NCBI GenBank assembly: GCA_017620815.1
Contig: JAGAUI010000002.1
Span: 1-48,135 of the forward strand
From: Flavobacteriales bacterium
Lineage (GTDB): Bacteria; Bacteroidota; Bacteroidia; Flavobacteriales; UBA1820
Direction: 5' to 3'
Length of the DNA stretch: 48,135 nucleotides
The translations under genes were made by a program, and so were the position numbers. Positions 1 through 48,135 of this stretch are shown here, one piece after another; position 1 is the stretch's first letter, and each line of letters starts with the position of its first letter. The notes below the pieces were generated by a model that worked only from the letters and a program-made list of their open reading frames with translations, searched no databases and was not told where the DNA came from.

Positions 1-98
1 GGCTCCCAATTTTTTGGCAATTTCAGAGGAAATAGAAAAACAACGGAGGTGAATTTTTCTTTGGTTCTTTCTTTTGTTTGGTAGACAAAAGAAAGAAT
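1..98. repeat. 98-bp terminal inverted repeat, left copy
   Basis: This block is the exact reverse complement of 48010-48107. It contains an inner perfect hairpin: a 13-bp stem (65-77 with 85-97) around a 7-nt loop. No start codon or reading frame is evident. Contig ends that fall in such a block usually mark a dispersed repeat that stopped assembly; that interpretation is inferred. Confidence 0.9.
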
Positions 99-100
99 AT

Positions 101-131
101 AAAAAAAGACAGCCCTAGAGCTGCCTTTTTA
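101..131 (-). terminator. Rho-independent terminator of the plug-domain gene
   Basis: On the minus strand a GGCAGC/GCTGTC stem (one G-T wobble) is followed by seven T. It lies 5 nt beyond the stop codon at 136, so it fits a gene that runs through to 136 rather than one ending at 506. Confidence 0.7.
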
Positions 132-135
132 AGTA

Positions 136-534
136 TCACTTTTTCTTATTTTTCTGCTGTTGCTTATATTCCTTTTCCGTAACCGTATTACCCTCTTCAT
201 CTACCACTCGTTTTTCTTTCTGGGAGGCACTTATAAGAACCACTCCATGTTTGGCTTTCTCGCCATATGAGGCGGTGTAGTCATCATTAAGTATGATGAT
301 ATCATCTATCATATCTACCTCTATACCACGCATGTGAGAGAATTCGCTGTCGTTGATGATATACAGCTGACAACGCTCTCCATTTACCTTTATGTATCCA
401 TCTTCATACTCTAGATTTTTACCCTGTGCAGCTATAAAGCCTTTCATATCTCCATTCTGACGGGCGGTTGCTACTGCTAGGTCGGCACTGGCGACGGGGG
501 TAGTGTTACCCATGCCTCGTGTGGTTACGACCAC
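136..534 (-). pseudogene. C-terminal part of the plug-domain protein, out of frame with its N-terminal part
   Basis: This 132-codon frame opens with a GTG (read V in the joined protein), not a natural start. Read upstream across the T5 run at 580-584, the frame gives KENAVPLYGAKAQYGAVVVT, the end of a TonB plug domain whose beginning lies in the other frame. The fragment holds the end of the second plug-like unit and a complete third one (YGEKAKHGVVLISA). Its tail is rich in Lys and Gln. Removing one A from the coding-strand A5 run joins both parts into about 553 residues. It is either a real one-base insertion or a homopolymer read error. Confidence 0.75.
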
Positions 535-1798
535 TGCTCCATACTGAGCTTTTGCTCCATAAAGTGGGACGGCATTCTCTTTTTACAACTTTCACGCTAT
601 ACACACTATGTGGCTCTATGCTCTCCAGATTACTCTCTTCCATAGCAACTCCATCAACGACTATAAGTGCTGCAACAGATACAGGCTCTCCTGTAGATGA
701 AGATGTTTCTTCATCTTCCTCTTCTTTATTCCCTCCAGATGAACCATTAAGACTGGTGTTTGAATGGCGAGTAAATGCTACACTTCCATCTTTATATATT
801 GTAGCAGGGAAACGTGATATTATTGAAGCCCAATCACCATCTCCTGCACCGGGATAGTATGTACTTAAATCATCACTGAACCAACCGCGTAGGTCGTTCT
901 GGCGTAACATCACTATAAGATTTACAGGCTTACTTGTATTGGCTTTAGTTATGCGGACGGTAGTGCCTTCTACATAGTCCATCACACAACGTAAGTACTT
1001 GTCTTTTTTTGTGATATGTATGGCATAGTTACCATTCTCATCACTTACCGTTTCCTCTCCAGATGATGTGCGTATCCTCATCCCAGGGACTACACGTCCC
1101 CATCCATCTTTTACCACACCGCGTATCGTGTCTTTCCCCACAGAAATATCTGCTTTTTCCACGCTTTTATTTGCCTCGTGGTAGGCTTTGGTAGTGATAA
1201 TGACAACGCCATTTACTCCATCAGAGCCATAAGAGGTAGTTTCTTTTATCAATTTTATGCTGTATATCTGTTGTGGATCTGTAACTGTAAGCATATTACT
1301 AAGACTCCCATCTATATCATAACACTTTATAGGTACATATTTTTCATCAAATTTACTGACATCAAATTTGGATATTCCTCCGTCTATGTAATAGAACCCC
1401 ATAAAACGTTTTTTTACTAATTCTTCTATATTTGCATCGTTTGTGCCAGGATAGTATGTATCTCCTGCCATATATCCTGTTACGGCAGGGTCATTTGTTT
1501 CATCCAGTTCAAAAGCTATGGGCATAGCGGCTATTGCTGCACTTAATTCTTTTTCCATCACGGTGCATTTATTCATGATGAGGCGTAGTTCTGTATCCTT
1601 GGGAGTGGCGGTAAGGGTATATATTCCTCCATCTTTTGTTATGGTAGAATTTTTGCTCTTGTTTGTGCGTACAGTAGCGCCTACCACAGGGTTACCTTTT
1701 GCATCTATAACCACTCCTTTTACCTCATAGTTCTGTGCTGCTGCTCCTATGGATAGGCTGCCTATCACTGCAAGGAGAAAGAATTTAAGAGCTTTCAT
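506..1798 (-). CDS. Secreted carboxypeptidase-regulatory/TonB-plug repeat protein without barrel (frameshifted)
   Basis: Residues 1-22 form a Sec signal peptide ending in AAA before Q22. Two carboxypeptidase regulatory-like beta-sandwich units follow (about 24-95 and 220-298, each starting with a V(K/R)GVV strand). Each is followed by a segment resembling the end of a TonB receptor plug; the first reads YGSDGVNGVVIITTK. In SusC-type receptors this pair precedes a 22-strand barrel, but no barrel follows here. The last 25 residues, after V405, are out of frame: the plug sequence continues in the frame of 136-534. The protein is probably periplasmic or surface-attached; its role is unknown. There is no SusD neighbour and the gene is divergent from pyrG. 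Confidence 0.75.
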   Translation of the reverse strand: MKALKFFLLAVIGSLSIGAAAQNYEVKGVVIDAKGNPVVGATVRTNKSKNSTITKDGGIYTLTATPKDTELRLIMNKCTVMEKELSAAIAAMPIAFELDETNDPAVTGYMAGDTYYPGTNDANIEELVKKRFMGFYYIDGGISKFDVSKFDEKYVPIKCYDIDGSLSNMLTVTDPQQIYSIKLIKETTSYGSDGVNGVVIITTKAYHEANKSVEKADISVGKDTIRGVVKDGWGRVVPGMRIRTSSGEETVSDENGNYAIHITKKDKYLRCVMDYVEGTTVRITKANTSKPVNLIVMLRQNDLRGWFSDDLSTYYPGAGDGDWASIISRFPATIYKDGSVAFTRHSNTSLNGSSGGNKEEEDEETSSSTGEPVSVAALIVVDGVAMEESNLESIEPHSVYSVKVVKRECRPTLWSKSSVWSSGRNHTRHG

Positions 1799-1909
1799 GA
1801 TTTTAACCTATTTTATAATGATGAAATAAAAGTTTTGAGTTCTGTATAAATACGCTAGCAATTTAAGAAAAAAAAGTCTATACAATTTATATAAGGTATC
1901 TTTTTTTTG

Positions 1910-1917
1910 CAAAATTA
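1910..1917 (-). promoter_or_regulatory. -7 promoter element for the plug-domain gene
   Basis: TAATTTTG on the minus strand matches the Bacteroidetes TAnnTTTG consensus, about 110 nt upstream of the start. No clear TTTG was found 19-21 nt further upstream, so this is a half-match only. Confidence 0.35.
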
Positions 1918-1979
1918 TTTTAACATTTTTGTTAGAAAAACATAGTGATGTAAATCTATGCTCATATAGGAAAAAATAG

Positions 1980-1987
1980 TAACTTTG
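1980..1987 (+). promoter_or_regulatory. -7 promoter element for pyrG
   Basis: TAACTTTG matches TAnnTTTG and lies 26 nt before the pyrG ATG. A TATG (3 of 4 bases of TTTG) lies 19 nt upstream at 1957-1960 as a possible -33 element. Confidence 0.55.
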
Positions 1988-2013
1988 CACGAATGTTTTA
2001 TTAAATAAATATC

Positions 2014-3633
2014 ATGACTCATCCTACCAAATACATCTTCGTTACAGGTGGTGTGATATCATCATTGGGTAAAGGTATCATATCTGCCTCTTTAGCCCGC
2101 TTACTTCAAGCACGCGGCTATAAAGTAACCATCCAAAAATTTGACCCTTATATAAACGTTGACCCGGGTTCACTTAACCCATATGAACACGGCGAATGTT
2201 ATGTTACTACCGATGGAGTAGAAGCAGACCTAGATTTAGGCCACTACGAACGTTTCCTCTCTATAGAAACAACCCGTGCCAATAGCGTTACTACAGGACA
2301 TATATATATGTCTGTGATAGATAAAGAACGCCGCGGGGAATATCTAGGTAAAACCATTCAGGTTATCCCTCACATTACCAATGAAATAAAACAACGCATC
2401 CAGATACTAGGTAATACTGGTAAATATGATATCATCATTACCGAAATAGGTGGTACGGTAGGCGATATAGAATCTGTCCCTCATATAGAGGCTGTACGTC
2501 AGTTGAAATGGGAACTGGGTTATAAGAACTCAATAGTCGTTCATCTAGGTCTTATACCTTATCTAGCTGCAGCAGGAGAACTTAAAACCAAACCTATCCA
2601 GCATTCAGTTAAAAACTTGATGTCTAGCGGTGTACAACCAGATGTATTGGTATGCCGTACAGAACATCATTTGCCACAAGGCATAAAAGACAAATTGGCT
2701 CTTTTCTGTAACGTACGCAAGGAAGCAGTTATAGAAAATATGGACGCCGAGACTATCTATGACGTGCCAATGCATATGCTAGAAGAACAACTAGATAAAG
2801 TGGTGCTGGAAGATTTGGGATTGCCTTGCCCAGACAAACTAGATATGGACAAATGGGAAGATTTCCTATATCGCCATAAAAACCCAAAAAGCGAGGTCAA
2901 TGTAGCACTAGTAGGTAAATATGTAAGTCTGCATGACGCATATAAATCTATCGTTGAATCATTTGTTCATGCAGGTGCTGCCTGTGAAACCAAAGTAAAT
3001 GTACACTGGATATATTCTGGAGATGTAAAAGCCGATACAGCCAGTGAGATATTGGGTGGTATGGACGCTATATTGGTAGGTCCAGGTTCAGGCGAAAGAG
3101 GAACAGACGGTAAGATAGAAGCTGCTCGTTATGCTCGTGAGAACGGAATCCCATTTTTGGGTATATGTCTAGGTATGCAGATGGCAGTAGTGGAATTTGC
3201 TCGTAACGTATTGGGATATAAAGATGCACATTCGGTAGAGATAGTACGCAATACTGCTCACCCAGTTATAGACCTTATGGATTCTGCCAAAAGCGTATCT
3301 TCCAAAGGTGGCACTACACGTCTAGGCTCATGGCCTTGCGAAGTGAAAGAGGGTAGTTTGGCATATGAGGTGTATGGTTCAAAAGAAATAGCCGAACGTC
3401 ATCGTCATCGTTATGAACTATCATCTGAATATCTGCCAGAAATAGAAAAAGCTGGTATGGTTGCAACAGGTGTAAATAAAGAAACAGGACTGGTGGATAT
3501 AGTGGAAATACCTTCTCACCCATGGTATATGGCGGTGCAGTTCCACCCAGAATACCGCTCCAAGGTTGAAGCTCCACACCCATTGTTTGTTCACTTTATA
3601 GAAGCAGCCAAAAAACATTCAGAATCAAAATAA
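2014..3633 (+). CDS. pyrG: CTP synthase
   Basis: This enzyme aminates UTP to CTP with ATP and glutamine, the last step of cytosolic pyrimidine nucleotide synthesis. The N-terminal amidoligase half has the GGVISSLGKG phosphate-binding loop (about residue 12) and KFDPYINVDPG. The C-terminal class I glutamine amidotransferase half has the nucleophile Cys385 in GICLGMQ and the His511-Pro-Glu513 pair in QFHPEYRS. Its 539 residues are the usual length and all key residues are present. yidC follows 62 nt later with no terminator between, so the two probably share a transcript; this pairing is common in Bacteroidales. Confidence 0.98.
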   Translation: MTHPTKYIFVTGGVISSLGKGIISASLARLLQARGYKVTIQKFDPYINVDPGSLNPYEHGECYVTTDGVEADLDLGHYERFLSIETTRANSVTTGHIYMSVIDKERRGEYLGKTIQVIPHITNEIKQRIQILGNTGKYDIIITEIGGTVGDIESVPHIEAVRQLKWELGYKNSIVVHLGLIPYLAAAGELKTKPIQHSVKNLMSSGVQPDVLVCRTEHHLPQGIKDKLALFCNVRKEAVIENMDAETIYDVPMHMLEEQLDKVVLEDLGLPCPDKLDMDKWEDFLYRHKNPKSEVNVALVGKYVSLHDAYKSIVESFVHAGAACETKVNVHWIYSGDVKADTASEILGGMDAILVGPGSGERGTDGKIEAARYARENGIPFLGICLGMQMAVVEFARNVLGYKDAHSVEIVRNTAHPVIDLMDSAKSVSSKGGTTRLGSWPCEVKEGSLAYEVYGSKEIAERHRHRYELSSEYLPEIEKAGMVATGVNKETGLVDIVEIPSHPWYMAVQFHPEYRSKVEAPHPLFVHFIEAAKKHSESK

Positions 3634-3695
3634 TACATATTGCTACTTAAAGCGTAAGATAAATACAAAATAGATATAAACATCAATAAAAAGTA

Positions 3696-5624
3696 ATGCT
3701 CTTAGGACAAGAAAATAACTCCAAGATGGATACCGGTTCGCTGGTAGGTTTTATCATAGTGATGGCTCTTACTATGGGCTATTTCTGGTACACAGCCCCT
3801 TCACAAGAGGAGATGGAAGCTGCTCGCATAGCACAAGCAGAACAAGTAGCCGCCGAAGAAGCCGCCCGTGAACTAGAACGTAAAACAGCCGAAGAAGAAG
3901 CTCTTATAGCCAATGTTATAGATAGCGTAGTAGCCGATAGTAACACAGTAGATATCCCTGCAGTCGTTCTTAAAAGATATGGAGATTTTGCATATGGAGC
4001 CATACAGCCATACGCCAAGGAAAATACTCTCACTACACTGGAGAATGACACATTGCGTATAGTGGTATCTTCCAAAGGTGGTATGCCAGTAGAGGTAGAA
4101 CTCAAAGGCTATACTACATATGATAAAACTCCGCTGTATCTGGCAAAAGACGGCAATGCAGACTTCAATATGACATTTACTACCGTAGATGGACGTCAGT
4201 ATGATACACGCGACCTTTATTTTGAACCTATGCTTATAGAAGAAGAAGGAGCAAAGGTTCTATCTATGCGTGCACACACATCGGCAGATGATTATCTGGA
4301 GTATCGTTACACATTGCGTGACGGAGAGTATATGATGGGATTTGACGTAGCATCTCACGGGTTGGGAGATATCCTTAAAAACGCTCAAAAACCTATCATA
4401 GACTGGAGCCTTAAAGCATTCCATACAGAAAAAGGACTAAAATACGAGAACAATTACACCAATCTCACATTTGCCAAAGGAGCAAACTGCAAGGTAGATG
4501 ACCTGGCGATGGCAGGTAGTGATGATGATACATTAGAAGACCTTACTTGGTTTGCATTCAAGCAGCCTTTCTTCTCTACCATATTGGTTACAGGCTCGCA
4601 GAACAAGGCTACTGTTACATCACGGGATATATATGAGGAGGATAGCCTCTTTACCAAAGCCTTCACAGCCAATGTCCAACTACCTGCACAAAATGGAGAT
4701 TTCAATATCCCTATGCAGCTCTATTTTGGGCCTAATGCTTTCCACACATTGGATTCCTATGGCAGTAATCTAGACGAGATACTACCATTGGGATGGGCTA
4801 TATTCCGCTGGATAAACCGCTGGGTGATTATACCTATGTTTGACCTTTTGTATCATCATTGGGAGTTGAGTATGTGGCTGGTAATACTTATAATGACGGT
4901 GGTAATGAAAGGTGTACTCACTTTCTTTACATACTCTAGCTACAAGTCTCAAGCCAAAATGCGTCTGCTTAAACCAGAGATGCAGGCTATAAATGAAAAA
5001 TTCAAAGATGCAGACCCTGCCAAAAAACAACAAGAGATAATGAATCTGTACTCACAGGCAGGAGTGAATCCTCTAGCAGGATGTCTTCCAGCACTGCTTC
5101 AGATGCCTATCCTTATAGCGATGTATCGTTTCTTCCCAGCAGCGATAGAATTACGTGGAGAGTCATTCTTGTGGGCAGAAGACCTATCGGCTTATGACTC
5201 CATCCTAGACCTTCCATTCAGCATCCCTGGATTTGGTTCAAATGTGAGTCTATTTGCTCTGCTTATGGCCATCACAATGTTCCTTTCTGTAAGAACATCT
5301 AGTGGAGATATGAACCAACAGACTCAGCCCGGTATGCCAAATATGAAATTCATCCTATACCTAATGCCAGTGATGATGATATTCTGGTTTAATACAGCAG
5401 CTTCGGGTCTATCATACTACTATGCACTTTTCTCTCTTATATCTATAGTCCAGATGTGGGCTGTTAGAAAATTCTTGGTAAGTGATGAAAAAGTGCTAGC
5501 AACACTGGAAGCCAATCGTGCCAAAGCCAAAACCAAAGGACCTTCCAAATGGCAGAGAAAAATGGATGAAATGATGAAAGAGGCACAAGCAGAACAGAAC
5601 CGCCGTGCCCGTAGAATGAAATAA
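3696..5624 (+). CDS. yidC: Membrane protein insertase YidC
   Basis: YidC inserts and folds inner-membrane proteins, alone or with SecYEG. The open frame has 642 codons, but family members begin just before the first membrane segment, so the ATG at 3726 (MDTGSLVGFIIV) is a better start than 3696; there is no Shine-Dalgarno to decide. TM1 is followed by a charged Ala/Glu-rich linker, a large periplasmic beta domain (about 90-370), and the conserved five-helix insertase core (about 380-610), including the CLPALLQMPI segment. The Lys/Arg-rich tail fits ribosome contact. It lies downstream of pyrG and ends in a strong terminator. Confidence 0.97.
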   Translation: MLLGQENNSKMDTGSLVGFIIVMALTMGYFWYTAPSQEEMEAARIAQAEQVAAEEAARELERKTAEEEALIANVIDSVVADSNTVDIPAVVLKRYGDFAYGAIQPYAKENTLTTLENDTLRIVVSSKGGMPVEVELKGYTTYDKTPLYLAKDGNADFNMTFTTVDGRQYDTRDLYFEPMLIEEEGAKVLSMRAHTSADDYLEYRYTLRDGEYMMGFDVASHGLGDILKNAQKPIIDWSLKAFHTEKGLKYENNYTNLTFAKGANCKVDDLAMAGSDDDTLEDLTWFAFKQPFFSTILVTGSQNKATVTSRDIYEEDSLFTKAFTANVQLPAQNGDFNIPMQLYFGPNAFHTLDSYGSNLDEILPLGWAIFRWINRWVIIPMFDLLYHHWELSMWLVILIMTVVMKGVLTFFTYSSYKSQAKMRLLKPEMQAINEKFKDADPAKKQQEIMNLYSQAGVNPLAGCLPALLQMPILIAMYRFFPAAIELRGESFLWAEDLSAYDSILDLPFSIPGFGSNVSLFALLMAITMFLSVRTSSGDMNQQTQPGMPNMKFILYLMPVMMIFWFNTAASGLSYYYALFSLISIVQMWAVRKFLVSDEKVLATLEANRAKAKTKGPSKWQRKMDEMMKEAQAEQNRRARRMK

Positions 5625-5640
5625 TCATATATGATATATC

Positions 5641-5674
5641 GCAAGACCGAAACATGTTTCGGTCTTGCTTTTTT
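5641..5674 (+). terminator. Terminator of pyrG-yidC
   Basis: A perfect 28-nt palindrome (5641-5668, arms GCAAGACCGAAACA and its complement) is followed by six T, 17 nt after the yidC stop codon. Confidence 0.9.
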
Positions 5675-5738
5675 GATTGTAAAATATAACAGGGTGGGTG
5701 AGAGGTATTTTATCTAGCCTTGCTTAAAAATAATTAAT

Positions 5739-7550
5739 ATGCAGAACGATATACGCAACATAGCCATTATAGCTCACGTTGACCACGGAAAGACAACATT
5801 GGTGGATAAATTGCTTTATGCCTGCAAACTATTCCGTGAGAGTCAAAATTCTGGTGAACTCATACTAGATAATAACGACCTAGAACGTGAACGAGGTATA
5901 ACCATTACCTCCAAAAACGTTTCGGTACATTATAAAGATACCAAAATTAACATCATTGACACCCCTGGACACGCCGACTTCGGTGGAGAGGTGGAAAGAG
6001 TCCTCAATATGGCCGATGGCGTGCTACTGCTGGTGGACGCATTTGAAGGGCCTATGCCACAGACTCGTTTTGTGTTGCAAAAGGCTCTGGATATGAAACT
6101 TAAACCTATAGTTGTCATCAATAAAGTAGATAAGGAAAACTGTACACCAGACCTTGTACACGAGCAAGTCTTTGACCTAATGATGAATATGGGTGCCGAT
6201 GACGAACAATTGGATTTTCCAGTTATCTTTGGTTCGGCAAAACAAGGTTGGATGTCAAGAGATTACCATCAGCCTACTAGTGATATGTATGCTCTGCTGG
6301 ATATGGTTCTAGAGAATGTCAAGCCTATTGAAATTCCAGAAGGTAACACCCAGATGCTTATCACTTCAATAGACTTTTCAAACTACACTGGGCGTATAGC
6401 TATAGGTCGTCTTACTCGTGGAACTCTTACCGAGGGCATGAATGTAAACCTTATGAAAAGAGACGGCAGTGTAATACGTTCTCGTGTTAAGGAGCTATAT
6501 ACATTTGAGGGCCTTGGTAAGGTCAAGGTAAAAGAAGCCGTAGCTGGAGATATATGTGCAATTTCTGGCATTGAGGGATTTGAGATAGGTGATACGATAG
6601 CAGATTTTGAAAATCCAGAGGCTTTACCATCTATTGCGATAGATGAGCCAACGATGAGTATGTTGTTTACTATCAATGATTCACCATTCTTTGGTAAAGA
6701 TGGAAAGTACGTTACTTCACGCCACATACGCGAACGCCTAGAAAAAGAACTTGAAAAGAATCTAGCCATGCGTATGGAGCAAGGTTCTACTGCCGATAAA
6801 TTCATAGTTTATGGTCGTGGCGTACTTCATCTTTCGGTGCTTATAGAGACTATGCGTCGTGAAGGTTACGAAGTGCAGATAGGACAGCCGCAGGTTATAA
6901 TCAAAGAGATAGACGGCGAGAAATGCGAACCAGTGGAAGAATTATCCATAGACGTGCCATCAGACCTTTCAGGACGTGCGGTAGAGCTAGTTTCATTGCG
7001 TAAGGGAACAATGACATCTATGGAGCCAAAAGGCGACCGTATGTTGTGTAAATTTGACATACCATCACGAGGTATCATTGGTTTAAGAAATCAAATTCTA
7101 ACAGCTACAGCAGGTGAAGCTATAATGTCCCATCGTTTCCGTGCATTTGAGCCTTTCAAAGGAGCTATACCTAGCCGCCAGAATGGCTCGCTGATATCTA
7201 TGGACAACGGCAAGGCGATACCTTACGCTCTAGACAAACTCCAAGACCGAGGAACATTTTTTGTTGACCCGGGTGAAGAGATTTATGAAGGGCAGATAGT
7301 GGGTGAAAGTACCCGCAGCGGAGATATCACAGTCAATGTAACCAAAGAGAAAAAGATGTCAAACATGCGTTCTTCTGGTGCCGATGAAAAAGCCAAGATA
7401 GCCCCTGCTGTCAAGTTCTCGCTAGAAGAAGCCCTTGAATATATCCAAAAAGACGAATATGTAGAGGTTACTCCTCATTACTTGCGTTTACGTAAAATAA
7501 TTCTCAACGAGGGAGAACGACGTAAGGCAGAACGTAGTGCTTTGGATTAG
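5739..7550 (+). CDS. typA: Ribosome-associated translational GTPase TypA/BipA
   Basis: TypA/BipA is an EF-G-like GTPase that binds 70S ribosomes and assists ribosome assembly and stress adaptation. The G domain shows G1 AHVDHGKTT (12-20), the RERGITI switch segment, G3 DTPGHADF, G4 NKVDK and G5 SAKQ. Domain II, the EF-G-type domain (IDVPSDLSGRAVELV) and the BipA-specific C-terminal domain (EYVEVTPHYLRLRK) follow in order. Its 603 residues are full length. The gene is transcribed alone; it lies between the yidC terminator and a bidirectional terminator shared with the next gene. A near-match to the -7 element (TAGCCTTG) lies at 5715-5722. Confidence 0.97.
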   Translation: MQNDIRNIAIIAHVDHGKTTLVDKLLYACKLFRESQNSGELILDNNDLERERGITITSKNVSVHYKDTKINIIDTPGHADFGGEVERVLNMADGVLLLVDAFEGPMPQTRFVLQKALDMKLKPIVVINKVDKENCTPDLVHEQVFDLMMNMGADDEQLDFPVIFGSAKQGWMSRDYHQPTSDMYALLDMVLENVKPIEIPEGNTQMLITSIDFSNYTGRIAIGRLTRGTLTEGMNVNLMKRDGSVIRSRVKELYTFEGLGKVKVKEAVAGDICAISGIEGFEIGDTIADFENPEALPSIAIDEPTMSMLFTINDSPFFGKDGKYVTSRHIRERLEKELEKNLAMRMEQGSTADKFIVYGRGVLHLSVLIETMRREGYEVQIGQPQVIIKEIDGEKCEPVEELSIDVPSDLSGRAVELVSLRKGTMTSMEPKGDRMLCKFDIPSRGIIGLRNQILTATAGEAIMSHRFRAFEPFKGAIPSRQNGSLISMDNGKAIPYALDKLQDRGTFFVDPGEEIYEGQIVGESTRSGDITVNVTKEKKMSNMRSSGADEKAKIAPAVKFSLEEALEYIQKDEYVEVTPHYLRLRKIILNEGERRKAERSALD

Positions 7551-7624
7551 TAAAAATTTATTAACGTTTATTTCTGAGATTATACACCTCTCATCACGTA
7601 TGAGAGATTTATAAAAGGAATTTA

Positions 7625-7666
7625 AAAAGCCATCGGCGGGTATTACATTACCCGCCGATGGCTTTT
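7625..7666. terminator. Bidirectional terminator between typA and the XRE regulator
   Basis: An 18-bp perfect stem (7625-7642 with 7649-7666) has a 6-nt loop and A/T tracts at both feet. It lies between convergent stop codons. Confidence 0.9.
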
Positions 7667-7667
7667 A

Positions 7668-8255
7668 TTATTTGGAGAGTTCCTCATATGAATTATCATC
7701 ATAAAAGACGATAATACGGCTTATTTTCTTGTCTTTTTTTACAGATGGAGGCAGAATAGACTCTACACTCGTTGTTCTCTCCTTTTTAATCTCTCGTGAT
7801 TCATCCTCTGTTTTCTCTTCAAAATCATCCACTGAATAGCTTCTGGGCTGGCTTTGTGGTAGCGGAGTAGTGTGGATAGGAGAGGGTATAGGCTCTGTTT
7901 TTACCTGCTCTATCACGTCTTTTTCACTGCTGTTTTCCTCTTCTGCAAATAGAGTGTTCTGCAACGAATTATCTATTACTGGTGTGGAAGGCATGACGTT
8001 TCTCTGTTGAAGAGATATGACATTGGGAGTAGAGCTCATGATATTTCCTTCACCTCGTAACAACCACATCACATTAACATCTGGGTATCTATCCAGTATC
8101 TTTTGAATCATATCTAGCGATGGTCGGTTACGTCCTTTGGTGATATGAGCTATAGCTGAACGCTGAACTCCTATCTCGTCTGCAAATGCGGCAGATGTGA
8201 TGGAAAGATGATTTATAAGTGTTAAAATACGGTTGTTTAATTTAGTAGAATCCAT
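7668..8255 (-). CDS. XRE-family helix-turn-helix regulator with variable C-terminal region
   Basis: Residues 5-65 from the ATG at 8255 form an HTH domain: FADEIGVQRSAIAHITKGR is the recognition helix region, and DVNVMWLLRGEG is the usual end in Bacteroidetes XRE/CI-like regulators. A low-complexity Glu/Ser/Pro linker (about 75-170) follows, then a short conserved-looking tail (RIIVFYDDNSYEEL). The frame can be extended to a TTG at 8273, but the ATG at 8255 sits directly before the HTH and is preferred. No peptidase or other effector domain is visible. Repeated ACAAATGTAA boxes lie over the start and upstream, suggesting autoregulation. The target is unknown and the gene is monocistronic. Confidence 0.85.
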   Translation of the reverse strand: MDSTKLNNRILTLINHLSITSAAFADEIGVQRSAIAHITKGRNRPSLDMIQKILDRYPDVNVMWLLRGEGNIMSSTPNVISLQQRNVMPSTPVIDNSLQNTLFAEEENSSEKDVIEQVKTEPIPSPIHTTPLPQSQPRSYSVDDFEEKTEDESREIKKERTTSVESILPPSVKKDKKISRIIVFYDDNSYEELSK

Positions 8256-8269
8256 AGTAAATGATAGAA

Positions 8270-8349
8270 ACAAATGTAACGTTTACTTCCCACAAATGTA
8301 AATAAATTTAGAACACAAACAAAACACAATTGTAACAAAACAAATGTAA
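8270..8349. promoter_or_regulatory. Cluster of ACAAATGTAA boxes upstream of the XRE regulator
   Basis: ACAAATGTAA occurs at 8270-8279, 8292-8301 and 8340-8349, with a one-base variant, ACAATTGTAA, at 8326-8335. The same box appears on the other strand at 8584-8593. Such iteration next to a DNA-binding protein gene is typical of an operator. That the neighbouring regulator binds it is inference. Confidence 0.5.
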
Positions 8350-9230
8350 AAATGTAATTTTGTTTTGTAAACAGTGTGTAACTTTTGTAAATATACCTAA
8401 AAAATATCATAATGTGTCATATGAATTTATTTGACTTAAATGTGGTGGTTTTCAGTTACTTTGCTTTTTCAAATTATTGAAACGCCAAAAATCTTGACCG
8501 TGATTATTTTTGTGTAACATATGTGGATTTTTTATCCATGCGTTAGAAAAAATTTTGTTTACAAGATGCGTGTGTTTGCCTATTTACATTTGTGTAAGTG
8601 CAATTTCTTTGAGGTTTTCAAGTGGTGTTGTAATATAACCAAGACACTTTCGCTGTATTTGCTGTATTTGCGGGCAATGATAAAGCTGATGAATTTTGAA
8701 TGTTAATAAAATGTGTTGCTTGTGGGATTTTTTTTGACATATCATATGATGTATATTTTTATGGGATGGTGTCATCTGAAGTATGACGCATGAGTTGTTT
8801 GCCATTTGTTGATGGGTAATATGTATTTTGTTTTGTCCTTATCATCTCCATTATATTACTATGTAACTTTTGAACATAATTTATATTATGTAAAATAGAA
8901 TTTCAGGGATATCCCCCACTCATAAAATAAAGACCTCAGATGTATAACAATACTGCAAATAGGTATTACATTGAAATTATATGATTAAAAGAGATTATGC
9001 GTGTGGCGTATAAAGCCTGAAAATATAAGATGAGGAATATATAAGTAATATACGTCTAGGTTGAGTTCTCCATCTTTGTTAAGATGCTATGTGGAGGTTA
9101 AAACTCGTTTATAATGCTTGTTTTATAAGGCGTTATTATAAGAATTGCCCGCAGTAATAGATAGCCTTTAATGGTGTTAAAAGGGTTGTTTTCATGTATT
9201 TTTTACGGGTTCCAGAGCCCCACTACTCTA
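8350..9230. other. About 0.9 kb without a supported gene
   Basis: AT-rich sequence. Frames of 61 codons (8521-8706, +) and 73 codons (8584-8805, -) resemble no known family and have unlikely compositions. No tRNA, tmRNA, RNase P or CRISPR pattern was seen. A loose promoter match (TTTG at 8430-8433, TTACTTTG at 8456-8463, 22-nt spacing) could start a short rightward RNA, but no terminator was found for it. Confidence 0.5.
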
Positions 9231-9259
9231 AAAAAACGCCTCCCTATGGGGAGGCGTTT
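9231..9259 (-). terminator. Terminator of the TonB-dependent receptor gene
   Basis: An 11-bp stem (9234-9244 with 9249-9259) is followed on the minus strand by six T (A-run 9231-9236), 21 nt after the stop codon at 9280. Confidence 0.85.
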
Positions 9260-9279
9260 GCGTATTGTAATAATTCTTT

Positions 9280-11352
9280 TTATTTACGTTTTTTACGCGG
9301 TATGACGAGATTGTATTTTATACCGGCTAGCACACATGCCGAAGGCATACGTATGCGTGAGGATTCGTAATATTTCTCGTTAAGAAGATTGGTTCCTTGT
9401 ACATAGACCTTAAAGCGTTCGTTTGATGGGCTGTAACTTATACGAGCATCTAGGACTTTGTTCCAGTCATATGCAAGAGTGTCTGTGAAGCCTATTTCGT
9501 CTATAGCTACATAGTCTCCATAGTATTTGAAATACTTGAAGTTAAGGTCTATTTTAAGGTTCTTGACAGGTTCTATACTCATACCCAATTCGGCCTTGTA
9601 TTTAAGGTATGTATTGGTCATGAATTCAGAAGTGTCTTTTAAGTTTTCATTGTTATATGCACCAGAGATAAACATATCCTTGATAGGGAGTTTGCCGTCT
9701 GTGAGTTTATCTATATTTATGGAGTATTTACCCGATACGCCATATGCTTCTACTTCTTCAGCAAAATAGTTTGAATATAGATAGTAATTGTCTGTTGAGT
9801 TGTAGTGGTATTGTTTTACTATAGGCTCAAAATGGGACTGCATATAAGCCGAAACATAGAGTTGAGAGAATTTGTTGCGATACTTAATTCCTCCAAAGAA
9901 AGACGAAACTATTTGTGTTTCTAGAGCATCGCCTCCATGTTCTGTGTTGTTCCAAATGTATAATTCGTGGAATACTCCATCTCTAAATGAACGGTCATAT
10001 CCTACGAATGCCTTGAATTGATTGGTTACGTTGACTCCCAGTTCGCCTCCATACATAAATTTCATACCATCATACTCTGGAGAGGAACCCATGCTTATGC
10101 CTGCGTTGGCGTACCATCTCTTGAATTTGACCGACATATCAAAATGTGCTCGCCATGAGTCGCGTGAACCCTGTCGTTGGTAGAAATTGTATGGTTTTCC
10201 GGGTACAGGTTTCCAGTAGCTCATAAGGTCTCCATAGAATTCTGAACTTTCCATAAAGGCAGAATTGTAGTCTATGCCAAAGAACACATCTATCATCTTA
10301 TTGCGGTACTGTCCGCCAAATGTAAGAGTCTGCTGAGCGACGTGTGTGTAATCCACTTTATCCAGATAGTATTCTGCATATGGAGAATCTAGCGGAGTAT
10401 TTCGCATGTTTTCTGGGTCAAACTGCTGTTTGAAGTTGGCGTAAGAGTATTTTGCAAAAAGGTCCATGCGTGCTCCTACAGGGAATATAAGGTCTAGGTC
10501 TCCGCGTATGTTATATGTATTCATATACTCTTTACTATTTACGTCTTGTGATTGACGTAATAATAGAGGTGCTTGATAGTTGTTATATACAACCGATGTA
10601 GCAGCCTCTACTCTAACCCATTTCCATGGAGAGTAAACCGTAGCCAAGTATGCTTTGGCATCTGTGTGTTCGCTTTTTATTTCATCTTCTTTGCTGCTAG
10701 ATGCAGTGGCATTGAACACGACTTCGGCTTTGCGGCCGTCATAACCTCCCATAACAGATGCTCCGTAAGAGTTAAGCATGCCACCTTGAGCCGCCACACT
10801 AGCTCCCGATGCAGCTAGAGAAGAGGCTTTGCGGGTGATGATGTTTATAACGCCATTTACAGCAAATTCACCAAAACGATTTGAATCACCGCCTTCTACT
10901 ATCTCTATGCGTTCTATCATTTCTAGTGATACAGGCACATTATCTAGCGTATAAATGCTGTAAAGCATGCTGTTTATACGTTTGCCGTCTATAAATACTG
11001 CGACAGTACCGGTTGAGTTCCCACTACCCATAACCACTTCATTCATACTGCTCATAGGACCTTTGGATGCTATTTCTATACCTTTGGCACGGGATAGAAC
11101 GCCAGATAGAGTCTGGACTGGAGAATTGTCTATGTCTTTACGGGTAATGATTTGTGTACGACCCAATTCGCCATAATCCTTCATTTCTTTTTCTACCTTA
11201 AACAGGTAGCGGCTATCTACCGGTGTGATTACAGTATCCTCTACTTCAAGTGTCGCACTTTTTTTTGTTTTGGAAGAATCTATGATGAATTCCTGTGCAA
11301 ATATGCTGCTAGGTAGTATCATACATAGACCTATTATAAATATGTTCTTCAT
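9280..11352 (-). CDS. TonB-dependent outer-membrane receptor
   Basis: A 20-residue Sec signal peptide ends at FAQ-E. The plug domain spans about 55-180: a TQIITRKDIDNSPVQTLSG start, IDGKRINSM in the middle, and IERIEIVEGGDSNRFGEFAV near the end with a final GVINIITRK. The remaining 500 residues alternate polar and aromatic strands, as in a 22-strand barrel. The protein has 690 residues and no N-terminal carboxypeptidase-like domain, so it is of the BtuB/Cir type rather than SusC, and no SusD gene is adjacent. The substrate (cobalamin, haem, siderophore or peptide) cannot be told from sequence. It is divergent from menD and transcribed alone. Confidence 0.9.
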   Translation of the reverse strand: MKNIFIIGLCMILPSSIFAQEFIIDSSKTKKSATLEVEDTVITPVDSRYLFKVEKEMKDYGELGRTQIITRKDIDNSPVQTLSGVLSRAKGIEIASKGPMSSMNEVVMGSGNSTGTVAVFIDGKRINSMLYSIYTLDNVPVSLEMIERIEIVEGGDSNRFGEFAVNGVINIITRKASSLAASGASVAAQGGMLNSYGASVMGGYDGRKAEVVFNATASSSKEDEIKSEHTDAKAYLATVYSPWKWVRVEAATSVVYNNYQAPLLLRQSQDVNSKEYMNTYNIRGDLDLIFPVGARMDLFAKYSYANFKQQFDPENMRNTPLDSPYAEYYLDKVDYTHVAQQTLTFGGQYRNKMIDVFFGIDYNSAFMESSEFYGDLMSYWKPVPGKPYNFYQRQGSRDSWRAHFDMSVKFKRWYANAGISMGSSPEYDGMKFMYGGELGVNVTNQFKAFVGYDRSFRDGVFHELYIWNNTEHGGDALETQIVSSFFGGIKYRNKFSQLYVSAYMQSHFEPIVKQYHYNSTDNYYLYSNYFAEEVEAYGVSGKYSINIDKLTDGKLPIKDMFISGAYNNENLKDTSEFMTNTYLKYKAELGMSIEPVKNLKIDLNFKYFKYYGDYVAIDEIGFTDTLAYDWNKVLDARISYSPSNERFKVYVQGTNLLNEKYYESSRIRMPSACVLAGIKYNLVIPRKKRK

Positions 11353-11391
11353 TTATAGAAATAATGTATTGTTTTCAGTTCATTTTAAATG

Positions 11392-11399
11392 CAAAAATA
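11392..11399 (-). promoter_or_regulatory. -7 promoter element for the TonB-dependent receptor
   Basis: TATTTTTG on the minus strand matches TAnnTTTG 39 nt upstream of the start. No clear -33 element was found. Confidence 0.4.
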
Positions 11400-11484
11400 G
11401 TCAATAAAAAGTAAACTGCATCGCTCTGTCTCTTATATTTTGGATACAATAACTCAAATTAGTAAAAATTTAAGATGTTTGCCG

Positions 11485-11492
11485 TACTTTTG
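11485..11492 (+). promoter_or_regulatory. -7 promoter element for menD
   Basis: TACTTTTG matches TAnnTTTG 35 nt before the menD ATG. The -33 element is not recognisable. Confidence 0.5.
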
Positions 11493-11527
11493 CATATCCT
11501 TTTGCTAATGATTAACACCTATGATAA

Positions 11528-13207
11528 ATGGATAAAAACAATCTCGTGTATTCTACACATCATCAGAGTCAAGCTGTGATTGCGGCACTCAAACATTATG
11601 GCATAAAGCATGTGGTCATATCTTCGGGGTCTCGTAATGCACCGCTTACATTACCTATCACGTCTGATGAGTATTTTAAGTGTTACAGTGTCATAGATGA
11701 ACGCTCGGCAGGTTTTTTTGCCATGGGTATAGCCAAGGAAGTGGGGCAAACAGTAGCGTTGGTATGTACTTCTGGAAGTGCTGTGCTTAACTACTACCCT
11801 GCTGTGGCAGAAGCCTTTTACTCTCGCATCCCAATCGTGATACTATCGGCTGATAGACCTGCATCTATGATAGACAAAGGTATGGGGCAGACTATTCATC
11901 AAGAAGGAGTGCTATCGCTTCATTGTTCATATAGCACTACTCTGCTTGAAGGAATTGATGATGTGGAGCATAATGTAAGGGAAATATCTCGTGCATTGGA
12001 GGTGGCGGCTGAAACATCCTCTCCTGTACATATAAACATCCCATTTGCAGAGCCTCTCTACAGTGTGGTAAGTGAGCCAATGATGTTCTCTTTTGAGGAT
12101 AATGTAGAGAAAGAAAACGAGCAAATTATTATTCCTAGTGAAGTCATAGAAAAATGGAGAAATGCTCGCCGTCCTATGGTGATATGTGGTGCTCATCATA
12201 GAGATGAAAAGCTTGAAAAAATACTTAATGCTTTACATGAGAAGTATGGAGTTATTACTCTGTGTGAGAACACGTCAAACCTGCATAATGAAAGCTTTAT
12301 AGAAAATATAGACCGCGTGATAGTTCCTCTATCAAGCGATGAACAAGAAGCCTTAAAACCAGACTTTCTCATTAGTATAGGAGGTATGATAGTTTCCAAG
12401 AAAATAAAGTCTTTCCTATCCTCCTCTACTATGTATCACATTCACGTTCACGACCACGTATGGCCAGACACATACGGGCAGCTGTCGTGCGGCGTAAAAT
12501 GTTGTGATACAGATTTTTTAAGTGGTTTACTTAAAGTAAAAAAAGAAAGAGTTGATTACTCTTCCATGTGGCTTGAAATGAATGCTCGCAGTAAGAAATC
12601 TCACGATAAATACTCTTCTACTGCACCTTATTCAGATTACTATATATGGAATACACTATCTGGATGTATTCCTAGTGATACACACCTAGAAATAGCCAAT
12701 AGTTCGTCTATACGTTACAGTCAACTCTTTAATTTCAATGATGATATAACCATCTGGTGTAACCGAGGCACTAGCGGCATAGATGGTAGCACTTCCACTG
12801 CTGTGGGAGCTGCCATAGGTAGTGAAAGAACGGTAACACATATAACTGGGGACTTGAGTTTTTTCTATGACTCAAATGCTCTATGGAACAATTATCTACC
12901 CTCCTCTATGCGTATTATAGTCATAAACAATGGTGGCGGAGGCATCTTCCGTATATTGGATGGGTCGAGAGACTCACACTGTTGTGAGGGTTTCCTAGAA
13001 GCACGTCATCGCCTCTCTGCAAAACATTTGGCATTCATGCACAATGTAGATTATATGTGTGCCAATGATGAAAAATCACTTAAAGAAAGCCTTGAAGGAT
13101 TTTGGGAGCAAAGCAAGCGGGCTCGCCTTCTAGAGATATTCACTCCGTCTGATGTCAATGACACGGTATTGCGTGATTATTTCAAATACCTGATACGTGA
13201 AAAATAA
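11528..13207 (+). CDS. menD: 2-succinyl-5-enolpyruvyl-6-hydroxy-3-cyclohexene-1-carboxylate synthase
   Basis: MenD is a thiamine diphosphate enzyme that joins 2-oxoglutarate and isochorismate, the first committed step of menaquinone synthesis. The SGSRNAPL signature is at residues 33-40, and the ThDP-activating Glu58 lies in DERSAGFF. The C-terminal cofactor domain shows GDLSFFYDSNALWNN followed by INNGGGGIFRIL. Its 559 residues match the family. No other men genes are near. Menaquinone implies a membrane electron chain, in Bacteroidales usually one ending in fumarate. Transcription is monocistronic and ends in a long hairpin. Confidence 0.96.
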   Translation: MDKNNLVYSTHHQSQAVIAALKHYGIKHVVISSGSRNAPLTLPITSDEYFKCYSVIDERSAGFFAMGIAKEVGQTVALVCTSGSAVLNYYPAVAEAFYSRIPIVILSADRPASMIDKGMGQTIHQEGVLSLHCSYSTTLLEGIDDVEHNVREISRALEVAAETSSPVHINIPFAEPLYSVVSEPMMFSFEDNVEKENEQIIIPSEVIEKWRNARRPMVICGAHHRDEKLEKILNALHEKYGVITLCENTSNLHNESFIENIDRVIVPLSSDEQEALKPDFLISIGGMIVSKKIKSFLSSSTMYHIHVHDHVWPDTYGQLSCGVKCCDTDFLSGLLKVKKERVDYSSMWLEMNARSKKSHDKYSSTAPYSDYYIWNTLSGCIPSDTHLEIANSSSIRYSQLFNFNDDITIWCNRGTSGIDGSTSTAVGAAIGSERTVTHITGDLSFFYDSNALWNNYLPSSMRIIVINNGGGGIFRILDGSRDSHCCEGFLEARHRLSAKHLAFMHNVDYMCANDEKSLKESLEGFWEQSKRARLLEIFTPSDVNDTVLRDYFKYLIREK

Positions 13208-13265
13208 ATCCACCTTGGCAAAAATGGCGTCCCGAAAGGGACGCCATTTTTGCCAAGGTGGATTT
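13206..13265. terminator. Long bidirectional hairpin terminator between menD and the E1 gene
   Basis: A perfect 28-bp stem (13206-13233 with 13238-13265) is capped by a GAAA tetraloop. It begins inside the menD stop codon and ends one base before the convergent stop at 13267, so it fills the whole gap. Confidence 0.9.
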
Positions 13266-13266
13266 T

Positions 13267-15666
13267 CTAGAAACGACGTGGATAGACTTCATGCATCATT
13301 GCAATTACAGCCTCCATTATATCATCTACTTGAGGTTTTGCATGATAATCTCCATCGTCTGCATATGTAGGACGGTGGTCGCGAGCTGTAACACATACAG
13401 GGGCACTGTCCAGCAGTTCATATCCTTTCTGTGTGGTAAGTATATTTTCCAGCATATATGCCGATGCTCCGCCTTTGACATCTTCATCTACTATCATGAG
13501 TCGTGAAGTCTTTTTAAGACTCTCTCCTATTACTCCCGTCATATCAAATGGAAGCAAACTCTGTGGGTCAATAAGCTCTACTTCTATACCCATCTGTGAC
13601 AGTTTTTCACATGCCGCACTAGCAAACGAAAATGCAGCTCCATATGACACCATAGTAAGGTCTTTACCTTGACGGACGACTTCGGCTACGCCTATCGGTG
13701 TGCGAATCTCTGAAAGATTGGAAGGAAGAGGCTCTTTCTTGCGGTAAGATATGAGATTTTCAACTATAAGAGCAGGAGTATCACAATCCATAAGCGTATT
13801 ATAAAATCCTGCAGCACGTGTCATATCACGAGGTGTGAGTATGTATATTCCTCTCAATAGCCCTAGCAGTCCACCCATTTGTGAGCCGCTGTGCCATATA
13901 CCTTCCAGACGATGACCACGAGTACGTATTATTACCGGAGCCTTCTGTGTGCCTCGTGTGCGGTGAGAAAGTGTGGCTACATCATCAGACATTACTGTAA
14001 GAGCATAGATGATATAGTCTAGATATTGGATTTCGGCAATAGGACGCAATCCTCTCATAGCCATACCCAACGCCTTTCCTATGATAGAAGTCTCTCGTAT
14101 CCCTGTATCAAACACTCTTTCTTCCCCATAAACAGCCTGTAGGTTTTCCATCCCTTGGTTTACATCTCCCATACGCCCTACGTCCTCTCCAAATGCAAAA
14201 AGATTATGGTGCTTTTTAAAAAGCAAATGAAAATTATCCCTCAATATCACACGCCCGTCCACCATAGGAGCATCTTTATCATATTGGGGAGGGAGGATGA
14301 CAGCATCTTTACCCACCTTATCACGAGGGCTATATAGATGTGAAGCATATCTATTCTCGTTTTCTGCCAAAACCTTATCCACCCAATCCTTTACATCCTT
14401 TTTCTGAGCTATGTTCTCGTTCAGCGTAAGCATTAGAACTCGCCTAGCGAGAGATAAACCTGTACTACGAGTGATAAGGGTTTCTTTTTGAGCATTGTCT
14501 ATCATCTCCTGTATCTTTTCCCCATGAGCAGATACACTCATGATAGCCTTAACCAGAGGTAAAAGACGTGAAAATTCTTCTTTTATAGGTTTTTCATAGT
14601 ATTCCAATGCTCTTTTACGTCCCTCTTTGACATCGTTTTCTGCACGGGCTTCTATCTGTGAGAGTTCTTCCTGTGTAGCTATACCGTTTTCCACTATCCA
14701 GCATCCAAAACGAGCATTACAATCGTGTTCTGCTTCCCATTCTAGACGTTCGCTACTTTTATAACGTTCATGCGAACCAGATGTAGAGTGTCCGTATGGT
14801 TGTGTGAGTTCCCTCACGTGAACAAGTGTAGGTATTCTTTTATTGCGAGTGTAGTCATTGGCCTGTTTATAAGCATTTATAAGAGCTGGATAGTCCCAAC
14901 CATTGACTTCTATTATGTGTAGTCCATTGTGATTGTCTTCTTTTTCCAATCCTTTAAGTGCCCTAGATACACTACCCTTGCTCATTTCTATGTCATTGGT
15001 AACAGATATGCCGTAATCGTTATCATAAATGCTTACAATGGCAGGCAGGGACTTTATAGCAATGGTATTCATCACTTCAAAAAAAGCACCTTCGGCAGCA
15101 GCAGCGTTACCTATATTTATAAAAGTGATTTCTTTTCCTCCTAGTGTGAGATGAGAGTTCTCCTGTGATAGTAGAGGCAGGCGTTCGTACTTCTGTGATG
15201 CTAGAGCCAGCCCTAGTCCACGAGGCATTTGTCCCGAAGTACAAGACATATCAGACGAAGAGTTGTATTTATCTATCGTCTTAATCCACTCCCCTTTTTC
15301 ATCTACCAGATGTGTAGAAAAATGCCCTACCATCTGTCGTCCAGACGATGCTGGTTCGGCACTGGTATCGGTTTCGGCATATAGGGCTGCAAACATCTGT
15401 TGTGGGGTAAGCACACCGAGAGCCACCATAAGAGTCTGGTCGCGGTAGTAGCCACTGCGGAAATCTCCGTGATGGAACACACGTGCCATAGCGAGTTGTG
15501 GAAGTTCCATGCCATCGGCAAATATCCCGAATTTGGCTTTACCAGAAAGTACTTCGCGGCGTCCCATACGGGACATAGTACGACTCAATGAAGCTGTGTA
15601 ATAGTCATCTAAAATATCTTCCCTAGATAATCCTAGAAGTGTATATATATCATCTGTATGATTCAT
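13267..15666 (-). CDS. Fused alpha/beta E1 component of an alpha-keto-acid dehydrogenase
   Basis: A single chain of 799 residues combines both E1 subunits of a branched-chain-type 2-oxoacid dehydrogenase, which decarboxylates a 2-oxoacid on ThDP and passes the acyl group to E2. The alpha half (about 60-370) contains the ThDP segment starting at G186 and ending in DNDYGIS, plus GHSTSGSHERYKS. The beta half (about 465-799) has FAFGEDVG, an IAEIQYLDYI block, RTRGHRLEGIWHSG and a transketolase C-terminal domain. The usual GDG of the metal-binding motif reads GNA here (186-188). No E2 or E3 gene is in the window. The substrate is probably a branched-chain 2-oxoacid but is unproven. Two inverted-repeat operators overlap its promoter. 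Confidence 0.88.
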   Translation of the reverse strand: MNHTDDIYTLLGLSREDILDDYYTASLSRTMSRMGRREVLSGKAKFGIFADGMELPQLAMARVFHHGDFRSGYYRDQTLMVALGVLTPQQMFAALYAETDTSAEPASSGRQMVGHFSTHLVDEKGEWIKTIDKYNSSSDMSCTSGQMPRGLGLALASQKYERLPLLSQENSHLTLGGKEITFINIGNAAAAEGAFFEVMNTIAIKSLPAIVSIYDNDYGISVTNDIEMSKGSVSRALKGLEKEDNHNGLHIIEVNGWDYPALINAYKQANDYTRNKRIPTLVHVRELTQPYGHSTSGSHERYKSSERLEWEAEHDCNARFGCWIVENGIATQEELSQIEARAENDVKEGRKRALEYYEKPIKEEFSRLLPLVKAIMSVSAHGEKIQEMIDNAQKETLITRSTGLSLARRVLMLTLNENIAQKKDVKDWVDKVLAENENRYASHLYSPRDKVGKDAVILPPQYDKDAPMVDGRVILRDNFHLLFKKHHNLFAFGEDVGRMGDVNQGMENLQAVYGEERVFDTGIRETSIIGKALGMAMRGLRPIAEIQYLDYIIYALTVMSDDVATLSHRTRGTQKAPVIIRTRGHRLEGIWHSGSQMGGLLGLLRGIYILTPRDMTRAAGFYNTLMDCDTPALIVENLISYRKKEPLPSNLSEIRTPIGVAEVVRQGKDLTMVSYGAAFSFASAACEKLSQMGIEVELIDPQSLLPFDMTGVIGESLKKTSRLMIVDEDVKGGASAYMLENILTTQKGYELLDSAPVCVTARDHRPTYADDGDYHAKPQVDDIMEAVIAMMHEVYPRRF

Positions 15667-15713
15667 CTTTATGATGTTTATCCCTTTTTTATCATAAAAA
15701 GGTATTTACGGGA

Positions 15714-15721
15714 CAAAAGTA
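15714..15721 (-). promoter_or_regulatory. -7 promoter element for the E1 gene
   Basis: TACTTTTG on the minus strand matches TAnnTTTG, 47 nt upstream of the E1 ATG. The -33 position falls inside the inverted repeats at 15737-15756. Confidence 0.5.
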
Positions 15722-15736
15722 CAAATAATATAGATA

Positions 15737-15780
15737 AACGGAATGATTATTCCGTTAAAAAATGAATGTTCATTCCGTTA
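15737..15780. promoter_or_regulatory. Paired inverted-repeat operators upstream of the E1 gene
   Basis: AACGGAAT-GATT-ATTCCGTT (15737-15756) is a perfect 8-bp inverted repeat. GAATG-TT-CATTC (15764-15775) is a second inverted repeat, and its right arm runs into another ATTCCGTT (15772-15779). GAATG/CATTC dyads are a common shape for TetR/AcrR-type repressors. No such regulator gene is in the window, so the binding protein is unknown. Confidence 0.55.
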
Positions 15781-15817
15781 TATGTGTTAAAATTTATAAA
15801 ACAGTAATGATAGAAAA

Positions 15818-17074
15818 TCATTCGTATCTTAAAGATTCTATAGGGTCTAGTCGTGCGGCTTTGCGGGCAGGATAATAACCAGATATAACACCCACAGTAA
15901 AAGTAATAGCAAACGCTAGTAGCATTTCATTAAGCGGCAGTACAAATGATGTATTCATACCCATAGATACTACATTGCCCAGCAGTATTCCTAGAATGAG
16001 ACCCACTACTCCACCTATCTGTCCTATGATGATGGATTCCAACAGGAACTCAAGAGTGATACTACGAGGTGTAGCACCCACAGCTTTCATCGTTCCTATC
16101 TCGCGTGTGCGTTCGGTAACCGAAACGAGCATTATGTTCATAAGGGCAATAGAACTACCTAGTATGGTTATAAGTCCTATGACTAGTGCAGCCATTTTGA
16201 GTTGGTCCATCATAGAGTTCATCTCCTGTAGGACAGAAACACTGCTTCTTATCTCAAAATTATCTTCCATAGCAGGGTGAAGCCCTCTTATAGAACGCAT
16301 AATGGCTCTCATTTCATCAATGAACTCATCATGAGATTCTTCTAGAGTTCCATTTATAGGAGTAGCCGATATAGCGGTGGACATAGATGGGTATATCACG
16401 CGAGCTGTGGTAAGTGGCATAAAGACTATATTGTCTTGGCTCATACCCATAGTGGCTCCTCGGCTTTCAAGGACTCCTATTATATTATAGTGTTGCCCAG
16501 CTATGCTTACGCTCTCTCCTATAACCTGAGACGAAGTCATGGAAGGGAACAGTTTGTTTACTAGGTCTGGGCCTATTATGACCACACCACCCTGCATATT
16601 TATCTCATCGGCAGTGAAAAAACGTCCTTGTTTTATCTTAAAGCCAGAAATATCCATGTAGTTCTCATCGGTGGCCATTACTATAGTATTAGGGTCTGTG
16701 TGGGCATATTGGCTACTTATTTCGGCACTACGTGAGACGGTGCTACTCAATGCTATGGTTGCCAACGCACCATTGGTCTTCTTTTTAAATCTCAAAGACG
16801 TGTGATAGTCTATAGTGGGAGTGAGATACCATTGGTCTGAGCCTTCTTTCTGTTTCCATATACCGCCATATATATTTACCACATTGGCTCCAAATGAACG
16901 GAAACTATCTGTCATAGACTCTCTTAACGCCGCCACACTGGTGAGTATCCCCACTAGAGCAGTAATACCTATGGCAATAATACCTGCTGTAATAGTAGTA
17001 CGCAGACTCTGGGATAGCACATTCTCCCAAGCCATACGCAAACTCTCTATAAATGTAGTTTTGTTTTTTTGCAT
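15818..17074 (-). CDS. MacB/FtsX-type ABC transporter permease
   Basis: This is an inner-membrane permease with the MacB topology: a short cytoplasmic start, TM1 (about 24-48), a periplasmic MacB core domain (about 50-270, beginning [10 protein letters not shown]), then TM2 (290-315), TM3 (345-370) and TM4 (382-403). The C-terminus [17 protein letters not shown] is the FtsX-family signature. MacB-type proteins transmit force to the periplasm or export peptides, lipoproteins or drugs. No ATPase, adaptor (MacA) or TolC gene is adjacent, so the partner and cargo cannot be named. The E1 gene lies 151 nt downstream behind its own promoter. A weak -7 match (TAATTTAG) is at 17096-17103. Confidence 0.9.
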
Positions 17075-17127
17075 AAAATTTTTCTATAGACGGGGCTAAA
17101 TTACGGAATTTATTGAAAGTATTTTCA

Positions 17128-17135
17128 TAGATTTG
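17128..17135 (+). promoter_or_regulatory. -7 promoter element for the C1B peptidase pair
   Basis: TAGATTTG matches TAnnTTTG 41 nt before the ATG at 17177. No good -33 element was seen. Confidence 0.45.
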
Positions 17136-17176
17136 TCCAGAATAATAAAACATATATAAATTTTATAGATATCGAT

Positions 17177-18334
17177 ATGAAAAAACACATCATTATGCTA
17201 TTTGGGTTATTGTGTGCTGTTTCGTTTGAGGCACAGGCACAGGATAATCTGGTGGCCAAAACACAAGGAGGAGCAGGTGCAGATTCTTCCAAATTCACTT
17301 TTACGCACCAAAAACAAATTCCTCATACTCCCGTTAAAAACCAAGCTAGCTCCAGCACATGTTGGTCATATTCTGGTCTTTCTGTCATAGAAACCGAGGC
17401 TATGCGTCTAGGTAAAGGAACTCTGGACCTTGCCGAAATGTACGTCGTTAGAAAAGTATGGCAGGACAAGGCTTTGCGTTATGTGCGTATGCAGGGTAGC
17501 AATACATTTGCTCCTGGAGCCGAAGGTCCAGACGTGCTAGATGTGATAAGAAAATATGGTATAGTTCCTCAAGAAGTATATCCCGGTCTTATCCAAGGCG
17601 AAGAACTTAACAACCACAACGAAATGGACCGTGCCCTTACAGAATATATCAAAGGCGTAGTGAGAAGCCGAGTGATAAGAGGAGACTGGATGGAAGGATT
17701 TAACGGCATACTAGACCGTTATCTAGGCCCAGAACCCAAAGAATTTACATATAACGGCAAGATATACACTCCTCGCACATTTGCCGATGAAGTGGTAGGA
17801 GTAAATCCTCTAGACTATGTATATATCACATCTTGGACACATCTACCATATTATGAAAAATCACATCTGCTAGTTCCAGACAACTGGGCTTGGGAATCTT
17901 TCTATAACGTAAAACTAGACGAAATGATGAGCGTTATAGACAATGCCATAGAAAAAGGATATAGCGTACTATGGGCTGCCGATGTATCTGAACGTGGATT
18001 CTCTTCTCGTACAGGACTGGCTATCGTTCCTGCCGATGATAAAGACAAAGACATATTTGATGGGCCAAAAGAAGAAAAAGTAATCACAGAATCTATGCGT
18101 CAGAAGGGTTTTGATGATTATTCTACACAGGACGACCACGGTATGGAGCTAGTAGGTACAACTCAAGACCAGAGCGGCAAGAAATACTACATAGTTAAAA
18201 ACTCATGGGGTACTACCCGCGGACGCGATGGTGGTTATATCTATGCTAGCGTACCATACGTTCAGCTTAAAACTATTTCTATCATCGTTCATCGTGATGC
18301 TGTTCCAGAAGAAATACTATCAAAATTGAAATAA
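17177..18334 (+). CDS. Secreted C1B-family cysteine peptidase (bleomycin hydrolase/aminopeptidase C type), copy 1
   Basis: A papain-fold peptidase with a Sec signal peptide (residues 1-22, ending AQAQ). Oxyanion Gln56 and catalytic Cys62 lie in the KNQASSSTCW block, His321 in DDHGMELVG and Asn342 in VKNSWG, so the triad is complete. Family C1B enzymes remove N-terminal residues; cytosolic forms are hexamers, while Bacteroidetes often carry exported forms. Together with the paralogue 26 nt downstream it forms a tandem pair. Both likely feed on peptides in the periplasm or outside. No pro-domain is obvious. Confidence 0.92.
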   Translation: MKKHIIMLFGLLCAVSFEAQAQDNLVAKTQGGAGADSSKFTFTHQKQIPHTPVKNQASSSTCWSYSGLSVIETEAMRLGKGTLDLAEMYVVRKVWQDKALRYVRMQGSNTFAPGAEGPDVLDVIRKYGIVPQEVYPGLIQGEELNNHNEMDRALTEYIKGVVRSRVIRGDWMEGFNGILDRYLGPEPKEFTYNGKIYTPRTFADEVVGVNPLDYVYITSWTHLPYYEKSHLLVPDNWAWESFYNVKLDEMMSVIDNAIEKGYSVLWAADVSERGFSSRTGLAIVPADDKDKDIFDGPKEEKVITESMRQKGFDDYSTQDDHGMELVGTTQDQSGKKYYIVKNSWGTTRGRDGGYIYASVPYVQLKTISIIVHRDAVPEEILSKLK

Positions 18335-18360
18335 ATCCTCTTTCTATAAAAATTTACCAG

Positions 18361-19503
18361 ATGAATACAATAAAAACATTAGCGATATGTGCATTGGCTT
18401 TTATGACCTCTAGTGTTGCGGCACAAGAGGACACCAAAAGCAAAACTGCCGATGTACAGAAAAAATACAGCTACCGCGTAGTTAAAGAAAACAAATACAC
18501 TCCAGTTAAAGACCAAGCCAAATCTGGTACATGCTGGTGTTATGCAGGTACATCATTTCTAGAGTCTGAAGCTCTACGCAAAGGCAAAAAAGAGCTTGAC
18601 CTCTCTGAAATGTTCTCGGTATATCATCAGTATCGTCTTAAAGCCGAAAAATACGTACGTATGCATGGCCAGAGCCGTTTTTCTCCCGGCGGTCAAGCAT
18701 CAGACGTTATGGACGTATATCGTCTTTATGGTGCAGTTCCACAGGAAGTATATGAAGGTCTTACCGATGACGAACTAGTAAACGACCATGGCGACCTTCA
18801 CCGTGAATTGCGTCAATTCCTAGACACACTTATCAAGAAACGCAAGATACGTGGAGACTGGCGTGAGGCATTTGATGGCATACTTAAACGTTATCTAGGC
18901 TGTCCTCCAGAGGAGTTTGTATATCAAGGCAAAAAATATACTCCTCGTTCATTTGCCGATAAAATGATAGGTCTTAACATGGATGAAAACGTATATCTAG
19001 TTTCATGGAAAAGCGAACCAGCTTATAAAAAGACTGTCCTAGAAGTGCCAGACAACTGGACTTGGGAGAAATACTGGAACGTACCGCTAGACGACATGAT
19101 TAAATGTATAGACACTGCCCTAGAGAGAGGATATACTGTTGCTTGGTCATCAGACATGAGTGAGAGCTACTTCTCTACCCCACTAGGCATGGCATATGTT
19201 CCAAAGGACGACAAATGGAAACTGGAAGACGGGCCTTGTGAAGAAAAGGTTATAGACGAAGACCTACGTCAATGGGCTTATGATACATATCGCACAGTAG
19301 ATGACCATGCTATGCACATAGTAGGAACTGCTACCGATGATGCTGGCACCAAATACTACATCATCAAAAACTCTTGGGGTACAGACCCGGGCTACAAAGG
19401 AATGTATTACATAAGCGAAGCATTTATGCGTTACAAGACTATATGTCTTATCATCAATCGCGGAGGTATGCCAGAAGATGTAATGGCAAAACTTTCTGAA
19501 TAA
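18361..19503 (+). CDS. Secreted C1B-family cysteine peptidase, copy 2
   Basis: A paralogue of the preceding gene, with the same length and layout: signal peptide 1-21, oxyanion Gln52 and Cys58 in KDQAKSGTCW, His316 in DDHAMHIVG, Asn337 in IKNSWG. The CW pair is followed by C60 rather than the S of copy 1. The middle sections are clearly alignable (both have an RGDW stretch, a LDRYLG/LKRYLG motif and DNW.WE), so this is a tandem duplication that has diverged. It is co-transcribed with copy 1 and ends in a strong terminator. Substrate differences between the copies cannot be deduced. Confidence 0.92.
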   Translation: MNTIKTLAICALAFMTSSVAAQEDTKSKTADVQKKYSYRVVKENKYTPVKDQAKSGTCWCYAGTSFLESEALRKGKKELDLSEMFSVYHQYRLKAEKYVRMHGQSRFSPGGQASDVMDVYRLYGAVPQEVYEGLTDDELVNDHGDLHRELRQFLDTLIKKRKIRGDWREAFDGILKRYLGCPPEEFVYQGKKYTPRSFADKMIGLNMDENVYLVSWKSEPAYKKTVLEVPDNWTWEKYWNVPLDDMIKCIDTALERGYTVAWSSDMSESYFSTPLGMAYVPKDDKWKLEDGPCEEKVIDEDLRQWAYDTYRTVDDHAMHIVGTATDDAGTKYYIIKNSWGTDPGYKGMYYISEAFMRYKTICLIINRGGMPEDVMAKLSE

Positions 19504-19520
19504 GATACATTTCAATAATA

Positions 19521-19559
19521 AAAAGTGCGGCAGCCCCAAGGGCTGCCGCACTTTTTTTT
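19521..19559 (+). terminator. Terminator of the C1B peptidase pair
   Basis: A 16-bp stem (19521-19536 with 19540-19555) with a 3-nt loop runs into eight T (19552-19559). Confidence 0.92.
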
Positions 19560-19702
19560 CCTGTTCTCATCAGCTACCCTTGATGAATTTGTTTGGAAAA
19601 GTAAAAACCTAAATTTTGCAAAAAAACAGGCGTCTTTTGAGCAAAAAACCATGTTTTTTGATAGTTTGGAGTGTAAAAAATTGTAATCTCTTCAAAATAA
19701 AG

Positions 19703-19739
19703 ATAAAAATATAGGAGTCCTTTTGGGACTCCTATATTT
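19703..19739 (-). terminator. Terminator after tRNA-Arg
   Basis: A 14-bp stem (19707-19720 with 19726-19739) precedes a T-rich stretch on the minus strand, 7 nt after the tRNA-Arg 3' end. Confidence 0.75.
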
Positions 19740-19745
19740 CTTTTG

Positions 19746-19819
19746 TGATCGAGGCGGGATTCGAACCCACGACCGACTGATTAGAAATCAGTTGCTCTAT
19801 CCAGCTGAGCTACTCGACC
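19746..19819 (-). tRNA. tRNA-Arg (anticodon TCT)
   Basis: A cloverleaf of 74 nt: the acceptor GGTCGAG pairs with CTCGATC (one G-T), the anticodon stem ACTGA/TCAGT encloses TTTCTAA, and the T arm is GTGGG-TTCGAAT-CCCGC. The anticodon TCT reads AGA. The 3' CCA is not encoded (the next bases are CAA). Confidence 0.95.
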
Positions 19820-19824
19820 TCACC

Positions 19825-19856
19825 AAAAAAAAGCCGCCTTATAAAAAGCGGCTTTT
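19825..19856 (-). terminator. Terminator between tRNA-Pro and tRNA-Arg
   Basis: A 9-bp stem (19829-19837 with 19848-19856) precedes a run of eight T on the minus strand. It lies 4 nt after tRNA-Pro, so read-through would be needed for tRNA-Arg to share the upstream promoter. Confidence 0.75.
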
Positions 19857-19860
19857 ATTG

Positions 19861-19935
19861 TCGGGGTAACAGGATTCGAACCTGTGACCTCCTGCTCCCA
19901 AAGCAGGCGCGATGACCGGACTACGCTACACCCCG
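19861..19935 (-). tRNA. tRNA-Pro (anticodon TGG)
   Basis: A 75-nt cloverleaf: the acceptor CGGGGTG pairs with TACCCCG (one G-T), and the anticodon stem CCTGC/GCAGG encloses TTTGGGA. C at position 1 is typical of tRNA-Pro. CCA is not encoded. Confidence 0.95.
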
Positions 19936-19943
19936 AGTATCTG

Positions 19944-20033
19944 TGGCGGTGAGAAGGGGATTCGAACCCCTGGTACGGTTACCCGTACGGCAGTTTAGCA
20001 AACTGCTGGTTTAAGCCACTCACCCATCTCACC
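19944..20033 (-). tRNA. tRNA-Ser (anticodon GCT)
   Basis: The acceptor GGTGAGA pairs with TCTCACC, the anticodon stem GCAGT/ACTGC encloses TTGCTAA, and there is a long variable arm (GTACGG/CCGTAC), as required for tRNA-Ser. The discriminator G is followed by an encoded CCA (19944-19946), unlike its two neighbours. Confidence 0.95.
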
Positions 20034-20086
20034 ATTGTTCCAATGAACGTTTTCTCTTCCAGCAGAGGTTCGCCGTTTTGTGAGTG

Positions 20087-20118
20087 CAAATATATGGCAA
20101 ATATTTTTCTCCTCCAAA
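20087..20118 (-). promoter_or_regulatory. Promoter of the tRNA cluster
   Basis: A full Bacteroidetes promoter on the minus strand: -33 TTTG (20115-20118), a 20-nt spacer, and -7 TATATTTG (20087-20094), about 50 nt before tRNA-Ser. This is the best promoter match in the window. Confidence 0.8.
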
Positions 20119-20189
20119 CATTTTTTCAAAAAAAAATTCACCTATGTAAAAAACATTCTTTTCTCAAACTCTTTTCTCGTTTATTTTCA

Positions 20190-20197
20190 TACATTTG
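20190..20197 (+). promoter_or_regulatory. -7 promoter element for the CBM9-like gene
   Basis: TACATTTG matches TAnnTTTG 23 nt before the ATG at 20221. Confidence 0.5.
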
Positions 20198-20220
20198 TAT
20201 TTTGAAAAAAATTTATAAAA

Positions 20221-20859
20221 ATGGAAATGATATTTATACAGATAGCTGCTTCGCTGCTTAATATGAGCGACGCTACGGTTGAATTGCGTGAAAACGCCCC
20301 TGCACAGAAGATAAATGTAGTAAACTGGGAGAACTTCCCTTACGCTCCAGATGTTACATTCTGGGCTGGTTGGAATAAGGAGGGACTTATCCTTTCTTTC
20401 CATGTAAAGGAAAAACACATTCTTTCTCTTTATAACACGCTATATGCTCCTGCATATGAAAACAGTTGTGTGGAGTTTTTCTTCTCTCCCGAAGGCAATA
20501 ATGCTTACTATAACCTAGAAATGAGTTGTACAGGCTCACGACTATGGCACTCTAAAAACGAAAAAGGAGAGAAAACAGCATTTGGTGATGAAGAGATAGC
20601 CAAAATCAAAATCAAGACTTCACTACCAGAATTCACTCTTATAGACGACCGCAACGGAGGCGAATGGGACCTTACAGTAGTTATCCCTGCCGAAGTCCTA
20701 CCAGAAGGATTCCTAGAAAGCGGACGCGAATTCACTGCCAATTTCTACAAATGTGGAGATAAGACCATGGATAAACACTATCTCTCTTGGTCACCTATAG
20801 AGACAGAAAAACCATCTTTCCACCAGCCAAAATATTTTGGCAAAGTAAAATTACAGTAA
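20221..20859 (+). CDS. CBM9-like carbohydrate-binding domain protein
   Basis: The 212 residues form a single beta-sandwich of the carbohydrate-binding family 9-like type. The sequence FWAGWNKEGLILSFHVKE, ENSCVEFFFSPEG, YYNLEMSCTG and WDLTVVIPAEVL follows the strand order of that family. No catalytic module, signal peptide or membrane segment is present. Many Bacteroidetes encode such stand-alone proteins of unknown role. It is the first gene of a likely three-gene operon; the next gene starts 3 nt after its stop. Confidence 0.8.
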   Translation: MEMIFIQIAASLLNMSDATVELRENAPAQKINVVNWENFPYAPDVTFWAGWNKEGLILSFHVKEKHILSLYNTLYAPAYENSCVEFFFSPEGNNAYYNLEMSCTGSRLWHSKNEKGEKTAFGDEEIAKIKIKTSLPEFTLIDDRNGGEWDLTVVIPAEVLPEGFLESGREFTANFYKCGDKTMDKHYLSWSPIETEKPSFHQPKYFGKVKLQ

Positions 20860-20862
20860 AGA

Positions 20863-21189
20863 ATGGACATAGAGGAGATACGCGAGTATTGCCTCTCTCT
20901 GCATAGGGATGTAGAGGAATGTATGCCATTTGGGGAAGAACATCTAGTATTTAAGATAGGAGGCAAGATGTTCTTGCTGATGGACATAAACACGCGTTGG
21001 GTGGCGGTAAAATGCGACCCTGCTCTAGCCATAGAATTAAGGGACAGATATGAGTGTGTGAGTCCTGCTTGGCATATGAATAAAAAGCATTGGAATGGGA
21101 TAGATACCATAAGTGCATCTGGAGAGAGACTGAAAGAATGGATACTGCATTCATACACATTGGTAGAAAAGAAATCAAAAAGAAAATAG
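20863..21189 (+). CDS. MmcQ/YjbR family protein
   Basis: The 108 residues include the family signature KCDPALAIELRDRY and the AWHMNKKHWNGID block. The fold is a double-wing, DNA-binding-like one, but the biochemical role is not established. It sits 3 nt after the CBM9-like gene and 28 nt before the nucleotidyltransferase gene, so it is probably co-transcribed. The Lys-rich end (EKKSKRK) is common in the family. Confidence 0.88.
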   Translation: MDIEEIREYCLSLHRDVEECMPFGEEHLVFKIGGKMFLLMDINTRWVAVKCDPALAIELRDRYECVSPAWHMNKKHWNGIDTISASGERLKEWILHSYTLVEKKSKRK

Positions 21190-21217
21190 ATTTAACAACA
21201 TATAACACTATAAAAAA

Positions 21218-22126
21218 ATGAAGCCCACATTACTTATTTTGGCTGCCGGTATGGGTAGCCGCTATGGAGGATTAAAGCAACTAGACCAGTTTGGACCTTC
21301 TGGAGAAACCATCATGGACTATTCTGTTTATGATGCTATGAAGGCAGGTTTTGGCAAAGTTGTATTTATCATTCGCGAAGATTTTGCCGCCGAATTCAAG
21401 GAAAAAATTATCTCCAAATACGAAGGCAAAATCCCAGTAGAGATAGTATTTCAATCCCTAGACCGCATCCCAGAAGGATACACACTTAATCCAGAACGTA
21501 GCAAACCTCTAGGTACTGCTCACGCCGTATGGTGTGCCCGCGAAGTTCTAGATACTCCATTTGCTGTCATAAATGCCGACGATTTCTATGGTAGCGGTTC
21601 TTTTAAGATAATGGCAGACTATCTATCACAGATGGATGATGCATCTACTGCTCGTCAAGTGATGGTAGGTTACATGGTTAAAAACACTCTTTCTGAAAAT
21701 GGAAGCGTATCTCGCGGTGTGTGTGAGATAAAGGAAGACGGCACACTAGGAACCATCATAGAACGTACCAAAATCTACACCAAAGAGGACGGAAGTATAG
21801 TATTTGAAGAAGATGGAGAAGAAACGCCACTAGAGCCAGAAACCGTTGTATCTATGAATATGATGGGATTCTCTTCTTCTACACTTTCATATTATGACAG
21901 CGACCTTAAAGCGTTCCTAGATGAAAATGCGGGAGAGTTGAAAAAAGAGTTCTTCCTCCCTCTAGTGCTTAACAACCTTATACAGCGTGGTATTTCATGT
22001 GTAGATGTTCTCACCACTACCGAACAATGGTATGGTGTAACATATCCAGAAGACAAACCATCTGTTATAGAATCAATAGATAAAAAAATAAAAGATGGCA
22101 TATATCCTACACCTCTGTGGAAATAG
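21218..22126 (+). CDS. Nucleotidyltransferase (sugar-1-phosphate type)
   Basis: An NTP-transferase (GT-A) fold. LILAAGMGSRYGGLKQL at residues 5-21 is the nucleotide-binding loop, AVINADDFYG carries the metal-binding Asp pair, and VSMNMMGFSSS lies in the sugar-binding part. The family makes NDP-sugars or NDP-alcohols from a phosphorylated substrate; the actual substrate is not evident. In related genomes it is often paired with a small-molecule kinase, which is missing here. The 302 residues are full length. It ends in a terminator shared with glnS. Confidence 0.88.
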   Translation: MKPTLLILAAGMGSRYGGLKQLDQFGPSGETIMDYSVYDAMKAGFGKVVFIIREDFAAEFKEKIISKYEGKIPVEIVFQSLDRIPEGYTLNPERSKPLGTAHAVWCAREVLDTPFAVINADDFYGSGSFKIMADYLSQMDDASTARQVMVGYMVKNTLSENGSVSRGVCEIKEDGTLGTIIERTKIYTKEDGSIVFEEDGEETPLEPETVVSMNMMGFSSSTLSYYDSDLKAFLDENAGELKKEFFLPLVLNNLIQRGISCVDVLTTTEQWYGVTYPEDKPSVIESIDKKIKDGIYPTPLWK

Positions 22127-22144
22127 GATATCATAACGACCAAA

Positions 22145-22174
22145 AAAATCGGCAGCCGTACGACTGCCGATTTT
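22145..22174. terminator. Bidirectional terminator between the nucleotidyltransferase gene and glnS
   Basis: An 11-bp stem AAAATCGGCAG/CTGCCGATTTT with an 8-nt loop lies between convergent genes. Confidence 0.88.
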
Positions 22175-22192
22175 CTTTATATACATATAAAA

Positions 22193-23902
22193 CTAATTTT
22201 TCTTCTGTTCTTTTGCCCAAGTGTCTTTAAGACCTACCGTACGGTTAAAGACCAGTTTTTCTGCTGTAGAATCACTATCTACACAGAAATATCCCAAGCG
22301 TTGGAACTGCATAGAGTCTCCTACCTTGTATTTGGTGATAGAAGGCTCCATTACAGCATTCTCTATCACGCGTAGAGAGTCTGGGTTAAGATATTCCTTA
22401 AAGTCATGGTCTTTATGTCCATCTGGAGCTTCGTCATTAAACAGACGGTCATATAGACGTACTTCGGCTTTGACGGCAGCATGTGCTGGCACCCAATGCA
22501 GTGTTCCTTTGACCTTACGCATAGAAGCCTCACTACCACTACCCGATAGCGTTTCTGGGTCATAAGAACAGTGTATTTCTGTGATGCGACCTTCGCTGTC
22601 TTTTACTACGCTTTCGGCCTTGATGATATAAGCTCCTTTTAAGCGAACTTCACCACCGGGACGTAGGCGGAAGTATTTTTTTGGAGCATCTTCCATAAAG
22701 TCATCGCGTTCTATATAGATTTCGCGAGAGAAAGGAACCTCACGAGAACCACTTTCTGGGTCTTCGGGGTTATTTTCTATCATTACTGTTTCTATTTTAC
22801 CTTCTGGATAGTTATCTATGATGACTTTGACAGGGTCTAGAACAGCCATCACACGTGGAGCTATCTTATTTAGGTGGTCTCTTACGCTGAATTCTAGCAA
22901 AGCGACATCTATTATGTTTTCACGGCGGGCAACACCTATCGTCTCACAGAAACGACGTATAGATTCTGGAGTGTATCCTCTACGACGCAATCCCGATATG
23001 GTAGGCATACGAGGGTCATCCCAACCATTTACATGACCTTCGTTTACCAGCTGGAGGAGTTTACGTTTACTCATCACAGTATATGTCATATTAAGACGAG
23101 CAAACTCCCACTGACGTGGGCGATGACCTCCATCATATACTTGGTCTAGGAACCATTCATACAGCGGACGATGTACCTCAAACTCTAGCGTACATATAGA
23201 GTGTGTGATACCTTCTACATAGTCGCTCTGACCATGAGCATAGTCATACATAGGATAGATACACCATTTATCTCCTGTACGATGATGGGTGGCGTGAATG
23301 ATACGATACATAATAGGGTCACGCATGTGCATATTTGGAGATGTCATATCAATCTTGGCACGTAACACACACGCTCCATCTGGATACTCTCCTGCACGCA
23401 TCTTCTCAAATTCTGCCAAGTTTTCTTCCACGCTTCTATTGCGGTAAGGGCTTTCTATGCCGGGAGCAGTAGGTTCGCCTTTTTGAGCGGCTATCTCTTC
23501 GCTAGTCTGGTGGTCAACATATGCCTTACCTTCTTTTATCATTTTTATAGCCCACTCATACAGCTGGTCAAAATAATCAGAAGTATAACGCTCTTGACCA
23601 TTCCATTTAAAACCAAGCCACTCTACATCTCTTTTTATAGAGTCCACATACTCTTGGTCTTCTTTGGCAGGGTTGGTATCGTCAAAACGCAGGTTACAGG
23701 GAGCGTTATATTTTTTGGCTAGTCCAAAGTTAAGGCAAATGCTTTTGGCATGACCTATGTGTAGGTATCCGTTGGGTTCGGGAGGGAAACGAGTGTGTAC
23801 AGCACTATCGTTCTTGCCGTTGCGTATATCTTCTTCTATTACAGTCTCGATAAAATTGAGTGATTTTTCACTCTCTGTGAGATTTACTATTTCTTCGCTC
23901 AT
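22193..23902 (-). CDS. glnS: Glutaminyl-tRNA synthetase
   Basis: A class I synthetase that charges tRNA-Gln in the cytosol. The HIGH motif is at 48-51 in [15 protein letters not shown] and the KMSKS equivalent is VMSKRKL, near residue 280. The catalytic core and the C-terminal double beta-barrel anticodon domain are complete; 569 residues compares with about 554 in E. coli. A direct GlnRS means Gln-tRNA does not have to be made by amidation. It is transcribed alone, and its promoter overlaps that of the divergent S46 peptidase gene. Confidence 0.97.
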
Positions 23903-23918
23903 TTATGATGTAATGTTA

Positions 23919-23950
23919 TTTGGTCTAATGTGCAAAATTAAGTATTTTCG
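23919..23950 (+). promoter_or_regulatory. Promoter of the S46 peptidase gene
   Basis: -33 TTTG (23919-23922), a 20-nt spacer, and -7 TATTTTCG (23943-23950, one mismatch to TAnnTTTG), 32 nt before the ATG. Confidence 0.6.
23933..23940 (-). promoter_or_regulatory. -7 promoter element for glnS
   Basis: TAATTTTG on the minus strand matches TAnnTTTG, 30 nt upstream of the glnS ATG and inside the spacer of the opposing promoter. Confidence 0.5.
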
Positions 23951-23982
23951 CAAGAAAAATAAAAACATTAAATACATAAACG

Positions 23983-26163
23983 ATGAATATACGTAAATCT
24001 ATCTTATCCATAGCCTTTTTTATGAGTGCAGCCATCACTCTTACAGCTGCCGAAGGTATGTGGATACCACTATTCCTTAAAAAACTCAACGAAGCAGAAA
24101 TGAAATCTCTAGGCATGAAAATAGATGCCGAAGATATTTATTCTGTAAATCGTTCTTCTCTCAAAGACGCTGTGGTACTCTTTGGAGGGGGATGTACTGG
24201 AGAAGTAGTATCTCCCGAAGGTCTTCTACTTACCAACCATCACTGTGGATATTCTGTAATAGCCTCTCATTCAACTATGGAGAACAATATCCTCCAGAAT
24301 GGCTTTTGGGCAAAAAATAAAAGTGAAGAACTTATAAATCCTTCGCTATCGGTAACGTTTATAAAACGCATAGAAGAAGTAACCGATGCCGCTCTTACTG
24401 GTGTTACAGATGACATGGACCTTAAAAGTCGTAATGAAAAAATAGCACAAAACATACGTGCCATACGCGACACTGCACGCCGTGAAGAATGGCAAAATGT
24501 AGAAATAAAACCATTTTTTAAGGACAACCGTTATTTTATGTTCATTCGTGAGACATATAGCGACGTACGTCTAGTAGGTTGTCCTCCTGTATCGGTAGGT
24601 AAGTATGGTAGCGAGACCGACAACTGGGTATGGCCTCGTCATACGGGAGATTTTTCTGTGTTCCGCATCTATGCCGATAAAAACAACCGTCCTGCTGCTC
24701 CATCGGAAGACAACGTGCCTTATCGTCCAGACCACTTCTTCCCTATATCTATAAACGGCATAGAGGAAGGTGATTTTACGCTGGTATTTGGTTTCCCTGG
24801 TCGTACAGACGAATACCTTCCTGCTCCTGCACTGGAACAGACTGCCAATCACCGCAATCCTGTCAAGGTGGGTATGAGAGATATAGCTCTTAAAGTATGG
24901 GGTGAAGAGATGCGTGCCAATGACACTACCAAACTAGTCTATGCCAACCGTTATTCATCTGTTGCCAACGCTTGGAAGAAATGGCAAGGAGAGTCATTGG
25001 GACTTAACCGTACAGGAGGATATGACAAAAAGAAACGCTATGAGGCCGATTTTTTGGCTACCGAAGTAGGTAAACGTCCAGAAAACACCCAACTGTTAAA
25101 TGACCTATATGCCCAGTATGAGAAACTCCTTCCATATGGTATAGCTTATGATATCACAAGTGAATTCTCTTCGCTTTCAGATGCATATAAACTATATAGT
25201 GCCATTGCTCGTGTGCTTTCCAGTAAAGATGCCAACCAAATAGAACGCTATAAAAAGACAGCTTACTCACTGCTAGATGCACGTACACTACCCATAGACC
25301 GCCGTGCATTTGTGAAATTGGCAGATTTTTGGGTGAAAAACATTCCTTCACAGTTTGTACCAGAAGCTGTAAGTGCTATCTATAAAGAATGTGGCGAAGA
25401 CTGGAACAAAGTAGCCGATAAGGTTTACAACCACCCTATTTTCACAAAAGAGGGTATAGATGCTTTACTTGCCAAAGACGCAGAATCTCGCAAGAAAGAA
25501 TTTGCTGAAAGTCCACTTGCAGTACTTTTCTCCAGCGTGAATAATATGATGATAGATAAAGTAGTGCCTGTATATAACGAAGTAAATACACAGATAGCAT
25601 TCCTTATGAAACGTTATATGGCCGCACAGATGGAGGCATTCCCAGATAAAGCATTCTTCCCAGATGCCAATCTTACATTACGTGCTTCCTATGGTCAAGT
25701 AAAAGGTATGCAGGCTCGTGATGGTATTTATTACATCCCACAGACATTCCTAGATGGTGTGATAGAAAAATACATTCCTGGAGATTTTGAATATGACCTT
25801 CCAGCCAAAGTCCTAGAACTACATGAAAAGAAAGACTATGGACGTTATGCCGATAGTAAAGGTCGTATGCCTGTATGTTTCATAGCTACCAACCACACTA
25901 CTGGTGGTAATAGTGGCTCTCCCGCTGTCAATGCTTATGGGCAGCTAATAGGTCTTAATTTTGATAGACTATGGGAGGGGACTATGAGTGACCTTAATTA
26001 TGATGCGTCTATATGCCGTAACATAATGGTGGACATACGTTATGTCCTATGGTTGATAGACAAGGTAGGAGGTGCTGGATATCTCCTAGACGAGATGACC
26101 ATTATCCAAGGCGATGAAAACGCCTCCAAACCTGCTGGTAAAAAAGACAAGAAAAGAAAATAA
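23983..26163 (+). CDS. S46-family dipeptidyl-peptidase, DPP11-like (acidic P1)
   Basis: An exported serine exopeptidase that releases dipeptides. The signal peptide ends near residue 22 (LTAAEG). The catalytic His is in TNHHCGY (86-87), Asp223 in RHTGDFSVFR and Ser644 in GGNSGSPAV. The S1 residue 18 positions after the serine is Arg662 (GLNFDRLWEGTMSD). In Porphyromonas gingivalis, DPP11 has Arg at this place and prefers Asp/Glu at P1, while DPP7 has Gly, so acidic specificity is inferred. The 726 residues are full length, with a Lys-rich tail. It is transcribed alone. With the C1B pair it suggests peptide feeding. Confidence 0.94.
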   Translation: MNIRKSILSIAFFMSAAITLTAAEGMWIPLFLKKLNEAEMKSLGMKIDAEDIYSVNRSSLKDAVVLFGGGCTGEVVSPEGLLLTNHHCGYSVIASHSTMENNILQNGFWAKNKSEELINPSLSVTFIKRIEEVTDAALTGVTDDMDLKSRNEKIAQNIRAIRDTARREEWQNVEIKPFFKDNRYFMFIRETYSDVRLVGCPPVSVGKYGSETDNWVWPRHTGDFSVFRIYADKNNRPAAPSEDNVPYRPDHFFPISINGIEEGDFTLVFGFPGRTDEYLPAPALEQTANHRNPVKVGMRDIALKVWGEEMRANDTTKLVYANRYSSVANAWKKWQGESLGLNRTGGYDKKKRYEADFLATEVGKRPENTQLLNDLYAQYEKLLPYGIAYDITSEFSSLSDAYKLYSAIARVLSSKDANQIERYKKTAYSLLDARTLPIDRRAFVKLADFWVKNIPSQFVPEAVSAIYKECGEDWNKVADKVYNHPIFTKEGIDALLAKDAESRKKEFAESPLAVLFSSVNNMMIDKVVPVYNEVNTQIAFLMKRYMAAQMEAFPDKAFFPDANLTLRASYGQVKGMQARDGIYYIPQTFLDGVIEKYIPGDFEYDLPAKVLELHEKKDYGRYADSKGRMPVCFIATNHTTGGNSGSPAVNAYGQLIGLNFDRLWEGTMSDLNYDASICRNIMVDIRYVLWLIDKVGGAGYLLDEMTIIQGDENASKPAGKKDKKRK

Positions 26164-26186
26164 GAATTGTCAGTCATAAAAAATCC

Positions 26187-26210
26187 CGCCCTTTCAGGGC
26201 GTCTTTTTTT
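26187..26210 (+). terminator. Terminator of the S46 peptidase gene
   Basis: CGCCCT-TTC-AGGGCG (26187-26201) is followed by a near-continuous T run to 26210. Confidence 0.8.
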
Positions 26211-26223
26211 ATGGTAATAAATA

Positions 26224-27744
26224 TTATTTCTTTTCTACCAGTGTAGAGAACGTACCCTCTACATTATCTCCATTGACAAATGTTACAGCATAAAATCCAG
26301 ATGAAGGCACTGTAGCAGCTTGGGCACTGGTTATGGCAACAGGTGTAGCATATGCAGCCGATGTGATGTTATAAACCACCGCTCTCCATGATTTGTCTGA
26401 TGGGGCACTCCACGATATAGTGTTACCGCTTATAGCCACATTTTGTGGTGCAGTAGGCTCGGTTAGTGTCTTACGTCCCATAAATGGGATAAGGCTAGGC
26501 TTTTTATATAGTTTGGAGTATTCACCTAGTATATTGAGGCGATTGGCCTTGAAGGAGTTTGAGTTATAGAGGAAACTACCCATTACGCCTTTGGTAGAAC
26601 GAATGGCATTTACCTGTTTATTGAGCTCATCTACCGAACGATATGCAGTTGTAGAAGCTCCACTTTCAAAACGATAAATGCCTTGACCTATAAACACAGG
26701 CACGTCATACATACTCTTCCCCCACCACTGTACCATCTCTACAAATGGCTGAGCACTACTCGTTGTGGCATTGTAGAGCTGTGGTGCTATGTAGTCCAGA
26801 TATCCTTTTTCACACCATAGACGCACATCGGCATAGAGGTCATAAAAATTGGTAGAGCCTTTGGAAGGAGAGCCTGCAGGGTCTTGTGATTTGTGTTTCC
26901 ATGTACCGAATGGGCTTACTCCAAATACCATATCGGGGCGTTTTGAACGTATAAGTTCGCTTATTTCCTTTATAGCAAGAGTTACGTTGTTTCTTCTCCA
27001 GTCTTCTATAGAAGAAAACGATTTACCATAACGAGCATATTCATCGGCATCGTCTAGCGAAGCACCACTTTCTGGATATGGATAGAAATAATCATCAAAA
27101 TGCAGTCCATCTATATCATATTTGGTAATGACTTCATCTATCACATCTAGCAGATATTTACGCACTTCGGGCATCCCCGGACGCAAAAGCAGCAGGCTTT
27201 CCCCATATTCAAACGTGTATTCTGGATGACGTTTGGCTATACTTTTCTCATGAAAACGAGCCGATTTTCTATCGGGAGATATACGATATGGATTCATCCA
27301 AGCGTGAAATTCCATCCCGCGTTTATGAGCTTCATCTATAAGAAAACGCAATACGTCATAACCGGGGTCTTGACCTTGTGTGCCTGTAAGATATTGGCTC
27401 CATGGGTCTATCTCTGAATTAAAAAACGCATCGGCAGCAGGACGTATCTGCACTATGACAGTATTGAGATTATACTGTTTGAACATATCCAGATACTCTA
27501 TATACTGCTGTTTCTGTGCCGAAACATTGTTTTTTGTCCAAGGCCAGTCTATGTTATAAACCGTAGCCATCCATATAGCACGCATCTCGGCGGGAGCTTT
27601 CTGCACTTTGCTCATATCGGGACGTGCAGCGGGAGTAGGTGTAGGTTCTTCGGGGTCTGGGTCTGGGTCTGAACCTCCTTTACTACATGAAAAGATAGCT
27701 GCACACAGAAGTAATAGTGTAGAATATTTGATAATTTTTTTCAT
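26224..27744 (-). CDS. GHL10-family glycoside hydrolase-like lipoprotein
   Basis: A lipoprotein: the signal ends in AIFSC, with Cys20 as the lipid-modified residue, followed by SKGGSDPDPD, an acidic and proline-rich spacer suited to outer-membrane or surface delivery. The GHL10 (glycosyl hydrolase-like 10) TIM barrel covers about 50-400: EMRAIWMATVYNIDW, TVIVQIRPAADAFF, FHAWMNPYRIS and DGLHFDDYFYPYP are characteristic. A fibronectin type III-like domain closes the protein (about 425-506). Relatives include peptidoglycan- or polysaccharide-associated proteins such as YngK; the substrate is not known. It is transcribed alone. Confidence 0.92.
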   Translation of the reverse strand: MKKIIKYSTLLLLCAAIFSCSKGGSDPDPDPEEPTPTPAARPDMSKVQKAPAEMRAIWMATVYNIDWPWTKNNVSAQKQQYIEYLDMFKQYNLNTVIVQIRPAADAFFNSEIDPWSQYLTGTQGQDPGYDVLRFLIDEAHKRGMEFHAWMNPYRISPDRKSARFHEKSIAKRHPEYTFEYGESLLLLRPGMPEVRKYLLDVIDEVITKYDIDGLHFDDYFYPYPESGASLDDADEYARYGKSFSSIEDWRRNNVTLAIKEISELIRSKRPDMVFGVSPFGTWKHKSQDPAGSPSKGSTNFYDLYADVRLWCEKGYLDYIAPQLYNATTSSAQPFVEMVQWWGKSMYDVPVFIGQGIYRFESGASTTAYRSVDELNKQVNAIRSTKGVMGSFLYNSNSFKANRLNILGEYSKLYKKPSLIPFMGRKTLTEPTAPQNVAISGNTISWSAPSDKSWRAVVYNITSAAYATPVAITSAQAATVPSSGFYAVTFVNGDNVEGTFSTLVEKK

Positions 27745-27763
27745 ATAAAGTGTTATATTAAAT

Positions 27764-27795
27764 AAAGGGTAGTGAGGAGACCCCCACTACCCTTT
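27764..27795 (-). terminator. Hairpin after the Hdr-Flx operon
   Basis: An 11-bp stem AAAGGGTAGTG/CACTACCCTTT with a 10-nt loop lies 45 nt past the end of the operon and 19 nt before the lipoprotein gene. The following T tract is short and interrupted. Confidence 0.6.
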
Positions 27796-27840
27796 GCTTA
27801 TGTTAATTTTTATAATTCATATTAATGACAGGTCTATTGG

Positions 27841-28689
27841 CTAAAAATCATCTGGTAGTTCAGCCAAATCCACTGCGGTAAATACAGGACCGTCTTTACA
27901 TACATACATTTTACCTACGTTACAACGTCCGCACTTACCTACCCCACATTTCATACGGTTTTCCAGTGTGGTATAGATATTCTCTTTGGCAAATCCCAAT
28001 TTTTCAAGCACAGGGAACGTGAATTTTATCATCACAGGAGGCCCACATACTATGGCAATGGTATTTTCGGCATTTATAGGGCTCTCACCTACCACCGTAG
28101 GCACAAATCCTACTTTGCCTTTCCATTCAGGAGTCTCTCCACCCGGGTCAACGGTAGTGATAAGGGTTACGTCTTCGCGGTCTTCCCATTCTTTGAGTTC
28201 GTTTTTATAGACTAGGTCGGCAACGGTTTTGGCACCATATACTATGGTTACATCGCCATATTTTTCACGTTCGTCCAGAGCTGTCCATATCACGCTACGC
28301 ATAGGAGGTAGAGCTATACCACCTGCTATAAACAGCAAGTTTTTACCCTTCCACTCTTCCATAGGGAAATAGTTACCAAATGGCCCACGGAATCCCATAG
28401 TATCTCCCTCTTCCAGTTTTGAGAGTGAAGAGGTAACTCGTCCAGCCTGACGGAATGTACATTCCACATATCCCTTGCGGGTAGAAGGAGAAGCTATACA
28501 GAATGTACATTCTCCATCTCCTATGGCAGAATATTCGGCAAACTGTCCTGCACGGAATGAGAATGATTTTTCGTCTTCTTCGTTTTTGAATTTAAGACGT
28601 AGAGTTTTTACTCCGGGAGCTTCTACCGTTACTTTTTCCACCTGCATCATATATGGCAGGTATATGTTTTTGTCTTTACAATTACACAT
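27841..28689 (-). CDS. FAD/NAD(P)H-binding oxidoreductase subunit (FlxA/AsrB type)
   Basis: A ferredoxin-reductase-like chain. The FAD domain (about 10-105) has RAGQFAEYS, the nucleotide-binding domain (about 110-225) has LLFIAGGIALPPMRS and IVCGPPVM, and the C-terminal [2Fe-2S] site uses Cys248, 253, 256 and 264. It resembles the NAD(P)H-side subunit of sulfite reductase (AsrB) and sulfhydrogenase. In the Flx (Flox) module it brings NADH electrons to the Hdr part. It starts 5 nt after the upstream subunit and is the last gene of the seven-gene operon. Confidence 0.88.
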   Translation of the reverse strand: MCNCKDKNIYLPYMMQVEKVTVEAPGVKTLRLKFKNEEDEKSFSFRAGQFAEYSAIGDGECTFCIASPSTRKGYVECTFRQAGRVTSSLSKLEEGDTMGFRGPFGNYFPMEEWKGKNLLFIAGGIALPPMRSVIWTALDEREKYGDVTIVYGAKTVADLVYKNELKEWEDREDVTLITTVDPGGETPEWKGKVGFVPTVVGESPINAENTIAIVCGPPVMIKFTFPVLEKLGFAKENIYTTLENRMKCGVGKCGRCNVGKMYVCKDGPVFTAVDLAELPDDF

Positions 28690-28694
28690 AGTTT

Positions 28695-29705
28695 CTACTG
28701 TATTTTATCTATGGAAGAAAGATGTTCTTTAATATTCATATCCACCGGACAAGCACGAGAGCAACGTCCACAACCTGTACATCCTAACGAATCCTGACGC
28801 TGTGGTATGTATGAGAATTTGTGCATAAGACGTTGACGCCAACGCGAAGCCTGTGTAGAACGTGGATTATGTCCAGAAGTGTGTAGCGTGAACTGTGCAA
28901 ATCCACATGAATCCCAGCAACGCAATCTCTCGCCACAGCTTCCTTTTGGATTTTCCTGTATGTCAAAACAAGAACATGTAGGACACACATAAGCACAAGC
29001 ACCACAACCTAGACATCTTTCAGACTGCTCTTTCCATACCTGTGAATCAAACATCCCGTGCATTTTCTCCTTCAATTTCTCTACGTCAAACACTCTGGGT
29101 ACATCGGCTACATATTTATCCTTATCCCCTGCTGTGTATTCTGTAAATAGATTTTGAGAGAGTGCAACTAGAGATTTACCTTTTTCTGTCATTACCTCCG
29201 CTATCGCACCATCGGCAGTGTATGTGAGTAGTATATCACTACCACGAGTATCACCCGCTCCTCCTCCTACCGATGTACAGAAGCAGTATTCATCGGCTGT
29301 AGCACATGAAGTGGCAACTATTGCAGTACGCTCACGACGAGTGTTATACATCACGTCTTTATAATCCCAGTTAAATACAGCATCTAGTGGAAATAACGAT
29401 GCCGCATCACAAGGACGTACATGCCACAACACCTGTGAAGGAACACTTTCTGGGTCAAAGTCTTGAACTTCTATATCACGACCATTTTTCTTATATGAAA
29501 ACAAACGTTCTGTACGAGGGAAAAGTACTTCTTTGGCACTGCGAGTAGTCTGTATATAGTCTGTGGCTACCTGCTCATAACTTTCCACACGAGCAAATTC
29601 CACTACTTTGTCTTTTCTTACAGGAGCCACCACGTGGTCATGAGCGGCTTTTATAGCATTCCACCACGATGGGATATCGCTCTTTTTTATATATAGTGTA
29701 TCCAT
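28695..29705 (-). CDS. Iron-sulfur subunit with two [4Fe-4S] sites (FlxB/AsrA type)
   Basis: The 336-residue protein is related to AsrA and the beta subunit of sulfhydrogenases. The N-terminal 220 residues form the family-specific domain (VLWHVRPCDAASL, ATSCATADEYCFCTS). The C-terminal part binds two clusters: the first begins at C231 (CLGCGACAYVCP) and the second at C309 (CTGCGRCSRACP). Between them, CWDSC and the RWRQRLMHKF block match AsrA. It would carry electrons between the FAD subunit and the next Fe-S protein. It starts 4 nt after the preceding stop. The letter assignment follows the Desulfovibrio Flx set and is tentative. Confidence 0.87.
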   Translation of the reverse strand: MDTLYIKKSDIPSWWNAIKAAHDHVVAPVRKDKVVEFARVESYEQVATDYIQTTRSAKEVLFPRTERLFSYKKNGRDIEVQDFDPESVPSQVLWHVRPCDAASLFPLDAVFNWDYKDVMYNTRRERTAIVATSCATADEYCFCTSVGGGAGDTRGSDILLTYTADGAIAEVMTEKGKSLVALSQNLFTEYTAGDKDKYVADVPRVFDVEKLKEKMHGMFDSQVWKEQSERCLGCGACAYVCPTCSCFDIQENPKGSCGERLRCWDSCGFAQFTLHTSGHNPRSTQASRWRQRLMHKFSYIPQRQDSLGCTGCGRCSRACPVDMNIKEHLSSIDKIQ

Positions 29706-29709
29706 ATTT

Positions 29710-30510
29710 CTATTTTATGAAGTTTTCTTTATCGTCTGGTTTGAAAGTATTGAGTACAGCACCTTCGCGAGGAGCCAATCCTGCTGTGATACCAAAGTTT
29801 TCTTCTATGTTATCCAGTATCTTGCGGTTGAGCAGGTGTACAGGAATGCCTTCTGGACAAGCAGCACCACAAGCACCACAGCCCACACAACGTCCAGCCA
29901 AGTGCATCACTCGGTTTATCTGCCATTCCATATTGGAAAGAGGGGACGCCCAAGGGTCTATCCACTGTGGACGGTTGTTATCTACTATACAACGTGTGCA
30001 GTAACACATAGGACAAGCCGCACGACAAGCATAGCACTTGATACATTTTGAGAATTGTGCAGCCCACCACGCCCAACGCTCTTCCGATGTCATAGCATCA
30101 AGCATTTCTATCACACGACGGTCATCTTCGCTAGGTGTAGAAGGTATCTCCTCTATATATGGGTCTATATCCCAAGGCGAACGGAATATCATCAGTTCGT
30201 CGTTTGGGGAGAGGTGTATAATCTTGTATTGGGATTGTCCTATCTGGTTTTCTCGTGCCAAATATGCTATACTACGCAATGCCGAAATAGTACATACTAT
30301 GGCTACTTTTTCGTCTTTTACTACTTCTTTTTTTGTGAGATAGACGGCTAGATTTGGCTGATAATCGTTTGAGAATATCATCTGTTCTACATCGCTGGCA
30401 CTGCGACAGAAAAATGGACGAGGGCCTCGTGTACCCTGTTTATATCCTATGGCTAGTGTTATCTCTCCACTCTGGAACAGTTCTATGAGTTTTGCTTTAA
30501 GTTTATCCAT
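29710..30510 (-). CDS. [4Fe-4S] ferredoxin-like subunit (FlxC type)
   Basis: The 266 residues have a family-specific N-terminal domain (to about 150). A ferredoxin domain follows with two cysteine clusters: C156, 159, 162 and 166 with extra cysteines at 169, 171 and 174, and C208, 211, 214 and 218. The first cluster region, CPMCYCTRC, is unusually cysteine-rich. The sequence resembles the Fe-S subunits between MvhD and AsrA-like proteins in Hdr-Flx clusters. The start overlaps the mvhD end by 8 nt, implying translational coupling. There is no membrane segment. Confidence 0.85.
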   Translation of the reverse strand: MDKLKAKLIELFQSGEITLAIGYKQGTRGPRPFFCRSASDVEQMIFSNDYQPNLAVYLTKKEVVKDEKVAIVCTISALRSIAYLARENQIGQSQYKIIHLSPNDELMIFRSPWDIDPYIEEIPSTPSEDDRRVIEMLDAMTSEERWAWWAAQFSKCIKCYACRAACPMCYCTRCIVDNNRPQWIDPWASPLSNMEWQINRVMHLAGRCVGCGACGAACPEGIPVHLLNRKILDNIEENFGITAGLAPREGAVLNTFKPDDKENFIK

Positions 30511-30958
30511 TGTACATACCCTCCTTTAAGTATTCTGCAGCTTTTTTATAATTCTCATAAGGGCCTAACTCTCTTACGGTCTCTACGTGTTCGTTTACTA
30601 ACTGTGCCCATTTGGCTCCTTCACCAGCACTTACCCAAGAGAAGCGTATGCGTCTTATATCTATACCCAGAAAATCCATCAGTCCTCTTAATACCATCCA
30701 ACGACGACGAGCATGGAAGTTACCAGCTGTATAATGGCAGTCATTGGGATGACAACCAGAAACTATAATGCCGTCTGCTCCTTCGGCAAACGCCTTGAGA
30801 AGTAACATAAAGTCTATGCGTCCCGTACAAGGGAAACGCACTACGCGTACGTTGGACGCATATTTCATACGACTAGTACCCGTAAGGTCTGCTCCTGCAT
30901 AAGTACACCAGTTGCAGACAAAAGCTATTATCTTTGGTTCAAATTCTTTTTTCTCCAT
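30503..30958 (-). CDS. mvhD: MvhD-type [2Fe-2S] subunit of the Hdr complex
   Basis: The 151 residues have the MvhD pattern: C15 and C18 (FVCNWCTYAG), C44 (RFPCTGR), C69 and C74 (SGCHPNDCHY). In methanogens MvhD passes electrons from hydrogenase or formate dehydrogenase to HdrA; in Hdr-Flx complexes it joins the Flx module (as FlxD) to HdrA. It sits between hdrA and the Flx genes, as expected for the linker. No hydrogenase genes are near, so NADH via the FAD subunit is the likely electron source. Confidence 0.92.
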   Translation of the reverse strand: MEKKEFEPKIIAFVCNWCTYAGADLTGTSRMKYASNVRVVRFPCTGRIDFMLLLKAFAEGADGIIVSGCHPNDCHYTAGNFHARRRWMVLRGLMDFLGIDIRRIRFSWVSAGEGAKWAQLVNEHVETVRELGPYENYKKAAEYLKEGMYNG

Positions 30959-30981
30959 ATCTATGTATATTTATGCAGTTA

Positions 30982-32982
30982 CTATTCATGAAGTGCAGCC
31001 ATGACACTGGAATACATTTCTTCGTTTGAGAAGCCTTGCAGGTCTATACTCTTGCTACGGCAGAATGCCACACAAGTACCACAGCCTTGACACAATCCAG
31101 GGTTAATAGAAGCAACCGTCTTGATGACGTTACCTGCTCTATCCTTGATGTTTTCCATCGTGATGGCACTATAAGGACATATATCCACACACAGACTACA
31201 ACCCACACAGGTAGAGAATACTGGCGGAGGCATACGGTTTACCACAGCTACCACAGGCTCACGTAAAAGTTGGTCTTTGGAGAAGAGTGCTGCCACTTTC
31301 ACTGCTGCACCCGAAGCTGCTGCAACGGTATCTGGAATATCCTTTGGACTCTGACATGCTCCTGCTAGGAATATACCAGCGGTATTGGTCTCTACGGGTT
31401 TAAGTTTTGGGTGAGCCTCTGCAAAGAAATTGTATTTGTCATAAGAGATATGCAATTTCTGTGCTAGGTCTTCGGCTCCTTTATTGGCTACACCAGCAGT
31501 AGCTAGAACGACCATATCGGCTTCAATCTCTACTTGTTCTCCACCTAGAAGAGTATCTACACCTTTAACTATGAGTTTTCCATCTCTCTCATACACACGA
31601 GCCACACGACCTCTTATGTAGTTTACTCCGTCTTCTTCTATCGCACGACGTACAAACTCGTCATAGTTCTTACCTCCTGCACGTATGTCCATATAGAACA
31701 CATAAGATTCTCCATCGTGGACTTTGTGCTGGTATAACATAGCGTGTTTGGCTGTGTACATACAGCATATCTTTGAGCAATAAGGGCGTCCTTTGGCTGC
31801 ATCACGAGAACCTGCACAAGCTATAAATACTATCTTTTTGGGGACAGTACCGTCTGATGGACGGCGTATTTCTCCCATAGTAGGCCCCGATGCCGATGCC
31901 AAACGTTCAAACTGAAGACCTGTTATAACGTCTTTATAACGGCCATATCCATATTCAGAAAATTCACTGGTAGGTGCCACGTCAAATCCTGTACATACTA
32001 CCACTGCTCCTACTTCCTCTGTAATTATTTCATCTGGAGCATCAAATGTTATAGCACCTGTAGGACATACCTTTTCACACAATTTACATTTACCAGTCTT
32101 ATAGTAAACACAGTGTTCTTTATCTATGGTAGGTTTGTTTGGCACGCTTTGTGGGGAAGGGACATAAATAGCTGTACGCAATCCCATAAGAGCGTTAAAT
32201 TCACTAGGTACTTTTTTGGTAGGACATTTGGTAGTACACATACCGCAACCTGTACATTTTTCCAAATCCACGCTACGTGCTTTAAGACGTATGCGAGCCG
32301 TAAAGTTTCCTATAAAACCTTCCAGCCCTTCGACTTCGGCATATGTATAAAGTGTGATATTTGGGTGCTGAGCCACTTCCACCATACGAGGAGTAAGGAT
32401 ACACTGTGAACAGTCCAGCGTAGGGAATGTTTCCGATAGCTGAGCCATATGTCCTCCTATGGATGGTTCTTTTTCTACCAATATCACTTTGTGTCCTGCA
32501 TTGGCTATATCAAGTGCTGCCTGAATACCAGCTATACCTCCACCTATAACCAATGCTTTTTTGGTTACAGGGACTTTGATAGTAGATAGAGGAAGGTCTT
32601 TTTTCACCTTCTCCACCTGCATACGCACTAGGTCTAGAGCTTTCTGTGTAGTTGCTTCGCCTTTTTCATGCACCCAAGAGCAGTGTTCACGTATATTGGC
32701 TATCTCACACATATAAGGGTTAAGACAAGCCTCTGCACAAGCTGCACGGAATGTACTCTCGTGCATGCGAGGAGAACAAGCAGCTACTACTACTCCATCC
32801 AGACCCTTTTCCTTTATGGCATTTTTAATGATGGTCTGACCGGGGTCACTACACATATATTTATAGTCTGTAGATACCTCTACGCCGGGTATTTTGGCGG
32901 CCTCTTGTGCTACTTTTTCACAATCTACCGTACCGCCTATGTTCTCGCCACAATGGCATACAAATACTCCTATTTTTGACAT
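30982..32982 (-). CDS. hdrA: Heterodisulfide reductase subunit A, electron-bifurcating flavoprotein
   Basis: The 666 residues are full length. The N-terminal cysteine-rich domain has CHCGENIGG and KYMCSDPGQ. The FAD fold has GGGIAG at 147-152 with VEKEPSIGGHMAQLSETFPT. [4Fe-4S] sites are at C243/246/249/253 and C291/299/302/306, and two C-terminal ferredoxin sites are at C592-602 and C631-641. In methanogens the HdrA FAD splits electron pairs between ferredoxin and heterodisulfide. The coding start overlaps the hdrB end by 13 nt. All cofactor residues are retained, so the subunit looks functional. Its partners are hdrB, hdrC and mvhD. Confidence 0.96.
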   Translation of the reverse strand: MSKIGVFVCHCGENIGGTVDCEKVAQEAAKIPGVEVSTDYKYMCSDPGQTIIKNAIKEKGLDGVVVAACSPRMHESTFRAACAEACLNPYMCEIANIREHCSWVHEKGEATTQKALDLVRMQVEKVKKDLPLSTIKVPVTKKALVIGGGIAGIQAALDIANAGHKVILVEKEPSIGGHMAQLSETFPTLDCSQCILTPRMVEVAQHPNITLYTYAEVEGLEGFIGNFTARIRLKARSVDLEKCTGCGMCTTKCPTKKVPSEFNALMGLRTAIYVPSPQSVPNKPTIDKEHCVYYKTGKCKLCEKVCPTGAITFDAPDEIITEEVGAVVVCTGFDVAPTSEFSEYGYGRYKDVITGLQFERLASASGPTMGEIRRPSDGTVPKKIVFIACAGSRDAAKGRPYCSKICCMYTAKHAMLYQHKVHDGESYVFYMDIRAGGKNYDEFVRRAIEEDGVNYIRGRVARVYERDGKLIVKGVDTLLGGEQVEIEADMVVLATAGVANKGAEDLAQKLHISYDKYNFFAEAHPKLKPVETNTAGIFLAGACQSPKDIPDTVAAASGAAVKVAALFSKDQLLREPVVAVVNRMPPPVFSTCVGCSLCVDICPYSAITMENIKDRAGNVIKTVASINPGLCQGCGTCVAFCRSKSIDLQGFSNEEMYSSVMAALHE

Positions 32983-33830
32983 ATCGCTTCTTCTTTATAA
33001 TTAACAAAATGACGACCTACGCCTACTTCGTCGGGAGTAAGACCACAAGCCATACCTAGTAGTTGAGTTATATAAAGTACCGGTGCAGCAGATGGGGACT
33101 CCATATTTTTATTTATATATGGACGACGCATATCCAGATTTGAATGACACATAGGACAATCCACTATGATAGCTTTGGCACCACGATGAGTAGCGTCTTC
33201 CAGTACTGCTGCCGATAATTTTCCTACCGTTTCGGTAGCAGCTATTGACATACCTCCGCCACAGCATTCGGTCTTAAATGCCCAGTCTATAGGTGTAGCC
33301 CCTGCCAATTTTACCAGATTATCCAGTGACTGTGGGTCTTCTACTCTATCTCCTTTAATTACTCCCGTAGGGCGTACCAAGAGACATCCATAATAACAAG
33401 CCACACGAGCCTTGATAGGGTGAGTCATTTTTTCCTTGATGGCATCTATGGCATATTTTTCTAGCCACTCCATCACCGAAAGTATCTTCACACCTCCTAC
33501 TTCTGCACCTATAATATCTTCTATCTTTTTACATAATGTATCATCGGCCTTGAGGTGATGCTGTGCCGTTTTAAGACGTGAAAAACAAGCCGCACAAGGC
33601 ACCAATAACTCTTTATATCCTTGAGATGCTGCCAATGACAATATACGTGCCGGTAAAGCTAGCGACAATTCTTTACTTACCGCATGAGCCGAAGAAGCTC
33701 CACAACAGTTCCAGTCTTTAATCTCTTCCAGTGGCAGGTTTAATACTCTTGCCAATGCAACCACAGACTCTCCATATTCTCTAGAGGAGCCTTTGAGGGA
33801 ACAACCGGGGTATAATCCTACTTTTTCCAT
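32970..33830 (-). CDS. hdrB: Heterodisulfide reductase subunit B, CCG-domain protein
   Basis: The 286 residues have two CCG domains: C10-X31-C42C43-X35-C79-XX-C82, and C149-X39-C189C190-X34-C225-XX-C228. In methanogen HdrB these hold the non-cubane [4Fe-4S] clusters that cleave the disulfide. The disulfide here is unlikely to be CoM-S-S-CoB; in sulfate reducers DsrC trisulfide has been proposed. The gene begins 3 nt after hdrC ends and overlaps hdrA by 13 nt. No membrane segments are present, so the complex is soluble. Confidence 0.95.
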   Translation of the reverse strand: MEKVGLYPGCSLKGSSREYGESVVALARVLNLPLEEIKDWNCCGASSAHAVSKELSLALPARILSLAASQGYKELLVPCAACFSRLKTAQHHLKADDTLCKKIEDIIGAEVGGVKILSVMEWLEKYAIDAIKEKMTHPIKARVACYYGCLLVRPTGVIKGDRVEDPQSLDNLVKLAGATPIDWAFKTECCGGGMSIAATETVGKLSAAVLEDATHRGAKAIIVDCPMCHSNLDMRRPYINKNMESPSAAPVLYITQLLGMACGLTPDEVGVGRHFVNYKEEAICQK

Positions 33831-33833
33831 ATC

Positions 33834-34412
33834 TTATTTTCCTTTTTCTGTACCTACAGTACGGTCAAATATCTTTTTAACAGATGCTTTATCCTTTATA
33901 CTTTCTGGCAGGATAGAAAGTTTTCCTTTGGAGAGCATAGAAGGGACTAGGCAGACGTCTTGCATGAGGTCCATAGTACGTAATTTGTATTCGGCTTCCA
34001 TACCTACTTCCCATAGACGTCCTGTGTTTTTTATCTGTGAGAGGAATGAACGGTGGAATGCTATGATTTTACTAGCGTCCTTGTGGGCTATACCTCTCTT
34101 TAAGGACTCTACCCTGAGCATATCCATTACATGTGGTATATCTATGCTCTGAGGGCAACGTTCATAGCAGTTTTCACAGTTTAAGCATACCCATATACTA
34201 CGGGAACGTAATACTTTCTCATAGTTTTCTTGGCTTCCTGTCTGCAATAGACGCATGATATATGATGGAGGGTAATCCATACGTTCTGCTTGCACACAGC
34301 CAGCGGTACATTTCCCGCACTGGTAACAATGCATCACATCTACTCCAGATGTCGATTTTACATGTGTGGCAATAGATTTTTTTTCTGACATATGTGGTAA
34401 ATTTTTAATCAA
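33834..34412 (-). CDS. hdrC: Heterodisulfide reductase subunit C
   Basis: A small soluble Fe-S protein that relays electrons from HdrA to HdrB. Counting from the first possible Met, [4Fe-4S] site one is C29/32/35/39 (CYQCGKCTAGC) and site two is C76/79/82/86 (CLNCENCYERCP). The rest is the helical HdrC tail. Two starts are possible: 34412, or the Met at 34391 (MSEKKSIATHV). The promoter element at 34426-34433 leaves only about 8 nt of leader for the first, so 34391 is the likelier start. It is the first gene of the seven-gene operon. Confidence 0.93.
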   Translation of the reverse strand: MIKNLPHMSEKKSIATHVKSTSGVDVMHCYQCGKCTAGCVQAERMDYPPSYIMRLLQTGSQENYEKVLRSRSIWVCLNCENCYERCPQSIDIPHVMDMLRVESLKRGIAHKDASKIIAFHRSFLSQIKNTGRLWEVGMEAEYKLRTMDLMQDVCLVPSMLSKGKLSILPESIKDKASVKKIFDRTVGTEKGK

Positions 34413-34425
34413 CTGTTTGAAATAT

Positions 34426-34433
34426 CAAAAGTA
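34426..34433 (-). promoter_or_regulatory. -7 promoter element for the Hdr-Flx operon
   Basis: TACTTTTG on the minus strand matches TAnnTTTG. Its position favours the downstream hdrC start at 34391. Confidence 0.5.
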
Positions 34434-34470
34434 GTGAATATATTTGTGATATGCACTATTTTATATGCAA

Positions 34471-34503
34471 AAAATTAACGCCTCGACCAGCGGTCGAGGC
34501 GTT
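34471..34503 (-). terminator. Terminator of the 92-residue hypothetical gene
   Basis: A 12-bp stem AACGCCTCGACC/GGTCGAGGCGTT with a 3-nt loop (34477-34503) is followed on the minus strand by a T-rich run (34471-34476). It insulates this gene from the Hdr operon. Confidence 0.88.
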
Positions 34504-34525
34504 TTTTTATCACACTTCTGTTCTC

Positions 34526-34804
34526 CTACTGAACACATACAGGGTCTTTGAGATTACGAGAAGAATAATAGTCAAAAAAATCTGCTTGGGAGTCAAATTC
34601 CAGCACTTTCTGCCCATCATCAAGAGCACTCTTTATAGCATCACGGGAGTGAAATGACGAGTATTCCGAAAATGCAAATCCTCGCAATATGGGTTTGAAA
34701 CCATAGATATTACGCAGGTGTTGAAGCACATACACTACTCCGTCTTCATCATAAGCATAGATTTTGGCTGGAGCGATTTCCTTGGGTTGTTTAAGTTCTT
34801 TCAT
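34526..34804 (-). CDS. Hypothetical protein, 92 residues
   Basis: No family is recognised. The sequence is hydrophilic and mixed alpha/beta in appearance (AKIYAYDEDGVVYVLQHLRN, then KVLEFDSQADFFDYYSSR), with no signal peptide, membrane segment or metal-binding cysteine cluster. It is flanked by its own hairpin on the 3' side and the ackA terminator on the 5' side, so it is probably a separate unit. A TAATTTAG element at 34834-34841 (one mismatch to TAnnTTTG) could be its promoter. Codon use matches the neighbours, which supports a real gene. Confidence 0.65.
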   Translation of the reverse strand: MKELKQPKEIAPAKIYAYDEDGVVYVLQHLRNIYGFKPILRGFAFSEYSSFHSRDAIKSALDDGQKVLEFDSQADFFDYYSSRNLKDPVCVQ

Positions 34805-34876
34805 TTATTGATGAGTTATTATGATTTGCGATGCTAAATTACGATTTTTTCATCAAGTAATGATATAGTTTCCCAT

Positions 34877-34906
34877 AAAAAAAACGCCCCTTTCAAGGGG
34901 CGTTTT
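34877..34906 (-). terminator. Terminator of the pta-AIPR-ackA unit
   Basis: A 12-bp stem AAAACGCCCCTT/AAGGGGCGTTTT with a 2-nt loop continues into a T run on the minus strand, 15 nt after the ackA stop. Confidence 0.9.
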
Positions 34907-34921
34907 AACAAGTGTATCATT

Positions 34922-36127
34922 TTACTCTTTAATGAGGTTGTATGTCTGTGTGGCTATTTCGAGTTCTTCGTTGGTAGGGATGACGTATATCTTAACACGA
35001 GAATCATCTGCTTGTATTTCAAATGGTTCTGGGTTGCGTCCCAGGTCTTTTTCCAAATCCAATTTTATACCCATGAATTCCAAATCACTACAAGCACCCA
35101 TACGTATAAACGGAGCATTTTCGCCTACACCTGCCGTAAATACCAACGCATCTACACCACCCATAGCTGCAGCATAAGAAGCTATAGTCTGTCGTATGCG
35201 GTAGCAGTACATCTCGTGGACAAATTTGGCATGTTCATCACCTTCGTGGTATGCACTTTCCACATCACGCATATCTGATGAGCCAAAAAGAGCTTTAAGA
35301 CCAGACTCTTTATTGAGAATATGTGCTACTTCTTCGGCACTATAGCCTAGTTGTTGAATCATATGCAAGAGGACAGACGGGTCTATATCTCCGCTACGGG
35401 TTCCCATTATAAGTCCATTAAGAGGCCCAAGCCCCATAGTAGTATCTACACATTTGCCGTCCTTGACAGCTGCCATAGAACAACCATTGCCCAGATGTAT
35501 GGTTATAATACGGGTGCCTTCTGCCTTCCCTCCCAATAGCTCTATAGCACGTTCCGATACATATTTATGGCTAGTGCCGTGGAAACCGTATTTGCGTATT
35601 CCGTGTTCTTTATAGAATTTTTCTGGGATAGCATATAGGTATGCTTTGGCGGGCATCGTCTGATGGAATGCTGTGTCAAATACAGCCACATGGCGAGCCG
35701 CAGGGAATACTTCACGAGCTACCAGATAGCCTTGGTATGTGGGAGGATTGTGAAGAGGAGCCAATGGATATAATTCCTTGATTTTTTCTTCTACTTCGGG
35801 GGTGATAAAACAAGTATCTGTTATAAATTCTCCCCCGTGTACCATACGATGTCCTACGGCAGGAATTTCATCGGGGGATGATACTACGCCATATTCTGGA
35901 GACATAAGCAGTTCTGCCACACGTTTAAGACCTACCGTGTGATTTGGGATAGTCATTACCTCCACTATTTTCTTCATTTCCCCGTCACGCATATATTTAT
36001 GTGTGATAGAGCCCTCGTCCAACCCTATACGGTCCACAAGTCCTGCCGATATAGGCTGACGTGTATCCATATCTATGAGTTGGTATTTGATGGAGGAACT
36101 TCCTGAATTAAGCACCAATATTTTCAC
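34922..36127 (-). CDS. ackA: Acetate kinase
   Basis: AckA converts acetyl phosphate and ADP to acetate and ATP, the energy-yielding end of acetate fermentation. It is an actin-like (ASKHA) fold with LVLNSGSSSIKYQL (catalytic Asn7), GHRMVHGGE, VFDTAFHQTMP, YGFHGTSHKYVS, HLGNGCSMAAV, TRSGDIDPSV and FTAGVGENAPF. The 401 residues are full length. The start is a GTG at 36125-36127, 13 nt after the stop of the AIPR gene. It would normally follow pta directly; here the AIPR gene lies between them. Confidence 0.97.
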   Translation of the reverse strand: MKILVLNSGSSSIKYQLIDMDTRQPISAGLVDRIGLDEGSITHKYMRDGEMKKIVEVMTIPNHTVGLKRVAELLMSPEYGVVSSPDEIPAVGHRMVHGGEFITDTCFITPEVEEKIKELYPLAPLHNPPTYQGYLVAREVFPAARHVAVFDTAFHQTMPAKAYLYAIPEKFYKEHGIRKYGFHGTSHKYVSERAIELLGGKAEGTRIITIHLGNGCSMAAVKDGKCVDTTMGLGPLNGLIMGTRSGDIDPSVLLHMIQQLGYSAEEVAHILNKESGLKALFGSSDMRDVESAYHEGDEHAKFVHEMYCYRIRQTIASYAAAMGGVDALVFTAGVGENAPFIRMGACSDLEFMGIKLDLEKDLGRNPEPFEIQADDSRVKIYVIPTNEELEIATQTYNLIKE

Positions 36128-36140
36128 GTTAAATAGAGTT

Positions 36141-38018
36141 TTATGTTGTTTTTACTAATTTTTCAAAAGTTTCTGCACATTTATTATCTGTACAATTTAT
36201 CTCATTTATACACTCTTGTAACAAGCCATAATCAACAGCTTTTTTGATCATTGAATTGTATTCTAATTTATATCTATTATAATACCATCTACGATATGTA
36301 GAACTAATTTTGCTAAGATATGTATATACTTTTTCGTATTCCATATCAGATAACTTTGACATTTCGTCAAAGAAAGTATTTATAGAATCTGCAGTTTTTA
36401 TTCCTTTATTATCTAATAGAAATCCTATTGTGTTAAACATGTAATAAGGTACAGGAAAAGATACTTCTCCATTGTTTTCTTTTTTTTCTTTTTCAGCTCT
36501 ATTATACAACATATACATTCGTATCATTGTATCAGTTGTTATACTATGTATGTTTTTAGTTACTTTTTTGTAAACATCTGAACTTTTTTCAAAAATTTTA
36601 TTTTTCTTTGTATATGCATCGTGAGCATTTTTTATAAGAGCCATATATATCAATATTAATTTTTCAATTGATATAATAATATCTTTTTTTATTGTAGTTG
36701 AAGGGATTAATTCTTTTGCTTTTTTTATTAAATCTGATTCTTCAGTTTTTGATAAAGATTTAAAACTATGTTTATCACTTTTTATAACTTCTAGTAAAAA
36801 ACCTCTATTATAAAAAGATTCTTTTAATGTCTTAAAATATTCTTGATTCTTTTCACAATCAGCAAGTTTTATACTATTCTGAGTGTTTGTTGCTTCAACA
36901 ATTTTTTTATTTAAAATACGGGTTTCTTGATTTTCTTTTGAAAAACGCAACAGCTTAACTAGAACAAAACAATCCTTATAATCATCTATATTCTTGTTTT
37001 TTAAAGCCGTTTTTATTGAATTTACTGTTTGGCAACCATTAATAATTTGAGGTTTTACCAGTTTAATTTCTTTTATAGATCCAGCAGAATGTTTCTTATC
37101 TATTCCTAACCCTTTTTCTTTAATGTCTTCACAAGAAATGGTTATACCATTATTATATAAAAAGAAATTATTTCTTTCTGTATCAGAATTTAAGGTTTGT
37201 TCTATTTTTTTATTTATAGTATTACTGCCTAAATATTCTCTTATATTATCTTCAAAAATAGGATATTTCTTTAGTTCAGCTTCTTTTATTAAAGAATATA
37301 TCTCACAAACATTTAAACATGCATAAATGGCACCGTCATCTTTTCCTACTATCTTTGAAATCCCCCCAAATTTTAAATAATTATTTTCAGGGATCTTCCA
37401 AATATGTTCAAAATGTAAATCTTTACCAAAAGACTCTCCATAATAAAGATCATGAATGTTTTTTAATGTAAAAATTCTTGCTGTTATGTTTTTTGATATG
37501 TTTTCGTTATTGAAATTTTCTACAGCTATTTGTATTTGTTCCGACAACTCATCATCTTCTGTTGTATATAAATCAAGATATATTTTCCATTCACATTCAC
37601 TATCAGAAGTTTGTTTGTTTATATTTTCTACAAACTCGTTATAACATTGTTGTAAATCTTCATTCTTATATGATCCTTTGTTTAAATTAGATAAAGGCTG
37701 TTGTAAAAATTTAGTTACTTTTTCTATTGTTAATTTACTAGTACTTGAATAATATTTATTTTGGATAATATATAATACTTTTTCTATACTATTTTTATCA
37801 TTATGACATACGAAACAGTCTATTTCATTATCATAGGAAGCATCTGTTATTAATGATGTTATAATATCCTCATCTACATTATAGATATTATCTAATATCC
37901 AATGATTGAAAACATAATCATCTTCTTGATACCTACTAAGTGGAAATGATTTTTTTATATGTTCAATATCTTCCGCTATTTGTGCTCTAAAAGAGCCTGA
38001 ATTATAATTTATTTCCAT
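36141..38018 (-). CDS. AIPR-family (abortive infection) protein with nuclease-like N-terminus
   Basis: The 625 residues show the AIPR core: FFLYNNGIT (285-293), PQIINGCQTVNS (323-334) and ATNTQNSI (376-383). The N-terminal region resembles a restriction-endonuclease fold: D67 in EID, then Q86-N-K88 after a strand, i.e. a D...QxK pattern. AIPR proteins are linked to phage defence, often beside modification enzymes; none is found here. Composition is far more AT-rich than both neighbours (sample 60-nt lines at 36541 and 36781 hold 11 and 10 G/C, against 29 at 38941 in pta), indicating acquisition. It starts 15 nt after pta and has no promoter or terminator of its own. Confidence 0.85.
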   Translation of the reverse strand: MEINYNSGSFRAQIAEDIEHIKKSFPLSRYQEDDYVFNHWILDNIYNVDEDIITSLITDASYDNEIDCFVCHNDKNSIEKVLYIIQNKYYSSTSKLTIEKVTKFLQQPLSNLNKGSYKNEDLQQCYNEFVENINKQTSDSECEWKIYLDLYTTEDDELSEQIQIAVENFNNENISKNITARIFTLKNIHDLYYGESFGKDLHFEHIWKIPENNYLKFGGISKIVGKDDGAIYACLNVCEIYSLIKEAELKKYPIFEDNIREYLGSNTINKKIEQTLNSDTERNNFFLYNNGITISCEDIKEKGLGIDKKHSAGSIKEIKLVKPQIINGCQTVNSIKTALKNKNIDDYKDCFVLVKLLRFSKENQETRILNKKIVEATNTQNSIKLADCEKNQEYFKTLKESFYNRGFLLEVIKSDKHSFKSLSKTEESDLIKKAKELIPSTTIKKDIIISIEKLILIYMALIKNAHDAYTKKNKIFEKSSDVYKKVTKNIHSITTDTMIRMYMLYNRAEKEKKENNGEVSFPVPYYMFNTIGFLLDNKGIKTADSINTFFDEMSKLSDMEYEKVYTYLSKISSTYRRWYYNRYKLEYNSMIKKAVDYGLLQECINEINCTDNKCAETFEKLVKTT

Positions 38019-38033
38019 AATATTTAGATTATG

Positions 38034-40127
38034 TTATTTATTTTGTGCTTGTATGGCTGTGATGATGATAGTGTTGAGTATATCATCTACTGTACAACCG
38101 CGTGAAAGGTCGTTGACAGGTTTATTAAGTCCTTGCAACATAGGCCCTATAGCTAGAGCTCCTGTCTCACGTTGAACAGCTTTATAGGTATTGTTACCAG
38201 TGTTAAGGTCTGGGAATATAAGTACCGATGCCTGTCCCGCTACTTGTGAGTCTGGCATCTTGCTCTTACCTACCTTCATATCTACCGCAGCATCATACTG
38301 GATAGGGCCTTCCAGTTTAAGGTCTGGACGTTTCTCGCGGGCTATGGCTGTCGCTTCGCGGACTATTTCCACGTCTGCTCCCTTACCCGATGTGCCAGAC
38401 GAATAAGACAATAGAGCTACTTTTGGGTCTATGCCGAATGCCTGTGCTGTTTCTGCCGAAGAGATAGCTATCTCGGCTAATTGTTGAGCATTAGGATTTG
38501 GATTCACAGCACAGTCACCAAATATAGCTACACGGTCTGGAAGACACATGAAGAACACCGAAGACACGGTGCTTACGCCCGGTTTGGTCTTGATTATCTG
38601 GAATGAGGGCAGTATAGTGTGTTGGGTAGTATGTGCAGCACCAGACACCATACCATCTGCTAGGCCTTTATATATCATCATCGTTCCAAAGTATGAAACA
38701 TCTGCCATAGTATCACGAGCGGCTTCTTCTGTTATACCTTTTGCTTTACGCATCTGGTAGTATGTCTGTACAAAATCCTCATAGTATTCGCTATTGACAG
38801 GGTCTATGATATTGATTTTGGACAAGTCAAGCTCTACTCCCGCACGTGCAGCAGACTCTTTTACCATCTCTGGTGTTCCCAGTATAGTAAGGTCAACTAT
38901 ATCCATATTAAGAAGACGTGCAGCTGCTGTAACTATTCTCTCGTCTTTGCCTTCTGGGAGGACAATATGACGACGAGCCATACGAGCCTTTTTATACAGG
39001 TTATAGAGGAACATCTTTGGAGTCATGCCCTCTGGTGTAGAAGTGATGATTTTCTTTTCTAGAGATTCTGTATCTATCGCTTCCTGGAATGCACGTATCA
39101 TGGTCTCTATCTTTTCTATGCTAGAAGGATAGATACGGGCATTGACATTGTTTATAGCCACCGCTGTATCAAACGTATTATCTGCTACCGAAAGTATAGG
39201 CAGGTTAAGTGCCGAACTTTCAAAAAGGCGTATTATGCTCTTGTCTGGCAATAGTCCTGCTGTGAGTACTATACCTGCTATATTGGGATATAGTGTAGAA
39301 GAGTTGGCCAGTACCGAAGCCATAAGGATGTCGCTGCGGTCACCGGGAACGACAACTAGTGTATTTGGAGACAAGTCTTTGAGGAAGTTTGATGCCTGCA
39401 TAGCACCCACCGATGTGTGTTCCACTATGTTTCCTATATAATCCTGTCCCATAAGCACGCGTGCCCCCAGCGAATGACGTATCTCCTCTATCGTAGGACA
39501 GTCCAGACGAGGATTTGAAGGGATAGCAGCTATGAGAACATCGGGGTTGTTTATGGTTATAGATAGGTCTTCGCGTATGTTTTTAATAGATTCGGTAGTT
39601 TTATTGGCAACTACAGCTATTACGTCTATGTCTTTTTCCTTAAATGATTTATAGATGATATTGAGGTTTGAGAGCAATTCTTCTTCATTCAAATCATTCT
39701 GTGCCTCTACTAGCACAGCTGGCAGACCTAGGTTATGTGCTATTTCTAGATTTATTTCAAACTCCACGATAGAGCCTTCTGGGTAATAGTCTGAACCATC
39801 TACCAGTAAGAAGTCAAATTTCTCTTCCAATGCCTTATAGTGGCTTATGATACGGCTTATAATCATATCTCGTTTGCCTTGATTTATAAGGCGTTCTACT
39901 TGGCTACGGGTATAGACAAATGCGTCATCATACTGCATGTCTATATTGAAATAAGAGAGGAATGTCTCTATGTGTTCGTCTCTTTTACCCACACCAGCAT
40001 CAGATATCACAGGGCGGAAATACCCCACTTTTTTTGTCATACCTGTGAGCATATTCATAAGCCCCAGCGATATGGAAGTCTTACCACTACGTGCGTGTGA
40101 CGTAGCTACAAATACAGCTTTATTCAT
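38034..40127 (-). CDS. pta: Phosphate acetyltransferase, long form
   Basis: Pta converts acetyl-CoA and phosphate to acetyl phosphate for AckA. The 697 residues carry an N-terminal P-loop BioD-like domain (FVATSHARSGKTSISLGL), a DRTGG domain (about 210-320) and the C-terminal catalytic PTA domain (about 370-690, with SYSSGTSGKGADVE and GPIQYDAAVD). The length matches the long regulated Pta type of E. coli (714). It is the first gene of the pta-AIPR-ackA unit and all domains are intact. Confidence 0.97.
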   Translation of the reverse strand: MNKAVFVATSHARSGKTSISLGLMNMLTGMTKKVGYFRPVISDAGVGKRDEHIETFLSYFNIDMQYDDAFVYTRSQVERLINQGKRDMIISRIISHYKALEEKFDFLLVDGSDYYPEGSIVEFEINLEIAHNLGLPAVLVEAQNDLNEEELLSNLNIIYKSFKEKDIDVIAVVANKTTESIKNIREDLSITINNPDVLIAAIPSNPRLDCPTIEEIRHSLGARVLMGQDYIGNIVEHTSVGAMQASNFLKDLSPNTLVVVPGDRSDILMASVLANSSTLYPNIAGIVLTAGLLPDKSIIRLFESSALNLPILSVADNTFDTAVAINNVNARIYPSSIEKIETMIRAFQEAIDTESLEKKIITSTPEGMTPKMFLYNLYKKARMARRHIVLPEGKDERIVTAAARLLNMDIVDLTILGTPEMVKESAARAGVELDLSKINIIDPVNSEYYEDFVQTYYQMRKAKGITEEAARDTMADVSYFGTMMIYKGLADGMVSGAAHTTQHTILPSFQIIKTKPGVSTVSSVFFMCLPDRVAIFGDCAVNPNPNAQQLAEIAISSAETAQAFGIDPKVALLSYSSGTSGKGADVEIVREATAIAREKRPDLKLEGPIQYDAAVDMKVGKSKMPDSQVAGQASVLIFPDLNTGNNTYKAVQRETGALAIGPMLQGLNKPVNDLSRGCTVDDILNTIIITAIQAQNK

Positions 40128-40167
40128 CTCTATATATGTGTTTTTTCTTTTGCGTGTAATGAATATA

Positions 40168-40175
40168 CAAAGTTA
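40168..40175 (-). promoter_or_regulatory. -7 promoter element for pta
   Basis: TAACTTTG on the minus strand matches TAnnTTTG, 40 nt upstream of the pta ATG. It is also the only promoter seen for the AIPR gene and ackA. Confidence 0.5.
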
Positions 40176-40342
40176 GGCATTTTATATTAAATATAGTCAT
40201 TTTAATAGCTACGTTTTTCCATACATTTGTCTTTATTTTTCTCTTTTGGCATAAAATATTCTTAAAAGTTATGGATATGTCTAAAATTCTAACGTACTTT
40301 GTAACCGCAAAAAAAATTCAAGCATAAATATAATATCATATA

Positions 40343-41149
40343 ATGAATAAAAATATCTGTTTCTATCCCCTACTACTGGCATTTATGGCTTGCATGATGT
40401 TTATGACACAATCTATCTATGCCCAGCAGAGAGTACAGACTATGCGTGGTCGCGTAACCGACCTCTATGGTAAAAAACCTCTTGAAAATGCACACGTTAT
40501 AAATATGGCTACATTGCGTGGTGGCACTACCGATGCCAATGGTTTCTTTCACATTTCGGCAGCGGTAGGAGACTCGCTTTATATATCATATGTAGGACAT
40601 GAAAGCGTAAGTGCTGTAGTATCACTTAATATGCTTAAACGTGAATACACTACTTTCTATCTCAAAACAGAGGACTATGAACTAGCAGAAGTAAATATAT
40701 ATGCTCATCATCTGTCTGGAATACTTAATGTGGACCTTAAAACACTAGACCCTGGATTTGAGTCGCGTGTGGTAGAAATGTACCGTGTTAAAAAGAGTGA
40801 GGATATAAGCGACCGTGCTTCGCGTGCTACACCTCTTAACCCAGTGGAATTCATAGCGGGATTCTTCTCTGGGGACAAAAAGATGGAAAAGATGAAACAG
40901 CAGAACGAAGTCGCCAATATGCTTGCAGACCGCTATGACCGCGACTTCCTCAAAAAAATGCTTAACCTATCACAGGAAGAAATAGACCAACTCCTTATCT
41001 ACTGCCGCGAAGACCCCAAAAAAGCCCTCAAAGCATCAGACCTAGACCTTATAAATGCTCTTCTTAAATGTAAAGAAGACCTAGAAAATAAAGCTAAACA
41101 AGCAGAAAAAGAAGAAACCGAAGAAGAAGAGGAAGAAGATTTTTATTGA
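40343..41149 (+). CDS. Secreted carboxypeptidase-regulatory-domain protein with acidic tail
   Basis: A signal peptide (to about residue 27, IYAQQ) is followed by one carboxypeptidase regulatory-like beta-sandwich (about 33-110: MRGRVTDLYGKKPLENAHV, GTTDANGFFHIS). A charged helical region follows (about 140-250) with NPVEFIAGFFSGDKKMEKM and a predicted helix bundle, then a Glu-rich end closing in DFY. No catalytic site is visible. Similar small exported proteins are widespread in Bacteroidetes and of unknown role. The gene is transcribed alone. Confidence 0.8.
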   Translation: MNKNICFYPLLLAFMACMMFMTQSIYAQQRVQTMRGRVTDLYGKKPLENAHVINMATLRGGTTDANGFFHISAAVGDSLYISYVGHESVSAVVSLNMLKREYTTFYLKTEDYELAEVNIYAHHLSGILNVDLKTLDPGFESRVVEMYRVKKSEDISDRASRATPLNPVEFIAGFFSGDKKMEKMKQQNEVANMLADRYDRDFLKKMLNLSQEEIDQLLIYCREDPKKALKASDLDLINALLKCKEDLENKAKQAEKEETEEEEEEDFY

Positions 41150-41167
41150 TAAATAATATACCTAATG

Positions 41168-41201
41168 AAAAATGCTCGCCCTTTGGAGGCGAGCATTTTT
41201 T
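41168..41201. terminator. Bidirectional terminator between the regulatory-domain gene and the HD gene
   Basis: A 13-bp stem AAAAATGCTCGCC/GGCGAGCATTTTT has a 7-nt loop. For the leftward HD gene it lies 31 nt past the stop at 41232, but over 200 nt past the premature stop at 41405. Confidence 0.9.
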
Positions 41202-41231
41202 ATAAGACAATCCCATACATGTGTTATATAC

Positions 41232-41423
41232 CTATTTTATAGACACTATATCTCTAAATTCTTTCGGGAAACATATAAAGACTTTGGTTTCGGTCTTGTC
41301 TTTGGTGAAGTTTATCTGTTCCGATATTTCGGTTATGACATTTACCTCACCCGATTTGGATATGATTTTGATGTTGTCCTCGCGTGGACGATAGACGTGG
41401 TTTTTTATCTCACAATAATTAAA
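41232..41423 (-). pseudogene. C-terminal part of the HD phosphohydrolase, out of frame
   Basis: This frame continues the HD protein as FNYCEIKNHVYRPREDNIKI and onward, ending in a segment (KTETKVFICFPKEF) like the C-terminus of Bacteroidetes HD phosphohydrolases of about 410 residues. It joins the upstream frame if one T is restored to the T3 run (coding strand) at 41421-41423, giving about 414 residues. It has no plausible start of its own; only a TTG opens it. Confidence 0.7.
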
Positions 41424-42475
41424 CAAGTATTGATGGCGTCATCTTCTAACCCATAACGTTCTTTTATGGAGCTCTTGATTTTATCAACATCAGCACTACC
41501 TAGTGCAGATGGAAGTAGTTTGGCATAGAAGAGATGGCGGTGGCATAACGCACGACACAAGTATGAAAGTATAAAGTCATCTACATGTATCCATTGTTTG
41601 AAGACAGACCACATATCGCTCTCATCTACAGACATATAATTCTCCAGATATTCATTTGTTATATCTTCTGCTGTAGCCTTGTGAGATAAAAGGAATTTAA
41701 GCGATGCTGGTGCTGGCAATTCCTTACCCTCTCTTATGAGTTCTATGGCACGACGCACTATGCCATTGGCTATAAAATCTGCACCCAATGCTGTCTTGTG
41801 AAGATACACCTGCCAGTACATCATTCTCCTAGCCACCACAAATTTTTCTACCGAATACAGCCCCTTCTCCTCAAACACTATTTCGCCTTCAGGGGATACG
41901 GTCATCATGGCAATAATGCGTTCGTGGGATACTATACCTTCGCTGGCTCCTGTATAGAAACTATCACGATTAAGATAGTCCAGACGGTCCATGTCCAGTT
42001 GGGAGGAAATAAGGCTATGTAGAAAACGTTTGGAATATCTGTTTTCAAATATGTCTATCACCATATCCATCACCTCTCCTCCTATCTCTTCACACAATAG
42101 TTTCATCACGCGTAGAGAAATATCTTCGTGGGATACTCCGTCTAGAAATTCACCTTCTAGTGTATGTGAAAAAGGAGCATGTCCCACATCATGAAGTAAG
42201 ATAGCTATCTGTGCTGCCGAATACTCATCATCTGTTATCTCAAACCCCTTTTCTCGGAGTGTTGTAAGAGCTCTACCCATAAGATGCATAGCCCCCACAG
42301 AATGTGTAAAACGATTGTGAACAGCCCCGGGATACACCAAAGAGGAAAGACCTATCTGTGATATATGACGCAAACGTTGCATATATGGGTGGGATATGAT
42401 ACGATTTATAAGACGTCCGTCTATGCGTATAAAACCATATACAGGGTCATTTATATTTCTATTGTGTGTATTCAT
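41405..42475 (-). CDS. HD-domain phosphohydrolase (dGTPase/SAMHD1-like), frameshifted near its end
   Basis: An HD-superfamily metal-dependent phosphohydrolase. Motifs in order: RLRHISQIGLSSLVYPGA, HNRFTHSVGAMHLMG (His), LLHDVGHAPFSHTLE (the HD pair) and SSQLDMDRLDYLNRD (Asp). The class includes dNTP triphosphohydrolases; the true substrate is untested. The frame ends early with LIIVR after C351, and the natural C-terminal 63 residues lie in another frame (41232-41423). The catalytic domain is complete, so a truncated product could still be active. It is divergent from tsaE. Confidence 0.88.
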   Translation of the reverse strand: MNTHNRNINDPVYGFIRIDGRLINRIISHPYMQRLRHISQIGLSSLVYPGAVHNRFTHSVGAMHLMGRALTTLREKGFEITDDEYSAAQIAILLHDVGHAPFSHTLEGEFLDGVSHEDISLRVMKLLCEEIGGEVMDMVIDIFENRYSKRFLHSLISSQLDMDRLDYLNRDSFYTGASEGIVSHERIIAMMTVSPEGEIVFEEKGLYSVEKFVVARRMMYWQVYLHKTALGADFIANGIVRRAIELIREGKELPAPASLKFLLSHKATAEDITNEYLENYMSVDESDMWSVFKQWIHVDDFILSYLCRALCHRHLFYAKLLPSALGSADVDKIKSSIKERYGLEDDAINTCLIIVR

Positions 42476-42547
42476 ATAAGTATCATTTGATGGGTGTAAA
42501 GGTACGGCTTTTTATGGGATATGAGATTATTTATAAGACATATTTCA

Positions 42548-42555
42548 TACATTTG
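42548..42555 (+). promoter_or_regulatory. -7 promoter element for tsaE
   Basis: TACATTTG matches TAnnTTTG, 20 nt before the tsaE ATG. Confidence 0.5.
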
Positions 42556-42575
42556 CAACTATAAACAAAACGCAT

Positions 42576-43004
42576 ATGGAAACATTACTATCGGGAGAAA
42601 ATATAAAGATAGAAGATATGGGACTATGGGGAGAAAAGATAGCCAGTTCCATTCCTAGTGGTGTAATACTTCTTATGGAGGGCGAGATGGGAGCAGGTAA
42701 AACCACTCTTACCAAAAGCATAGTCAAATCACTATCATGTGATGATGTAGTATCTTCGCCTACATTCTCTATCGTAAACCAATACATAACTCGCGATGGG
42801 GAGTCTATCTATCATTTTGATTTTTACCGTATAGATGACATAGAAGAAGCCTATGATATGGGATGTGAGGAGTATTTTTACAGCGGTAGTACATGTATAG
42901 TGGAATGGAGTGAAAAAGTAAAAGAGATAATCCCTAGTGATGCTTGGATAGTGAGGATAGAGAAAACCGATGAAGGCAGAAATATAAAACTCATAAGACC
43001 ATAA
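42576..43004 (+). CDS. tsaE: tRNA threonylcarbamoyladenosine biosynthesis ATPase TsaE
   Basis: TsaE is the ATPase that, with TsaB and TsaD, adds threonylcarbamoyl to A37 of ANN-decoding tRNAs. The P-loop GEMGAGKTT is at residues 36-44, followed by SPTFSIVNQY, the YHFDFYRI Walker B-like block, and VEWSEKV near the end. Its 142 residues match the family. The gene is single and its stop codon sits next to a terminator shared with ligA. Confidence 0.95.
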   Translation: METLLSGENIKIEDMGLWGEKIASSIPSGVILLMEGEMGAGKTTLTKSIVKSLSCDDVVSSPTFSIVNQYITRDGESIYHFDFYRIDDIEEAYDMGCEEYFYSGSTCIVEWSEKVKEIIPSDAWIVRIEKTDEGRNIKLIRP

Positions 43005-43007
43005 AAA

Positions 43008-43029
43008 AGCGGCGGGAGTCCCCGCCGCT
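43008..43029. terminator. Bidirectional terminator between tsaE and ligA
   Basis: A 9-bp GC-rich stem AGCGGCGGG/CCCGCCGCT with a 4-nt loop and A/T tracts on both sides lies between convergent genes. Confidence 0.85.
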
Positions 43030-43045
43030 ATTTTATCGCCAAGTA

Positions 43046-45190
<2,145 letters not shown>

Positions 45191-45274
45191 TCATGATGTA
45201 ATTTCACTGCAATTTACAAAAATTATCGTTACTTTTTTATATATTGGCACTGTTTAAATTCAATTTTTACGCAA

Positions 45275-46213
45275 ATGATTAAGCGATTGTATATATGGAT
45301 GTTATGCTTTGCTATTTGGTGTATAACATTAGATAGTGTGTACTCTTCTGCTCCACATGACACATTGCGTATAGCGTTTTATAACATAGAAAATGCGTAT
45401 GATTCCATAGACGATTCTCTAGAATATGATGATGATTTCTCTCCTCGTGGAAAAAAGCTATGGACCTCTACCCGATACAAATGCAAAATAGAAAACATAT
45501 CACACGTCATATCGTCCATCTCTCCTAGCATAATAGGTCTCTGTGAAATAGAAAACGAAAACATATTGAGAGATATATGTAAAGTAATTTCTAGTAAAAC
45601 ACATAAAAAATATAATTTCATAACTATGGATAGTGGCGATGAAAGAGGTCTAGACCCCGCAGTTATCTATGATGAAGATATATTGACACATGTGTTTAGC
45701 GATACTATCTCTTCGCCTTGTGAGAGCAGGGCTATGATGGAATCTAGGTACATCATTAAAGAAACGGGAGACACGCTAGATGTATTGGTATGTCATTGGA
45801 CATCGAGGTATATGGGAAGAAAAGCCACCGAAAATGCCCGCATATCTCTCGCACGCTGTGCCTCGCGATGGGCAAATGGTCTTCCTTCCACTACTTTGAA
45901 AATCATAATGGGTGATTTTAATGACCAGCATAGTGATGTTTCACTATCATATCTCACACATCTAGCACCTTATATGAACTCCCACCACAGAGATAATAAC
46001 TATTCATATTATTATCAAGGCAAATGGTATGCTTTTGACCAAATTTTTACTAATTTTGTACCTAGCACCGTTCCCTACACGTCATATAAGGAAAACATCA
46101 TGATGACAGATGGCAAATATCCTTATAGGACCTACACTGGAGATAGGTACATAGGTGGTTATAGCGACCATCTGCCAGTATATATAGATTATAACGTTAA
46201 ACATAAACAATAA
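45275..46213 (+). CDS. Exported endonuclease/exonuclease/phosphatase-family protein
   Basis: A signal peptide (to about residue 25) precedes a DNase I-like fold. FYNIENAYD and LCEIENE (metal-binding Asn and Glu), VCHWTSRYMG, IMGDFNDQ (Asp/Asn) and YSDHLPVYID (catalytic Asp-His) are all present in order, so the active site looks complete. Substrates in the family range from DNA to phospholipids and phosphorylated sugars, so none is assigned. It is first in an operon; the next gene starts 9 nt after its stop. The mature protein should be periplasmic or secreted. Confidence 0.92.
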   Translation: MIKRLYIWMLCFAIWCITLDSVYSSAPHDTLRIAFYNIENAYDSIDDSLEYDDDFSPRGKKLWTSTRYKCKIENISHVISSISPSIIGLCEIENENILRDICKVISSKTHKKYNFITMDSGDERGLDPAVIYDEDILTHVFSDTISSPCESRAMMESRYIIKETGDTLDVLVCHWTSRYMGRKATENARISLARCASRWANGLPSTTLKIIMGDFNDQHSDVSLSYLTHLAPYMNSHHRDNNYSYYYQGKWYAFDQIFTNFVPSTVPYTSYKENIMMTDGKYPYRTYTGDRYIGGYSDHLPVYIDYNVKHKQ

Positions 46214-46222
46214 ATTATTACG

Positions 46223-47089
46223 ATGATTAAAAGACTATTTACAGCTGCTGTAGCAATCATAGCTCCCGTAGCACTTATGGCACAAGATGCCGACTCTCTT
46301 ACATTTGTCAAAGCACCATGGAAAGTGCAGAAAATAGACAAAGGAATCACTCTTAAAGAGTATCATTTTACTGGTGATAATAAGATATTTGATTCAGAAC
46401 AATATGTTGCCATAGTAGAAATAGACCAGAAAAAAGCCAAAGGTCGTTTTGCTCTAGCAGATAACCCCGGTAAAATCACTCGTACCAGCCGTTTTGCTAC
46501 CGATAGCAGTGCCGTAGTTGCTCTTAACGGTACATTCTACAATATGCGTCCTCCATATAATTCTGTATGCTATTTCAAGAAAAACGGCACAGTTGTATAT
46601 GACAAGGTAGGTTCTATGGCTCAGCGTGAAAACGGTGCTGTGGTAATAGACGCCAAAGGTGTTATAAGTGTAGAGGCTGCTGGAGATAGAAATGCAGACT
46701 GGGTGGTATCACACACTGCTCCTTCGCTTATGTGCAGTGGCCCTGTTCTTATGAGCGATGGCAAAGACGCTTTCCTTGTAGAGAATTCGTTTAACCGTAC
46801 ACGTCACCCTCGCAGTGCTGTAGCAACTATTAAAAACAAAACATATCTTATCACTGTTGATGGCCGTGCCAAGGGTAATTCTGCTGGTGTAAGCCTGTGG
46901 GAATTTACCAAGATAATGCACTACATAGGCGTTGATGACGCTATAAATGTAGATGGAGGTGGTTCTACTACTCTATATGTAAAAGGACAGAACGAAAACG
47001 GAATAGTCAATCACCCATCAGACAATGGCAAGTTTGACCGCAAAGGCGAACGTAGCGTAGTGAATGCCATTCTCTTTATTAAAAAATAA
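46223..47089 (+). CDS. Exported phosphodiester glycosidase (NAGPA-domain) protein
   Basis: The 288 residues carry a signal peptide (to about 20, ALMAQ) and a NAGPA domain. ALNGTFYNM, SGPVLMSDG, RHPRSAVAT, TVDGRAKGNSAG, and the DGGGSTTLYV block with a final ERSVVNAILF are the family landmarks. NAGPA enzymes hydrolyse alpha-N-acetylglucosamine phosphodiesters; bacterial members act on envelope or exopolysaccharide phosphodiesters, though the substrate here is unknown. It sits between a phosphatase-like protein and an NlpC/P60-fold protein in one operon, suggesting envelope or exopolymer degradation. Confidence 0.9.
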   Translation: MIKRLFTAAVAIIAPVALMAQDADSLTFVKAPWKVQKIDKGITLKEYHFTGDNKIFDSEQYVAIVEIDQKKAKGRFALADNPGKITRTSRFATDSSAVVALNGTFYNMRPPYNSVCYFKKNGTVVYDKVGSMAQRENGAVVIDAKGVISVEAAGDRNADWVVSHTAPSLMCSGPVLMSDGKDAFLVENSFNRTRHPRSAVATIKNKTYLITVDGRAKGNSAGVSLWEFTKIMHYIGVDDAINVDGGGSTTLYVKGQNENGIVNHPSDNGKFDRKGERSVVNAILFIKK

Positions 47090-47110
47090 AATATCTACCC
47101 TTTCATATCA

Positions 47111-47875
47111 ATGAAATACGCCATTAACCATCTTTCTGTAATATCTGTTTACAGCGAACCCCACCCAGAAGCATTAGTATGTTCAGAACTTCTCTTTGGA
47201 GAGGTTGTAAAGGTACTAGAACGTCGTGCAGCGTGGAGTCGCATACGCCTTCAGGAGGATAAAACAGAAGGTTGGATACCAAATATCCAGTACACCGAAA
47301 TAGACGAAACCACATATAAGTCTATATGTGACGAGACTCCTGTATATTGTGCTCAAAGCGTAGGAGTATGTCGTCGTGAAGACCAGTCCCAACCTATACT
47401 CATCGGTTCGCGTCTTCCATTATGGAACGATGGTCGTTTTATGGTAGGTGATACACAATACACATTTGACGGATATGTAGCTATGGGACGCAAATCAAAA
47501 AGCGACATAATACGCGTTGCCAAAGGATTTTTGAATGCTCCGTATAAAAATGGCGGACGTTCGTTCTTTGGGGTAGATGCGGGAGCTTTTGTACAGATGT
47601 GTTACCGTCTATGTGGTCGTAACATACCACGCACCCCTGCCCTACAATCCAAAAATGGCGAAGTGCTTTCATTTGTAGAGGAGGCGGTAGAGGGAGATTT
47701 GGCGTTTTTTGATGATAACGAAGGCAATATAACCCACGTAGGTATAATACTAGATGACCATCGTATAATTCACTCTTATGGTTGTGTGAGGATAGACATT
47801 CTAGACCAGACAGGCATATATAACGACTCTCTAGGCAAATACACTCATTCACTAAGGGTTATAAAACATACTTAA
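47111..47875 (+). CDS. SH3-NlpC/P60-fold protein lacking the catalytic cysteine
   Basis: An N-terminal bacterial SH3 domain (about 1-60), a middle linker/second SH3-like part (about 65-130) and a C-terminal NlpC/P60 fold (about 135-254). Active family members have DCSGF around the nucleophile; here the block reads GVDAGAFVQM, with Ala157 replacing Cys. The two histidines remain (His209 in THVGIIL, His221 in RIIHSYG). It is therefore probably a non-catalytic binder or regulator of peptidoglycan or peptides, unless another residue serves. No signal peptide is seen. The codon at 47579-47581 is clearly GCG. It follows the NAGPA gene by 21 nt. Confidence 0.88.
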   Translation: MKYAINHLSVISVYSEPHPEALVCSELLFGEVVKVLERRAAWSRIRLQEDKTEGWIPNIQYTEIDETTYKSICDETPVYCAQSVGVCRREDQSQPILIGSRLPLWNDGRFMVGDTQYTFDGYVAMGRKSKSDIIRVAKGFLNAPYKNGGRSFFGVDAGAFVQMCYRLCGRNIPRTPALQSKNGEVLSFVEEAVEGDLAFFDDNEGNITHVGIILDDHRIIHSYGCVRIDILDQTGIYNDSLGKYTHSLRVIKHT

Positions 47876-47894
47876 AGATAGTAACATCATTAAT

Positions 47895-47924
47895 AAAGGC
47901 AGCCCTACGGGCTGCCTTTATTTT
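47895..47924 (+). terminator. Terminator of the EEP-NAGPA-NlpC/P60 operon
   Basis: AAAGGCAGCCC (47895-47905) and GGGCTGCCTTT (47909-47919) form an 11-bp stem with a 3-nt loop, then a T-rich stretch. Confidence 0.88.
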
Positions 47925-48009
47925 AAAACCACATACAGAGGTTCTCCGTCCCATTGACGTTAATAACGCACGCAGGATAGCCATACAAAATGCGACCGAG
48001 ACTTATTAC

Positions 48010-48107
48010 ATTCTTTCTTTTGTCTACCAAACAAAAGAAAGAACCAAAGAAAAATTCACCTCCGTTGTTTTTCTATTTCCTCTGAAATTGCCAAAAAATT
48101 GGGAGCC
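48010..48107. repeat. 98-bp terminal inverted repeat, right copy
   Basis: An exact reverse complement of 1-98. Beyond it, 28 bases remain, including a small hairpin GCTTTGC-TGT-GCAAAGC (48118-48134), cut off by the window end. The true repeat unit may be longer than 98 bp. Confidence 0.9.
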
Positions 48108-48135
48108 TCGAAAACCAGCTTTGCTGTGCAAAGCA

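Follow-up and report, generated by a model that had tools for sequence, protein, structure and literature searches.

The window analysed here is a whole stretch of 48,135 nucleotides from a Flavobacteriales bacterium (GenBank assembly GCA_017620815.1, contig JAGAUI010000002.1). It makes up an entire contig (C23) of a 1.73 Mb genome in 42 contigs that is estimated to be 99.5% complete, with a contamination estimate of 0.01%. On the minus strand of the window a gene of the AIPR/AbiU family lies between pta and ackA, in the order pta, AIPR, ackA:

38034-40127, minus strand: pta, phosphate acetyltransferase, 697 aa, intact (PRK05632 equivalog, 908 bits)
38019-38033: left gap between pta and the AIPR gene, 15 nt
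36141-38018, minus strand: AIPR/AbiU-family gene, 625 aa, ATG start, no internal stop (from the ORF list)
36128-36140: right gap between the AIPR gene and ackA, 13 nt
34922-36127, minus strand: ackA, acetate kinase, 401 aa, intact, GTG start (TIGR00016, 474 bits)

The ORF list thus bears out the placement and the two short gaps given in the sequence-only reading of this DNA, and the flanking genes, which that reading had called intact, are full-length with strong family matches. The AIPR gene was found in a single copy in its own genome. No R-M genes were identified within the window, no other defence genes adjoin the AIPR gene (the window genes scanned are housekeeping genes), and a Z1 gene sought in the genome was not found. 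Fe-S/flavin genes follow one another on the 3′ side of ackA (27841-34412, minus strand), with a CCG cysteine-rich domain, FAD plus multiple 4Fe-4S, and an NAD/FAD reductase; together they resemble a heterodisulfide-reductase-type cluster, and their order is the same in the congener G002 (L028).

We compared the locus across the order using one genome per species. A pta gene passing a strict cut-off was present in 37 of 246 genomes, 36 of them other than that of the window (three congeners and 33 further genomes of the order). In all 36, ackA follows pta on the same strand at a distance of 4-201 nt (median 58), consistent with the earlier statement that the two genes are normally neighbours. 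Pta and ackA are adjacent and the site is empty in each of the three congeners, whose pta proteins are 94, 85 and 76% identical to that of the window, and among the 37 genomes an insert between the two genes occurs in the window genome only. The AIPR gene is clearly a one-off insertion between otherwise neighbouring pta and ackA. A reading in which it is an old resident of the locus, since lost in the relatives, for which the sequence-only reading asked that the gene recur at this place throughout the order, is contradicted by this comparison, as none of the 36 genomes, congeners included, has it in the same place. (One genome of the order carries two tandem ackA-like copies directly 3′ of pta; G137:C1:783427-785980.)

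The two ends of the insert could be compared with the uninterrupted pta-ackA spacer of G002, which is 46 nt long:

38019-38033, minus strand: left junction, 15 nt directly after the pta stop codon
36132-36149, minus strand: right junction, 18 nt (ACAACATAAAACTCTATT), an exact match to the last part of the G002 spacer

The 18 nt at the right junction have been kept identical although pta and ackA differ from those of G002 by about 15% of bases. Moreover, the AIPR frame ends within them: its last two codons and stop (ACA ACA TAA) are host spacer, so that the AIPR gene takes its stop codon from the recipient's own spacer. At the left junction there is no similarity to the G002 spacer past the stop codon, and the remainder of that spacer is missing or replaced. 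That the empty site has this 18-nt core in common favours insertion over many independent losses, a further argument against an old resident. The junctions also bear on whether an assembly artefact has joined an AT-rich fragment of another organism into the contig, as the divergent composition of the gene and the 42-contig assembly might suggest. We regard this as very improbable, given two precise spacer junctions, intact genes on both sides, ancestral spacer kept at the right junction and the contamination estimate given above. The AIPR gene alone makes up the content of the insert, in which no integrase or transposase was found and at which no obvious terminal inverted repeat was seen. Both junctions carry the 7 nt AACATAA as a direct repeat; we rejected it as a target-site duplication, since 55% of shuffles produce a match at least as long.

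The sequence-only reading had also described the AIPR gene as AT-rich, and a check of its GC deviation agrees. Its GC content is 24.2%, compared with 43-44% in pta and ackA, and the drop coincides with the start and end of the gene. In a sample of 855 ORFs, each 150 aa or longer, from 1.14 Mb (66%) of its own genome, it has the lowest GC (z -5.9; mean 41.7, sd 3.0) as well as the lowest GC3 (14.2%; z -4.6). The AIPR gene is foreign to its genome. Being the most AT-rich gene sampled sits badly with long residence too; the presence of the gene, and nothing more, speaks for an old resident, which we consider barely credible and the least probable of the readings weighed here. With the window protein as query, no close relative, and hence no candidate donor, was found in genome and viral contig collections. 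(The other main low-GC region of the sample is a long AT-rich cluster at L072:4392-19684, G000 contig C2, 20-40 kb, which, judged from first residues, looks like surface-polysaccharide synthesis. The same genome has further AT-rich genes: that at L052:12265-14310, G000 contig C22, is defence-like and encodes a GmrSD N-terminal (DUF262) domain, and that at L076:1174-2241, G000 contig C8, of 355 aa, encodes a type I restriction HsdR N-terminal domain.)

The assignment to the AIPR family, made earlier from motifs, now stands by profile as well. Residues 255-548 match the Pfam profile PF10592 (E 4.9e-36; 125.4 bits against a cut-off of 25), residues 33-580 match the PADLOC AbiU profile PDLC02357 (E 1.5e-29; profile positions 21-515 of 537), and the PHROG match is to phrog_1841, a phage-moron family described as 'Abi alpha-like abortive infection mechanism'. 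All of the family-invariant residues are kept (N258, R260, N269, F285, N290, G291, N327, G328, Q330, N378 and Q380). In an alignment of 44 sequences, the window protein included, D63, D67, Q86 and K88 never vary, and neither do 14 positions farther along the protein. Profile comparison of residues 57-107 with Mrr_cat proteins puts the D-x3-D and QxK motifs in register, with a match probability of 61% (E 8e-5) for the N-terminal profile and of 34% (E 4e-4, same place) for the full-length profile; pairing of the AIPR core with the Mrr profile came to under 1%. This conserved active-site signature supports an Mrr-like PD-(D/E)XK nuclease at the N terminus, and hence the earlier prediction of a nuclease. 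AIPR proteins have been stated to begin with a HEPN domain (PMC3506569), a statement that the Mrr-like signature does not fit, and Pfam gave no HEPN match at the N terminus of the window protein. Note that the protein is very divergent: its identity to the homologues compared reaches 36% at most in the core and is about 25% along its length, so that homology is a weak guide to its function.

An AlphaFold model built from the 44 sequences reached a mean pLDDT of 64, which is moderate (residues 230-370 mostly 60-93), compared with a poor 43 for an earlier model from 5 sequences. It places strands at residues 68-73 and 80-85, ahead of the QxK. A PDB fold search with the 44-sequence model gave no significant match, its top entries including a ParB-N domain and SspE, and a search of viral models matched an AIPR protein, a DUF262 protein (E 3e-4) and DNA-sulfur-modification proteins (E 2e-3 and 6e-3). 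As a lead only, the AIPR core may be a ParB/DUF262/DndB-like module. DndB has been stated to be kin of AIPR (PMC3506569); we found no backing for such kinship in profile comparison, in which every part of the AIPR protein stayed under 1% against the DndB profile with no significant match, and the fold matches are weak.

AIPR genes are present in 50 of 395 sampled genomes of the phylum, and homologues are carried on phages and plasmids, among them a copy in a Salmonella P2-like phage that bears the depositor's note 'prevents superinfection'. They have been described as common in R-M operons (PMC3506569, PMC2292703). In 20 neighbourhoods fetched from other Bacteroidota (in one of which, L189, the blast used missed the AIPR gene itself), neither pta nor ackA was found near AIPR. 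The gene adjoins helicase, ResIII, ATPase or methylase genes in L191, L194, L201 and L202, and several other loci are without such neighbours; thus, a solo AIPR gene is not unusual, whereas the pta-ackA site is. In a protein tree the window protein sits on a long branch with a Priestia plasmid AIPR as sister, a placement that is not reliable. At L196:5645-7306 an AIPR gene lies 72 nt upstream of, and on one strand with, apparent ABC-transporter genes; it may likewise have landed next to housekeeping genes.

Two signals flank the three-gene run:

40168-40175, minus strand: -7 box TAACTTTG, fitting the Bacteroidota -7 promoter box
34881-34906, minus strand: strong intrinsic terminator after ackA, 11-pair stem and T run, conserved in G002

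The Bacteroidota -7 promoter consensus is TAnnTTTG, and each of the four species of the genus has the TAACTTTG box about 40 nt ahead of pta; no clear -33 element is visible before pta. A scan found no terminators between pta, AIPR and ackA, in line with the sequence-only reading. That reading had also denied the AIPR gene a promoter of its own, a claim that holds at the level of the scan: the stretch has about as many sigma-70-like matches as chance predicts (24 against 25.2 expected), and a full Bacteroidota-type promoter (TTG plus TAnnTTTG) did not turn up in the region. Since the -7 box before pta and the terminator after ackA are conserved and nothing terminates between them, a pta-AIPR-ackA transcript is likely, and with it the proposed reading of the AIPR gene from the pta promoter.

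For the sequence-only reading, such an arrangement would tie the nuclease to acetate energy metabolism. On this account the AIPR nuclease would work together with pta-ackA, its expression or activity following acetate flux or acetyl phosphate in a form of energy-coupled defence, and the tight in-operon placement (gaps of 13-15 nt) with a promoter and terminator in common speaks for it. However, a metabolic tie predicts a recurring arrangement, and none was found: one genome has it, the 36 other genomes of the order are without it, and none of the 20 other AIPR loci is near pta or ackA, so that promoter capture is the more economical explanation. Nor did Pfam reveal a metabolite-binding domain in the AIPR protein. 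We therefore find the tie unsupported and hold a functional partnership to be improbable; we would give the same slim chance to the idea that pta-ackA expression or acetyl phosphate, shifting during phage takeover, sets the activity of the nuclease. A search of the literature for acetate kinase genes linked to defence brought up, judging by titles and abstracts, nothing bearing on the matter. A metabolic link, if true, would be new; it has no support here.

We think it probable that this is a solo foreign defence nuclease of AIPR/AbiU type, inserted in pta-ackA and read through from the operon promoter. The gene would have entered the pta-ackA spacer in one lineage, after the split from the sister species, leaving pta and ackA intact. 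Most likely it then became the middle cistron of a unit that starts at the pta promoter and stops at the terminator after ackA, both of them conserved, and its place in the acetate operon would be promoter capture without a metabolic link. The protein would join an N-terminal Mrr-like PD-(D/E)XK nuclease to an AIPR core, perhaps resembling a ParB/DUF262/DndB-type domain, that may sense nucleic acid or nucleotide, and would most likely act on its own in phage restriction or abortive infection; we infer this role from the family, its carriage on phages and plasmids, and the conserved nuclease residues. A foreign gene inserted in a single genome could also be a passive landing, an inert phage or plasmid gene that has not yet been lost and has no defence role in its host, the more so as that role is a family-based deduction. 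We judge this unlikely, though it deserves more weight than the other alternatives: the full-length frame is open, every family-invariant residue is kept and there are no pseudogene features. The locus shows cleanly how one defence-type gene can enter a core metabolic operon with no mobile element in sight. Solo defence genes, as it illustrates, need not lie in islands, and neighbourhood-based searches would miss those that lie elsewhere.

Compared with known systems, the window gene resembles the AIPR family (PF10592, which includes lactococcal AbiU1) in its AIPR core, in its nearly full-length match to the AbiU profile and in size (625 aa here, mostly 550-690 in homologues). It differs in standing alone between metabolic genes, outside an R-M operon or defence island, and in a core at most 36% identical to those of the homologues compared. 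In the Lactococcus AbiU system the AbiU2 gene is adjacent, whereas beside the window AIPR gene AbiU2 is absent and the neighbours are pta and ackA. With Mrr-type PD-(D/E)XK restriction nucleases it has in common the D-x3-D ... QxK signature, in register by profile comparison over about 50 columns, the rest of the protein being AIPR. The likeness to GmrSD/DUF262, SspE and DndB-type proteins is a weak fold resemblance of a model of moderate confidence and, for DndB, comes without a significant sequence-profile match. Finally, the locus is like other cases of acquired genes joining old operons in that a foreign gene lies inside, on the same strand and with its neighbours intact; here, in contrast, the newcomer is a predicted defence nuclease and its host is the core pair pta-ackA.
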